NCBI GenBank assembly: GCA_000442125.1
Contig: KE546973.1
Location: 806,001 to 870,000, forward strand
DNA: 64,000 bases
Direction of reading: 5' to 3'
From: Opeltia flavorubescens
Taxonomy: Eukaryota > Ascomycota > Lecanoromycetes > Teloschistales > Teloschistaceae
The notes under the pieces are model-generated. The model searched no databases and was not told the DNA's origin. It worked only from the letters and a program-made list of their open reading frames with translations. The position numbers were made by a program, and so were the translations under genes. How positions within the stretch are numbered: position 1 is the first letter of the stretch; every line of letters begins with the position of its first letter. Positions 1 to 64,000 of the stretch are shown piece by piece.

Positions 1-1616
1 CGCGAGAGCTTGCCGAGCAAATCGCTGTCGAAGCCAAAAAATTGACCAGGAATACGGGTGTCATTGTTCAAACAGCGGTTGGAGGGACTCAGAAATCTTT
101 AGGGTTGAGAGCAATCAAAACTCAGGGATGCCACATCATGGTCGGAACGCCAGGCAGAATAAATGACATTCTCTCCGATCCATACAGTCAAGTTCGCGCC
201 CCTGACCTTAGCGCCTTCGTCCTGGATGAGGCCGACAGATTATTAGACCAAGGCTTTGCACCTGAAATAGAAGCTATACAGAAACTCCTACCTGACCGAA
301 AAGACGTCGATCGACAGACACTGCTATTTTCAGCTACCGTCCCTACGGAGGTCGTTCAGATCGTTCGCCAAATGGCTAAGCCCGACTTTAGCTTCGTTAG
401 AACAGTCCAAGAAGGAGAGCAACAGACACACGAGAAGGTCCCCCAAAAGCTGGCAGTCATTGACGGCCTTGAAAATCAGATTCCGGCTCTCGTTGAGCTC
501 TGTAAACGAGAGATTGCTCGCAAAGATGGAATGCCTTTCAAGGCACTCGTATACTTCAATGCGACTGCAGATGTTAGTCTTGCAGCCACGATACTCCGGA
601 ACCTTAAGAACCCGGGCGAGAGCATATACCACAGACATCCTTTTGGATCTACCAAGGTGGTTGAGATACACGCCCGGCTAAGTCAAAGAGAACGAACAGT
701 TGCCGCAGATGCTTTCAGAAGAGCCGATTCAGCCATCATGGTTTCTTCTGACGTGACAGCTCGCGGTATGGACTTTCCCAACGTTACTCATGTGATTCAG
801 ATGGGGGTCCCTTCGGATCGTGATGTATACATTCACCGAGTTGGCCGAACTGGTCGCAGTGACAAGAAAGGAGAAGGTTGGATTTTCCTCACGCCAATGG
901 AATATCGAAAAGCAAAGCAACGTCTCTACGAGCTTCCAATCTACGAAGATCACTCTCTCGAAGCTGCTAAGGTCGACATGACTCAAGATGCGCAGCTTCC
1001 GGAAGATGTCGCAAAGACGTTAACTCAGACAATCGACGCGTCCCGGATGGCGAGTTTTTCACTGAAGGCTGCAAGCTACAAGGCTAGCTTGGGCGTTACG
1101 TCTTGGGCACCTCCAAGAGCCTTAATTGAGAGTCTGAATAGGCGGGCGAAATATTGTTGGGGGCTCGAAACTCCGCCCAAAATAGCGCCTGCCCTAGCAA
1201 GAAGACTTGGCTTGATGAAAGTGCCTGGCGTTGAGCTTGGAGTCGATGAGGATAGTAGCGCAGGGTTTGGAGACGACCGAAGGGGCTCTTTTGGAAACCG
1301 TGGTTCTTTCGGAGATCGTGGCTCTTTTGGAGCTCGCGGTTCCTTTGGTGACCGTGGACCCTCGGGAGATCGTGGTTCTTTTGGGGATCGTGGCCCTTCG
1401 CGAGGCGGATTTGCTTCAAGAGGATCTGATAGGTATGGAGGTGGTCGCGAGCGGTATGGAAGCCCTGATCGCGGACGAAGCCGCGGCAGGTTTGACCCAC
1501 CAGATCGGTCAGGGCGAGGTGGTGATTTTGACCCAGCAAGTCGATACGATCGGACGGAGCGCAGCGGCGGATTTGGCCAATACCGGAAGCGCGATGGAGA
1601 ATTGGGGGCGTCATGA
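1..1616 (+). CDS. MSS116: DEAD-box RNA helicase, Mss116-like, mitochondrial (5' partial)
   Basis: The open frame enters from the left edge (codons from base 3) and stops with TGA at 1614-1616, so the N-terminus, presequence and the Walker A motif lie outside the window. Visible helicase motifs in order are RELAEQI (Ia, bases 3-23), GTPGR (Ib, near 144), LDEADR (II, near 224), FSAT (III, near 328), TARGMDF (V, near 757) and HRVGRTGR (VI, near 833). The final 120 residues are an Arg/Gly/Ser tail with tandem SFGDRG units. Mss116-type helicases use ATP to remodel RNA in mitochondria, aiding group I/II intron splicing and translation. The Mss116 assignment rests on overall likeness and the RG tail; a related DEAD-box helicase is possible. 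Nothing frameshifted is seen. Confidence 0.8.
   Translation, partial: RELAEQIAVEAKKLTRNTGVIVQTAVGGTQKSLGLRAIKTQGCHIMVGTPGRINDILSDPYSQVRAPDLSAFVLDEADRLLDQGFAPEIEAIQKLLPDRKDVDRQTLLFSATVPTEVVQIVRQMAKPDFSFVRTVQEGEQQTHEKVPQKLAVIDGLENQIPALVELCKREIARKDGMPFKALVYFNATADVSLAATILRNLKNPGESIYHRHPFGSTKVVEIHARLSQRERTVAADAFRRADSAIMVSSDVTARGMDFPNVTHVIQMGVPSDRDVYIHRVGRTGRSDKKGEGWIFLTPMEYRKAKQRLYELPIYEDHSLEAAKVDMTQDAQLPEDVAKTLTQTIDASRMASFSLKAASYKASLGVTSWAPPRALIESLNRRAKYCWGLETPPKIAPALARRLGLMKVPGVELGVDEDSSAGFGDDRRGSFGNRGSFGDRGSFGARGSFGDRGPSGDRGSFGDRGPSRGGFASRGSDRYGGGRERYGSPDRGRSRGRFDPPDRSGRGGDFDPASRYDRTERSGGFGQYRKRDGELGAS
1282..1407 (+). repeat. Tandem RG-SFGD repeat in the helicase tail
   Basis: Imperfect tandem units of 15-18 bases encode repeated SFGDRG/SFGARG/PSGDRG peptides. 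Third-codon positions vary between copies while the peptide is kept, which fits selection on the RGG-like RNA-binding tail rather than a very recent expansion. Confidence 0.75.
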
Positions 1617-2022
1617 GAAACTTTTGACATTATCCCTGAGCGACTAATGGAGATTTAATCAGCTTTTTCCACATGTACCATATTCTCTGGCTCGGTTCTA
1701 AAATTTTTCATTCTGTTGTTATATACCTAAGGGCTCTGATGCGGCGAAGACCCATCCTGTCTTGGCAGAGCATTATGTTTGGCGTTGAAAGGATATTGTC
1801 GACATTCTCATAGATAGAACAATGAACAAATACTTCACTCCGCTAATTTCTCTTCAAGTCAACGATTGATTTGAGAATTTAAGATTTTACATCTCTAACC
1901 TTGGGCCGACAATCAACCAATTTTCCCGGCTCATTTTAAACACCTGTCCCTAGCTTTAGTCGTCTTACCCTGCTATGTGAACGATAAGTTCAGACATATA
2001 AGATATTAAAAAAACGGAAATC
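1617..2022. other. Intergenic, helicase 3' flank
   Basis: AT-rich 3' flank of the helicase gene running to the T-run terminator of the tRNA gene. No credible coding frame or RNA gene was seen. Confidence 0.6.
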
Positions 2023-2028
2023 AAAAAA
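2023..2028 (-). terminator. Pol III T-run terminator of tRNA-Glu
   Basis: Six A on the + strand (six T on the tRNA strand) lie 17 nt beyond the tRNA 3' end. This is the usual form of a RNA polymerase III terminator. Confidence 0.7.
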
Positions 2029-2045
2029 GGTAAATATATATCTTG

Positions 2046-2185
2046 TTCCGTTGCGGGGAATCGAACCCCGGCCATCCGCGGGCGCATTCTCTTCATGATG
2101 AGAGGCGGATATCCTAACCTAGGTGCTGTTAATAGACGGCTTCTAACAATGGAGAAATTGAGTCGTACCACTAGACCACAACGGA
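2046..2185 (-). tRNA. tRNA-Glu (anticodon CTC) with an anticodon-loop intron and a D-loop insert
   Basis: Read on the minus strand, a full tRNA-Glu folds once two insertions are set aside. Acceptor arms TCCGTTG (2185-2179) and CAACGGA (2053-2047) pair perfectly, with discriminator A at 2046. Anticodon CTC is at 2102-2100. A canonical intron of 18 nt (2098-2081) follows A37. A second insertion of 50 nt (2166-2117) interrupts the D-loop between GTGGT and TAGGAT. The A box (TGGTCTAGTGG) and B box (GGTTCGATTCC) are both intact, 72 + 18 + 50 = 140 nt accounts for every base, and TATA-like and T-run signals flank the gene. Fungal tRNA introns are normally found only after position 37, so the D-loop insert is either a non-canonical intron or an insertion that has killed this copy. 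Confidence 0.9.
2117..2166 (-). other. 50-nt D-loop insert in tRNA-Glu
   Basis: Extra sequence within the D-loop. The upstream exon has CTAGTGGT and the insert ends with CTAGGT, an imperfect direct repeat that could be a target-site duplication. CTAG is also self-complementary, so the two copies could pair as the central helix of a bulge-helix-bulge. No similarity to a known element is recognised. Confidence 0.7.
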
Positions 2186-2212
2186 TGTTATAAGTATCAA
2201 GTAGCTTAGGCA

Positions 2213-2220
2213 ATATATAA
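2213..2220 (-). promoter_or_regulatory. TATA-like element upstream of tRNA-Glu
   Basis: A TATATA stretch sits 28-35 nt upstream of the tRNA 5' end on the minus strand, the place where fungal tRNA genes often carry a TFIIIB-aiding TATA-like box. Confidence 0.5.
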
Positions 2221-2871
2221 ACCTTTTATTCGTCTCTCTTGGACCTTGTCCGAACCGTCACCTCGCTAACCTTGTACGCCCAATAATAGGTTCATTCGAT
2301 ATCCTCCTGCGTGAGATGAAGAACCCATCAACTTTTCTGCTCAACAGCAACCCATGACACCTGAGATATCCCCCCTTGGACAACATATATATCAATCTTA
2401 TCCATCAAATTATCCCGGCTCCCGACTTCTTATAATTGTAATCATATTTATCACCAGTCATAACACATTCGACCTGCATATGAAGATAAGTCCGGAAGAG
2501 TTCCTACCCTATATTAGGCATTCTCACTTTCGATAAGGAGCTTGTTGCAGCTTAGATTCTCTTCTGACCGAGCATTGAGCTCCTTATAGACGGTAAAACG
2601 AAGAAGCCTCATGCTTGAGCTCAAAGAACGGAACGAGGTATATAACTGCTTGTTACTGCCGTCAGTGCTATGTATTGTTTGACTACAGAAGGATGGCTAT
2701 CTATGCTTTGACCAGTGCACTCGAATGCTAAGGGGGGTATAATAAAGCCATGCAACCGAAACCCTTATTCTCCACGCATGCTTAATCACTCTTCGTCGTG
2801 GCATTTGTAAGCCCAACCATCTCACATCTTACTGTGAAGGATCTCCCGAGGATGTCATGTGTCCTCCCTCT
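2221..2871. other. Intergenic
   Basis: About 650 bp between the tRNA promoter and the stop codon of the F-box gene. Only a 60-codon frame at 2354-2536 is present, with no coding character. Nothing else was seen. Confidence 0.5.
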
Positions 2872-5800
2872 TTAGAATGCCCCAGCCCTGAATTCGTTCT
2901 GAAAGATTTTGGCATGCTGCTCCACGTCCCTCATATCCACGATCATGGATGCCTTCAACTTCATGGCGTATAAATCATGCAGGTCCCTGTCGTCTGGGAA
3001 ATCCGTCTCCGAGGACGCATCCGAAGCAAAGCCCACTTCACCCTCCTTTTCCTTCCCCTTGCCCTTTTGTCGCTCAATTTTTGACAGCTGCCGCTTTGCC
3101 TTTGCGATTCGGAATCTCCGGGTCGTGAGCATCGATCGGCGCTGGATCATGGAGATGATGTTTTCGATTGCTACATATTTGACCCGCATGGATTGATGGT
3201 GTGACAGATTATCAACGACAGCGTTGAGGTACTCGAGATGTGACAGCGTGACATCGGGTGATCCTCGGATCGCCAGCAGATGAAGTGCTTGCAGACTCTT
3301 GAGCGCAGAAAGGTTCTGCATCAATTGATGCTGCCAGAATTAGTCTACGCATGTCAAGTAACTGGAACGGATGGATGGCTTACGAATGGCAATGCCCCCA
3401 AGCTGACTGCAAGTTCAATGAGATTGCCTCCCTTGTTACTCAGGAGTGTTATCGTGACGGCGTCGAGATCCCAGCTTGAGTCGTGCTCGTTTTTGATCAT
3501 CAATCTCTTGAGCGTCTTGAGATGCTTGCGAAGGCCTTGTCGTCGAATTTCTGCAATACTTATCTTGGGTTGCGATGAAGCTGCTGTCGACTCGCTTTGG
3601 TTCTTCTTACGCTCGTGCATGAAGAGTTCTGTCAAGCCCTCGAATGATTTGAGAAATTTCATAAAGCTCTTCGAAATATTGTCGCTATGAATACTCTTGA
3701 TCGCAATCGTCCCTTGACGGGCTTGAAACCCGGCAAGAATCATCCAAAATCCGTCTTGCGAGCCACAGTTAAGCAGTGTTATCCGCTTCAAGACAGTAAG
3801 ATCGATGGCTCGAGAAAGTATACCGGCCCTCATTGGGATCCAGTGGAGTTTAACTTCCTCCAGCTGATAGCCGTGGGCCTCTCGTATCCACGCCTGCATC
3901 ACCTCGTCGGGTGATTGCTCCTGTTTCGCACTTCCATCTCTCAGGTCAACCTCCCCGTTCGTCTGAGGACCAGCGGCCTCCGCATCTTCCACGCCTTCGG
4001 CATTCTTTAAAGCTTCAAATCGTACTCGCTTTCGTGGGGATTGCATACCCGCTTCCTCAACATCCTCCTCTGCGTTCTCATCTTCGTCACTGACCATCTC
4101 TTGATCAGCTATGATTTCGGTAGGATCCTCATCCGGATGTGTCATGTCAACGTCACCAGAATCATCAGTAGGCTGATTGGTAGGCGGCGTAGGCAGAGGA
4201 ACATCTGGATGAGCAGTCGCTGGATGAATTTGACTTCCGTTCTGCTGCATCATCAAATTGTTATCTTGTGTCACATCTGGCGAGCTATCCATCTTCATCA
4301 GGTCGCTTGGCGCCGGATTTTTATCGAAGAGCAAAGGCGGATGACTAGTTGAATTAGAAAGGGAAGATTGCGCTTCATTCAATGGAGTCGTCGTTCCAGG
4401 CGATGAGAAGCCCGAAGGAGCATTAGACAGGGAGTTGTTCTGCAAAGTCGAGGGCCCGGGGGGGATCCACGACGAGGCAGACTGGCCCCCTTGCCCATTG
4501 ATGGCTTCCTCGAGCAAGGAGTTAATGTCAAGATCCTTATTTTTAGCAAGATCCTGGATTGCCTTATACGCGTCCCAGTTGATCGAATTTCCTATTGAGT
4601 CTGATGCCCCTTCCGACTTCGAGGATGCGAGATTCTGCGCAAAGGCTGTTGGTTCTGGATGCGTTGACGATCCGGCTGGCATCATCGCTTTTGGCGGAGC
4701 AGGTGTTTCAGCAGAGCTACTAGCCGTGCTTTTCCCGGAATTTGGCGTCTTTGATAATGCTGTGTTCTTACTAAGATACTGAGCGGCAGCTTTGTGCACC
4801 ATTTCAACAGCTTCGCGATCAGCAGACGGATCATTTGAGTCTCTGCTAACAACCTCAGAAAGCTTTTGCGCCATAGCTTTGACGTCTTTCAATGCATTGC
4901 TAATACCGCTCTGAGACTCTTGCTTACTAGTAGACAAAATCAGATTGCGTTCCAGTTTTTTACTTTTATTGTTTTGCTGCTCCATATCAAAGATCTTCGC
5001 TAGTATAGCTTCTTGTGCTTGTTTCTCCTTGCGAACGTCAGCTTCAGTTCTGGTTGGAAGAGTCGGTAAGGGAGTAGTCGCCGGGGGTGGAGGCGGAGGA
5101 GTGGGGGGATCAATGAGCTCATCCTCCTCTTCATCATCCGACGTAGCCTCGTCTGCTGGAGGGGGTGCTGCCGCAGAGGTCTTGCGTGCTTTTTGAGCTG
5201 TCTCATGAGATAGCGACAGGGCGAGAGATTTAAGAGATGTAGTCGAGGCCTTCAAGCAACCACTGATCTCATCAAGATAGTCAAGGCTCGAAATCCCAAG
5301 GAGACTGAGACTGCTCAGCTGCTTGAAACCTGAGAGTTCTCGGTTGCCAGCCCAGAAATTGCTCTGGCCCACCCTCTTCTTCTTAGTAGCGCGGCTTTTC
5401 TGTCCGGGTAGAGTGCCCAGGGGATTATTGTTGTTCAAGGGGGGCAGCGACGGGAATGAGGATGACATGTTCGTAGCCGGCGGATGATTGGAGATGCCCG
5501 AAGACCCAGGTAAAGGTCCCGCGTGAAGAATCAGCTTTAGGTTCGAGAATAGCGACACGTCCAGTCGTAGCCTTAGCTGTCGCAACCCCTGGAGCCTTTG
5601 GAGTGCTTGGTAAACCGCACCACTCAATTCTATAGGCACATCCCACCTATGAAACTAATCAGCGCCTTCATCAAAAGTAATTCCTGAACATACAGAAAGC
5701 TTTCGAGCATAGTAGCCCTCTTTAATAACAGCAGGAGCGAAGTGTTCAATGTTTTGCTAGCGAAGCCCGCCCGGTCCCATAAAAAGCGAGACATGACCAA

Positions 5801-6166
5801 GGAACTCTGAGTGTTATCGTCGACCATGGTGATACGGAAACTCTTGATGTGTTGTCCATAGTTGTAGTCGCTTGCAACAACCGTTTGAAGAGCTTCGGCT
5901 GTCCGCATGCTCCAGCCCCCTTCATCGACAGTATCTGAGTTGGTAAGCTTGAAATCTAGTACACGATATAGCTGTGCGGAAGCGAGGGTGAAAAAGTGCG
6001 GTGAAACTGTTAAGTTGGCTAGAAGTTCCTTCTGGCTCAACTGTATCCCGGTCAGCATTATCAGCAACAGGCAATCTTCATAGCGTACATATGTAAAGAC
6101 ATGTTTCTGCGTCTCTAGTGGTAAGTCAAGAAACGTGATTCTCGGAGGAAGAGGAGGAGTGGCCAT
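2872..6166 (-). CDS. F-box/leucine-rich repeat protein, 1048 aa
   Basis: Four exons: 6166-6089, 6040-5694, 5646-3384 and 3330-2872; introns are 48, 47 and 53 nt and all junctions close in frame. Removing intron 1 (branch GCTGAC, acceptor ACAG) joins LPLETQKHVFTY to LSQKELLANLTVS and reveals an F-box-like N-terminus of about 45 residues ending near LYRVL. A leucine-rich stretch follows (LQRLQGLRQLRLRL), then some 400 residues of low-complexity Pro/Ser/Asp/Glu sequence, then leucine-rich segments in the C-terminal 250 residues (LTVLKRITLLN, LKSLQALHLLAI) and a Lys/Arg-rich tail. F-box proteins usually link substrates to SCF ubiquitin ligases through Skp1; the substrate here is unknown. ATG 6166 is chosen because the frame upstream has only a TTG. 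No orthologue is recognised. Confidence 0.75.
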
Positions 6167-6866
6167 GGGCAAATGAGATAAACACCGAGAATGGGGACCT
6201 GATCCGAATATCTTGGTCAGTGAGAGCTACATCGTCGGGCAGTGCGTACATTTCCCAACTTACGGTCATGTATGGTCCAAGGTATTTACTAAGTATTCGC
6301 CGTAGGGTTATTGACAGTCAAGACTATATCTGGGCAAGGACGATATCAAAGACAGCAATGGTGAGAAGGTGCAACAAGTAATTCGACAAGAAGTTGATGA
6401 GCTTGATTGGCCCGAGTTCTAAAGAGCTTGATGTACGCTAAGCCCTAAGCCCGATAACGCTACTCAGGTTACCGTTGAATAAGCTACCTTGCTACCTTCG
6501 TACCTCAGCTTTTGAACACTCCTAACTTCATGTAAATAGACCAATTGTTCAATCGGCGACTACGTTGGTACCATTAGATATTCATACAGTAAGGCGGAGG
6601 TTTGTGGAAACGAGAATCCAAAATAGTCGAGCTTTTCTACTACGGTGGAGAAGCGGAAGCGAAGCGCCAACATTTCTCGTCAAGCCTGTTGAAATGATTT
6701 CTGAGGTAGAACGCCATGCCATGCTATTTTTCACCAACAACTGTTCTTAATGGAAGAAGGTGCTGTGTAAGTTGAAATGATGCTATCATAGACCGCAGGC
6801 TTGCACCCTGTCCAGATGTGGCACTATCCTCTCCTACCTGTTTTCCAGTTGTACGAGATACACTCT
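6167..6866. other. Intergenic: F-box gene promoter and Rps23 3' flank
   Basis: Holds the 5' flank of the F-box gene and the 3' flank of Rps23. A telobox-like motif (6439-6452) is the only site noted. The 61-codon frame at 6565-6750 has no coding character. Confidence 0.5.
6439..6452 (-). promoter_or_regulatory. Telobox-like motif (GGGCTTAGGGCTTA)
   Basis: Two overlapping TTAGGGC-type units, read on the minus strand, lie about 275 nt upstream of the F-box gene start. Such boxes are bound by Tbf1/Teb-like proteins in fungal promoters of ribosomal and snoRNA genes; a role here is inference only. Confidence 0.3.
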
Positions 6867-7421
6867 TCACGATCTAGGCTTCTCTTTTTTCTCCTTCCAC
6901 AACGCCGACAAACCGACTCCCGAAACCTTCACGACCTTGAATCGTACTCCTGGAATATCACCTTTCGCCTTGCCTTTTCTTCCGAAACCTGACAATAGCA
7001 CTTCGTCATTCTCATCCACAAAGTTGAGGCAACCATCGTTGGGTACTATTCCAAGCAAATGTCAGCTTGCAAAGCTCGGAAAATATAGGGTCTTCATTGG
7101 AGTGAATAGAAGACAAAGCCCCATGATAGCTTTGAAAGTGTTGTAAAGTCTCGGAGACTTACCGAAAGCCGTAACTTTTTTCCCATTTTTAATCAACTGT
7201 ACCCTCACACATTTTCGGATGGCGCTATTCGGTTGTTTCGCCTCCACTCCAACCTTTTCCAGCACTATACCCTTGGCATGCGATGAGCCACCAAATGGTG
7301 ATGATTTGTAGGCGGTACCAAGAAGACGCTTCTTGTAATGAAGATCGGCCCAACGACCCTCACGGCGATGCGTACGGAGCTTACGAGCAGCGTTGAGACC
7401 TCTGGGCTTTCCCTTACCCAT
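6867..7421 (-). CDS. RPS23: 40S ribosomal protein uS12 (Rps23), 145 aa
   Basis: Two exons, 7421-7163 and 7045-6867, separated by a 117-nt intron (7162-7046) with GTAAGT donor and ATAG acceptor. The joined protein begins [16 protein letters not shown] and contains the near-invariant uS12 segment around [15 protein letters not shown] and the loop joined across the intron at VTAFVPNDGC. It ends in the usual basic tail. At 145 residues it matches the family length exactly. uS12 sits at the decoding centre of the small subunit and its loop helps control accuracy; the conserved Pro in the KQPNSA loop is present. The gene is divergent from the gene at 7758, with 336 bp between start codons. Confidence 0.97.
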
Positions 7422-7757
7422 GGTGACTGTACGCAGATGATTAACAATCAATACATTCACAACGCAGCATTATTAGAATATTTCAGAGGATGCAAGACAA
7501 TTTCTGAAAGACGTGATAACATACCAGAAGATTTTGAATTAGTTGTTTGAGTCCGTAAGAGGGTCGAGGGCGGCGCCGATGCAAGCAAAGTATTTCGAGT
7601 TTATCCGTTGATCTGCAGGCGGCTCTAAGCGAAGGTGGGATTTCAGCCCTACAAGGCACTCATGGTAGCTTGATTGATTGATTTCCCGTCTAAATCTCAT
7701 GAGTAATGTACTTCTAGCAGAGTTCCATATAAATTCGATGAAAAACGTCATCTTGCG
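7422..7757. promoter_or_regulatory. Shared promoter region, Rps23 and downstream gene
   Basis: 336 bp between divergent start codons. An AGCCCTAC motif at 7645-7652 resembles the AGCCCTA core of fungal ribosomal-protein promoters. No coding frame was seen. Confidence 0.4.
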
Positions 7758-8429
7758 ATGTCCACATTAAGTCCATCCACTGCCCACCCCCAGCGTGCTC
7801 CGCCTCCTTCACTGTTCTTAGGGCCTCCTTCGCGCAATGCCTCGAATATCTCCCTCACCCCAGTGGCTACGCAATCCTCTACTTCTGCACAACCACGCGC
7901 TCCACTCCTTCGTACACGTTCTGCAAGAGGCACAGATCCAGTTTCGGCCTTAGGCCGTAATCGTCCAGAGGGCAAAACTGCAGCCCAGAGCGAGGGTGAT
8001 CGTATCGATGCTCTATGGGCGGAGATGCAAGCCACGCTAGCGGATGTAGAATCAAACGCATTTAATAGCACGCACGTATTTGGAACTGCCCACTCGGCAG
8101 CATTGGACGAGTTGAGAGAAGCTCAAGTCCAATTGGCTCAAGCTTGGGTAAGAAATGGTACAGAGAACGATGATGCCACCAAGGATGCTGAAGGAACGGA
8201 AAAGGCGGAAGGTGAAGACACTGAAAAGTCAGACGAAGATGACATTCAAGAGGCTCGGAGGAGAAGGGAGGCGAATGAGAAGTTCTTCCAGCGGGTACGG
8301 GAGGGTGTTGTAGATGTTGTCGGGAAGCTCGAAATCGTTGCTGGAGCTATGGGAAAGGTGGAAAGGGAAAGCCGGGATATATGGAGTAGTAGTGGGAGCG
8401 TTGATACAAGAACTTCAACGGACTCGTGA
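7758..8429 (+). CDS. Conserved fungal protein, possibly DUF5315, 223 aa
   Basis: Single exon from ATG 7758 to TGA 8427-8429. The first 80 residues are Ser/Pro/Ala-rich and likely disordered. A helical core follows (DALWAEMQATLADVE at about 84-98, then HSAALDELREAQVQLAQAW), an acidic linker rich in Glu/Asp/Lys, and a second helix (FFQRVREGVVDVVGKLEIV, about 177-195) ending with ERESRDIW. The order of these blocks recalls a Pezizomycotina-wide domain of unknown function that I believe is DUF5315, but I cannot confirm the name. No signal peptide or membrane segment is seen. No function is proposed. Confidence 0.7.
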   Translation: MSTLSPSTAHPQRAPPPSLFLGPPSRNASNISLTPVATQSSTSAQPRAPLLRTRSARGTDPVSALGRNRPEGKTAAQSEGDRIDALWAEMQATLADVESNAFNSTHVFGTAHSAALDELREAQVQLAQAWVRNGTENDDATKDAEGTEKAEGEDTEKSDEDDIQEARRRREANEKFFQRVREGVVDVVGKLEIVAGAMGKVERESRDIWSSSGSVDTRTSTDS

Positions 8430-9589
8430 AGCGTGGAGGTATAGACCTCGATTCTCAAAGCTCGAATTTGCACCGATGGCACAAACCGAACAGCTGAGTT
8501 AGCTTGCTGTAAGTGTTCTTCCTCTGTCTTAACGCCACCCACAAACCAGAAGCACCAATTCAAGAGAATTTCACCCTTATGAACGATCTTTCCAAGCTCC
8601 CCGACATTGCCGACTTGGACAAAAGTGAACAATATTGCTCGTGTTGACTGTCGAGGAGTGGAAAAATTAATTGCACTAACGCAGCCCAACAGGTATGATC
8701 AGCAATAAGCTCCAGGGGGCACCAACTCGCGTGTGCATATCAATTGTCGTGCGGTGTACTTCGCTGCTTCACGCATGCTCCTTTCAGATTGTTCTAAGAC
8801 AGAGCAATACTGGTGCAATCGCTTGGATATATCCGGTTCAGGAGCTTGCCATGAGGGAAACCTAACGACATTTTGTCAATAATACTTCCAATGAATCAAA
8901 TCATTCCAGCCGCTTACCGCCATGGCAACACAACACAGGCTTACGTATGGGCTTAACCTTTCGCCGACCCTAGCACATTTCCAAAAAATGCCAAATACTC
9001 TGCAAGGTAATATGAGTATTGTATATCACTAAACCACAACCAGTACCCTCCCGGCGCCAGCACCGTAAGTACCTACCCATCTCGATTTCTGTCCATGATA
9101 CCAGGGAAGACATAATGAGCGTATGCGCTTGTACATATAAGGAGTAGTAGAACAAGGAGTAATGATTGGAAGTTGAAAAGGGCGGACTGTGCAGATTATT
9201 AGCTTGTCGTTGACTTTTCCACCTGACAGCAGCATACCATAATGTATTCTTTCCTCGAATCCTATTGAGGCATGATTATGCTCCTGAGAGTATACCGTCG
9301 ATATTCTTTGTGACTTGCTGTGAACTTTCTCACGTAATTCGAAGCAATCACGCAGCATGATGTTGACAGATAAGCGCGAAGCGGCAATGAACCATTGATC
9401 AGCCGTGGGCCGCGCTTACTCTACAGCTCCCGCGAGGGTTCCCGCTGAGCCTCAAAATCAGTAAATCAAGCTCCTCAACCTGAAGATGGTTCAGCTTCCC
9501 AAGTCGCTCCACATGCTTTTGACCTTCTTCATAACAACAGTCCCTCTTACGGAAACACCTTTGTTGGTACTCAAAGGACTGTACCAACT
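8430..9589. other. Intergenic, 1.16 kb
   Basis: 3' flank of the gene ending at 8429 and promoter of TAF13. Short frames on both strands lack start context, splice logic or recognisable protein sequence. No RNA gene was found. Confidence 0.5.
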
Positions 9590-10129
9590 ATGACTGAGCC
9601 TCGTGCTCGAGCCGCCCGGCAGAAGGGTCAGCTGAATTTCGAGAAAGAACGTTAGTCCCATTCACTCGTTTGCTCAATCGCCAAAATTCCACTTAACATG
9701 ATCCACGCTCACATAGTCCGCGCTCTCTTATATGCTCACGGTGACGATGTTGACCCTCTCCCCGAGACCGTCCGCTGTCTTGACCAAATTGTTACCGATG
9801 TCCTCATTGAAACCTGTCACGCCGCTGCTCGCCACGCAGCCCTTAATAATCGCCAAAAGGTTAAACTCGAAGACTTCAAATTTGTGGTCAGCAAGGATGA
9901 GCGCATGCTCGGCCGTATGGTTGAACTCGTAGGGATGGAAAAGGAATTGAAAAAGGCACGTAAGGTCTTTGACACTGACGAAGGAAAGGTGGGATTGGAG
10001 CGTGGAGGGCCTAGTAGGAAACGCAAGCGGGCGGCCAAAGACAAAGCGGAGGATGGAGACGATATGGAGGACGAGGACGACGGGATGGAAGATGGCATGT
10101 TCGGGGCTTTTGCCTCGTTCGCAGAATGA
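9590..10129 (+). CDS. TAF13: TFIID subunit 13 (TAF13), 157 aa
   Basis: Exons 9590-9650 and 9717-10129; the 66-nt intron has GTTAGT donor and ATAG acceptor. Splicing joins QLNFEKE to LRALLYAHGDD, the start of the TAF13 histone-fold (residues about 14-95). Helices visible are ELRALLYAHGDD, TVRCLDQIVTDVLIETCHAAARHAAL and KLEDFKFVVSKDERMLGRMVEL, as in human TAF13/TAFII18. An acidic, Lys-rich tail follows. TAF13 pairs with TAF11 through histone folds inside TFIID and contacts TBP. The length is close to family norm. A start at the internal ATG 9698 would fall inside the intron and is rejected. Confidence 0.93.
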
Positions 10130-10725
10130 TTGATTCAGGGGATCATCAACACTTCCAGTCGTTGTTCAGGCATGGCGTCAGGTCTGTATAGATACCCCAT
10201 CGGCACAGTCACAGGGAGATCGAGCGCGTTAAAAGCGAAAACTTGTAAAACTTCCAGGAGATAGTATGGTTTGGAATGAAGAATTTTCGGTAAGGCCCAT
10301 TTAAGCTTAGCCATGTAGATGCCTTTCACATGAGATGTTGATGAAAATCTATCAGTGGAACATTTAGAGCGCAGGAGCTCTGACCATACATTTCGAGAAT
10401 GAATATCTCACTCTCAAGTAGCTCGCATCGTAATGGTCAAATCGAGCGGAGAGCCTGCTACGTTCATTGCTGGTAGTGCTCCAGCGAACAAAACCTTCGC
10501 AAGTGCAGATATTCCCGGTACTCCGTTCAAAACAAGAGAATTGGACGTCCAATATGGTGCTTCACCGTCGTCTCTCGAGGATTTGGCAGCACTATTTTCC
10601 AGGCAGGAACAAACGGCTGCCTCATGAGCCTGGCTGGGTCGGTTTCCGCGTCCCATCGCCGAGTTGGGTAGGTTAGATTCTGTGGTAAAATGACAGCTTT
10701 AGACCCCGTTCAGAGCAATTTTCTA
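10130..10725. other. Intergenic between convergent genes
   Basis: 596 bp between the TAF13 stop and the PPR-gene stop. It contains the weak 64-codon candidate at 10433-10627 and nothing else that I can support. Confidence 0.5.
10433..10627 (+). CDS. Candidate small ORF, 64 aa
   Basis: ATG to TGA frame encoding a peptide of mixed composition with Pro/Gly/Ala turns near the start and an amphipathic stretch near SSLEDLAALFSRQEQ. It is free of the Arg/Ser skew of most chance frames here, but the antisense strand also has an 80-codon frame, and no homologue is recognised. It might be the last exon of a spliced transcript or chance. Confidence 0.25.
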   Translation: MVKSSGEPATFIAGSAPANKTFASADIPGTPFKTRELDVQYGASPSSLEDLAALFSRQEQTAAS

Positions 10726-13068
10726 TTACTCATCCAACTTTTTGGGTTCCTGTAGGTTTTGTTGAACCCTTCGTAAAGCATTCAATAGCTCATCGCGATT
10801 TACGATACGTGTTAATCCTTTCAAAGTATAAGAATCCACTCGAAGTCCAGCTGCTTCCATCTGTTGCATTGTATCTACCGCAGCAAAGGCATCTTGCATC
10901 TTGGCGTAGCCGGAAATGATAGTATTCATAGTGACTTGATTAGGTCGGACGGCTCTTGCTCGCATCATCTGGAGTATCTTCTCTGCAGCAGCACGCTGAT
11001 TATTGAAGAAATAAGACCTCAAAACGATTGACCATGTCTGGACAGTCGGTTTTGCGAACTTGACAGTTGTCGATAGTGGACGTTCCAACATATCCCTGAT
11101 TATGATGGGCAACATAGTGAAGGTCGTCTTGTACTGTCCGAGGCATAACAGAAAGGCGTTGACTAAGTGATCGGTTTCGGCCGTGAATGCAACCAAATGA
11201 TGGTCCTGCGCGATTAAACTCTGATAACGATAGTACAGCCTTTTCACCTCGTGGCTTCGCCCAAAGAGCCGAATATAACCCAAGATCATGACTGAAAGTA
11301 GACGAGGAGACGGCTTAGAGACAAGTTTAGTGACTTCGGTCTCCCTACTGACGTCCAGGGCTATACCCAACTCTTGAAGCGGACGAATGTCACAATATCT
11401 GGCGTAAATTTGCAGCATGATTTCATATCTTGACGCCAAAACTTCGCTGCCTATCACTTCGCATTGCGCGATCTGGAGCATGGTGGCAACGAGGCAGAAT
11501 ACAAGCTGGTTGTTCCTTGGCAACGCACCGTCCTCTTCCGCCATCTTCATGATCTTTTCGACAAGATTTACGTCGGAATTTCGGAGGGCAATCTTGAGTA
11601 GAATCGAATAGGTAATCGTATCGCGTCTGACTCCATGGGTCCTTGCAGTGTCAAACATAGCTTGAGCGGTCTGATAGTCGCCAGCTTCAACGGCGTTGAA
11701 TATCATTGCGTTCAGCATTGGTATGCCAGGGCGCACCCCGAGTTCGAGCATCTCGGTGACGAGATGGGATTGAATTCTGTACCAATCGACCTTGTCGAAT
11801 CGAGTCCGTAGAAGTGCAATGCAAGAGTACTGCACGATATCAGATGTTATATATCCACCAGAGCCAGCGATCCTTCTAAGTGCATCCATAGCTAAGTCGG
11901 GTCTCCCATATCGACTGAACACATTGATGAAGTGGGTAAGAGTCAGCGGGTGGATGTTGAGCTGACATTCCACAATCGTCCGGTAGAGGGATTGCGCTTG
12001 GATTTTTGTCGAGTTCCGTATAAGTAGATGAATGGTCTTCTGGGGAAATCTTGAAGGCATGTAGGTGTTTCTGGTTTTGGTTGCCCGAGCAGCGTTACCA
12101 AAAAGCTGGTGGAGATTATTGGCCTTTTCTTTGCTTATGACCTTCTCTTCCAGATAGACCGAGACGAGATATTGGATTGAATCCTCAACAGCATACCTTG
12201 TGGACCCAGGTTGACTTATCGGATCTCGGACTGCCGTGTTCAATAATTTCAAAGCTCGGTCATGATCATGCTGCAAGACCCAAAGCATAACCTTGTGCCA
12301 TACTGACTGGCGTCGCAATCGCGACGAACCAAGCGTTGCGGAGAGCTGTTTCCAAAGCTGAGGGGCTTGATCTTTGTTATCCTTCAGTAATCTTGATCCT
12401 AGCGGGCTTTCGAGGATAGGACAGACTATATCGATAGCTTTACGTTGGCAAAGTTGGGCGAACTCACGATTCCACCGCCATAAATGGCGTGAGAATCGTG
12501 CTACATGGTTTGAAGCTTTCTTCCTCCTTCTTGACTGCCGCCGCGAGACTAAGGAGGCAAAACGGGTAAAATGTGGTACTTTAACACGTCGTACCAATGG
12601 GTCTCGTGGTGCCTGCAGACGTCTCTGGCGTGAAACAGCCCTCGTTGAAGCATTAGCCGATCGTTGAACCTCCGGTGTACTACTGCAGTGGACTGACTCC
12701 CTAAGGGAAGCCTGGGTTCCAACAATGAGCCGACTTCCGGAAGATGCCGATCGATGTAATTCCGAAGTGTCAGAGGTGAGCTGATTGCCTCGACTCAGTG
12801 GATTTCTATGATTCAAATTCGAGTGCTCAGAACGGGAAAACACAGGTGCGGTGTTGCTTCCACTCTCATCATAGATCTCCGAACGCTGGGCAGGAGCCTC
12901 AATCGCTGGTTGGGTGTGAGTCTGGACAAAATATCTCCGTTGCTGCTCGATCACATATCGAAATGTCTTCCAAGAGGTTGAGATGGGCTTTAATATTACA
13001 CACCTTGGTCGGCAGGGCTCCCAAAGCAATCTGAAACCTTTCAAGAACCTTGCATGGCGAAGAATCAT
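10726..13068 (-). CDS. Mitochondrial pentatricopeptide-repeat protein, 780 aa
   Basis: Single exon from ATG 13068; the frame extends two codons upstream only to a TTG. The first 60 residues are rich in Arg, Leu and Ser with few acids, fitting a mitochondrial presequence. PPR-like 35-residue helical pairs occupy the C-terminal two thirds; the clearest are TLTHFINVFSRYGRPDLAMDA, GIPMLNAMIFNAVEAGDYQ, DTITYSILLKIALRNSDVN and NQVTMNTIISGYAKMQDAF near the end. Such proteins bind organellar RNA and aid its stability, processing or translation; the target here cannot be read. Its start lies 200 bp from the divergent Cwf18 start. Confidence 0.85.
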   Translation of the reverse strand: MILRHARFLKGFRLLWEPCRPRCVILKPISTSWKTFRYVIEQQRRYFVQTHTQPAIEAPAQRSEIYDESGSNTAPVFSRSEHSNLNHRNPLSRGNQLTSDTSELHRSASSGSRLIVGTQASLRESVHCSSTPEVQRSANASTRAVSRQRRLQAPRDPLVRRVKVPHFTRFASLVSRRQSRRRKKASNHVARFSRHLWRWNREFAQLCQRKAIDIVCPILESPLGSRLLKDNKDQAPQLWKQLSATLGSSRLRRQSVWHKVMLWVLQHDHDRALKLLNTAVRDPISQPGSTRYAVEDSIQYLVSVYLEEKVISKEKANNLHQLFGNAARATKTRNTYMPSRFPQKTIHLLIRNSTKIQAQSLYRTIVECQLNIHPLTLTHFINVFSRYGRPDLAMDALRRIAGSGGYITSDIVQYSCIALLRTRFDKVDWYRIQSHLVTEMLELGVRPGIPMLNAMIFNAVEAGDYQTAQAMFDTARTHGVRRDTITYSILLKIALRNSDVNLVEKIMKMAEEDGALPRNNQLVFCLVATMLQIAQCEVIGSEVLASRYEIMLQIYARYCDIRPLQELGIALDVSRETEVTKLVSKPSPRLLSVMILGYIRLFGRSHEVKRLYYRYQSLIAQDHHLVAFTAETDHLVNAFLLCLGQYKTTFTMLPIIIRDMLERPLSTTVKFAKPTVQTWSIVLRSYFFNNQRAAAEKILQMMRARAVRPNQVTMNTIISGYAKMQDAFAAVDTMQQMEAAGLRVDSYTLKGLTRIVNRDELLNALRRVQQNLQEPKKLDE

Positions 13069-13268
13069 AAGCAAACCATTGTCCTATACAGCGAATGTTA
13101 GTTAGACTAGATTACCTTCCATGATGAGAAGTCTAACGACAGAAAATTAATTTTCCTAAATTGGTCCAAGCTTCATTTCGTTGGTCTGATTACATAATCA
13201 TTGCTTGATTAGCTACCTCGAGATGTTTTTTTGTACGACTGACAAGGCTTCCTTCCAAAGCTGGAGTG
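13069..13268. promoter_or_regulatory. Shared promoter region, PPR protein and Cwf18
   Basis: 200 bp between divergent start codons. AT-rich; no specific site was recognised. Confidence 0.4.
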
Positions 13269-13901
13269 ATGGCGTCGACTCATACATCACTAGATGCTGC
13301 AGCGACAGAACGAAAAGCACGACTTGCCAAGCTCAAATCTCTGAAGCGAAAACAGCCAGATATCTCTCCTAGTGACTCCACCGAGCATATTTCTGGACCC
13401 GCACACCAATCCCCAGATTCCGACCAAATCTCTTTACAACCTCCAGTAACAGCACAGTTTCTTTCTGGCCGCAATTATGACCCTGAAATACGCGGGCCTA
13501 GACTTGGTTTCGAGTCAGCGCCGACCGCAAACACCGAAACTCTTGAAGACCGCGCGGAGCAGATAGCACGAGAGACAAGAGAGCAAGAGGAGAGGGAAGA
13601 AAAGGAGGAGAGACCAATCGATTTGTTCAAGTTGCAGCCGAAAAAACCCAATTGGGACCTCAAGCGGGACCTCGCCCGAAAAATGGAAACATTGAATGTA
13701 CGGACCGATAATGCGATTGCTAGACTTGTGCGGGAACGAATTGAAACCTCGAAGAAGAAAACTGTGCAGCATATGGGACCGGATGGTGGAGAACAGCTTG
13801 GAATGGAAGGCGAGGAGTTAGTCGAGGGTGTGCATATGCGGGAACGTGAAGAGGAGGAGGATGAACAAAAAGAACGAGCCTACGTCGAGGCCCTAGAGTG
13901 A
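13269..13901 (+). CDS. cwf18: Pre-mRNA splicing factor Cwf18 (CCDC12 family), 210 aa
   Basis: Single exon. Start taken as ATG 13269 (MASTHTSLDAAATERKARLAKLKSLKRK). Features of the cwf18 family are the basic N-terminal helix, the FLSGRNYDPEIRGPRLGFE motif (about residues 64-82), a Glu/Arg-rich coiled coil, and the DLFKLQPKKPNWDLKRDLARK block followed by LNVRTDNAIARLVRERIE. An acidic tail ends the protein. Cwf18/CCDC12 is part of the Prp19-linked spliceosome complex. The length is near the fungal norm. Confidence 0.9.
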   Translation: MASTHTSLDAAATERKARLAKLKSLKRKQPDISPSDSTEHISGPAHQSPDSDQISLQPPVTAQFLSGRNYDPEIRGPRLGFESAPTANTETLEDRAEQIARETREQEEREEKEERPIDLFKLQPKKPNWDLKRDLARKMETLNVRTDNAIARLVRERIETSKKKTVQHMGPDGGEQLGMEGEELVEGVHMREREEEEDEQKERAYVEALE

Positions 13902-14115
13902 GGTTGGTTCTACTCAATCTCGAGAACACCTTGGAGTCTGAGAACCACAAGGGTTTCCAATGACTCGATGCAATGCATCAGGATCTCTTTATGGAATGTC
14001 GATACAATTACAGCTTTCGAGTTCGCTCAACAGACAATCAACAATATCAATTCTAGAAGACAGTCACAAGACAGAGAGTTCCGTCACGTCCGTAGCAAAA
14101 ACGACAGAGGGAACG
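13902..14115. other. Intergenic, convergent
   Basis: 214 bp between two convergent stop codons; no feature seen. Confidence 0.5.
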
Positions 14116-15314
14116 TCATTTGCCCATGTTCATTGCCTGAGTAAGCGCTATTCGCTTGCTGAAGGGACTTAGACTTCGCTCCTTTCGCGCTGGCGGTACA
14201 GGCTTAGCATATTTCCGTGGCTCGTTGTCTCCGCCCCTGGAATTGCTCCCATATCGGTCGTGGTCGGCATACTTGGAAAGGTGGCCTGCCCCATATAATC
14301 CATCCCCGCGCCTCTTATCTTTGTCCCAAGGCGAGGTGTGACCCGGAGTCATCGACCGTCTCTCACGTGCAATACGACTTCGATCCATGCTGGTCGTGCG
14401 GCTTCGACTTCTCCGACTGGTGCGAGGTGCCCGAGACCATCTATCTCTTCCACGAACGTCGGGACTCATGCTAGAACGTCGCGCTCTCGTACGTCGATTG
14501 TCTTTGATTGGCTGACGCCTCCGTCTACTACTGTACGATGAACCTGTCGAATGGGACGTTGACGACGACGATGGACGCATCCTCTTATGACTTAATTCCG
14601 GATTCGCGTTCGGCATTTCTCTGTCGCTACCTCTCCCTCTACGGCGGCTGTTGGACCTGTAGGCCTGCTGTTTCAACCCAATGTCTTCATCATTGTTATT
14701 CGGCGTCTTTGCCCGATCTCTATGGTAGGGTGAGATTGAGTTTCCAGAGGAGGATCTACGCGATGACTTCCTTCGGCTATGCTCAGCAGTTTTGGATGCC
14801 TGGGGAGTACGAGTGGCCATGTGACGCCTTTCTCGCTCACTGGAAGGCGAACGGGACATGTCCGTAGAGATGGTTGACACAGAAGTCAGTGAGCGCGAAG
14901 ACGTAGATGTTGATCGGTTTCTCGATGTATACCGGAAATTTTCATCCTTCGTTTTACGTTTGCGGTCATCTTTGATCTTTGCTAGCTCCTCGTCCGCGAC
15001 ACCCTTACTGATCTTGGTCAGCTAGAAAGTCGAATATAATCGTACAAAGACGAACGGACTTGCGGAGAAGATTGTTTGGAGTATCGCTGCTCAATTTCGG
15101 TATCAACTCCGGATTGGCCAACTGTTGAGTGCGTGAAGGTCGAGTAACATAGGGTCGTTGCTGCGCTGCTGCCTTACATTCATAGCTGTAATGCCGTAGG
15201 ATACGTTTAGCCCTTTAGCAATCCCTCGATTTGATATCACTCATCTTTCTTCAAGCATTTCTGACACAGCGTCTGCGGGGTAGCTCTCGAGGGTCCGCCA
15301 CGAGAGCGGTTCAT
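14116..15314 (-). CDS. Zinc-knuckle and RS-rich protein, ZCCHC10-like N-terminus, 363 aa
   Basis: Three exons by my reading: 15314-15241, 15185-15060 and 15007-14116, with introns of 55 and 52 nt; the frame closes. Exon 1 gives MNRSRGGPSRATPQ and CQKCLKK, the first half of a CCHC knuckle. Exon 2 gives YECKAAAQQRPYVTRPSRTQQ, like the RPSRT segment of ZCCHC10. Exon 3 adds KGVADEELAKI and a long Arg/Ser-rich tail with many RRS and RSR motifs, suggesting RNA or spliceosome contacts. The first splice junction is doubtful: residues HYS just before the acceptor would complete the knuckle but fall in the predicted intron. ATG 15314 is the first in frame before CQKC. Exact function unknown. Confidence 0.7.
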
Positions 15315-16145
15315 CGAATGTATCGAATGCATGCAGTGGCTTGGTATCTGAAGTTGCAGGTGCGAGTAAGGGTGCACGGCTTCAATGACTCACTGTTGTA
15401 GCTAAGATGAGCAACCAATGTCTAAGAAGAAATCCGTTCATTCATGAAGCAATGTCTTGTTATGGTAAAGTCCACGGTTGCAATAGATTTGGAACGTACG
15501 AGGTAGTCATGCAGCTCCAATAGCTCCCAATCGAGAATATTAGCCAAAGTTCAACGGGAGCTAAAGGCTGCCAAGGCACTAGACTCCAAACCTCAATTTC
15601 ACACAAGGCTGACTTATTCTTACCTTAAATACATGTGATTTTGCTGATCTTTCCAGTCTTATAATACGGCGCTCATAGCCCATCGGGGGCAGATCAATCC
15701 TTTCGGACATCACCGTTGCATAGACTTCGCCCTTTTTCCACTCAAAAGGGTGTCAGCGTCCTGCTCTGCTGCACTCCTTTGTGCGCCTGAGCAGCAAACA
15801 TTCTCAATTGCGAAGGCCACTAATCTTCCTCTTGCTAGTGGGAACGCTGCGCTATCCCATATGGCGAGTTACGAGAACGTCAAAGGCTTCTTTTACCATG
15901 CCTATGCTCCTTTCTGATTTTAACATTGCATGAGCACTCGTCTTCCGATCGTCCAACTGCTACATTCTTTCTGGACTTTTTCGACATTGTCAACCCTATC
16001 CCTTTTTTTTCCGTCATCCCTTAGTCATATAGGATATGGCCGCGCCATTATCGCAGATGCCTCATCAAAAGCCATCTTTTGCAAGTGTCAGTACGCTGAC
16101 GTTTTCACCTTCGCTATAGGCACTGACCGTTTCCAGGTGGCTGCA
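15315..16145. other. Intergenic: divergent promoter and R3H-gene leader
   Basis: 831 bp between divergent starts. The in-frame extension upstream of the R3H start (from 15930) begins with a hydrophobic, Ser/Phe-rich run and has a possible GTGTCA..CCAG intron, so I treat it as leader. No other feature seen. Confidence 0.45.
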
Positions 16146-18656
16146 ATGGCCCCCCCAGCGACAAGGTCACCCGACGCTTTAGGAATGAAGGAAAACACAC
16201 GCCTAAAAAATGCCTCAGTCTCAATCAAAGGGTCTGGAGAAGCTAGCTTTCCCACACACCCTACCAACCGGGAGCTGCAGAATGCTGTAGCAGATCTATC
16301 CATCCGCGGCAATCCTACCCCAAAATCGATAGCACTTACAGAACTTGGCAGTATTACTCGATCTGGGTTAAGATTTGACGATGAACAAACTCAGGTTTCA
16401 GCATCATCGATCAAACCAGGCAGTCTTGACGGGAAAAGTACAACGTCCGGGGCTACATTTGCCATGGATGAAAAGGAATCCTTGCGACCAGATGACAGCG
16501 CTAGTGCTAAAGCAGCGGAAGAAGAGGAATCCTGTTCAGGGAACGGGTCTGGGGCGCCAAATTCTCGAATTGGGTCTGAAGCCGGAGGTAGAGCATTTCG
16601 AGATCAGTTCCATGAAATCTCAGAAAGAATCGGCCATGTTCCTGGGCATCCAATGACTGTCAGTCACGGAGAAAACTCTGACGCCAAAGAACAAGTAATA
16701 CCTGGGGCGGTCTCGCCGCTTCAGCGACCTCTACAGCCAGCTACTGCACCACCAGAGCCAAGTGCTGTACCTGCAAATGGCCCAGTCTTGCAAATAGAGA
16801 ACAGGAATCCTGACGAAAAGCTGCTAGAAGCGCTTGAGTCTACAAAAGACCGGCTGTTTGTTTTACGGCTTGAACGTGATATCATCGATTTCGTTCAACA
16901 CTCTAGGTAAGCTTTGTGCAAACTCAACATTCTCGTCACTATCTAACTTTTTAGTGATCAAACACTTGACCTGAGGACTCCAAACTCCTTTTGTAGACTC
17001 CTCGCGCACAAGCTGGCGGATTACTATGCATTGACTCACCATGTCGATGGCGCATTGAGCGCCGTAAGACTTTACAGGACCCCGTTTTGTCGAATGTATG
17101 TGTCGAGCCATCTAACTCTTCCAATGTCTCGGCTAATCCTTGGCAGCCGTACTCCTCTTAGTTCATATCCGCAATCCAACTCCAATAATGATAGTACAAT
17201 GTCCATGCAACCGGCCGTCAAAATCATGCGTCGAGCAGGCCTTGTCAAGGACGGACATAGAACGGACTCGGGAGCTAATACCACTGCAAGTTCGATAGTC
17301 CCCTCCAAGGCCGGCTCTGAAGCAGGTGATGACAGCGGACGTGTGACCGGCCTTGCATCTCCTACTGAATCTAACATGAGCAAAGATAGGTTGACAATGA
17401 CGAGAGAAGAGAGAGAGGCTAAATACAAGGAGACTCGCGAGCGGATCTTCAAAGGGTTCGAAGACGTCGATAGCGGTGATGGTGTACCAAGCAACGAGAC
17501 GGGATTGGGAATATCACGAGCCAGCTCCACTACTGGCAAAAGAAAATTACGGAAACAACGAAATATTGACGACGGATTTGAAGCTCGGTCACATTATACT
17601 GCGTACTACCCGGCGATGCAGTACACCGGGCCTACGTTTGATCAGACAACGGTCCAACCTACACCCTTAATTCCTAGCGTTCCTCAACAGTATCCCTCAC
17701 TGGGCGATCTAAATGGTATGAATCCTAATATTTATCCATCCATGTATGGATCTGGATATCAGTCTATGTCGAGTACGTCTGGATACCAGCTTCCTATGCA
17801 GCAGTATCCCATGACAAGCAACTCGACCATGAATGGACTCAACCAGATGCAACCCTTCCCGGGGTATGTGCAACAGATGCCTTATCAGTACTATCAACAG
17901 CCTCATTCATCGCCCGTGCTGGGACAAAACTCGCCTGCAATGTCTTCACCAACCCCTAGCAGCAGTGGCCAGCTCTCCAGGCCGCAGTCGCAGACACCTG
18001 ACCAGCAATGGCCTCCCATGGCATTTCAGTATCAGTATCAATATCAGTACCAATATCAACAGCCAAGAAATCAACAGCCCTCTTACCATCTACAAAATCA
18101 AACCCAAAATCCACTGCCAGGTCCGCAGACGGTACAATATCCGTACGGGCAGCTTCCCTGCCCACCGAATTTACCTGGATCACGGAATGCGCATCCACTT
18201 CCAGGAAGCTACAACCGACAACAAGCTCTCAATCCGCAAATTAGGTCGTTCGTACCAAACTCAAGCTCACAGTCATTCATTGGAAATACAGCACAGGACG
18301 TTTCTATAAGCCAGCAGTATTCGATGGTGCCAGGAAATATTCCGGTACATCCTCCAACAGATATCCCTTCGAATCATGCTTCACACGTCTCTGGGATGCC
18401 ACAATTTGGCTCTTTTATTCCTTCATCGGAGCCAAAGCCATTGCCGTCACGCAAGAGTCATAGCAGTGCGGTCGAGAATCATACTCCTGCTAAGAGTACT
18501 CTGGCTAAATGGGGTACTCCGGCAAATCTACCGCCGAAACCTCCTCCACCAGATCCGCCTAGTATCCCTGAAGGACGTCATTCGCTTCCTCAGACTGTCC
18601 CTGTGCCCCAAAACATTGCCAAGTTAAGCAACGGACAAGCATTATCGACTTTCTAG
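16146..18656 (+). CDS. R3H-SUZ domain RNA-binding protein, 803 aa
   Basis: Exons 16146-16906, 16955-17095 and 17147-18656; introns 48 and 51 nt. The first 230 residues are Ser/Pro-rich and disordered. The R3H domain is rebuilt across intron 1: LFVLRLERDIIDFVQ joins SDQTLDL and NSFCRLLAHKLADYYALTH, with the R-x3-H signature in RLLAH, then VRLYRTPFCR. Intron 2 removal gives IRTPLSS. A SUZ motif follows (EREAKYKETRERIFKGF, about 370-386). The C-terminal 400 residues are Gln/Tyr/Pro/Ser-rich. R3H-SUZ proteins bind single-stranded nucleic acid, mainly mRNA. ATG 16146 (MAPPATRSP) is preferred to upstream 15930, whose extension is hydrophobic and looks like leader. Confidence 0.85.
18027..18062 (+). 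repeat. (CARTAY)n repeat encoding Tyr-Gln
   Basis: About six copies of CARTAY in the R3H-SUZ gene encode alternating Tyr and Gln, within a prion-like Gln/Tyr tail. Codon changes between copies suggest it is not newly expanded. Confidence 0.8.
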
Positions 18657-19220
18657 AAAAGCTTCTGTCCGACGGCTAATCAGAAGCCGTGACGATTTGT
18701 GATGACGGTTGGTATGCCAACAAGGGAGGCGGATATGTATCTTATTTGAGGCGCAAGGGGATTAAGAGGGATGAAGGTACGACTACGATTTAGCCAAATG
18801 CATTGCGAGGTGTCATGAGAGGCAAAAAGGGGAACCTGTATTCTGTTGCATTATCTGATATCATACTATGCATGCGGGACACGGTTACAGGCTTAGCATG
18901 TTTAGAGGATAGAAAAGTCATCAATGAATCCCAAAATGAGAAGATCCGGCAGGATGAGCTTAGTGTTACCAAGTATCCTATTGGGTATTTTCGTGGAAGT
19001 AACGCTTTCGTGGAGGCGCCTGTCGTCCCTCAAGTCTGCGTTTATGGAATAGAGCCACTGAAATATGCAGTATTCTTTGCCCTAGCTCTCTTTTCCCAAC
19101 TCTTCCCACCCATACCTAGCTTGTCCCTTCATGCAAGCGTCTCGACGAGCCTTGAGCATCTGGCGGTCCCAAGATCTTCTTCGCCCTCACGTGAACTTTC
19201 CTACGATATTGTCCTATCAA
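18657..19220. other. Intergenic, convergent
   Basis: 564 bp between the R3H-gene stop and the MIC12 stop. A 160-codon frame at 18803-19285 overlaps MIC12 antisense and is not credible. Confidence 0.5.
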
Positions 19221-19562
19221 TCACAATCTTCTCTCCTCTTCTTTCCAATCTCGCCACCTTCCTTGCACCGCTCCCCCAATTGTAGAGAGTCGTATCCCGT
19301 GCAGCCATCTCACCCCCTTTTCGATTTCACTATTCCACCCGTCTTTCCACCGCTCCGTCCATTCCCCCCTCGCTATCCGATAACGTGGGGCGTTGTCTTC
19401 GGCTGGGAGAGTGGAGGGGTCAACGATGGAGTTCAGTAAGAGGGATTGTTGGCGCAGAATGGAGGCTTGGTGAATTCGATGGTGGTTGTGAATCAGGATT
19501 GTAAGGTAGAGGGTCGAGGCCGTGAGGGTGAATCCAGAGAAGAAGCCGGATGTAAACCCCAT
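19221..19562 (-). CDS. MIC12: MICOS complex subunit Mic12, 113 aa
   Basis: Single exon from ATG 19562. It opens with MGFTSGFFSGFTLTASTLYLTI, a single N-terminal membrane segment with small residues, then HNHHRIHQASILRQQSLLLNSIVDP as in fungal MIC12/AIM5. The C-terminal half is a charged helix with RWKDGWNSEIEKGVRWL. MIC12 is a small inner-membrane protein that helps the Mic60 and Mic10 parts of MICOS shape cristae junctions. Length fits the family (100-130 residues). The gene is divergent from bL17m with 374 bp between starts. Confidence 0.85.
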   Translation of the reverse strand: MGFTSGFFSGFTLTASTLYLTILIHNHHRIHQASILRQQSLLLNSIVDPSTLPAEDNAPRYRIARGEWTERWKDGWNSEIEKGVRWLHGIRLSTIGGAVQGRWRDWKEEERRL

Positions 19563-19936
19563 TCGTGTACGAGGACTCTCAAGTCAAGTTTTTTCGAAGA
19601 TGGGTCGGTTAGATGGTAATTCGTAGAGGTTTGGGATGTACGAGAGGAAGGGGTGTATGTCGTTGCTGCAGCGGAAGTTCTACGGAATTACGGAATAGCA
19701 TTTGATTGGTTCTAAAGTCCGGCCTTGGCTGCGATTGATTGCTTTCGAATACAGTAGCAGTTCACCACAACTCAGCCTGAAGTCGTCTGATCTGCAACAA
19801 GAAGTAGCATAGCTCAAAATCTAGGAGCTAGGATTCTTGTTAGGGATCATGGCCTAGATTCCGATGCGATTCCACACCCTATCCCAATCGACATTTCCAA
19901 TACCAATTCCAGACTCGTCTCTCTCAACCTGACACC
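19563..19936. promoter_or_regulatory. Shared promoter of MIC12 and bL17m with CCAAT box
   Basis: 374 bp between divergent start codons of two mitochondrial genes. TGATTGGT at 19703-19710 is a strong CCAAT-box match (reverse orientation), near the middle. The HAP/CCAAT complex is known to drive respiratory genes in fungi; its use here is inferred. Confidence 0.45.
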
Positions 19937-20740
19937 ATGGCCGGCGGAGCCCTGAAATACCGCCATCTTAGCCGCAAGTCCTCTCACCGACAAGCCCTCC
20001 TCCGCAACCTCGTTACCTCCCTCTTCACCCATGAATCCATAACCACAACTTGGCACAAGGCCAAAGAAGCCCAGCGTCTCGCCGAAAAACTCATCACCCT
20101 TGGTAAGAAAAACACAAACGCCAGTCGAAGACGGGCCGAAGCGATATTCTATGTATGTCAAAATCTCGCCTCTCTAGATCGACTTCCTCCAAGGAAATAT
20201 GTGCTGATGGAGGAGAAAACAGGAACCTCTCCAACACATCCCCCGTCTCTTCACTACCCTCCGCGACCGCTATCTCAACCGTCCGGGCGGCTACACCCGT
20301 GTCCTCCGCATCGAACCCATGAACAAACATTATGATCAAGCTCCTTCCGCTATCCTTGAACTGGTCGACGGACCCAAGGACATGCGGTTTCACATGACGG
20401 CGAAGACACTAGTCAGGGAAAGGGCAACGGATGAAGGTATCAGGGAGATCACGGCGAAGAACGTCAATAAGGTGACAAGATATCGGGAGGGAGGAGTGGA
20501 GGAGTTGGAGAGAGAGGTCAAGAGGATGGAGAAGCAGGTCAGGGATGAGGAATTCAGAGAGGTATGTCTTATCAACCCTTGAATGTTGAGCCTGCTGTTT
20601 GTGGTGGAACTTATGATCTATCTTAACGGTTCATAAACTAATGTCTATGGTGCAACTCGCAGAGAGCAAGATGGAAAGTTGACGAGGCACCGAGGGAAGG
20701 ACATGGAGAGAGGCAACCGTGGGTTAGGATGAAGAGTTAA
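19937..20740 (+). CDS. MRPL8: Mitochondrial large-subunit ribosomal protein bL17m, 210 aa
   Basis: Exons 19937-20152, 20223-20561 and 20663-20740; introns 70 and 101 nt. The bL17 core starts [25 protein letters not shown], close to bacterial L17 (LxRxxxHRxALLRNL), and continues with [17 protein letters not shown]. Intron 1 joins RRAEAIFY to [20 protein letters not shown], then [10 protein letters not shown] fungal-type C-terminal helix rich in Glu, Arg and Lys follows, and the last exon adds [10 protein letters not shown]. It belongs to the mitochondrial 54S subunit near the tunnel exit. Yeast MRPL8 is the counterpart; its number differs between fungi. Confidence 0.93.
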
Positions 20741-21065
20741 GCTAATTTGGGATATAAATATCTTCTTTTTATAGTTGTATATATTTTTCGATTGCTTCAA
20801 CAAGTTGAATTCATAAGTTCAGGGGAGGGGGGTGGAGGTCGCAAGCAAAGCTTTGCAAAGGCTTTTTACTGCACTCATAATCACATGTTAACCCCTCCAC
20901 ACCAATTGAGTGGTCTGTCCAGATATCTTTCTTTACTGTTATCTTCTGCATTCTCAATGATTCTGATTCAGCTGTAGGGTATCATCATCCTCCAGTTTCA
21001 CAAATAACATAATCAAAAATGCTCCGTCATGTTCCCATCTTGATCATCTTGTTTCATATGTCATT
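20741..21065. other. Intergenic, convergent
   Basis: 325 bp between two convergent stops. AT-rich with a GGGGAGGGGGGTGGAGG purine run at about 20823; nothing else seen. Confidence 0.5.
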
Positions 21066-23920
21066 TCAAGCACCAACTACGCCCGCCAGCAAAATTCCAC
21101 TTCCCACACAAACAACAACCAATCCCATGAATACCAGTGCTCTCTGAGCGATTCCAACATTTTCTTGTCTCTTGACCATACAGCCCACACCAGCAATAGC
21201 AAAGACAAGGCTGAATACCACACCCGTAATAACCCCTACGTCAACCTTGAAAATCGCTTTTCGGCGACCTGCAGACACTAGCAGGGCAGCAACTATGAGC
21301 AAGACAAATGAAGCAACGAAGAAAGCGGCGCAGCAGCGGGACAGTAGCGATTCTCGCACCCTGTACGCATAATCGATCTCGTGGCGGCCACCGAAAGTAG
21401 AGTACTGACGATGTTTGTGGTTATGATATAGAAGAGGGTCAGTCGGTGAATCCTCAAGATCAGAATCGTCTTCAGGGGTGGCGAAATCCTGAAACAATGG
21501 ATTTTCGTCTCCAGTGGACGCCCCTTTATCTCTGGGTGGCCGATGTGACCTTCGCAGCCATGATTGGACTCTCTTCGACGGACCTTTCACGCGCGAAGCT
21601 ATGGAAGATGCAATCCCATAGATGGTGGAAAAGCCAGGAAAAGAGGTCGATTTGTTGGGGTCAACGTAAATGACGAAGGGTTCATTGTCCGTGTTCTCCT
21701 CGCCATCCTCGTACTCATTCCAGTAATGTTGATTACTGATTTGGCGACCTTTGGCGACCTGTTGGCTGAGGGACCTATCCTTGCGCAGCCGTCTTTTCTT
21801 CTTCGCAGCTTTCGCGGGTAAAGGTTCTGATAAGTTCGGCACTGATGTCGCCGAAGACTCTATCGTGGGAACAGAGAAGTCGCTGCTTCGCTGGCCATCG
21901 CCCACGGAAGTCGCAGATGTTGACGTCTTTCCCACGCTACCAGAAGGAGACAACAGGTTATTTTGTTGACGCGACCTGGCAGTCTTGACCGTAGCCGGAA
22001 TCTTGCGAAGATCCTGATCAAGTGCAGGAAGCTGCTGTCTGTCAGTCGAACAATATAAGCAAAAGAAGGTTGAACGGCTCACCCAGTATGGTGGCGGCAG
22101 ATCTGGCGGCTTGCAAAGAGTCGCCACCGCATGGGTTTCTATTGAGAAACCTCTGATCCTCTCGGTCTATAGAATAGGACGTTAGCCCTCGCAGGTCTGC
22201 TATACAAGTTTCTCCGTACCAGATGCGTCTCGTCCAAAGCAGTAAGCAAGTCCATTCCAGGGCTGCCTTCATATCGAACCTCGAGCACAGCGAAAGGAAA
22301 GCTGACAGATCCACGATCCTCTGATTCGTCGAAAGCCAGATCACCTTCTTTAGTACTGAAGAAATCTTTTGGTGTCTTCCTCATTACGATGTCTCTATTG
22401 AGGGCTGCCCATGTCCCGCTTGATTGGTCGTGCTTGAGCCCGACGAAACGTGTCCGCTTGCATTGCAATTGAACTAATGGCTGAATCTCTTGGTGGCCTT
22501 TCAGCCAACTGTGGATCAAGTTTTGAGTTTCCTCATCATTAGCAGAGCCTTGCTCACTGATCAGTCTGTCAGTTGCGGAAGTCGTCTGCCTTGAGTCAAA
22601 TAGATGGCGCACGGTTTTCTTTTTGACCTTTAATCTTCGGAAAGGTCCCGAATTCTTGTAATCGCGAGCATCTTTAGATGAGATATTGACAGCAACAAGA
22701 GCTTCGCCGTCTGATGGATATCGTACGACCGCGGCTGCTCTCTCCAATACTCCTCCTGCGGCTTCCTCAGTATCACTGATTGGGGCACTACTCTGCCTTC
22801 TCGCAAACTTCTGAAGATCATCGCAGATCACCAGACCAACGTCTTCATCACCTCCACTTACGAGGCAATTTCCAGTTCCACTTATTGAGGTTCTCCGAGA
22901 CTGACGCCTTGATTCATCCATTGCTGGATCGGCTGCGTCTGGATTAACGACCTTCCGGAGTCTCGTATACTGCAGAAGTAGTACGTGCAACTCCACCAGA
23001 TTGTCAGGGTGAACCCAGTATGAAGCTTTCCCCCCCAGTCTACCCAAGGGCAAAACCGCTAAAGCAGTATCAAAATCCATGTCCGAAGAGCTTTGGCAGG
23101 CTCTTTGGATACTTGCGGCGGTGCTCTGTGAGATATCTTCGCTTGGATGAGCGAATGAATTGGTTCGCTGTCTCAACACCCCATTACGTTCTGGACGCGT
23201 CCTGGTCTTCAAGCTGGGCTGGTATTTACCACTTGTCCGCTGGTTTGTCTCATTGTTATCGCTGTCGAAAGGCGTTCGCACAGCGGCAAGGACATTGATG
23301 TACTGGGTCAATAATGGTTGAAAGTCCCTCCTTGCGAAAGCGGTTGGCTGGTTGAGGACTTTGGCTTGGAAACGCGATTCGAGAGCGAATGAGGAAGTCC
23401 ATTTCCTATACTTTTTAAGCAACTTTATGAACGCCAGTTTCTGAGCACCAACAAAGCGTGCCAAGGACCTGATCTCTTCCCCGGCTTTTTCGGCCGCTTC
23501 TTCCGCCTTTGCGAACCTTTCCAAACACCTCATGGAAACCTTTGGGGTGTGATAAGAAGGGAAGCGCTGTTGCAGCTGACCAACTTGCCTGTCCAAGTGG
23601 ATGAGACGTCGATTGATCTCGCCGGCCTTACTTTGCACAAACAGATCGACTCTCTGATGCTGACCGACGAGCTCGGCGAAGAACTCATTTTCGAAAGCTT
23701 GGAGAGATCGTGCTTCGTTTTCATGACCAGGTATAGTCAATGCCTCGCCCTGACCTCTTGTTGTACGAATTTTGATAAGACGCTTCAGGTCGTTGTAATC
23801 AACATTATCTTTTGACTGATATTAGTGCTCAATGCTCAATTCTAGCCATTGAAGAAAGAGAGCTTTACAATTTCCCCATTCTGGTATGGACCGTTGCTGC
23901 AGAGTATCCCCATACTTCAT
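21066..23920 (-). CDS. VTC5: SPX-domain vacuolar transporter chaperone, Vtc5-like, 897 aa
   Basis: Exons 23920-23869, 23808-22220, 22166-22083 and 22034-21066; introns 60, 53 and 48 nt. Exon 1 supplies the true SPX start MKYGDTLQQRSIPEWGN, joined to YNVDYNDLKRLIK. The SPX domain runs to about residue 210 and includes the basic KLLKKYRKW helix that binds inositol pyrophosphates. A VTC-like tunnel domain follows, with VMRKTP and FPFAVLEVRYEG, linked to a Ser/Arg-rich region. Three C-terminal membrane segments (from about residue 805) resemble DUF202. This order and length match yeast Vtc5 (Ydr089w), which raises polyphosphate synthesis by the VTC complex in the vacuole membrane. Whether the VTC-like part is active is not clear; catalytic Lys/Arg residues were not all traced. 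Confidence 0.82.
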
Positions 23921-24678
23921 TTCACCTTATTTGGAAGTTGAATACTGAGCGCTGAGGGAGTGGGCAGATCAAAGGATTCTCTCAAGTTCTACGCCCGTCT
24001 AATGCATTCGCGACACTTCTATGTGCAGTCCCTCTCAGAGACGATAATTCTGGGGCGGCAGAGGTTGATCAATGGCAAAAACAAGACGTCGAATAGTGGT
24101 TAAATGCAGCTCTTTTTCATGGCGTAACCCAAAAAACCTGGTTCCTGGATCCGCAAAAGCTACCGCGATAGCGGTTAGTACACCATCTGCCGGCTTTGGT
24201 GTGGTGTTTTGGTGGCGTGGTTGTGCGGCCTCAACCGATGGTTCACAGTAGCGGGGAGGCTAGAAGAAGCTTGAAACTGCAGGTTGAAGAATGGGAAGTT
24301 GGTTATTATTATACTGTTGTGATGGGGAAATGGAGCACGAGATCAATTGCCATCCTAGGTCAGTGGGACGGGTACTCGGACCCAATTGTAATAAGTATGA
24401 GTAAAGAAGCGCTGGAATAGCCATGAAGTTGAGAAGAGGGGGCGAAAGAATGAGCCAAGGATATCGTCTCGATCATTGCCATGCACCAAGCCTGCATTAA
24501 TTCTGCATAGCTCATGCATAAGGCATCTGTCGGTATCCAAATGGAACTGCCGTGACATCCACACCAGAATCTCTGGGACATCTGCTCTAAATCCTGCCTA
24601 CAGCATCTCATAATCTGTTGTTCCTATGTCGCTGTGACAGCCGATTCATGCTTCCCGTCACCATACCATCCGGCGAGC
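23921..24678. other. Intergenic: divergent promoter of the Vtc5-like gene and Mpp10
   Basis: 758 bp between divergent starts. Frames at 24196-24420 and 24355-24611 are weak and unlike known proteins. No specific site recognised. Confidence 0.5.
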
Positions 24679-26889
24679 ATGTCCGTCCACGCACCTATAG
24701 GCGATTTTCACCCCGCTTCTGACCAGCTTCTTCTGTCGACTCTCGCAGCATCTGCACACTCATTTCTACAGCCCACATCAGCCCTACATACTGCTGCTTT
24801 GGTCCTTGCCAAGCGCTACTTGGATCCTTTGGCTTTATCTGCTAGTCAAGCGCAATCTGAACGCCTGTACGCTTTACGACGAGAGAGAAAAAGAGGACGG
24901 AATCATGACCATGTGTCTAAGACACCATTTCGTATGAGACAAGTCCATCTGGAGGGGCTGCGCACACAGCAAGTATGGGAGCAAGCGAGAAGAGTCTTGC
25001 ACGCTAGTTCCGCGGAGTCCGAAGTGTATCTCCGAAATCTTGGACCTCCTCAGTCTAGTCCAAAGTCATCGATCAGAGCGGCCTCAAAAGATGGAGACGA
25101 GCCTCGAAGGGAAAAAACAAAACTCAGCGACGATGAAGTGGGGGGAAGCGATTTCGATACCGATAATCTGGAGGGCGAGGTCATTAGCGAAAACCTCAAT
25201 GACTCAATAGACTCGGAGAGCGGGCCCGAGATGGTCAGAGGCGATAGCGCAGACGGAAATACCGAAGAGCAAGTTGATGATCTGGACGGTGAAGACGACG
25301 ATGCAACGAAGGGCTTGGGGATATCATCGGACATTGATGATTTACCAACAGATGTTTTTCTTCCGGATAAGCACGGCTTGAATGATGGTTTCTTTTCCAT
25401 CGACGAGTTCAACAAGCAGTCGGAGTTTCTTGAGAACCGAGATGCTAGGGGAGAGCCCGAGAATGAAGTTAGTGAAGAGGAAGAGATTGACTGGGGAGCC
25501 GAACCCGTGCCACTCGAAATCAACAGCACACCGAAGAATAGAGACGACTCTGACGATTTTGATGATAATGAGGACGACGAAAATGGTCCTACTTTTGGTG
25601 ATGCAGACCTGAACGGCGCAAATGCCAATTCTGATGCATCTGACGACGACATGTCTGTAGATGGCGTGGACCCGTCTACCAATACCAACGACATCTTGTA
25701 CGCAGATTTCTTTGCGCCTCCACCTCGTAGAGCAACCAAATCCACCCGTATGCGTGCTTTGCCTAAGACTCAGCCGACTCCATCCTCTGCGCCTCAACCG
25801 GAAGATGACATTGACCGGACGATTGCTGCCGTTCGGCGTGATATCTTTGAAGACGAGCTTTCGGCCGAAGAAGACTCCTCAGATGCAAGATCCGACGCTG
25901 TTCCTGGAGACCCTCGATCCCGTCGCTCCAATCATGAGAAACGACAGGCCAAGCTTGCCGAAGAAATTCGTAAATTGGAGGCTGCCAATGTTGCAAAACG
26001 CGATTGGACTCTTTCGGGCGAAGCGCGTGCTGCTGATCGTCCACTAAACTCCCTTTTGGAGGAAGATCTTGAGTTTGAACGTGCGGGCAAGCCTGTCCCC
26101 GTCATCACTAACGAGGTCAGCGAAGATATCGAAGCTCTCATTAAGCGCCGGATCATCAACCGAGAGTTTGATGAAGTGGTCCGGCGGCGTCCTGGCGATT
26201 TAGTAACAGGCGCCGCGGCGGCAAGGAGAGGAAGATTCGAATTGGATGATACCAAACCCCAACAAAGCCTTGCAGAGATGTATGAAGCGGAGCATCTGAA
26301 GAAGGTCGACCCAGATGGCTACACAGACAAACGAGACGAGAAGCTGAAGAAGGAGCATGCGGCAATTGAGAGTATGTGGGTGGAAATTAGCAGCAAGCTA
26401 GATTCACTCAGCAGCTGGCATTATAAACCCAGACCGCCACAGGCTAGCATCACAGTTGTGGCGGATGTGCCCAAGATTAGTCTAGAAGATGCCAGACCCA
26501 ATGCGGTGGAGGGAATGGGAGCGGAAGAGAGCATGCTAGCGCCGCAAGAAGTATATAGACCTGGTGAGGAACGTTCACGAGCGGACAAGCAGAAAGAAGT
26601 GGTACTGAAGAGCGGTGTGCCTGTTGCGAGGGAGGAAATGAGCAGGGAAGAGAAGCTAAGACGACGGAGAAGGGAGAAGGAAAGGATCAAGAAGCGAGGA
26701 GAAGCAGTAGTCCCTAAAGCTGCGAGTGTTGCAGTCAAAAAGAAAGCAGAGAGGAAGGGCGTAGTCGACAATCTAAAACGAGGTGGTGTTAAAGTCATTT
26801 CGAAGAAGGGAGAGCTCGTCGATGTAGAAGGTAAAGGAATCAAGGGGGGGAAAGAGCCAGTCAAAGGAAGTGGAAGCTTTAAGCTGTAG
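24679..26889 (+). CDS. MPP10: U3 snoRNP protein Mpp10, 736 aa
   Basis: Single exon. ATG 24679 (MSVHAPIGDF) is chosen; the frame upstream begins only with GTG. The protein has an N-terminal helical part, a long acidic middle with runs of Asp/Glu, the PTDVFLPDKHGLNDGFFSID motif (about 235), the ILYADFFAPP motif (about 345), and the conserved Mpp10 C-terminal domain with KRDWTLSGEARAADRPLNSLL, LEFERAGKPVPVIT, then SLAEMYEAEHLKK and SWHYKPRPP. Mpp10 joins Imp3 and Imp4 in the small-subunit processome and is needed for 18S rRNA cleavage at A0-A2. Tail is Lys/Arg-rich. Confidence 0.95.
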   Translation: MSVHAPIGDFHPASDQLLLSTLAASAHSFLQPTSALHTAALVLAKRYLDPLALSASQAQSERLYALRRERKRGRNHDHVSKTPFRMRQVHLEGLRTQQVWEQARRVLHASSAESEVYLRNLGPPQSSPKSSIRAASKDGDEPRREKTKLSDDEVGGSDFDTDNLEGEVISENLNDSIDSESGPEMVRGDSADGNTEEQVDDLDGEDDDATKGLGISSDIDDLPTDVFLPDKHGLNDGFFSIDEFNKQSEFLENRDARGEPENEVSEEEEIDWGAEPVPLEINSTPKNRDDSDDFDDNEDDENGPTFGDADLNGANANSDASDDDMSVDGVDPSTNTNDILYADFFAPPPRRATKSTRMRALPKTQPTPSSAPQPEDDIDRTIAAVRRDIFEDELSAEEDSSDARSDAVPGDPRSRRSNHEKRQAKLAEEIRKLEAANVAKRDWTLSGEARAADRPLNSLLEEDLEFERAGKPVPVITNEVSEDIEALIKRRIINREFDEVVRRRPGDLVTGAAAARRGRFELDDTKPQQSLAEMYEAEHLKKVDPDGYTDKRDEKLKKEHAAIESMWVEISSKLDSLSSWHYKPRPPQASITVVADVPKISLEDARPNAVEGMGAEESMLAPQEVYRPGEERSRADKQKEVVLKSGVPVAREEMSREEKLRRRRREKERIKKRGEAVVPKAASVAVKKKAERKGVVDNLKRGGVKVISKKGELVDVEGKGIKGGKEPVKGSGSFKL

Positions 26890-29014
26890 ATATGTAGGTA
26901 TCGTCATTTCCATTATTCCAGCTTCACGACTCTCAGTACGCAAAGCAGAAGGTGATTTGATTGGTTCTTACGATGCTCTTACAAAATCAATCTACATTCC
27001 AGCTCTATGATTTACAGGACTCCATAAGAACACAATCAAATTCCGGGAGAAGGAGTCTAAATTCCCATGATAATCTAATGTTGAACTGTTAAGGTTTCAT
27101 ACAGAAGCTCCCATGAACTAATCTTGAATAAGAATCCGTTATCTTCCGTGCCGTGATCGTTCTTCCGTCATGATAATGAGGATCAAGCAAGAATCATGAG
27201 TTTATGACTGCCAGAAAAGAAGATAGATTTTTATGATGAACGACGGAGTTATCAACCCCTTATGGCCCAGTGGTTCAGCATCGGAGTCTCACACCAAGGA
27301 TTGACTTCACTTGCCTCAAGTTCCTAGCGCTAACCCTTCTTTGATTCAGGAATCTTAGGTTCCCGTCCTCAGTTCGAGACTCCCACTGCATGCTGTCATC
27401 GGTTCGAATTTACTCACCGTGAGTCAGATTTCTGTCGGTTTCGTTGGACCCGACAACTGTCGGGTCGTTCAACTACATCTCAGCCTCTTACGCCCTTCGC
27501 CATCATCACTCGGCCGTCCCTTCAGGATCGGACCATGAATATTATATTACAGTAAGCCACCCTTTCACTGCCTCAAAAAGACCTCGGTGTGGAACTTCGA
27601 TGCTGTGGGCCAGTTTTTTGGTCCTTTTTTCAACTGACCTTGGATTTTGGATGTACTATATGTCAAGCAATTAAATCATAAGGTTATCTACCCACGTTTT
27701 CCCTTCGGTTCCTCGATCAGCTGTGCCGAAAGCGAGGCATCGGATTCATTTCCCGAATTCTACTGAGAGTGGACGTGTGCTTAACGCATCGAAAATGACA
27801 GACTACTCGAGTGAAGGGAACAATGATACATTGTCTAGGATGTCTGACTAGGCTGTGTTTGATACACATATCCTCGGGGAAGCTTCTTTTTGACTTCACC
27901 TCGCCATTTGGGAATGTTAGAGGCGTATGGGACAGCAACCGTGGGATCACCTCATCCATGTCTAGTCTCAAATCAATTAACCTGTTCACTGAAACAATGC
28001 AGCCTGACTCTTCAACCATTTCAAGATGGCCTGAACTTCGGACGTCCGCGTTTCCATTACCAAGAGCTTCTTCACTAACCTTCAGACATTATGCTAATCC
28101 CGATCATTCAGTATTCCCAGAATCACGATTCACGAAGTTTTCTTTGCCAGGACCATCCTTCCCCAAATATACCTTGCTTCAGGCTGTTTACTCCAAGCGA
28201 CGAGAATCGGTAGCTCGATCTTAATCTTATCAACTCATTTACTCCAGCCCAATGTGATTCGAAAAGCCCGTTGCTTGTGACATTTTGTATGCCTTTCCGA
28301 CTTATCACCAAACCAAATTCTCTACTCCTTTGTGATCACATGAATGCACTGCAGGACGATATCTACTTTCAGGTCCTATCAATCTGTTTCCCAGTCACCT
28401 TGTGACCTTAGTTCTCATTTCAAGAAATTGGGTAGCTTTCAACCATTTTTCAGATGTACTTCAGAAAGAATGCGCTTCAACCAAAGTACCTCACAATCAG
28501 ATCAACCTCGGGGTAGATAGCTCCATTGCAATCCACTATTGTACTGAGCACAGCTAACAGTCCAAAAGTCCACACCTTTCAGATGCTTCTACGAAACGTT
28601 CCGGCCAGGACGCTTTTATAGCCCGATCTACTTCTATGTCGATCAATCCACATTCACCCTCGTCATCTTTTGGAGAGAGGGATTAAAAACAATTCACAAC
28701 AGCTTCCACAAAGGAAAGCTACTGACTACCTCCGGAGATCTCGGATCTCGGAGTTCAAACCAATTACTATAAAAAGTAAGTCACTCATTCCTCTCCCTTC
28801 TGTTTTCGCGTGGTGAAAGAAGCTCTTGGTGCGGAGTTACGACGTTGGCGATATGAGATCGTCTATTCCCTACAACAAGAATATTGGCCCTAGGGAAAGC
28901 AGGGAAACATGTGCAACAGATCATCAAACAACACAAATAAATTGTTTAAAGATATCCTCGAAACGAACCACATTCGCACCCAAAGATGCCCTCGGTATCA
29001 TCGCCAAAGGTCCC
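26890..29014. other. Gene-poor interval, 2.1 kb
   Basis: Between the Mpp10 stop and the stop of the convergent Axl2-like gene. A tRNA-like segment lies at 27256-27384. Frames at 27811-28224 (137 codons) and 28826-29275 (149 codons) lack coding character; the second is antisense to the Axl2-like gene. No transposon ends were seen. Confidence 0.5.
27256..27384 (+). other. tRNA-like or SINE-like segment (A- and B-box motifs)
   Basis: TGGCCCAGTGG at 27263-27273 fits the Pol III A-box consensus, CAC-containing anticodon-like sequence follows, and AGTTCGAGACTCC at 27371-27383 is a B-box-like T-arm. The acceptor arms do not pair and only two of five T-stem pairs form, so it is not a working tRNA by eye. 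It may be a decayed tRNA gene with a long insert, or the head of a tRNA-derived SINE. Confidence 0.3.
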
Positions 29015-32000
29015 CTACAAAAACACACTATCATCCTCATCAACGAGGTCTCCCCGCATGCTCCGGCCCCGAGCAACAAGTCCATTGTCCACGCTGACCG
29101 GCCTTTTTCCCCGGCTTCCTCCCACCATAAACCTTCTCCCTCCGCTCTCACCGGCAGCGGCATCTTGCTGCCTCAATTGGGCCAATCTCTGCCACTGCCT
29201 TCCTGCCTCCGCTGTCGATCTTCCAGGCCCGCGGTCCTCATTCACATCCCTCCCTGCTGTTGCCGAAAAGGGTGAGCTTCCCTCCCGAGTCCCATCCACG
29301 GGTCTCCACCTCCGATTCCCTTCTTCGTCCCTCTCCTCCTCGAGTCCAAATTCGTCATCTTCAGCCGCAGAAGTAAACCGATGGTTCGAAACCATACTGC
29401 TCCTGCTGCTGTGGAAGCGGCTTGTGATGCCGCGCGATATTATGTCTGCGAGATCACGACGAGATGGGGGTCTAGATTTTTTGGGCGGGCTCGGACGTGA
29501 GGGGGTTCTAAGGGTGGAAGAAGGTGTATGTGACTCGATGGGCACTCGTTCAATATGGCTTGTGTATTGCTTGCCGGAGCTTGAAGGGAGGGAACTCATG
29601 GATTGTGTTGGTGAGATGATAGGCGAATGGGCTGAGTGGATCCGATTGGGATGCGACGACACACGGGATGAGGGACCAGCGGCGAAGAATGTATTCCGAT
29701 GGTGCCGGTTGCAAACTCGCTGTTTGTGGAATGCGTCTAATGGCGAACCGAAGGTGTATGGAGTCTCTGGCGGTACAGCCCGTATACTCGCTCTTTGCTC
29801 GTCTTCAAGCTCATGGATGGTCTGAGGCTGGGCTGTGTAATCTAACGTACCCGAAGTCGGCCGTAGAATGGCTCGTACATCCCAGCCCAAGGTTTGGGAT
29901 CTATCACTACGATTATATCCGTTGGTAGAAGAGAGATCAGAAGTCTTTGTCGTCGAGTCTGTGTATGCCCAGCTCCCATGGCTAGGGTTGCGCCACGATC
30001 TCCTCACAGGACCGGATCGTGGCAGTCCACCGATGCCGTGGCCTCTTCCTGGGATCAGATCCCAGCCAAAGTATGTTGCGCTGAGGCTAGAGTTATTGCG
30101 ACCGTGACCGAAGCCACTCAGCCGTCGGCTTGACAGAAGGCTCGTACTTGCAAAACTCATATCTGATCTGCGCTGCCTCTGTCTGCTTCGCTTCGTGGGC
30201 GAGGCGTGAAGGACGCCGGAAGGCTTACGAGACGGTTTTTTCCTCGACGAGAATCTGCTTCTGTCACCTATGGAGGACGCCTGCTCTTCAGGTACAAGTG
30301 AGAACTGCGGCTGTGCTGGTTTTACAGGCTTGTCCATGGGGAGTTGCTGCGTGTATTCGTGCCAGGAATCAGTCTCCGGCCCCTGAAAAACCCCCTCAGT
30401 CGTGCCCCTAGAATGCCGGAACCACGATCGCCGCTTGCTCGCTATTGAAGACCTGAAGCTTCGCAGGTCGAGGACTGGAGCCGTCGATGGGTGAACCATG
30501 TATGCTGTGCTGGGTTTTTCGATCATCTCCCCAACGGACTCTTGATCGCTAGCCTTTTCGGAGAAAAACGGGCGTGATATCTTCCTTTTCGATGTAGATA
30601 CCGATAACCAGGTCTTTTCTGGTTGTCTTCGTCTCCAACGTAAGAAACAGCATGCAAGGATCAGGAAGAGGCATACTACGACGGTTGGGACAGCGATGGC
30701 GACTGCTACACGAGTTCTGTGTTTGCGTGACTCTTTTTGTGCATCCTCGCTCTGACTAGCAACACTTGAAGTTGGAATCGAAGCTAATAAGCTTGTACTG
30801 GCGGCGGCAATCGGGGCCTCTGTTGATCGACTATTTGAGGAATGAGTCGCACTTTCCAGACTGATCGTCAGAAGTTCGGATTGACTCGTCGGTCCCTGAG
30901 AGAGGGTCACGTTGACGATGAGGTCCTGGGGCTGTAGATCGCTAGGAACGTGGCCAATGAGATCCAGGGTGCTCTGATCGAAGTTTAGCCAGGAAGAAGC
31001 AGTGCCGAGATCAACGAACATCGCTGGTTTTGGCGTAGTTTTACTTTGGTTGAAAGTATACTTGAAGTCTTCTCCGATGGTCGCATTTACAGTCCCCAAA
31101 GGTCCCATGAATAGAGTCGGTCTTTCTTCGTTAGTCGCTTGCAGAAGAACTGTGGTGGTAGCAGTCTCGCCGTAAATATCTGTGGCTGTGACTGTGATGT
31201 TTTGCAAAGTAGTCGAGTCCGGAGGGGTTCCTGATAACGTCCATGAATGCTCATCAAATGCAACCCAGTCGGGCTTATCAGCATGGATCTGTCGAATATC
31301 CGCACGATCGACCTTGACTCCATTCAAAGTCAGAGACGCCTGAAGTCCATCGTAGCTGAACGGCGCCGCTTGCGTGATGTTGACAATCTGAGGTTGGTTT
31401 TCAAACGCGAGGATGTGGCTCTCCAAAATTACTCGAAACGATGCGACTGCGGCCGAAAATCCCACGACATCTGAGGCGGTAAAATGTATATCAAAGGTCT
31501 GAGGCAGCTCGTCCGGCGATGTATTCTGAGGCGCTGTTCCGGAAAACGAGAGACTGTCTGGTTCGAAATGGATCCAGGAAGGCAAAGGGGTATTATTGGC
31601 ACAAAGAGCGTAGTATTTAGTATCATGGCTCGTACCAGTGAAAGTATCCGGCGAGAATGAAACGGACAGGGCACTTGAATGAGGTAAAAGGAGTGTATCT
31701 GGTGCTTGGAATCTGCTCTGCAGGGCAAGCTGCTCATCAATTGGCGTCCCAAGGCTTGGCCCTGGACTTGAAGACACAACCAACGTTACGGGCATTCTTG
31801 TCGAACCTGTATTATCCGTGGCGATAAGACCGAAATCGAAAGGGCCAACATTGTTGGGCCCTGGCGTACCAGAGAATGTCCGACTCGACGAGTCAAGCTG
31901 AAGCCATGCCGGCGCATCTGCTACAGTGTAATCGATGCTTCCCGCGCTTGAGAAGGTCGTATCAGCAAAAGCGAAGTAGAAGGGTCGAGACGTTCGCGCA

Positions 32001-32092
32001 ACCAGTGGGACTTGAGAGTTGACGGGGAGATCAACGGTCGGTGCGGCGACAATCTGGCATGGGAGAGCAAGCGATAGGATGAGCAGGGCCAT
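29015..32092 (-). CDS. AXL2: Axl2/Bud10-like cadherin-domain plasma-membrane protein, 1025 aa
   Basis: Single exon from ATG 32092. Residues 1-17 form a signal peptide (MALLILSLALPCQIVAA). At least three cadherin-like Ig folds follow, each ending in W..LD/FD..S..SGTP motifs (WLQLDSSSRTFSGTP, WIHFEPDSLSFSGTA, WVAFDEHSWTLSGTP). One membrane segment lies near residue 465 (VAVAIAVPTVVVCLFLI) with a following Arg/Lys stop-transfer. A cytoplasmic tail of about 540 Ser/Arg-rich residues ends the protein. Yeast Axl2 marks axial bud sites and binds septins; filamentous homologues affect septation and conidiation. ACTATAAAGC about 30 nt upstream of the start is TATA-like. Confidence 0.9.
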   Translation of the reverse strand: MALLILSLALPCQIVAAPTVDLPVNSQVPLVARTSRPFYFAFADTTFSSAGSIDYTVADAPAWLQLDSSSRTFSGTPGPNNVGPFDFGLIATDNTGSTRMPVTLVVSSSPGPSLGTPIDEQLALQSRFQAPDTLLLPHSSALSVSFSPDTFTGTSHDTKYYALCANNTPLPSWIHFEPDSLSFSGTAPQNTSPDELPQTFDIHFTASDVVGFSAAVASFRVILESHILAFENQPQIVNITQAAPFSYDGLQASLTLNGVKVDRADIRQIHADKPDWVAFDEHSWTLSGTPPDSTTLQNITVTATDIYGETATTTVLLQATNEERPTLFMGPLGTVNATIGEDFKYTFNQSKTTPKPAMFVDLGTASSWLNFDQSTLDLIGHVPSDLQPQDLIVNVTLSQGPTSQSELLTISLESATHSSNSRSTEAPIAAASTSLLASIPTSSVASQSEDAQKESRKHRTRVAVAIAVPTVVVCLFLILACCFLRWRRRQPEKTWLSVSTSKRKISRPFFSEKASDQESVGEMIEKPSTAYMVHPSTAPVLDLRSFRSSIASKRRSWFRHSRGTTEGVFQGPETDSWHEYTQQLPMDKPVKPAQPQFSLVPEEQASSIGDRSRFSSRKKPSRKPSGVLHASPTKRSRQRQRRSDMSFASTSLLSSRRLSGFGHGRNNSSLSATYFGWDLIPGRGHGIGGLPRSGPVRRSWRNPSHGSWAYTDSTTKTSDLSSTNGYNRSDRSQTLGWDVRAILRPTSGTLDYTAQPQTIHELEDEQRASIRAVPPETPYTFGSPLDAFHKQRVCNRHHRNTFFAAGPSSRVSSHPNRIHSAHSPIISPTQSMSSLPSSSGKQYTSHIERVPIESHTPSSTLRTPSRPSPPKKSRPPSRRDLADIISRGITSRFHSSRSSMVSNHRFTSAAEDDEFGLEEERDEEGNRRWRPVDGTREGSSPFSATAGRDVNEDRGPGRSTAEAGRQWQRLAQLRQQDAAAGESGGRRFMVGGSRGKRPVSVDNGLVARGRSMRGDLVDEDDSVFL

Positions 32093-32401
32093 TCCCTGAT
32101 ACTCGATCTTGTTTCTTTTCGCTTTATAGTGTTGTACAACTTCAACGAGACCTCACAAGACAAGAGCACTTCATTGTTCCTGAAAATCCGCCATGAAATC
32201 CACCCCAGAAACTTTAAGAGAGCGATTGATAGAGAGAAACAGAGAGGTCGAGCCCGACATCCTCCATGTCCAACTCCCAGCCTTCAAAAGCACGCACGCG
32301 CTCATCATTCCAGAAAGGGACGCGTCTTAGGATGTAAGCTCTTTGCGAACAAGTGCTGCAAGGAGTCAAATCGCCACAAGTACATTCCTCGAAAGAAGCG
32401 A
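32093..32401. other. Intergenic
   Basis: 309 bp holding the Axl2-like promoter (TATAAA on the minus strand within 32121-32130) and the GNAT-gene 3' flank. Confidence 0.5.
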
Positions 32402-32884
32402 TTACAATTGCAAAATCATCTTCAGCGCCGTACGATTTGGACCATAGTAATTCGCAACTCGACCTACCGCTTCAAAATCAATAGTCTTGTACAGCTGCAC
32501 AGCAGGTTCCCTACTCTCATCGACCCAAAGCTGTACTTTGGCACATCGATGATGAGCCAGCTGTTCATGATGAGATAGCAGCATTCTTTTCGCGACGCCT
32601 CGACGCCTATATTTCTCTAGAACACATACTTTATGGAGTAAGGCCACCTTGGGTATGTGGACGAATAAAGCATAGGCGACCAGACTTGGAGTAGAAGATG
32701 AGCTGGCAGTGTCAAGCACCACAATAAGCTCAGCGTTGCGTTTCTTTAACTCGGTGTCAAAGTCTAATGCTTCACTGCGAGGGAACGCTTTCTTCTCTGC
32801 CTGCTTGACTTGATCTACTATACTGAGATGTGGAGGTTTTAGACGCTCATGTAGACCGAGGGACCAGAAGGACACTGTAGCCAT
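32402..32884 (-). CDS. GNAT-family N-acetyltransferase, 160 aa
   Basis: Single exon from ATG 32884. The GNAT fold is seen as SIVDQVKQAEKKAFP (helix 1), ELIVVLDT and LVAYALFVHIP (beta strands), then motif A KVCVLEKYRRRGVAKRML, where R-x-x-G-x-A binds acetyl-CoA, and the motif B region VQLWVDESREPAVQLYKTIDFEAVG with the usual Y/L..GF-like end (here IDFEAVG). Length is typical. The layout recalls Rim4/Nat-type or Arylalkylamine-like GNATs, but the substrate cannot be told. It shares a 229-bp divergent promoter with EFM6. Confidence 0.85.
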   Translation of the reverse strand: MATVSFWSLGLHERLKPPHLSIVDQVKQAEKKAFPRSEALDFDTELKKRNAELIVVLDTASSSSTPSLVAYALFVHIPKVALLHKVCVLEKYRRRGVAKRMLLSHHEQLAHHRCAKVQLWVDESREPAVQLYKTIDFEAVGRVANYYGPNRTALKMILQL

Positions 32885-33113
32885 CACGTGCTTGAATCGT
32901 CATTTTCATATGTTCTCTACATGTCAGAGACGGTCAACGCATTGAGGCATGAGGAAGAAAAATTTACCGAGTCTGATTGAGGCCTGAGGTCCCATTTTCT
33001 GACTCGTGCAGACCGGAAGATTTCCGCATACCCCATCTAATCGTCCACTTCTCCGCGCGTTGGAGCAGTCGAGTTACCCTGTCGGCAGAGGTCACTTCTC
33101 CGTGGTATTCAAT
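32885..33113. promoter_or_regulatory. Shared promoter region, GNAT and EFM6
   Basis: 229 bp between divergent start codons. No specific motif recognised. Confidence 0.35.
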
Positions 33114-33998
33114 ATGGCCGACACCGGCTTTGATGACCCGCTCATCTCCATCACCGAAGACCTTGTCCCCTCAATCGCCCCGAAGCCACCATCTACCACC
33201 TCCATCGATTTCTCCGGCCTTCTGAGCCCTCCGCTCCTTCTCCAAGATGACCCTACGGAATGCGGTGGTCAACTCTGGCCCGCGGGGATGGTCCTTGCAC
33301 AGTATCTGCTCCGTTGCAAGATGTCAGCACTGAAGGACAAGACAATGTTTGTATTCGTACGCTCTACGCGTTTCCTACACTGAACGTTGAACAAAGTCGC
33401 TAGTGCTAATTGGGTGACGATAGTCTTGAGCTAGGCGCTGGAAGTGGACTCGTTGGGTATAAATGACCATGTGCAGTCTGTCTGTATGCCTGCATGGCTG
33501 ACACGCCCATTGAAGCCTAGCACTTGCCATCCATCCCCTCCGTCCGTCCTACATCCACCTCACGGATCTTCCACCCATCCTCCCGCTTCTCAAACATAAT
33601 ATATCCCTAAACTCTCCTGAGACGCCGATCTCAGCGCACATCCTCGAATGGGGCTCTATTGTCGCTGCTGAAGTCCCCCCTGTACCGGACGTTCTGCTCG
33701 CCGCTGATTGCGTGTACTTCGAGCCCGCGTTTCCATTACTACTGCAGACGATGCAGGCACTAATGAGTGAGGACACCGTATGCTATTTCTGTTTCAAGAA
33801 GAGACGAAGAGCGGATATGAAATTTGTAAAGATGGCAAAGAAGGTGTTTGTGGTAAAAGATGTGGATGACGATCCGGACAAGGGGATGTGGGAGCGGGAT
33901 GGTGTGCATCTGTGAGAAGCTCTAGCGGGCTCCAATGTGTTGAGCAAGACTAGCACTAACAGTCGGAACCTAGGTATGAGATCAGATGTAAGAAATAG
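33114..33998 (+). CDS. EFM6: Protein-lysine N-methyltransferase EFM6, 228 aa
   Basis: Four exons: 33114-33346, 33424-33456 (33 nt), 33516-33911 and 33974-33998; introns 77, 59 and 62 nt. The joined protein has DDPTECGGQLWPAGMVLAQYLL, then ILELGAGSGLVGLALA (SAM-binding motif I, residues 78-93), the post-motif DVLLAADCVYFEPAFPLL, and YFCFKKRRRADMKF. The last exon restores a HLYEIRCKK end that the read-through frame lacks. This is the METTL21-like class I methyltransferase family; yeast Efm6 methylates a lysine of elongation factor 1A. ATG 33114 gives MADTGFDDPL. Confidence 0.9.
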
Positions 33999-34140
33999 GC
34001 AATCGCGATATAGGAAAGGTGCGAATGATATGAAAGATCGAGTTGCCAAGACCAGTACGGATGATGACTTGGCTGCTGCATAATGACTGATGAAAGGTTG
34101 ACAAATAGCTCCTCGAAAAACGCCAATACCTTAAAAAAGC
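33999..34140. other. Intergenic, convergent
   Basis: 142 bp between convergent stops of EFM6 and the GH81 gene. Confidence 0.5.
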
Positions 34141-37071
34141 CTAATCACTTCCTCCCAGTCCAGCGCTCAAAGCCAGGTACCAAGTCAACGTAGCTCCACC
34201 ATCCAGATACTGCGGATCAAAATTCGGCCCGCTGAACCAGTCATATGCCGCTTTAGGATCAATCAAGGCCAGGTTGCTATACAGGATTCCACGCCAACCA
34301 CCCTCTACCTTATCAACGCGTCCATTGTCGAAATACGTCGCCCATTCTTCATTGATGAAGTTTTGGTTGCGTATATAGCCAGAGGAGGGATTGATAGGGA
34401 TCATATGGATTCCTTCAATGTACTCGGGGTTGGCGCCGAAATAGGTCCTGGATGCAACCATTAGCTTCTCCTGGAGGAAGAACATCAACAAAATGAAACT
34501 CTTACACATGATCACACTTGTTCTCGAAAAGAATACCAGTGACTTTGTTCCCAATGAAATTCGCTGGCTGGTTAACATTTGCTTTCTCCATCAAAAAGTA
34601 ATTTTGGAATGCTCTCTTCTGCACCGCAAGCATGAGATTCCCTCTCGCTTCCATGGCGGTGTCGCCGATAGTGCGCCCCCACATCTTCATGGCGTAAGAG
34701 AAGAGTGCATCCTCGGATGTGGACTCTTGATCTTTGCCATCGCCGCTGTCGAAAAGGCCTTTGGCCCAGGAGTGTCCGTGATACCAGTCGAATGAGCGGG
34801 AAACAGGGAAGTAAGGATCATCTGCGGAAGGATTGGCGGCGTCGCGGATGAGGGTGTTGACCCATTCTGCTGTCGTCAGAGGTGGTTCTATAGCATATGC
34901 ATTGTGGCATATTCAAATGGACAAATTTTGGGCTAAGGTAATAGAGAGGAAGGATCTTACCTCGGTTGGCAGGTATCCAAGTTGGATCGAGGTAACCGAT
35001 GAGTGCGGCAGCGTGGATGAAGTAGCTCCAATGAAAATGGTGGTCATTGTAATATGTGTTCCCAAAATCAACGCCTGAATCACCAGTCACATATGATGCT
35101 GTCGAGACAACTCCACCCCATGCAGATTCATATACCAGCGGGAATTGTTGCTTGTTGCTCGCAAACCTTGCAAATGCCTCCTTTAGCTTGTCAAGTCCAG
35201 CTTGCGCAAGGTCCGTGTCGCCAGCAAGATCATGGACGGCGTAGATAGCCGATGCGAATTTGCTCAACGCTTTACCGCTATAGTACATGCTGTTCAAATT
35301 GGACTGAGCATCCATATCTTGCGACAGGTCGCTCGTTCCAGCAGCAATGATCTTCTGCTGAGCGGCAGCGGAGATTGGCTGAGATGAGCCAGACGGGGCT
35401 TTCCATGGGGCGAATCCAACAGATGTAGGGAGGTCAGGTTCGATCATTGTCCAAGAATCTCCACTCACTCCTGTTGCCAGACCCTTTACCGTGGTTTGAA
35501 GTTGGATCGTAGTCTTTCCTGCACTGGTTGTGGCGGACATGGACTCAATATGATGGGGCAGAGCGAACATCAGTAGGGGAGCACCGTTACCGCCTTTGGC
35601 CCAAGATAAGGTGTACGATCCGACGCTGTCATCAACAGAAGCGGAGAGTGAAACAGTGGTTGGAAACGCTCCTGCAGCAGCGTCGTACGATTCCTCTTGA
35701 GAAGCGACATCGCCAGGATTCTTGGCGATCTGGATCGTTCCCTCGAATGGACTAGCTGCCTGTAATCTAGTATTGCTTGCTGCAGTGAGGGTGAGACCTT
35801 TCCCGTCATTAGCTGTCGCATACAGAAGCCAGGTGTTGCCATCTTCCAGAAGAATCTTGTACTTGGTGACTCCAGATTTGGGAGAAGGAAGCGGAGTCAC
35901 TGTTCGAAAGAAAATGCTGCTGTCAATGAACGGTGTGACGGAACGGTAGGCTGCGGTGACAAAGCCCATGCCTTGCACAAGAGGAAACGTGATAGCCGGA
36001 GATGATGCACCCATTGGGATCAGATTAGCATTCACGGAGAATGCGGTCAGGGAGTCGGTTGCTAAAGTCATGCCACTAGTGCTCATTAGCCCACTCGTGA
36101 AGCATCATAGGAACAGGTTACAGACGGGCCAAGTTCAGCAGCAGAAAAGATTATAGACTGAATGCCAATAGGATTGACATAGTACTCCACTGGATTATCA
36201 GTAGCGCTCGGACCAAAGACCTGTCCACGGTCAGTACAGTGAGCGGACCAATGATATAGAATCTCACCCTTTGGTCTGCTTCAATGTGCGAAACACTCAT
36301 GCCCCATGTCTTAGCGTTGCCAGATCCTTGACTCCATTGCAACGAGTATGGCTGGGTCCACACGGAATTGGTTTGATTTCCAAGGAAGAAGTTTGCGTAG
36401 AATTTATTTGTCGACTTCGGCGCTGTTTGCCCCGACTACGGCGGTCATTAATGCTTAAATTCCCGAAATTTTATGACGAAGAGCTATCTTACAATGCCCT
36501 CTCTTGGGGCGGGATGATCGGATCTCGAGCCTATGTCTGAAGCAGGCACTCCAGTACTAATCGGCTCCCTAAAGATGTCGGATGATGCAGCGCTGGAGGA
36601 GGCTTGAGCCACAAGGACAACAGGTGTTGCCTTCGTAACGGCAAGAGTTGACGTGGGTCTTGGAATCGGCTTGGTGGCGAAAGGTAAAGCGCTTGTTCGT
36701 CCACTAGTTTCAAGTGATGTTTGCACACTCTGGGAGTTGAATAAGATCAGTATACAGCCATCTCAAGTAAAAACTCGCTTGCTCTGTTGTGCTATCTTTA
36801 TGTGCTCAGACCAGATCAAAAGGGTGTAAGAAGCGAAGTCATTGTCACAAGGACGGGGAGAGAATATTGAGAAACGATATTCGGATTTTGGTGGGCAATT
36901 GGGACAATCGCTTACTCCAGTGACTTTGCTAGTAATAGCTTGAAAAGAGAAGGATTGCGGTCCAGCCGTAGGTATCTCAATTGGCGAAGCTGCCAGGCCA
37001 GTAATAGAGGCAGGTATTGCATAAGCCGACCGAGAGAGTAAGAAAAATACAAGAAAGCCGAAAGGCTGCAT
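34141..37071 (-). CDS. ENG1: Secreted GH81 endo-1,3-beta-glucanase, 821 aa
   Basis: Seven exons: 37071-36916, 36729-36493, 36435-36268, 36220-36126, 36081-34961, 34887-34506 and 34447-34141. Introns are 186, 57, 47, 44, 73 and 58 nt; frames close. Signal peptide MQPFGFLVFFLLSRSAYA. A Ser/Thr/Pro-rich linker (about 53-130) precedes the GH81 domain: STNKFYANFFLGNQTNSVWT, WTQPYSLQW, NPIGIQSIIFS, GMGFVTA, then YYNDHHFHWSYFIHAAA with the catalytic Asp region, SFDWYHGHSWAKGL, DQESTSEDALFSYA with conserved Glu residues, and FENKCDHVTYFG, IEGIHMIP. These enzymes cut 1,3-beta-glucan of the wall, for cell separation or autolysis. The exon 4/5 donor (GTCTGT) is weaker than others. TATA-like AGTATATC lies about 105 nt upstream. 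Confidence 0.92.
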
Positions 37072-38200
37072 GCTTCAAAGGACAAGGAGTTCCTTTCACG
37101 ACAGGAGAATCACAAGCGTTGGGAAAGATTAGAATTGTCCGCGTCTTAGAGGGTAAATGGAGACTGGTAGAGCAAGATATACTCTTCTTGACGCGGTCTT
37201 TGACGCGATACCCCTGGGAAAAGCTTCCACATGTCGGCAAGGCATGAGGTTGTGGAGCATGATCTAGAAGAGACATTGCCATGCATAGGGATGTCACAAT
37301 CATCGGCCATGGATGTATGGCACCGCGTGCTTCGAGAGGAAGGACTACTCGTTAATCAAAGGAAACGCACGCCAGGGTGGAACAAGGCTCAGAGAGTCAC
37401 TTGCAAACGTGTAAGATGAGCCAGTGAAGCTTCTCTCGAACCCGGAGAGCTGAGAAGCAAAGACCCTTAATGACACGACGCATATGATACGGAAATGAAC
37501 ATGGAAGGTCAACAAGGTGTTGGTTTCGCGACATCCATTTCAGGTCAGTGCAGGAAGGATGAAGGTCAGTGATATACTTTGACACATGTAGTTTGGTAGT
37601 CTGGGGTAGGACACCCATAGATGCCGTTCCAGGGGTCAGTAGGACGGTGATCCGTTATAAGTCCGGAGACGGTCCTCGCGTTCACTAACGGAGTCCTAGA
37701 CAGGATCAAAGAATCGTAGTGTGCAATCCCATTGGCTGCAGTCACCCTCTCGTGTTGAAATGAGGTGCATTCTTTGACATCTTGGACCGGAGTAGTTGAT
37801 GGTATCACAAGATCGAGCAAGTCCGGGCGTGATAATGTCACACAGAATGTGCAAAAAGGGCCCGACCCTCATAAGCTGAAACAGTTGGTCTGCTGTGTTT
37901 GTCATAGACAGAACATTTTGGTATGAATTCCGTAATGGAAATTTACGGTCTGCGGTTGGAAGAGAATCGAAGAACTGCATCGTCGATTTCAACCACAGTA
38001 GTGCTCTGCTAGGGTAGTAGTTGTAGCTCTTGCCGATTTAACCTGCCGAGGAAGCTGCCGCGGTGATTGATTGAGTCGACTTTGGTGTCGAGTCATGGCG
38101 TCTTTCGTCATGACTAGTCGTGTGATGGAGTACATTTTCCACTTCAACGTTGACTGGCAAGGTAGGTCAGCAAGGTCACACAACAGTAAGTGCACGCTCC
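37072..38200. other. Intergenic: divergent promoter, GH81 and EamA genes
   Basis: 1.13 kb between divergent starts. Contains a TATA-like GATATACT at 37176-37183 serving the glucanase side. Overlapping frames on both strands (up to 108 codons) show no coding character. Confidence 0.5.
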
Positions 38201-39786
38201 ATGCCAAGCATGACCGTTGAGGATGTTGGCCATGGCAAGGATCTCGATCATCAAGCGCCGCCAAGACTCGGTACCGACAAGGCCAGTGGAAAAGAGCTCG
38301 ATCAACTTACACCACTTCAGAATTCGATAAGGTCATCTTTGGAGGACAATGGATCCATATACTCAGCGGACAACGAGAATGAGAGATCAAGGGGTCTCCT
38401 ACTCCCTCCAGCCGGTCGTCGATATCGCTCTATATCGCCTGCACCTCTGCAATCTTGGAGAGCGAAGTGCAGTTCATTATGGATCGCCAACAAAGGGCTG
38501 GTGCTCGTTCTCATTGCCCAGCTCTTTGGGGCCTTGATGAATGTAACGACCAGATTGCTGGAAACTTCGGGTGAACCGTTGAACACTTTTCAGGTACGTC
38601 GAGGCTAAGTTGATTACTCCTATGCTGCGAGGACGCTGACGACCCCGATAGGTCATGTTTGCTCGGATGGGCATCACTTTGGTTATGGGTACCGCGTACA
38701 TGTGGTGGGCCAATGTCGATCATTTTCCCTTTGGCCCGAAAGGAGTCCGGAAGCTGCTCATGGCAAGAGGGTTTGGAGGCTTCTTTGGTCGTAAGCATTT
38801 TACGATAGCCGCCTGCTCCTTCAATTTCAGCTGACATCTGTGGTTGCAGTATTCGGTATATACTGTATGCTTCTTCTCATTACGACTCCCCATATTGAAG
38901 CTCATCGATTCGTATAGATTCTCTTCAATACCTTCCACTCGCCGATGCTACTGTGATCACCTTCTTAGCACCTATCGTAACATGCTGGGCGTGCTCAATT
39001 CTGATACACGAGGCGTTTACTAGGGCTGAACAAATAGCCGGCCTTGTCTCACTTGTCGGTGTCGTCTTAATCGCTCGACCAACATCATTCTTTTCCTCGA
39101 CAGCTGGAGACTCTTCCGTCGCTAGCGGAGCAGCCGATGTCATGCCGGTTACGAATATGACATACTCGGCACAATTGGAGTATGGAAATGTCGCGACGTC
39201 AACTCAACGGCTTATTGCTGTTGGCGTTGCACTGGTAGGAGTCTTCGGAGCTGCTTCAGCCTACACAACCATTCGCTGGATTGGCCAAAGAGCCCATCCG
39301 CTGATCTCAGTCAACTACTTTGCGGCATGGGTGACGCTTGTTGCTACATTAGTACTGCTATTCATCCCGGGCATGCACTTCAAGCTGCCCTCTGGCGCCA
39401 AACAATGGAGTTACCTAGTCTTTCTGGGTGTGTGTGGCTTTGTCATGCAGCTTCTGCTTACAACCGGTCTAGCATACGAGAAAAGCTCTCGAGCGACTAA
39501 TATGGTCTATACTCAAATGCTCTTCGCCTTGGCTTTTGACAAAGTTGTCTTCGATACTACACCGGGTATACTTAGTATCTTGGGTAGTAGCCTTATCCTA
39601 GGTAGTGCACTATACATCGCTGTGCGGCAAGACACTTCGAAACGAGCTGAGCAGAATCAAAGAAGAAATGGAGACGAGGAAGATGGTCTTATGGGCAACA
39701 ACGATGTAATCGAGACCGCCACTAGTGACGAAAGAGGGCCAATGAGAGGAGTGCAAGAAGTCCAGCTCCGGACACTCAGAATATGA
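38201..39786 (+). CDS. EamA/DMT-family membrane transporter, 471 aa
   Basis: Exons 38201-38593, 38652-38790, 38850-38864 (15 nt) and 38918-39786; introns 58, 59 and 53 nt. A 105-residue Ser/Asp-rich cytoplasmic N-terminus precedes about ten membrane helices. The first EamA repeat has GLVLVLIAQLFGALMNVTTRLL, NTFQVMFARMGITL, and FFGLFGIYYSLQYLPLADAT joined across two introns; it ends GLVSLVGVVLIARP. The second repeat includes ISVNYFAAWVTLVA and ends ILGSSLILGSALYIA. Such drug/metabolite transporters move small organic molecules across plasma or internal membranes; the substrate is unknown. Two nearby ATGs (38201 and 38210) could both serve. Confidence 0.87.
38850..38864 (+). other. 15-nt micro-exon of the EamA gene
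   Basis: Flanked by TTGCAG and GTATGC. It supplies part of the LFGIY segment in a membrane helix; without it the frame (15 nt) stays open but five residues are lost from the helix. Confidence 0.6.
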
Positions 39787-40586
39787 ATGATTGCATATAA
39801 ATAAGGCTACATGGTCTATTCCATTTTCATGATTATCGTAGTTGGTGCGTTGCCATGTTTCAGATTCCTGGTCGAAGTCGCTAAGTTTTGCTCAATTTAC
39901 GCTGCCCACTCGTATTCTATCTTTTTCATTGATATATCTTTTTGATCTTTCTCATCTGCATTGAAATGTAACAAGTGTTGCTGGACGTGGAGATGGGTTG
40001 GAGTTGTGAGGCTGTCCGACCACGGCCACAGTCCCAACTGCCTTACAACCACGTCTCCTCGCATATGCGTCCAAACACTATCAAGGTTACACTGAGTTCC
40101 TGCTGTATACGCGTAAGTTTGGCAAGTCTGGCAAGCGGAAGGGCCCAAAACTACTTCCCGCTGAGAGGGAAAACGCTGGTGCAACAGGCTGCTCCCTGGA
40201 TGCATCAACCACCACAAATACTCCTACCGAAACTTAAAGGGGGACAAGGTCGGAAGTTTAAGAGTCGCGTCTTCCTTTTACTGGCGCTGTTGCCGTCTGA
40301 CACCAAACGGGCTGCTTCGCTTACTCTTCCGACAAGGCGACGATTATCCGCACGGCCCAACTATGCGCTCCGCTTCACTCACATCAATGTCTTATTTGTC
40401 TGCCATGGAGCTTAATCTTTGTATACATCAAGACTGTCGCTGCTATCATCCAGAGTTAAGAGTGTCACGCAGTATCGTGCTTCAAAGCTTGCATTTAAAA
40501 GAACAACGAACCTGCCGTGGGATAAGGCTCCCTTTCAGTGAGGCCTTCAGTATTTCTCATTAACTCCTTGCGATTAGCAAGTCGTC
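39787..40586. other. Intergenic, 0.8 kb
   Basis: 3' flank of the transporter and promoter of the next gene. A 146-codon frame at 39975-40415 has an antisense rival and no recognisable content. Confidence 0.5.
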
Positions 40587-41393
40587 ATGATTCATTCCTT
40601 GTTCGCTTTCCTCTCCTGCTGCTGCATTATTTCCTTCTCCTTCCATGCCTTCGCAAGCGCAGCAGACAGTCCTTCCATCAACAATGTAACCTGGCTCTAC
40701 CCTAACAAATACACCGTCCTGCTCGCCTTCAACTCCCTCGATATCGTCAACGTTTCATGGATATCCGCCTACGCTCCTGCCTCCCTCGAACTCGCCTGCC
40801 AAAACGACTCTGACGAATTCTCCTCCGCTATGAAAATCCAAGTCCCGGCCACAGGCAACCGCCTCATTTCACTTAATCCCGCGGCCACGTACGAGCGCTG
40901 TCGCTTCGAGATTTCCGCACCGGAGAACACGAGCAATATCAGCTACAGCCCCAGGTTTTACATGGATACAAAGGAGGATCGGAATCCAGTTTTTTGGACA
41001 TTGGATAGCCTCCATGCAAATGAGGTCAATTATCAAAACATCACTTCCTGTCACGGCCATGGCGAGAATGCGCACTCCATGCAACATCAACAGACCATGA
41101 TCGGGGTCGGCGTTGGAGTGGCAGTCGGTGTATTTGCCATTACGACATTAGCGTACACTCTCATCATTATTACGATCAGGAAGCGACAGCAGAAGAAGGA
41201 GGCCAAAGGTTCATCGACGACCAGGGAGTCTATGACGAAAGATTGGGTTCTCAAAAGTTCGCTGTCGAGCAGCGGATCCGGGCGGGAGGTCGATGCGGAG
41301 GGAAAGAGCGCAGTCGCGGAAGGGTGGATGGAGAAGCAGATTCGAAGTGGCGATTTTCATGACATGAGACGACGTTCGAGAGTGGATATATGA
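40587..41393 (+). CDS. Single-pass type I membrane protein of unknown function, 268 aa
   Basis: Single exon from ATG 40587. Signal peptide at residues 1-26 (hydrophobic, many Cys and Phe, ending AFASAADS). The ectodomain of about 140 residues has several N-x-S/T sites (NNVT, NVS, NDS, NTS, NIS, NIT) and beta-type sequence such as YTVLLAFNSLDIVNVSWIS; two Cys (LACQ, RCRF) could bond. A membrane segment lies near 172-195 (IGVGVGVAVGVFAITTLAYTLIIITI) with a following RKRQQKK stop. The 70-residue tail is Ser/Glu/Arg-rich. It looks like a small wall or membrane sensor, but no family is recognised. Confidence 0.75.
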   Translation: MIHSLFAFLSCCCIISFSFHAFASAADSPSINNVTWLYPNKYTVLLAFNSLDIVNVSWISAYAPASLELACQNDSDEFSSAMKIQVPATGNRLISLNPAATYERCRFEISAPENTSNISYSPRFYMDTKEDRNPVFWTLDSLHANEVNYQNITSCHGHGENAHSMQHQQTMIGVGVGVAVGVFAITTLAYTLIIITIRKRQQKKEAKGSSTTRESMTKDWVLKSSLSSSGSGREVDAEGKSAVAEGWMEKQIRSGDFHDMRRRSRVDI

Positions 41394-41854
41394 TGTAAAA
41401 TTTACGAGTTTGGATGGAGAACTGGAGGTTCAAAGGGCTGAGTGTTGTAGATGGTTTGCTAGTGCTTAGCCATCGGTCGAAATGACGATCCAATGACTTG
41501 ACGAGTCCATTAATACAAAAAACGAGTGTGGTTTTAATTATTTATTCAAAACACCTGCTGATCGAAATACTATGGCCACCTTTCTCCGCTTTCCTCCTTT
41601 TCAAGCTCTATATCCGATCCATGCCCTGATAACTAAGCATGCAAAAATCATAAAAGTACATCATATCATGACCGTTCGCAAATCTCTTCGAAAGGTGCGT
41701 TAGATCGAAAGGGGAAGCTGTCACAAATTGCCCATCTCTTTCTCCAAAAGCACGAAAAGGAAAAAAAGAAAGCACACAGTGCAGAAATCTATCTTCAAAC
41801 CAAATCAGACTAAATTAAAACCATATTTCCCCTTGATAAAAGGCCCAAAATCCA
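41394..41854. other. Intergenic, convergent
   Basis: 461 bp between convergent stops; AT-rich, nothing recognised. Confidence 0.5.
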
Positions 41855-44800
41855 TTATTCCCTCCCATCATCACTGTCCAACCACTCATCTTGCCTCACC
41901 CTCCAACCCGCCTTCACCCTCTCAACCATCCTCGCCCCTCCCTCCTTGAACCTCCGACTCCCTTTCTTAACCACCTTCTTCAATCCTGGACCCTCACCCG
42001 TCTTCTCCGTCGGAAACCTATCCAGCATGGTCATAGAATGCATTTTCTTCTGCTGCAGCCGCCCCAATTTTGAAGACGACACATTCATGCCCAGATAGTT
42101 TTGCAGCTTAATATGTGAGCATAGGTTCTGCTGCACGATAAGAGAGCGACGGAGTGGAAGGTTTGAGTCCAGGCTGTTGTTGTGATTGTTGTAGTCGTTG
42201 CTGTTGAGGTAGGCTTCGAGTTCTTCGTGCGGATTACCATTGCTGTCGCTGCTAACGCTGGTGGTAGTGCTGAAGCTCGTGGCTGGAGATCGGTTGTTAT
42301 TGTTGTTACTACGTGAAGGTACAATAGAGAAAGGAGAGGCCAGGGAATCGGCGATGCCTTGTCCGACAGGGACAGAAGCTCGTCGGCTCATATGCCTGTC
42401 TTTGGTAACTGCTGTCACAATACTGGTGCAGTGGGCTTCGGTTGCACCGACCGTCATGAGAGGGTTTACTCTAGGAGTGCTGGTACCGTTATTGCTGTGA
42501 CCGCCGTCATTACTGGAACTGTGGACATCGCTACACAAAGCAAGGATATCGGGTCGGCGAGACTCGGCCGCACCCGCCGTCGCAAACGAATCTCTGGTAA
42601 AGACGTTGCGCTTCTTACATTAGTCAACAAGTTCTTTATGAGGATGGTGCTTGGAGCTTACATGTCGAACTCCTTCAGCTTCACTACAGCTTGTCTCGTC
42701 GGCATTCTCAAACGCACTACCGTTGAGGAGGGTCGTGCCAGATGTAAAACCACTGCTTCTCTGGAACCGCAAGCTGTGAAATGACTGAGCTGTGGATTGC
42801 CGACTTACCTGGGATCTGTGATAACTTCGAGAGCGAAAATGACGGGAATGCGGAGTGGCATCGTGGCTGCGAGGTCGTTCGAGCAGTGATGACGTCTGCG
42901 CTGGTGCAGGCTCAGGTAGACAACATGAGGATGCTACGACACTGTTTGAAGCCGAGTGATGAGGAGATTGCGGCGTGGCGGGCTGTGGATCTAGCTGATA
43001 ATCATCGTTCTTGGGTAGATGCTTTGTAGACATAGCGAGTTCATGCTTTTTTGGCGTCATTGCTGCTGCTGTTTCCATTTCGTGATACGGGGATGGCTCC
43101 CCATAACTAGACATTGAGCTGCGTTGATTTGAAGTCGTCGATGGCGTCGAGGGACATAGATATTCTGACGGTATTCTTTCGTGACCTGCAGAGGGCGAGA
43201 TCAGTGGAGGTGAGAAGGCATAATCGATGATATGATTAGAAGGAGTCTGCTCAAACCCTTGGTCATGTGCAGGATCCTGATGGAAATCATGCTCCTCTTT
43301 TGCTTGCAACGGATTGGGATGAGTAGGAGCACCTAAGGAGTCTGTGCGAGTTGGTAGCTCCCCTGAGGCATCTGAGGCGCCCACTGAGTGCCGGATCTTC
43401 TCCGAGTGAATGGATTGGGGTCGTTGAGGCGAGTCTTCACGGGTGGAGGCTGCCGAGTGGCTCCGCGTAGGCGCAGTAGTCCACTCTTTCGGAAAGACGT
43501 CTCCAATTCTAAAAGCTGGATGGATATTTTCCTGCGAGCCAATGATACCACCACGAGGGTTTATGTTGATACCCTCGCTCTTGGTAGCTTGAGGGCAGAG
43601 GGTAGAGGATAATGGAGCATGTGATGATGGTCGAGAAACGGTGGTTGGGGAGATGGGTCGTTGTAGTGCGGGCGTTGGAATAGGTGGAAGCTTGGACGAA
43701 GTTGCGGTCGGTGGTGTAATTTTGATGTTGCAACTGGCAGCAGAATGTAAATGCCGTAGATCAAGTCTTCCGGGCATGGGGGGCTTGACTCGTTTTGAGG
43801 CCGAGGTAGGTATCTGTGCAGGCACCTCGACTACCGGTACAAAGCGGTCTTCCATAGGTCCTTCAATGACAAGTCCAAGGCTGGATACATCATGACCGTG
43901 GTGCATAATGACCCGACCCTCGTATGGTTCGTATTTGATGCCATTTTGTAGAGCCAAAGCCTTGTAACGTGGGCATAGATGAAACCAGACGATGCGTTGA
44001 CCACTTTTACCATCTTTACACACCTTGCAGGAACATTCGTCCAGGATTTCTAGCGATGGATCAGGTTCCTCGAATATTGCAGAAAGAGGCGCTTGATTGA
44101 TTCTCCTAAATTGGTCCTCTTTAGATAGGTTCCGTGCTCTGATAACAGGGTTTGACCCATCATTCGGGTTTTGCTTGGACTGGTGCGGTACTGAGAAGCT
44201 CTTCTCAACTTGTTTGGTCGGTGAGCCAGGACTGTCTATATTCGCTCCATGGGTGGGCCCATCCTTAGAGCGCAACAGCGCGGGTGGTAAGCAGTCTCGG
44301 AAAATGGTGCCAGTACTGAGCAGTCCTTGCTTATACTCCGTCCTCGCCTTCTCAACACCAGGAGGGAAGCCAGATTCGCTGAAACGGTGGTCTGAAGATA
44401 AAGGAGTCAAGGGTAATCGGAGAAGGTCTTCAGTCTCATGCGTAAGCACCTTCAAGAGACTTTCTGGTGATTGATAGTCGATTCGATGCGCATTTGGATT
44501 GTCTGTCTCTCTGCTTGACTTAGGAATTTCTCTGTGGTCATTATGTAACTTCAGCTTCTGATTGAAAGATGGACTGGATATGCAGGGACGGTCACAATGA
44601 TCGTGATTGTGATGATTAATACCCCCAATGAGCTTTCGCTGAGAAATGTCATTACTTGACGCATTTTTCCTCATCACGGCAGTGGGCTCCGGTAGTTCAC
44701 AGTGTGTCTAGGAATGTCATTATTAGTGGCCAATTGAAGAGTCCGTTCACTCACATCAAGCAAAGGCGATGATAGCAAAGTTCTCTCAGTCGTATTCTCT

Positions 44801-45132
44801 TTTGGCTCCTCTGCTAAGGTCTGCAAGTCTGTGCCATTGAATTTGGGCAGTATAGTCTCCGGAGATTGGTATCTGAGCTGTTCATACTGATGGTGTGAGC
44901 AGCGTTCTTGTTCTGAGGCGACATGCAGGCCCATGGACTCGCTACTATCAAGCATAGTGCCTTGAATCCATTCTTTGTCGATGCCTTGATAAGCGTTACT
45001 GTCGCCTTCGAAATAGGAATCCCAAATCTCCTCCGTGCTTATAGATTGTTCGTCGTTTGACACGTCTGATGCTTGATATTCCTGCTGAGACAAGCCCTTG
45101 TCACTGCCATATGACTGAGATGGATGAGCCAT
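41855..45132 (-). CDS. Large disordered protein with a small Cys-rich core, 1059 aa
   Basis: Exons 45132-44755, 44707-42662 and 42610-41855; introns 47 and 51 nt, frames closed. Most of the protein is Ser/Pro/His-rich. One ordered block (about residues 340-410) reads DECSCKVCKDGKSGQRIVW then HLCPRYKALALQNGIKYEPY and MHHGHDVSSLGLVIEGP; the CxCxxC set plus later Cys/His could bind zinc. Asn and Ser repeats occur near the C-terminus, followed by a basic RFKEGGARMVERVKAGWRVR end with an acidic finish. No signal peptide or membrane segment. I do not recognise a family; function unknown. Confidence 0.7.
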
Positions 45133-45507
45133 GTGTCAAGCCGGCAAGCCAGCGATCCAGCATCGAGATGATCCCTGTCGGATCTGTGAAATTCGGCCTC
45201 AATTGAGGTCAGGGACATACAAGGGTCGACGACAAAGTAACACAAATGTCATCTATGACATGAGCAAAGAAGCACCTAGGAAAGGTAAAAATGAGAGCAA
45301 GATGAGAAATTCCGAATGGTGTGGAACAAGAATGAAGCAGCGTGGCACGACCGGGACAAGCCAAGGTGAATGGCTTCACAGAAATAAAGTCAAGGAATGG
45401 ATGAAGGAGACACTGCACTCAAATCCCATTCATGATACCTTTCATAAGTGACAAATGCTCTACTTCTTTCCCTTTGATATTACCTCTCTTGTCGGTAATT
45501 GTACTTA
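45133..45507. other. Intergenic
   Basis: 375 bp holding the promoter of the gene starting at 45132 and the 3' flank of UTP25. A 106-codon frame at 45131-45451 is not credible. Confidence 0.5.
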
Positions 45508-47775
45508 CTACATGAAGTCAAAAGTATCACCTCGCTCACTTACCATTTGTAAGTATCGCTTGGTCCCCACGATCCTCTCTAGTTTGAGGAGGTCAAGCTT
45601 GGAGAAAAGACACCGTACGCTGACACGCTGGGAATCCACTTTTGCTAACGAAATACTGGAACCCAGAAAGCCACCCACAACCTCCGAGTAAAATAATGGG
45701 TTCTCAGCAAGACCATAGAATATCACTCGCTTGACGCCTTTGAGGTGATATCGTCGGAAATGATGAGCGCGCTCTGTGTACAGCAATATAGAGTGTCTTC
45801 CAGTAACAAAATGACTTCTAGCCCGTGCAACATCCTTGATAGATGTATACTCTGAAATCGAGCCGAAAGAAATATGCTGTGTACTAGGGGCAGAAGCGAG
45901 ATGATTTCGAATTCTCACAAAATCTGCATACAGGGGAACAAACATTAAAATACCCTGCTGGATCCCTAAAGATGGCTTGGTAAGTGAGGGTAGAACGGCA
46001 GTAATAAAGTAATCGAATCTATCGTCTGGTTCTGATACTGCGTCTGCGAAGTCAAATCGGGAGAAGGTCTGTTTGATGGAAAATGCCAAGTCCGTAATTG
46101 CACCATCATACGTTCTCGAAATCTTGACTTTCCCGTCTATGTTGAGCATGTGCTGAGTATAGAGCCGGTTCAGTGCAGGGAAGTTGAACGCTGAGAGTGA
46201 TATAGTCTGTCGTAAATATTTGGCGTGACCGTCCAAATACCAACTCCGTACTCTACTGAAGTCACATCCATGTGCTTCCTTTGGCTGCAAATTCAGGTGT
46301 TCAAAGACATAGTCGATATGCTCCCAGTTCTGCATGAGAAGCGCCTCGCTTTGGTCGACGATAACAATTTCGATCGAACTGAGGAAGTCGAAATCTTGCT
46401 TCTTACTACTTTCGCCACCTAGAGCTGTCCGCAAGCCCAAAGGACTTGCCATGATGATGTCTGAATTGTAGAATTGAGAGAAGAATCTAATTGCCTTACG
46501 CGTGAACTTGAGTCCTATACGGAACATGTCATCATCGTTGCCCCCAAAGAGGTCTTTAAAGTCCTCGGGCTTGTCTGTGGAGAGTTGATCGTCGATTCTG
46601 ACATAAGAATCCTGGAACCTCTTCTTGTTCTCCTGCTGTTCGGGTTGACATAGCGCGACGATGACATCGACCATTTTGACACAGGATTCTCTTGTAGGTA
46701 CAATCATCAGCACCTTGGGACGAGTAAATCCTTGATCTCGAAACTCGGCGTCCTCATCGCGTTCATTCTTTGACATTCTTGCAGTGTTCTTCAAAACCCT
46801 GTCTCGAGTGCGAAAAATATGATTCAAGCTGTGGACACTGAGAATTTTACGAATCTCGTCTGCATTCTGCAACGATCGGCCTGAGAATAACATATCTTGA
46901 TAATTGAATATCGAAGAAGAAAGTTCAATCAATGAATCATCGGAACTAGAAAGCAGCTGCCGTGCGGTCTTCTCAAATCTGGGTTTGAACTGTAAGGGGC
47001 ATTAGCTTCGTCTATTCCAACATTTTATCTTTAAAACAGACTTTTAAGTTCTCGAGGCCTCGCAAATGTTTGGGATCTTCCGCTAGCTTCTTCGTCGATG
47101 GGCCTGGATGTCGACGTATCGCGGACCACGACGATGTCGCAATTGGTGTTTCAGTTGCCCAATTATTCTTTCTGACGGCCAGGATTTTGCCCTCAATCTC
47201 CTCATCGTCTCGGTCGGCAAAGTGGTTGGAAAAGGCGTCATGCTCTGACATCGGTCAGGAACATGATCGGCTCTCGTCTCGGACAACTCACTCTTGGTTG
47301 ACTCGTCCGCTTCTGAACTTTCCGAGTTCTCTTCAAGAAGATCACCTTCGTCCTCCGTTTCCTCTATAGCATCACTTTGCATTTCATGGTCAGCTATTAG
47401 GGGTATCGGGTTCTCGACTGGCTCGATCTTCCGTTTTTTCCGCTTGGGCTCGCCGCGCGAAGCTGAAGGTTTCAATGCCTGTAATAGAACGCTGTAGGGC
47501 TTCTCCGGACCCTCATCTGACTCTGAAGAGGATCCGTGACTCGAAGACTGATCTAGTTCTTCATGCGATCCGCTTTCTTCTGGAGTGACATCTGAACTTC
47601 CGGGGTCGAAGTCGACAGCTTCATCAACTCTGGAAGCTTTGAACGAATTGCTTGGGGTTGCATCAAACCCGCCGCGGAGACTATTCTTCGGACCACCTCG
47701 ACGGTAAATCGATCTTCCTCTGCTGGGGTTGAACCCGTTCCTCGGACCGCTCTTGCCTCGCCTGATGAGTGCCAT
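45508..47775 (-). CDS. UTP25: U3 snoRNA-associated protein 25 (UTP25/Def), 722 aa
   Basis: Exons 47775-47292, 47244-47042 and 46989-45508; introns 47 and 52 nt. The N-terminal 200 residues are Gly/Arg- then Ser/Glu/Asp-rich. The conserved UTP25 core follows: [84 protein letters not shown], and at the end [35 protein letters not shown]25 resembles a DEAD-box helicase but lacks true helicase motifs (DQSE in place of DEAD), as seen here. It acts in the small-subunit processome for 18S rRNA maturation. It shares a 232-bp divergent promoter with eIF3f. Confidence 0.95.
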
Positions 47776-48007
47776 CGAAATTGAATCGAATGACGAGCCT
47801 CGCGATTTAATCTTGCGACCAGGATAAGGATCTACAATCTAATCCCCTAGCGTGTCCTGTTAAATCCGCCCACAATATTTTTCTCAAGCGCAACACTAAC
47901 AAGTCAGGAAATCTGAACATCGTAGGATTTTTATACTTTCCAGCTTTAAAGTCGCGTGCTCAATCTTTGAGAATCTACACTTTTAAGAGACAAGACAAAG
48001 CATAAGG
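47776..48007. promoter_or_regulatory. Shared promoter region, UTP25 and eIF3f
   Basis: 232 bp between divergent start codons of a ribosome-biogenesis gene and a translation-factor gene. No PAC (GATGAG) or RRPE motif was seen. Confidence 0.4.
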
Positions 48008-49133
48008 ATGCTGGCGACCGATTCATTTCTTCACCTTGCAAGGCCCCTGGGTCCAGCCAGTATTGGATCGCAACCAACGACAGCTCCCCTCAACGTCATC
48101 GTACAGCCACAGGTGAGCCGAAGCGTTGGTCTCGAGAAACATAGAGCTGATAGATAACATTTCAGGCCATATTCGCTATCCTAGACCACTCACTTCGACG
48201 AAATGCCGACCAAGAGCGCGTGATCGGAACCCTCCTCGGCGTACGTAGCGAAGATGGCCAAGAAGTCGAGATTCGGAATTGCTTCGCCGTCGGCCACACC
48301 GAGACGCAAGAGCAAGTGGAGGTTGACATGGATTACCAAAAACAAATGCTCGCGCTACATCTCAAAGCAAACCCAAAAGAAGTGCTTGTTGGGTGGTACG
48401 CTACCTCTGCAGAGTTGAATACATTCTCCGCCCTGATTCAGAATTTCTATGGTGGACAAGGCGATGGAACCTTCCCCTACCCTGCGGTTCACCTGACTGT
48501 TAGCACTGAAGCTGGCAAGGACATCGAGGCAAGAACGTACATCTCCGCTCCAGTAGGCGTCACCGCAGAAAGAGCAGCGGATAGCGCTGCCTTCATACCT
48601 GTTCCCCATGAGATACGATATGGTGAAGCGGAGAAGAGCGGGCTTGAAATAATATCAGGCGCAAAAGATAACCCGGATCGGACGGCCAGCGTAGTTACAG
48701 ACATCGAATCGTTGGAGACCGCCATCGAAGAGGTACTAAACATGCTCGACAGGGTATCAAGATACGTTGAAGCGGTTATTGATGAAGAAGCTCCCCCTTC
48801 AAGTGCGCTTGGGCAATTTTTGCTCAATGCCTTAGCGCTGGCGCCCAAGGTTGACCCGGAAGACATTGAAAGAGATTTGTGAGATCAGCGTGAATCCTGT
48901 TGTTGTTTTGGCTAACTATTCATAGCAACAATCATATCCAGGACGTTCTCGTCGTTTCATACCTGGCGAACACGATACGCACTCAAATTGATCTGTCCAA
49001 TAGGTTAGCAACAGCGGCATTGACGTTGGGTGCTGGAGATGGACTGGGAGGTAATTTAGCGAATGGAACCGGCTCCACCGAAGGTGGTCAAAGAGGAGGT
49101 GGAAGAGGTGGAAGAGGTGGCAGAAATGGATGA
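48008..49133 (+). CDS. eif3f: Translation initiation factor eIF3 subunit F, 341 aa
   Basis: Exons 48008-48112, 48166-48878 and 48926-49133; introns 53 and 47 nt. Exon 1 gives [18 protein letters not shown] and VIVQPQ, joined to [12 protein letters not shown]. The MPN domain spans about residues 30-165 ([42 protein letters not shown]). The JAMM metal-binding motif is not present, as expected for eIF3f. The C-terminal helices ([36 protein letters not shown]) match the family, and a Gly/Arg-rich [10 protein letters not shown] tail ends the protein. It is a structural subunit of eIF3 on the 40S ribosome. Confidence 0.95.
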
Positions 49134-49332
49134 ATTGGTTTATTGGGGGGTTGAACGATTCCACGCATGACTTCGCTAACAAATAGCATTACGGAGCAAA
49201 AGCAAGGCGTTAAGGCATTATTAAATGACGGAGCATGGGGATTTTACGGGGTCGCGGATGGCATCAAGAGATTTGCCAGCATCAAACCAAGGATATGTTG
49301 CGACTATATATCAGAAGATACCTAAGGTCATG
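49134..49332. other. Intergenic, convergent
   Basis: 199 bp between convergent stops; no feature seen. Confidence 0.5.
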
Positions 49333-50613
49333 TTACAGATTTGACCGTAGTTCCTGCCAAGCAGAACGACGCAGTTCTGTTTTCATCCTATTTTCATTTT
49401 GAGTGCCTTGAGAAGTAAACTCCGCGAGTAAACCTAGAGATATCCCACCCCCTGTAAACCAAGCTCCATACTTGAACCACCACCAACAGTTGCTGACCTC
49501 TTTTAACCTCACTTTCCATATCATCAAACCCAGCGTCGCGGCTGCAGACCCACAGCTACCGATGAAAAAGACGGGAGAAGCGCCCATGAATGTCCCCGCC
49601 GTAGCTAATAATCCCGTCTGGACTATCGCCAGCCCTGATAAGACGACTTTAGTTTCCTTTTCATGGCGAAGCGCAATACTTTTAATGCCGACTTTAGCAT
49701 CGTCCTTGATATCCATGTGCGCGTATATCATGTCGTATAGAACGGTCCATGAGATACAGCTCGTGTACAATGCTGCAACTGCTTTCAAAGCTGTCGGATC
49801 CGATAGCAAATCTATACCCAGCGCTGGAAAACCCATGAATGCTCCCCAGGAAAAAGCCAGGCCGAGGACGAATTGCGGATAATGGGTAACTCGTTTTGCC
49901 AATGGGTATGTTGCAACAAGCAGTAGGCTCGGGATGCCGTAGTATAGGCAAGGGGTAGGAAATTGCAGGAGGAGACCGAGGCCAGCGAGTAGTTGGAAGC
50001 CGGTGAATATCAAGCCTTGAAAAGGTGTGATCGCTCGCCGTGCGATTGGCCGTAATCTGGTTCGGGCGACGTGAGGGTCCAAATTTCGGTCCCACAGATC
50101 ATTTATAGTGCAGCCGGCACCTCGCATGATGAGTGCGCCAGTGAAGAAGAGAGCCGAGGTTTCGAGTACAGAGAGGGTTGGAGCATGGGTATAGGAGGCA
50201 GCCAGGAGTGTCGAAAAGAGGCAGGGAAAGAAGAGATAGTAAGTCCCGGCTGGTTTGTCGAGACGTGCGAGCTCTGCGTATGGGATCAATGCAATTGGAA
50301 GATGGGAGATAAGACCCGTCTTAGGGGCCTGATACTCGGATATTCCAGGTAGCGAAGGGGGTTTTTGAACTGGTATGGACGTCTGAGATTGGTGAAGTCT
50401 CCGTGTTTGCCACCCTGCTGGAAGATTATGCTTGATGTATGATCTGGCTGGTATCTTTCTCAAGAAAATGAAACCTGAGCAAGAGTGAAAGCATCGCGGT
50501 TGTAGCGTTCGACACCATGCTTTATCCAAGAAACAAGATCGACGAGATACAGCATGGGAGATGACTGAGTGTGGAACGCTGGAGATAACCAAGGGGACTT
50601 CCCTCGTCAACAT
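49333..50613 (-). CDS. COQ2: 4-hydroxybenzoate polyprenyltransferase COQ2, mitochondrial, 426 aa
   Basis: Single exon from ATG 50613. The first 85 residues are Arg/Ser/His-rich with few acids, a mitochondrial targeting region. The UbiA fold follows with about eight membrane helices. The first Asp-rich motif is NDLWDRNLD (residues 171-179) and the second is DIKDD (about 301-305) in YAHMDIKDDAKVGIKS; both bind Mg-diphosphate. LARLDKPAGTYYLFFPC is the typical opening helix. COQ2 joins a polyprenyl chain to 4-hydroxybenzoate, a committed step of ubiquinone synthesis in the inner membrane. Nothing is missing compared with the family. Confidence 0.95.
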   Translation of the reverse strand: MLTREVPLVISSVPHSVISHAVSRRSCFLDKAWCRTLQPRCFHSCSGFIFLRKIPARSYIKHNLPAGWQTRRLHQSQTSIPVQKPPSLPGISEYQAPKTGLISHLPIALIPYAELARLDKPAGTYYLFFPCLFSTLLAASYTHAPTLSVLETSALFFTGALIMRGAGCTINDLWDRNLDPHVARTRLRPIARRAITPFQGLIFTGFQLLAGLGLLLQFPTPCLYYGIPSLLLVATYPLAKRVTHYPQFVLGLAFSWGAFMGFPALGIDLLSDPTALKAVAALYTSCISWTVLYDMIYAHMDIKDDAKVGIKSIALRHEKETKVVLSGLAIVQTGLLATAGTFMGASPVFFIGSCGSAAATLGLMIWKVRLKEVSNCWWWFKYGAWFTGGGISLGLLAEFTSQGTQNENRMKTELRRSAWQELRSNL

Positions 50614-50820
50614 AGTAAACTTTAATTAAATTATTTCGATTGACATTATAAGAACGTTTTCAACTGAAATCTTTGACCTGAATTCACACCTTTCAGAAGC
50701 GCCTCTTACGCTCCGAAAAACCGGTCGAGAATTTGCTGTCAAAAGACTTGAGGAGCAGAATCTGAACTACGATTGTTTTCTAGGGTTTGGCCACAGCATG
50801 AACATCATGAAGCTTCATTG
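50614..50820. promoter_or_regulatory. Shared promoter region, COQ2 and JmjC gene
   Basis: 207 bp between start codons if the JmjC gene begins at 50821. AT-rich near COQ2; no specific site recognised. Confidence 0.3.
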
Positions 50821-53800
50821 ATGAAATTCTATGGCGGTAACAGTGAGGTATCTGTAAATCGCAAATTCAAGATTGTGGCGCTCCCAGCCACAGCTTGGCG
50901 CGGAATTGTTGCGCGATAGCTCCGCGAAGCGTTCTCCTCACCTTCCTCGAGTTCGCTCATTACAGAGCAACAAATACTCAGGATCCCAAATCGCAGAAAG
51001 AGCGGTGCCATTCAGAACGAACTATGGTACACAAACACCTGATCGGCATGATCCAAAAGCGGAACAAAAATGTAGCACACCTAAATTGCGTCGATTAAGA
51101 AAATCCTCTTCACCATTGTTGTTTGTATGGAGCGGCCCATACTCAAATTGTCAATGCGCAATTGGTGAAATATACGGTTAGAGGCATAGCGAAGTCCATC
51201 GATATGCCTTCGGCACGGCGTTCCGCTGCCTTCGATCCCATATCGCCTGATCTCGACCTTGATGCGCTCGTTCAACAGACACCCAATTTCGAATACGTGA
51301 CCCGCATATCCTGTGACATGATCGAAACTCAAGGCCTGGAAACTTTCGAAAAGCTTGTATTATTACATGTTATTATTGGCGGACGGCCTCTGGTCATCGA
51401 AGGATTCCATAAGCGCCTGGACGAATGGACATTTACAAGTGGATGGTTACAAGATAACCATGGCAAGAAATGTAAGCTCCTTGGCTTCCGTGGAGCTGCA
51501 GCGAATCCGTTCCGGCATTCTTCTTCGTCCTGAGCTTGCACAAGTCATCTAATACAAAGCCATGCTGACCAATGTGGTGCAGTCGAACAGGCGCGAAACC
51601 TCTCTAAGCAAAATAATATGACTGTCTCAATTGGACACTACCTGAACAACATGGGAAAACTCACAAATCAGTGGAATCGCCACAATTATAGAGATCGGGA
51701 TCGACAGCGCCTGTACCTCAAAGACATCGACTGCCCTGAAGTCTGGCATGACAAACTCAAGGAAGTCATTCCTCCCAACGTCTTCTACCTCAACGACACT
51801 ACGGGCGATGTTGGCGGGCCCGGCTCTGTCGATGAGTTGAATCCGCATGCTCCAGGTCTTCGAAAAAGTCGAGGGGTCGCAAGAGCTGGAGATTTGATGA
51901 GTTGCTTACCTCCAGTTATGAGGGCGGAAAATCTGATGTGTTATATTGGTCATGAAGGAACATTTACCCCTGCACACCGTGAAATGTGTGCCAGCTTGGG
52001 CCAGAACCTAATGGTCGAGACGTCCGGTGCCGTGGACCTGGATGGAAAACCAACAAAACCAGGTTCGTCCATATGGTTCATGACTGAGAGCAAGGACCGG
52101 CATCTAGTTTCGGAGTACTGGCTGTCTACCCTGGGTCACGACATTGAGATTGAAGCACACTTCGCTCAGATTAATGCATGGAAGTCAGCCCCATTCAAAA
52201 CCTACATCGTCGAGCAGAAGCTCGGCGACTTCATCTTGATCCCCCCACTGGCTCCTCATCAGGTCTGGAATAGGGGCACTCGGACTATGAAGGTAGCTTG
52301 GAATCGCACGACAGTCGAGACTCTTGAGCTGGCTTTGGACGAAGCCTTACCGAGAGCTCGGATGGTAGGCCGTGATGAACAGTACAAGAACAAGGCCATG
52401 GTCTACTTTGCATTGGATCGATACTCAAGTCTACTCAAGCATGTTGATCACCAAATGCGGAACGCTGCTCAACAACATTTCGCTCAAGCACTTACGTTTA
52501 GCCCTAAGATTCGCCAGCTTCAGAAAGACTTTCGCCGTCTGTTCACGCTATATACAAGACTATTGTTGTCTGAAGTATTACCTCACAATCCTCGAGACGA
52601 TAGGAAAATTGAATATTTGCCATTCGACAGCAACATTACCTGCTCTTTCTGCAGGTGTAATATTTTCAACCGTTTTCTCACTTGTCCTACCTGCATCGTA
52701 CCACTTCAAAACGGAGAGGAGGACACGTACGATATCTGCCTCGAATGTTACGCAATGGGTCGGAGCTGCAGGTGTATCTCTGGATATCGATGGGTCGAGC
52801 AGTTTAAGTGGCAGGAACTAACAGAGAAGCATGAACGTTGGCGACAGCAGATCATATCTTTCGAAGGTGGCCTCTCTGACAGATCCCCTCAACCATTACA
52901 CATGGAGCGGCAATACATGAGGAAGAAGCCGCTCGCCCAGGTCTGCCAAGAGCAATTGAAGCTGAGACCATGGAATGATCCCAAGAAACCGCCACCAGCC
53001 CCCAAGATAAGCAAAGACGCTGATGAGAGCCGAGTGAATGTCAACGGGGAAGTGTCACCCAAGAAGAAGAAACCACAGGTGATTGAGAAAGGCCATATGA
53101 AAAATCATGTCAGCAACTATCCGGAACCAATTTGGAAGTTGGGTGTCTGTAAGTGCGGTCGGGCTTATAGCTATGGCAACTTGTTTCGAGCATTCGACGT
53201 GGCACCGTTAACAGTCATGGAAGACCCCGACTGGCAATGTCCTCACTGCTTGCGGATATGTTCTTGCGGTAAGTGTCGCAAGGTCGCTGGGATGCAACCC
53301 TACGAGCCAACTGGTACTGTCCTTGGCTACGATACCAAGCGGGTAGCGGATCCTAGAAGCACGGAAAGCCTAGTAGATTTCCGACAGTCAAATTTTGAGT
53401 GGGTCAAGAAGGCAGGCGATGATCTACCTGCTGGCGAAGAAACGAGGCGCCTGAGTCGCCGTTTTGATGAAGCAGAAGCAGCAAAATCTCAAGGAGATGC
53501 ACTGGACGGCAATCATTATGTTGATGAAGGTGGAGACATGACGATGACGAACGGTCATGTAGGAAGTTCTACAGATGGACAAGCTGAAGGCGCGTCGCCA
53601 ACGACGCAGGCAAGCCCTGGTGATATCCCAATCGATCCGCTACTCGGCGGCGTGCCATCAACAGGGACATCCAATAACCAGCAGTTCAGCCGTAGGCAAG
53701 TGCAGCGTGACGAGGATGCCTTACACGAGAGCGAGAATGAAGAACCGCCATTCCGTTACGTTGCGCCTTCAGCGGTCATGCTTGATCAGCGGCACCTTGG

Positions 53801-54941
53801 GGGTGGCTTTACTACTGACGCAAATGGTATCGTCTTTCAGTACCCTGACCCTACGGACCCCGATCCGACTGTCCCTCAATATGCACCTCCCCAGGTGGAA
53901 CAACGACCTCAACCCTCAGAAAGTGGTAGAAAAAGGAAACGATCGGATGTCCTCCAGACTGATCTACTCGATCCAAATGAAGCAAACGAGTTATACCACA
54001 AAGCCCAAGTCAAGCGTACACTGCTGGAAGCCAGGCGTAACAACCGCTACATTATCGCAGAAGCCGCTATGTCTGGGAAGAGCTTGTCTGTGAAGCTAAG
54101 AGTCGATCGGGATAAACTTTCACACATTGTCAGCCAGCCTCCTACAGAGCATTCACAGCCGCCACCTCGACCCAAATCCAGCACCCTGATCGTACAATCT
54201 GACTTTCCGTCACCCTCGGATAAGAAAGCAGTTCCGAACCCCTTGAAGCGCGCCCGTGTAGAACAAGACAATGATTTTACAAACAGACGCAAACGCAGGA
54301 AGGCTGACAAGGCCCCCCAGCCCAATGAAAGTCATAAGCCTTCCAAGTATATGGAGATTTCCAGTGAATCTGAGCATGAGGAAATAATGGACGTTGACGA
54401 AACTCGTACCGGAAAAAATGAGACCAAGCCCCGAACCCTTCCGGCGTACTTGGCGCGTAAGAACGATGTGGGCGACAATCAAATACCAAAAGAATTGTCG
54501 TCAGAACCTAAGCAGAGGCCATCGCGCCGGAAGAGCACGTTGATAGAATCAGCCGTCACCAAACCGTCAAGCCCAAATATTGGACGTCTACGCAACGATT
54601 CGGAGCAGGCAAAGGAACCTGTGGATGAGGAAACCCGTGTAGCTGAAGCGAACCGGAAAGCTAAGTTGCGCGCGATGCAGTGGGAGCAAAACGAGAGCGA
54701 CGACGATGACTCTGATTCCGACAGCCCACCAGAAAAACAGCCTAATGGCACGAAAAATGCGACGCCAATACTTAAACCATCAAGTGTTCCTCGCCTGCAC
54801 AATGGATCTTCAAGTGCGCCTTCGAAGAGAACGGCAACCGCCACTCCAAGTGGTGGGGCGAGATCAATTTTTTCGAGAGGTAAAAAGGTACGTATAGTCT
54901 CGGCTATGAATGCTGATAAACGGCGCTCTATAGGCACATAG
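50821..54941 (+). CDS. JmjC-domain protein with 4CXXC_R1 zinc finger, about 1300 aa (5' end uncertain)
   Basis: My model: 50821-50847, 50888-51120, 51182-51471 and 51583-54941; frames close, but the first exon and its 40-nt intron are weak. A safe minimum starts at ATG 51204 (MPSARRSAAF). JmjC domain: LVIEGFHKR, then the metal-binding HxE in FTPAHREMC and the distal His in PPLAPHQVWNRG, so iron binding appears possible. After it come Cys clusters: ITCSFCRCNIF, LTCPTC, DICLECYAMGRSCRC, and later VCKCGRAYSYGNL and WQCPHCLRICSCGKCRKV, the 4CXXC_R1 type. The tail is Ser/Lys/Glu-rich and nuclear-looking. A histone-lysine demethylase or chromatin regulator is likely. A textbook intron (54890-54935, GTACGT to CTATAG) could replace the last residues with another short end at 54975. 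Confidence 0.8.
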
Positions 54942-55162
54942 CGTGTGTACTCGGGAGGTCAGGATCTGTAGGTGATTCTTGATTATATCCTCTGAATTTC
55001 CGATTATTGATGTGGGAGCTGGGTTTCAACATGATGCCGGTCACGACCTGTAGCCCACTGAACCCAAGCATGTAAATTAATGCCGAATACTGCCAGAAGT
55101 TGAGCGGAGCAAAGTATTATTAGTAAGGGTTTGACACGAGTCATTTGGGGGTCTGCAGTTCC

Positions 55163-55652
55163 CTACTGCCAATGATCAAGAATCCAAATCCAAATAACTA
55201 AGATCTTCCAAAAACGCCCCTTTCCGCTTCGCTGAAAAGATGAGTCCTCCTGATCGTGCCAATTAAGTAATTTCACAACCGCATCGGAATCCTTGCGACG
55301 CACTTGTTCGCCTCCTAACACTCCCATCCTACATAGTCTTCTGAGCACATCACTTGCCGGAACAGCACCGGCATCAAGCGGTTTGAAATCATGATAGCCA
55401 ATACCAGCGCGAGGTCGCCCCTATCCCTGTCTTCGGCTTTAGGAGTCTGAAAACGAAATTTTCGGAGTACATGAGAGAGACTGTGCGCGTGACTTACTCC
55501 TTTCTCACCCAGGGGCTGGTGAAGATCAGGCGAAGTATCTCGGGCATGTAGTAAGTAACGAGACACTCGAATCCACTGGCTAGGATAGGGGAGGCGTGCG
55601 AAATGGCGATAAGTGAGAGACTGATGAGGAGGGCGGAGAGTGGCTGCATCAT
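55163..55652 (-). CDS. Candidate small secreted or membrane protein, about 133 aa
   Basis: Tentative two-exon model 55652-55509 and 55420-55163 with an 88-nt intron (GTGAGA to ATAG); the frame closes. The start MMQPLSALLISLSLIAISHAS looks like a signal peptide, followed by GFECLVTYYMPEILRLIFTSPW. Exon 2 reads GIGYHDFKPLDAGAVPASDVL and RRKDSDAVVKLLNWHDQED, which look like genuine protein, and ends with a Trp/Ile-rich segment. Other donors (GTAAGT 14 nt on) would change the frame to an early stop. No family is recognised. Confidence 0.45.
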
Positions 55653-55992
55653 GGGCTGTTGTTTGATTTAAATATGTTGCCTGGAATATTGGGATGGCGA
55701 ACGAGATGTTTGGAGTTGGTGTTGAAACGGATTTTCCTATTCCAATCCTTGACAATTTTCTGTCGAGACGAAGAAGGAACGATGAGACATTTTTTTTTGT
55801 CTTCTTGGATTTCTATGTAAGTTTAATATCGTACTGCAGAAAGACCTAAGCTACAGATTCCAATCGATATACGCAATAGTAAAAGCGGGTTGTGAAGATG
55901 AGGATCTTGCTGAAAAGGTCGTTTGAGGGGAGAATATTTACAATAGAGGTCGGCTTCATTGTAATACGTGACGGCTATTCCTTCCGGCCACT
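55653..55992. other. Intergenic
   Basis: 340 bp between same-strand genes, including a T-run at about 55790-55800. Nothing else recognised. Confidence 0.5.
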
Positions 55993-56769
55993 TTAGACAG
56001 CTTTAGGGCGCCTTTTACCGATGTCCCATCCCCACCCACGCAGTACTTTAACCACCTTGGGAGTTACGGCGGCTGTGAGCGGTACCCTGATGAAAATGAA
56101 ACTCTTGTGTATAGCGTATGCCAGAGCCAGTTGCGTCCATAAACCTGGAAATCTAATTAGCCATATGTCACATGGAAAGTACAGCGAGGCTCATCACATA
56201 CTTGCATCTTCACTCTTATTTCGTTCCTCGGCTTCTTTAAACCCATGATCGTAGCCTTCCACCACCTCAGACCCTTCCACGCTCGCCCCTACAGCCTCCG
56301 CTGTCTCGACGTTTTGCGAACCAGAGGAGGGGCTCAACGGCAGCAAATCGATGAGTTTCCGGAATTGGTCGATGACAACAGATTCCCAATAACCTATTGT
56401 CTCTGTACCAACCCAACGTACCGCTAAAAAGCAAAAGGGAAAGTCAAGTGCTGACAGCGCTAGATATACACCTAACGCTGACCATCCGTATTCGCGACTA
56501 AGCTTACGGAGCCTTTGTGATAGCGAGAGTGATGGTTCGGGAGAGCCAAGGTTGGGGGTTGGATTGAACGGGGGCTTGTTTGAGTTGAAACGTTTGTTCA
56601 GTATGTGTCTGACTGGTCTCCGGTCCACATTTCTGGCGAGGAGTTGATGGAAGGGAGATTGCCGAAGCCTGGGGACAACCGTGCCGAATTGTCGACGTAT
56701 AGGTGCATGGATTGTAAGAGAAGGGCCACGGAAGAACTTCAATGGCAGGAGAACCTTGGGGGCTTTCAT
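55993..56769 (-). CDS. FAM210/DUF1279-domain mitochondrial membrane protein, 239 aa
   Basis: Exons 56769-56202 and 56144-55993; the 57-nt intron has GTATGT donor and TTCCAG acceptor. The first 70 residues are Arg/Pro/Phe-rich without acids, a mitochondrial presequence. The DUF1279 core is SREYGWSALGVYLALSALDF with a membrane helix and CFLAVRWVGTETIGYWE. An acidic insert (about 155-190) separates it from exon 2: SLWTQLALAYAIHKSFIFIRV and LTAAVTPKVVKVLRGWGWDIG, the usual end of the domain. FAM210-type proteins lie in the inner membrane and affect mitochondrial translation and haem metabolism in animals; the fungal role is not defined. Confidence 0.88.
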
Positions 56770-58548
56770 GGTTCCATGTATGTGCTACTCGATTGATAGT
56801 CGAGCCTGGTTCGATCAACGTCGTAAGCAATGAAAAGACTGGCCCTATAGGGCTGAATATGCTTACATCATCTCCTCCTTCTACGGCGAATAACATTTGT
56901 CTAATTGAATTGGCGTACGAGTCTTGTTATGAGCTTTTCGGACGACTCGCCTACCGAGTCCATGTTTACTTCTGATATCTTCGCTATTGGTTGATGTTGA
57001 ACATACTTCGAAGAGGGATCAAACGAAGATTTGCATCAGCAAGCAATCGAAGCGAAGAGTAAGGTAAACTGTTTTACGGCACAGAGATCTACCAACATGG
57101 CCCTGCTTCGTAATCTCGTAACCAGCCGGAACGTCGTGAACCGCCGTCGATCCTGGCGTCACGAGGTTGGCATTCGACACAGTCAGATCTGACTGCACCA
57201 CATGGATGGACCAATATGATCCCAGTTTGCCCTCGGCATGGCAAAGCCTGCCATTCCGCTTCCATCTCAGAGCCTCATCTCTCCTGCACTTACCTGCTAT
57301 CTGACGCTTTCTTGGCAGGACGTGCAGCGATCCACCTGGACCGGAGACGGGACACATGGATTTGAATCTATTCGGGCTTATGTCGACGGCCCAAAATGGC
57401 TCGCTTACAACGGATCCTCGCACTAGGTGCATGGCTCAAAGTTACCTGAAGAATACCCAGTAAACCTTCCGTTCCAAAAACAAAGCCAAATCCTACGGAG
57501 CAGACTACGCTTCTTGTGCACCAGCCTTCGAAACGGATGTGTGCATTTTCTTTCGACTGACTTTCATCTTAGTGTTTCAGCTTGGTCAAAAAGGTTCCAC
57601 GACGCTACTGATGTCAGAGGCTTACGTGCGCTCGTCCGCCAGGGTCTCCAACCTCCCCAGATCCGAATGTGTCAAACGATGATTGGATTCGGCATGCAGA
57701 GTATCGCAGAATAGGAAGCCCAAAGTGGACTGCAATCAAGTCCCACTCGTCCCAACAATGCTGGACGTCTGTGCGCGATTCTTGCAGGATCTCTAATCAC
57801 CGGAGAATAAATGTTTGACGTGCATGGCTAAAGTCGCACGAGGCTTGTCCCAAAGCTAATGCGTGGAGATCACCCCAAATGCGGCTTCGCACGCTGCCAG
57901 CGGCGAGCACGAATGCCCCAATATAGTATTTCTATATGGAGTATCACTACGTACTCGCTCGCTCCACACGAACATTGAAATATCACTAGCCGAGGGTCGA
58001 CTGGGTGTTCATTTACCCACGGACCACGGCTGCCTCCCACCATGAGGGTAGCCCTCCATACCGGACCGCGGGTGGCCTTTTCTGGTACCCAATCACACTT
58101 TCATACCCCGTCTTGCCTTTGACTTCTCTATCTAGTTCGAAAGTCTTGGCTCTTGGTGTTACCCTGAGGCACAGACTTTCTGTTCTTCGTCTTTCTTCGC
58201 TCCGAGTCTCGGCCATGCTCTCTTGCACAGCCATACCTTCCCGTAACTCTATCAGCCGTTAATCATTGCCTGGTCAGGCCTTGATAGGTATAGTATAGCG
58301 TTCACGGGCCACTAGGTTAACATGGTTCAACGGACGAAGAAGGAATGGGCGTGATCTCGGAGGGATATTCCATCCCCCTGCGGCTGGCTGAAGCTACTCG
58401 CTGTTAAGGTTTGCATGGTACTAGGATGGTGTGACAATAAGATGGGATCATAAATGTATGAGGCTTTCCGGAATAATCTGTTTTTTGACCCGGCAACGTC
58501 CTCTGTACCGTTTGTACAGATCGATACCACCGTTTCAACTTACTAATC
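56770..58548. other. Gene-poor interval, 1.8 kb
   Basis: Includes the DUF1279-gene promoter. Around 57019-57432 both strands have open frames: the minus strand reads SDLTVSNANLVTPGSTAVHD and the plus strand (57238-57426) WTGDGTHGFESIRAYVDGPK. Either might be a decayed or spliced gene; I cannot decide. No repeat ends or RNA gene seen. Confidence 0.4.
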
Positions 58549-58860
58549 ATGGGAAGCGGTAACACGAACACAACTACCACGAGCCAGCTTACTCCAGCCA
58601 AAGCCCTCGAAATAGCTAAGAATTGCGAGGATGGGTCAGTACCACCATCTGTCACAGCGGTACTTGAAAGGGCCATCAGTGAATTATGGCAACGTATTCA
58701 AAGTCAGCCGGCTACGTACGTAATGAATAAGGAAGAATTCATCGTTTTCAACTACTACCGCAGCCGCTTCGCCAGCACGCCAATGGCACAACATGCAGTT
58801 GCAAGGTTTTGGAACAATTTTCATGGCGACTCGAGCGAAGTCAACGGCAGTCATGCTTGA
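58549..58860 (+). CDS. Small protein of unknown function, 103 aa
   Basis: Single exon from ATG 58549. A Thr/Asn-rich start (GSGNTNTTTTSQLTPAKAL) is followed by a helical, well-mixed body: ALEIAKNCEDGSVPPSVTAVL, ERAISELWQRIQSQP, then MNKEEFIVFNYYRSRF and AQHAVARFWNNFHGD. No signal peptide or membrane segment. Composition and codon pattern are those of a real small protein, but I do not recognise a family. Confidence 0.6.
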   Translation: MGSGNTNTTTTSQLTPAKALEIAKNCEDGSVPPSVTAVLERAISELWQRIQSQPATYVMNKEEFIVFNYYRSRFASTPMAQHAVARFWNNFHGDSSEVNGSHA

Positions 58861-59500
58861 GAAGACGCAGCATCGTTTCCCTTATTGTGAAACAATAAAG
58901 CCTCCAATGGTTATCGGAGCATCGACTTCCACGATGTCACACCAAACAGCTTGCTCCCTACAGAGTGGTATAATTATGAATTCAATATGGCGATTGCTGC
59001 TCACTACAATACTATCTGGCATAAGCCAAAGCCTTGATTGTTCGGCTGTGACATTGAACGGGGCAGGGCGACTGAAGTCAAAAATCCTAGGAAACCCGGA
59101 TGATTCCGGTGTCTGCTACTCTGTATCATTCCAGACAGAGCCTACACTTGACAGAATTTCGAGAAATTAAGAACTTTAGGATAGCCTAATCATATTACTA
59201 GTTGGTCCTCTATCCTTACTGTTATCCTATAATCTAACGAGCTGCAGTCTTCTTCTTTCAATTCGGATGCGGTTTCCTCGTAATGGGGCTCGAACCAAAA
59301 ATGCAGGGAAAACACCGAACGCATCCACATTCTTGCCCCTACTCCAGAGGAATGCTGCCAAATTTCAAGCCCCCGGGCACATTGTTGACAGCCGAAAGGT
59401 ATTTCAATAACCGTGGCTAGTATCTTGCAGCGGGTTCGACATTTCCATCATTCGTTACCCCATCTTCTGACCCTTTTCCCAATATCTGCTTGCTACCAGT
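58861..59500. other. Intergenic
   Basis: 640 bp with the promoter of the following secreted-protein gene. An overlapping frame at 58793-59170 is judged chance. Confidence 0.5.
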
Positions 59501-60738
59501 ATGCTTCGACTAAAGATCCGACTTCTCTGTACATTGGTATTGGCGCTTCAGTCGATCATCGCCCATCAATTCGTACCACGGGGAGACATCCAGCAAAGAA
59601 ATGGGAATAGGTTACAGCGGCGCCTCACGTGCGAAGCAGCGACGCCGGACGTGAGCGAGAATGCTGTAAGTGTGCGCACTAGGTAATCGATGTTGGAGAC
59701 GCTTATGTGTGTATTAGGTATTCACGGATGTATGCAATGAGAATCCTCAAAACAGCTTCACGCAATGTTTCAATTCACTGTATGTATTCAGCTGCTGGAG
59801 TACGATTGCCCACCGCTTGATGACTAATAACATAAAGGGTTCAGTATGCGCAAGAATCGGCTCTCAATATTTGCAATCGTTATTACACGCTTTACAACAG
59901 TTGTCTGGTGGCCAACAACTACTCGGAGACTACCTGCGCCGATTCAAGGGCAGGCTATGTCTACTGCTCCAACTACACGTAAGCTATCCCTTCGTGCATC
60001 TCGACCCTTTTTTCCATTCGCTCTTCGCAGAGCAACAACTGAGAGGCCTGGTTTAGAATTCAAGCATACGCTTACTGTGGCTGCTACTTTGCCAATCCGG
60101 AGCAGCTCTACAACTGCGCCAATGTCGAGCTTGAGATCGATAGCCACAAAACCCTGAGCCCAGCACCTAGCGGCACTATTCTAAGTTCAGCTCTGCTGAA
60201 CGGTCCTATCGCTCCTTCAACAGGGACCTTAAGTAATATCCCCAGCAGTGCACCTACGAGCAACCTCCCCGGCTTTACCCGACAGAGTAGCACCCTCCTG
60301 ACTTCGACGGTGTCGGTAACATCGACCTTTATCACCACCTCATGTTCCAGTGGCGTGTCGAATTGTCCAGCTACGACATATTCGTCGACGTTTGCAAGCG
60401 CGTCGTCATATTGGGCTTGTGGATCTGCTGGATGTGTCATCCCCCCTTCGTCGCTTCCTCCAGCTTCAGTACCCACGACTGCCTCTACAGCTCCTGGAGG
60501 TACGCAATCAACCTCTACTCTCATCACTACCGTGCCCGTAACGCGCACCTCAACGATTACGACCTGCCCGAGGACAGTCACACCATGCCCCTCACACTAT
60601 TCTAGCGAGAGTACATACACAACTACTACCGTCAGCACAATACTGAGTTGCGATGGAGGCTGCGAAGGAGCGCCCGCAAGGGCGGGTGAGTGTGTGGTCA
60701 GGAAGAGGACAACGGCGCTGAGAGCGAGGGAGTTGTAA
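59501..60738 (+). CDS. Secreted cysteine-rich protein with Ser/Thr stalk, 349 aa
   Basis: Exons 59501-59665, 59718-59779, 59838-59978 and 60057-60738; introns 52, 58 and 78 nt, frames closed. Signal peptide MLRLKIRLLCTLVLALQSIIA with HQF after it. Residues 45-150 hold about ten Cys in a spaced pattern (VCNENPQNSFTQCF, NICNRYYTLYNSCL, TTCADSRAGYVYC, YCGCYF, YNCANVE), a compact extracellular domain. Then comes a long Ser/Thr/Pro stalk with repeated TSTSTxITT-like motifs and Cys pairs, ending CDGGCEGAP. Such stalks suit a wall-linked protein, but no hydrophobic GPI tail is seen before the stop; a further 3' exon is possible. No family name recognised. Confidence 0.7.
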
Positions 60739-61084
60739 TCGTCCTGCGGCATCGTAAGTATTATCGCGTTTCTCGCGATTATTGGTAGGGACGGGTTTAT
60801 TTGGCGGCGCATGGCAGGTACGGATCATAAGACCAATAGGCAAAATTAATCTACCATTTCCCACACAATTTGTATATTGATGGGTAATCAGAGTAGCAAG
60901 TGTTTTGAGAGTTTTCACTTGGAAGCAAACCGGTATCGTACATCCAACCTGTGTTTCCATGCCCCTGCACCGATCAGTCATGTCTTCATTAAGGCACAGA
61001 ATCCATCCAGCCTATCAAACACCTGGGCGCCATCGCTACCAGACTACAAAAATCCACGGAACAAAGACCCAAAACCAATGATAT
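60739..61084. other. Intergenic between two convergent wall-protein genes
   Basis: 346 bp; C-rich on the plus strand towards 61084 because it abuts the neighbouring gene end. No further feature seen. Confidence 0.5.
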
Positions 61085-62640
61085 TTACATCAAAACAAAT
61101 CCAGCACTCACGACTACCCCCACTCCACCCACCCAGCTCCCCCAAACTCTCACCCTCCCCCCACCACTGGTCCCCACGCTCTTCCCCACACTCACCGCCC
61201 CCGTACCCGTAACCTTGGCCCCTTGCCCCTTCACGCAGCTCTCTTTCCCACACTCGAACCCGCCGGGAGGACAACACCCACCACCCACATCTGCCCCACA
61301 AGTCTGCCACCCCTGCGCACAACCGCCTCCTTCCCTTCCGTTGCTGCCGGCTCCGGTAGGCGCTACCACAGTGACCCCGTTGCCGTTCGCCACTGTTGTG
61401 GAAGCGGTAGCCGGACAGTCCGTGATGCCGCAGTCACGGCCTACGCGGCAGCATCCGCCGTGGTAGAAGGCTGAGCATTGGTAGAAGCCTGTGGGGCAGG
61501 AGGCGGGGGGAGCTGCGGAGATGAAATGGGTTGTTACTACTGCTGCGGAGGTAGGGCGGGCGGGAGCTATGAAGCCATTCGAGACGGTAGTTTCTGTTAT
61601 CGTTGGTGAGGTTGTAGAGGAAGAAGAGGAGGATGACGAGGATGACGAGGAGGGGGGAGGAGAAGTTTCGGTTGCAGTTGTGGATGTAATGACGGTAGTC
61701 TGGGAAGTGGATGTTGTGGCTGGGGGAAGGGGGATGGGTTCGAGAGGTGAGGATGTAGGGGTCGTGGCTGCTGATATGGGAGGGGCAGGGGATGAGGAAG
61801 TGGGGGAGGCGGTGACTTGGGGGTTGACGATGACGGTCGTGGTGGAGCTGTGGGCGCCTGGAGCAGAAGGGAAAACGTTAGGGCAATAGCCTCAATTGTT
61901 TTGAATCATTTTGCAAAGTGGAAGATGAACTCACAGCCTATGGTGCCTACACAAGCGTATCCTGGTACACAGCAGCCACCGCCTGAATCGCCAGGGCAGT
62001 TTGTGTATCCTGCAGCGCAGTCTTGAACGTTTCCGGCGCAGGTTTGCCCGCTGCCGCAGCACGCAACGTCACCTTGCCCGCTGTTTCTCACGAGCTGGCA
62101 GCTAGATCCAGATGGACAGCAGCTATTGGGTCGATTGATACTCGTACAGGCTTGGGTATCGTTTGGGCACTGGAAGGCGCGGTCGTGGAGTTGAAGGAGA
62201 CCGCGGGCCCAGTGGGAGTAGAACGGGGTATTGCCTTCATCTCGATGCAGCGCAATTGGAGCTTGGAAAGGGAAAACGAGAGAAGAATTGGTCCATCTGT
62301 CCATCTGTTCTGAAGCCTGGTTGTAGCTCTTCGATCGCAGTTTCGAATTCGCCGGTTCCGGCTGTGAAGCATCCCAATCATCGGCTTCTTGATCGAACTG
62401 CCAGTAATGTTGGAAGAACATCTCCCCTTCATTGTCCATCATCTTGCGTACGGCGATTGCCTTTTGAGATGCACCTTCCTCCTCGGCATCTTTCGCCCAT
62501 TTTTGTGGGCCGAATCCATTGTCGTTCTCACCGTTGTGTTGTCGGTGGGCAATTTGTTCTGCTTGAGAAGGGCGCACGAGGAGAACGGTCGCAGATAGGA
62601 ATAGAGCTAGCCGAGGAAGAAGGTATGAGTGGACGAGCAT
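61085..62640 (-). CDS. GPI-type cysteine-rich surface protein with Ser/Thr stalk, 503 aa
   Basis: Exons 62640-61935 and 61890-61085; the 44-nt intron has GTGAGT donor and TTGAG acceptor, phase 1. Signal peptide MLVHSYLLPRLALFLSATVLL to about residue 27. The N-terminal 150 residues are charged, then a Cys-rich block: FQCPNDTQACTSI, SCCPSGSSCQLV, VACCGSGQTCAG, YTNCPGDSGGGCCVPGYACV. A Ser/Thr/Pro stalk of about 130 residues follows, then a second Cys block (CPTGFYQCSAFYHGGCCRVGRDC, QTCGADVGGGCCPPGGFECG) and a Gly/Val hydrophobic end (WVGGVGVVVSAGFVLM), which suits a GPI signal. This is a wall protein of unknown role. Confidence 0.8.
61616..61665 (-). repeat. Poly-Ser tract in the stalk
   Basis: Serine codons TCC/TCG/TCA/TCT run in tandem in the stalk of the surface protein. 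Codons are mixed, so it is not a pure microsatellite. Confidence 0.7.
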
Positions 62641-63332
62641 GGAAGCTCAAGCAGATACAGAAAGCAGATGTAGTGACCCTAGTTTCTTTCTCCGATGTGA
62701 TTGTAAGTACAGCGTGGTTCAGTAGATGGATGACTGTAGCAGCCCAGTCACAATAATTCTCGATTTAGCTACAAAAGCAGATAGACGATTCTTGTGGAAA
62801 TCAGCGTGCAAGTAAAGAGGAGCTGTAGAAACCCGAAATTGTCATATCATATTCATTATTGTTAAGTTGTTTGATGTATATTCACTGGGTGAATTGAAAT
62901 GGCTGGGAAGGATAGCTGTGGCGGGCAACAAAGGCACCGCCAGTCGGCATTGAGCCTCCAGCTGGATTTCGGGTGACATATCAGGGAAGCAAGATATGCA
63001 TCCTTGTTAATAAATACATTATCGGTAGAACTTGTAGTATCCAAGGCAATGCGAGTAGAAAATATTCTTTGCTCGCTAAGCGGCAAGGCTACAACGCCTC
63101 GGGCTATACATTCAATTCTGATTCACGCGACGAAACATATTTACACAACACCGCTAAAAGTCGCCCTTTCAGACAAGGACAGCCGCTCTCGTCATGGCGG
63201 AAGCCAAAACTGGGATATCAGCAGAAATGTCGTCGAGACTCCGTACGCCACGCTCATATTTTCGCTTCCTGAGATCAGATCTCGACACAAGTCAGATGCT
63301 AGAAAACATTTATAGTCCCCCAGTATATTCTA
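62641..63332. other. Intergenic
   Basis: 692 bp with the promoter of the surface-protein gene (starts 62640) and the 3' flank of the final gene. Frames at 62973-63315 are chance. Confidence 0.5.
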
Positions 63333-64000
63333 TCAGCCGGTGAAGATGGCAGGAAGCCAGGATGTTCGCCTCTTGGACGAAGACGCTACCGCATTGTTCA
63401 GCATTGTCGACCTCTCAAGTTGATCCAAGGGTAGGCGCTTACCTTCTTCAGCTGCATCGGTGGCCTCCATCGAAATTGGTCGTTCGGGTGCTTCGGAGAA
63501 CTCTGCCTCCTGCTCACTTCTTTGCTCGCTTCCTCCGCTTTCCCCCTCGGCTGGCAACTGGTCTCCATTCTCATCGCTCTGCTTCATCGCCCGTTCCTGT
63601 TGGATCCCCCAAGCCTCCAGTCGGTTCTTCTCATCCTTCTCCTTTCGAACTCTCTCCGCCTCTTGAACACCGCCACTCTTCTTCAATCTACCTTCGTCAA
63701 CAAAAGTATTGAGCTCTTTCTTGAAAGCCCCTTCGCGTCGGCTTTCTAATTCCTCTTGGCGGGCCTTCTCGGCACGTTCAATAGCCTCGAGCCTGGTCTC
63801 ATGGTTCGGTTGTAACGCACGGACTTCTCCGAGCACACCGTCTTTGGCTTTCACTGGGTCGATTTCCTGATCAGTAGCAATAGCCGTCAAACCCTTGGAA
63901 GTGCTGCGAAGGCTAGTGCCGCCCGATGGACGCGATTGTAGGTTCTGTTGCTTGGTCGCTTGCTCCACCAGGGCAAAGGTCTGAGCTGCCTTCTCCAGAT
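63333..64000 (-). CDS. Coiled-coil protein of unknown function (5' partial)
   Basis: The open frame continues past the right edge of the window, so the N-terminus is missing. Visible sequence includes QTFALVEQATKQQNLQSRP, then a charged coiled coil: HETRLEAIERAEKARQEELE and AFKKELNTFVDEGRLKKSGG, EAERVRKEKDEKNRLEAWGIQ. A Glu/Ser-rich region follows. Near the end, a 57-nt stop-free intron (63442-63386, GTAAGC to GGTAG, branch GCTGAAC) is likely, giving an EEASSSKRRTSWLPAIF end; reading straight through is also in frame. No family recognised. Confidence 0.6.
   Translation of the reverse strand, partial: LEKAAQTFALVEQATKQQNLQSRPSGGTSLRSTSKGLTAIATDQEIDPVKAKDGVLGEVRALQPNHETRLEAIERAEKARQEELESRREGAFKKELNTFVDEGRLKKSGGVQEAERVRKEKDEKNRLEAWGIQQERAMKQSDENGDQLPAEGESGGSEQRSEQEAEFSEAPERPISMEATDAAEEGKRLPLDQLERSTMLNNAVASSSKRRTSWLPAIFTG

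Follow-up and report, generated by a model that had tools for sequence, protein, structure and literature searches.

We have characterized a gene for tRNA-Glu(CTC) that is divided into three exons on the minus strand (2185 to 2046) of a 64-kb stretch of DNA, here called the window, its 140 nt comprising the 72 nt of the tRNA, an intron of 18 nt and an insert of 50 nt in the D-loop. The likeliest reading, which we favour with modest confidence, is that this locus represents a copy of a fungal tRNA-Glu(CTC) gene that was disrupted recently. Directly observed are the insert itself, a short direct repeat at its borders and the intact remainder of the gene. A less probable alternative, considered at length below, is that the insert is a short spliceosomal intron.

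ARAGORN with default settings called no tRNA anywhere in the 64-kb window, and Rfam at gathering scores found no match in the window, a permissive search giving a partial tRNA match at 2054-2124 (17.3 bits, E 1.3) that is below the 29-bit cut-off. When the 50-nt stretch was removed and introns were allowed, ARAGORN reported a 72-base tRNA-Glu(CTC) interrupted at 37-38 by an 18-nt intron; with the stretch removed and introns disallowed, it reported a tRNA-Asp(ATC). Two other outputs of this program were set aside: a tRNA-Met(CAT) placed at c[2045,2185] with an intron of 53 nt, obtained with introns allowed and judged to be a false call, and the 13 tRNAs without introns and 96 with introns that appeared in the window once the threshold was lowered, which were taken for noise.

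All base pairs of the acceptor stem (7/7), anticodon stem (5/5) and T-stem (5/5) are present in the ARAGORN drawing. Both internal promoter boxes are complete (Table 1), with 111 nt from the start of the A box to the start of the B box, and there is no internal T4 within the gene. In a constrained fold, pairing is possible between TCTC in the anticodon loop and GAGA in the 18-nt intron. Together, the cloverleaf, the CTC anticodon, the intron at 37/38, the boxes and the terminator-like run place this locus among nuclear tRNA-Glu(CTC) genes with an anticodon-loop intron. The sequence-only reading had described a 72-nt tRNA-Glu(CTC) at these coordinates with an 18-nt intron at 37/38, a 50-nt D-loop insert, and intact stems, A and B boxes, TATA-like site and T-run; this anatomy is borne out by ARAGORN, by its drawing and by the positions of the boxes and motifs in the sequence. 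Folding energies were uninformative for this gene, as the minimum-energy folds were not cloverleaves with or without the inserts, even for the bare 72 letters of the tRNA.

Table 1. Parts of the interrupted tRNA-Glu(CTC) gene and neighbouring signals, in window coordinates
Feature	Position	Strand	Basis or remark
tRNA-Glu(CTC) exon 1, positions 1-18 in the GT-AG reading	2169..2185	-	ARAGORN, junction comparison
50-nt D-loop insert, GT...AG reading, between G18 and G19	2119..2168	-	GGT at both junctions
TTAAC, sole YTNAY branch-like site of the insert	2128..2132	-	candidate branch A (second A) 10 nt before insert end
tRNA exon 2, G19 to A37 in the GT-AG reading	2099..2118	-	ARAGORN, junction comparison
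Ordinary 18-nt anticodon-loop intron at 37/38	2081..2098	-	ARAGORN
tRNA exon 3, position 38 to discriminator base	2046..2080	-	ARAGORN, junction comparison
A box TGGTCTAGTGG, complete	2168..2178	-	
B box GGTTCGATTCC, complete	2057..2067	-	
TATATA at -34	2214..2219	-	
T6 run at +18, Pol III terminator-like	2023..2028	-	
Second T run, T7 at +32	2008-2014	-	

The window has 49% G+C and the gene content of a fungal nuclear genome, with genes for Mpp10, Utp25, VTC, GH81, UbiA-family, JAB/eIF3f-like and PPR proteins. The best match of an L17 reading frame is the uL17m chain of mitoribosome entry 6ywe, which we take to be that of Neurospora crassa. The source is probably a filamentous ascomycete. The tRNA-Glu locus is flanked by a DEAD-box gene ending near 1616 and a gene model starting at 2872. 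An array of about six copies of 18-bp units, with 71-74% matches, occupies 1284-1398 in the 3' part of the DEAD-box helicase reading frame (138-1616). Elsewhere in the window, a long minus-strand reading frame (29015-32152) has He_PIG (Ig-like) stretches in three places, with Psg1 matched below its cut-off, and recalls surface proteins of the Axl2 type. Searches of other collections gave no matches: neither the uninterrupted nor the gapped tRNA-Glu pattern was found in virus contigs, nor the tRNA pattern in bacterial or archaeal contigs, nor the core of the insert in either, these being collections that say little on fungi.

The sequence GGT stands at both junctions of the insert, so that its ends are ambiguous by 3 nt and four readings (2117-2166, 2118-2167, 2119-2168 and 2120-2169) are equivalent. 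An insert at 2117-2166 had been proposed from the letters of the sequence; the 50-nt D-loop insert stands, and the placement is one of four equal readings arising from the GGT repeat, an ambiguity of 3 nt that the proposal did not mention; nor did it note the GT...AG ends and branch-like TTAAC that one of the four displays. Such an ambiguity fits a GT..AG intron lying between G and GT, and a 3-bp target repeat fits it equally well. The direct repeat may perhaps be a longer, imperfect one, minus two bases (CTAGTGGT / CTAG--GT). At 2111-2122 on the minus strand, the 3' end of the insert and exon 2 together read CTAGGTTAGGAT, which is near the CTAGTGGTTAGGAT of the insert-free tRNA. Random inserts ended in CTA in 989/100000 cases. 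In the 2119-2168 reading the insert starts with GTACGA and ends with CCTAG. No second copy of the insert was present among the matches listed for the 64-kb window, the best of those listed being 10 bases long when exact and 14 when one mismatch was permitted, and the longest stretch shared with any of 13 window introns was of at most 12 bases.

The strength of the putative splice signals was measured by scoring the donor, acceptor and branch site together with matrices derived from introns of the window's own genes, with general splice-site strings as the starting point. For the control, random segments of the window were placed at this position and given the GGT repeat as well. Two strict runs of a home-made gene finder yielded 14 and 25 introns. 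A machine-called set (n=21) consisted of the 25 introns minus four longer than 130 nt. A further set of 13 was picked by eye from both runs for good-looking signals; it leans to strong sites and has doubtful members on reading of the joined proteins, namely the intron 38791-38917 and the acceptor of 34888-34960. Eight introns were picked by eye for protein continuity: four of their junctions lie inside one unbroken Pfam match (two in GH81 and two in the eIF3f-like gene), the VTC match is under the cut-off (21.2 vs 23 bits), the EamA fragment is without a match, and the introns of the L17 and JmjC genes rest on reading of the protein alone. The intron of the mitochondrial L17-like gene (20153-20222, 70 nt, GTATGT..GCTGAT..CAG), placed by protein reading on either side, provides a local example of splice signals.

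In the 2119-2168 reading, the insert has GT...AG at borders whose joining restores the host tRNA, a feature that is weak by itself. Among random inserts given the GGT repeat, about 25% had ends of this form, because the repeat supplies three of their four bases. Full scores depended on the reference introns. With the machine-called set, the insert scored 5.9, below all 21 introns (lowest 6.4), and 13114/200000 random inserts were as good. With the protein-continuity set, it scored 8.1, again below every intron (8/8; range 9.06 to 11.73), and was equalled by 2858/100000 random inserts. The 13-intron set gave 10.2, within a range of 7.75 to 13.2 and above one of the 13, with 762/100000 random inserts as good (734/100000 on a second draw). 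Matrices built only on the fungal consensus placed the insert above nine of the 13 window introns, with 321/100000 random inserts as good. Thus, 0.3 to 6.6% of random GGT-repeat inserts scored as well, depending on the intron set. Without the target repeat these frequencies were about 9 in 100000 (300000 draws, 13-intron set) or 90/400000 (eight-intron set), equivalent to 0.009 to 0.02%.

Two further comparisons used GT..AG pairs of the native sequence. Across the window, 1.8% of the 445 pairs spaced at 50 nt scored as well as the insert with the 13-intron matrices. Within the putative transcript, the pair that delimits the insert had the top score among 37 pairs of 40-130 nt and is also the pair that restores the tRNA; the runner-up shares its donor and has an AG 5 nt further on (9.92 vs 10.23). 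The length of 50 nt is within the span of the eight protein-continuity introns (47-111 nt), and two donors among the 13 window introns begin with GTACG, as does the GTACGA of the insert. The fungal branch-site consensus is CTRAY, and this was the form of the best branch candidate in all eight protein-continuity introns; the 50-nt insert has no CTRAY, its best site being TTAAC. Overall, support for a GT..AG spliceosomal plan of the insert appears moderate.

We therefore weighed how these features might have arisen. Under the preferred reading of a disrupted copy, a stretch of about 47 nt would have entered the D-loop with, or beside, the 3-nt direct repeat GGT. The gene may still be transcribed, as the promoter boxes, terminator-like run and stems are intact; a precursor that keeps the insert would then fail to be matured, or be degraded, and intact copies of the tRNA-Glu(CTC) gene would be expected elsewhere in the genome. 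This explanation needs nothing new, and it agrees with the available text of PMC8450103, in which a eukaryotic tRNA gene is described as having no more than one intron. It is also favoured by the cheapness of GT-AG ends in the presence of the repeat, by the lack of a CTRAY branch site and of a bulge-helix-bulge (BHB) with both flanks in any of the four readings, and by an intron score below those of all eight protein-continuity and all 21 machine-called introns. Inserts in the D- or T-arm of eukaryotic tRNA genes are, according to the accessible part of PMC4090602, mostly found in one of many synonymous copies, which are supposed to be pseudogenes. The present gene resembles such disrupted copies in having one insert in an otherwise recognizable tRNA gene, but differs in that no other decay is visible: stems, boxes, anticodon intron, TATA-like site and T-run are all untouched. 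As the rest of the gene is unchanged, either the insertion was recent, which we consider probable, or the gene still works. Also awkward for a disrupted copy are the exact GT..AG ends, usual length, and fair donor and acceptor, a combination that is uncommon by chance whether or not the repeat is supplied, and the position of the insert above nine of 13 window introns with the consensus-only matrices.

It is these features that a short spliceosomal intron within a Pol III tRNA gene would explain, a possibility that we regard as real and unlikely. The intron would run from GT at 2168 to AG ending at 2119 and be spliced out between G18 and G19, leaving the 18-nt intron to the tRNA endonuclease. 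That the insert is a working intron of this kind, with maturation of the Pol III pre-tRNA to tRNA-Glu depending on the spliceosome for the D-loop and on the tRNA splicing endonuclease for the anticodon loop, is slightly less probable again. A spliceosomal intron would cover ends, length and unbroken exons at once, and the 3-nt ambiguity follows from the arrangement G|GT..AG|GT. The donor GTACGA, the CTAG end and a TTAAC 10 nt upstream are all in keeping with it, as are the top rank of the insert among the 37 pairs in the transcript, its rank with the consensus-only matrices and its place above one intron of the 13-intron set. The intron might have originated by reverse splicing or from an introner-like element; such elements create new introns in Dothideomycetes, according to the available text of PMC4457414, and direct repeats were found at or near the borders of all introns examined in one survey (PMC11782384, as far as its accessible text goes).

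Precedents come from two other fungal structural RNAs. In the accessible text of PMC10484740, the U6 snRNA of fission yeast, a Pol III RNA, carries an mRNA-type intron, and so resembles the present locus in having an intron of this type inside a fungal Pol III RNA gene; that intron lies near the catalytic bases of U6 and is spliced in vivo, whereas the host here is a tRNA and splicing is putative. Similarly, the nuclear rDNA of lichen fungi contains spliceosomal introns, one of which, of 57 bp, was spliced out of Pol I transcripts in yeast (PMC8527467, in the portion available). The 57-bp rDNA intron of C. grayi is again a short spliceosomal intron in a fungal structural RNA gene, but it sits in a Pol I transcript and its removal is demonstrated, whereas the present insert has a weak branch site and putative removal. 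Among the publications listed by our search, which had most subscription journals outside its range, none described a tRNA gene with a spliceosomal intron, and the available text of PMC5148876, PMC4424553 and PMC4390854 did not bear on the matter. Against a spliceosomal intron stand the lack of CTRAY when 8/8 window introns have it, the scores below the whole of the protein-continuity and machine-called sets (with 2858/100000 and 13114/200000 random inserts, respectively, as good), the closeness of the runner-up pair, and the want of any similar stretch above 12 bases in the 13 window introns or of a second copy among the window matches listed. This explanation was, moreover, post hoc, being reached after several splicing types had been tried.

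BHB, group I and inverted-repeat readings of the insert were found wanting by the motif test, Rfam, folds and comparison of the ends. It is quite improbable that the insert is a non-canonical intron of the type described in archaea and a red alga, in which the tRNA splicing endonuclease cuts at BHB-like sites. Such an intron would lie close to position 20/21, a site that some archaea use (PMC4090602, available text), and it would resemble known non-canonical introns, which occupy odd sites such as the D arm and sometimes accompany another intron (same source). One of the four readings also shows a loose 4-bp CTAG:CTAG helix close to both junctions. However, no reading has a central helix with flanks of at least two pairs on both sides, which is how our home-made motif was defined, the loose form was present in 72% and the strict form in 15% of shuffled inserts (n=5000), and constrained folds with an enforced cloverleaf place the two junctions in separate hairpins. 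Introns of this type are rare in eukaryotes, with nucleomorphs and Cyanidioschyzon being named in the accessible part of PMC4090602; according to that same part, BHB motifs seem critical in C. merolae, unlike the present insert with no two-flank BHB, and the non-canonical tRNA introns of Guillardia theta, which is not a fungus, are of 3-24 nt in comparison with 50 nt here. The sequence-only reading had offered two outcomes, a D-loop intron or a disrupted copy. We favour the disrupted copy; if the insert is an intron, a spliceosomal one seems likelier than one of the endonuclease type because no two-flank BHB, as defined here, occurs in any of the four readings.

Marginally less credible than an endonuclease intron is a small element, transposable or introner-like, that is flanked by a target repeat of 3 bp and is not spliced from the tRNA-Glu gene. 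The GGT repeat, and perhaps a longer imperfect one, would suit such an element, but its termini match as inverted repeats at only 2/12 positions, no second copy is among the matches listed in 64 kb, and the introner families of ascomycetes are reported to lack TIRs and TSDs in the available text of PMC9860276. An assembly or sequencing artefact is very improbable: we worked from a single sequence, but the junctions are clean with a 3-nt repeat and the flanks are complete. Least probable of all is a group I intron in small or degenerate form, comparable to those of Phialophora rDNA, which are 56-81 nt long with U at the end (PMC3160393, in the text available). The size is similar, and in one of the four readings (2117-2166) the 5' junction is preceded by T and the insert finishes in T. 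Nevertheless, the classic group I ends, U before the 5' site and G at the end, occur in none of the four, in the constrained fold the T of the 5' junction lies opposite another T, leaving no U-G pair at the cut, and no group I family was among the three Rfam matches with E up to 5 in 1700-2500, a search that might miss so small a form.

Here we have described a tRNA-Glu(CTC) gene with a second interruption and two sharply different implications. If the gene is dead, it is no more than a broken copy of the ordinary sort, which tRNA finders overlook or name wrongly, as ARAGORN did in reporting nothing or, with introns allowed, a tRNA-Met. An mRNA-type intron would be surprising in a tRNA gene. 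If the insert is spliced, two unrelated splicing machines would act on one tRNA precursor. Finally, splicing of the insert would mean that tRNA genes can acquire spliceosomal introns, a point relevant to the spread of introns and to the question of whether Pol II and the spliceosome are tied together.
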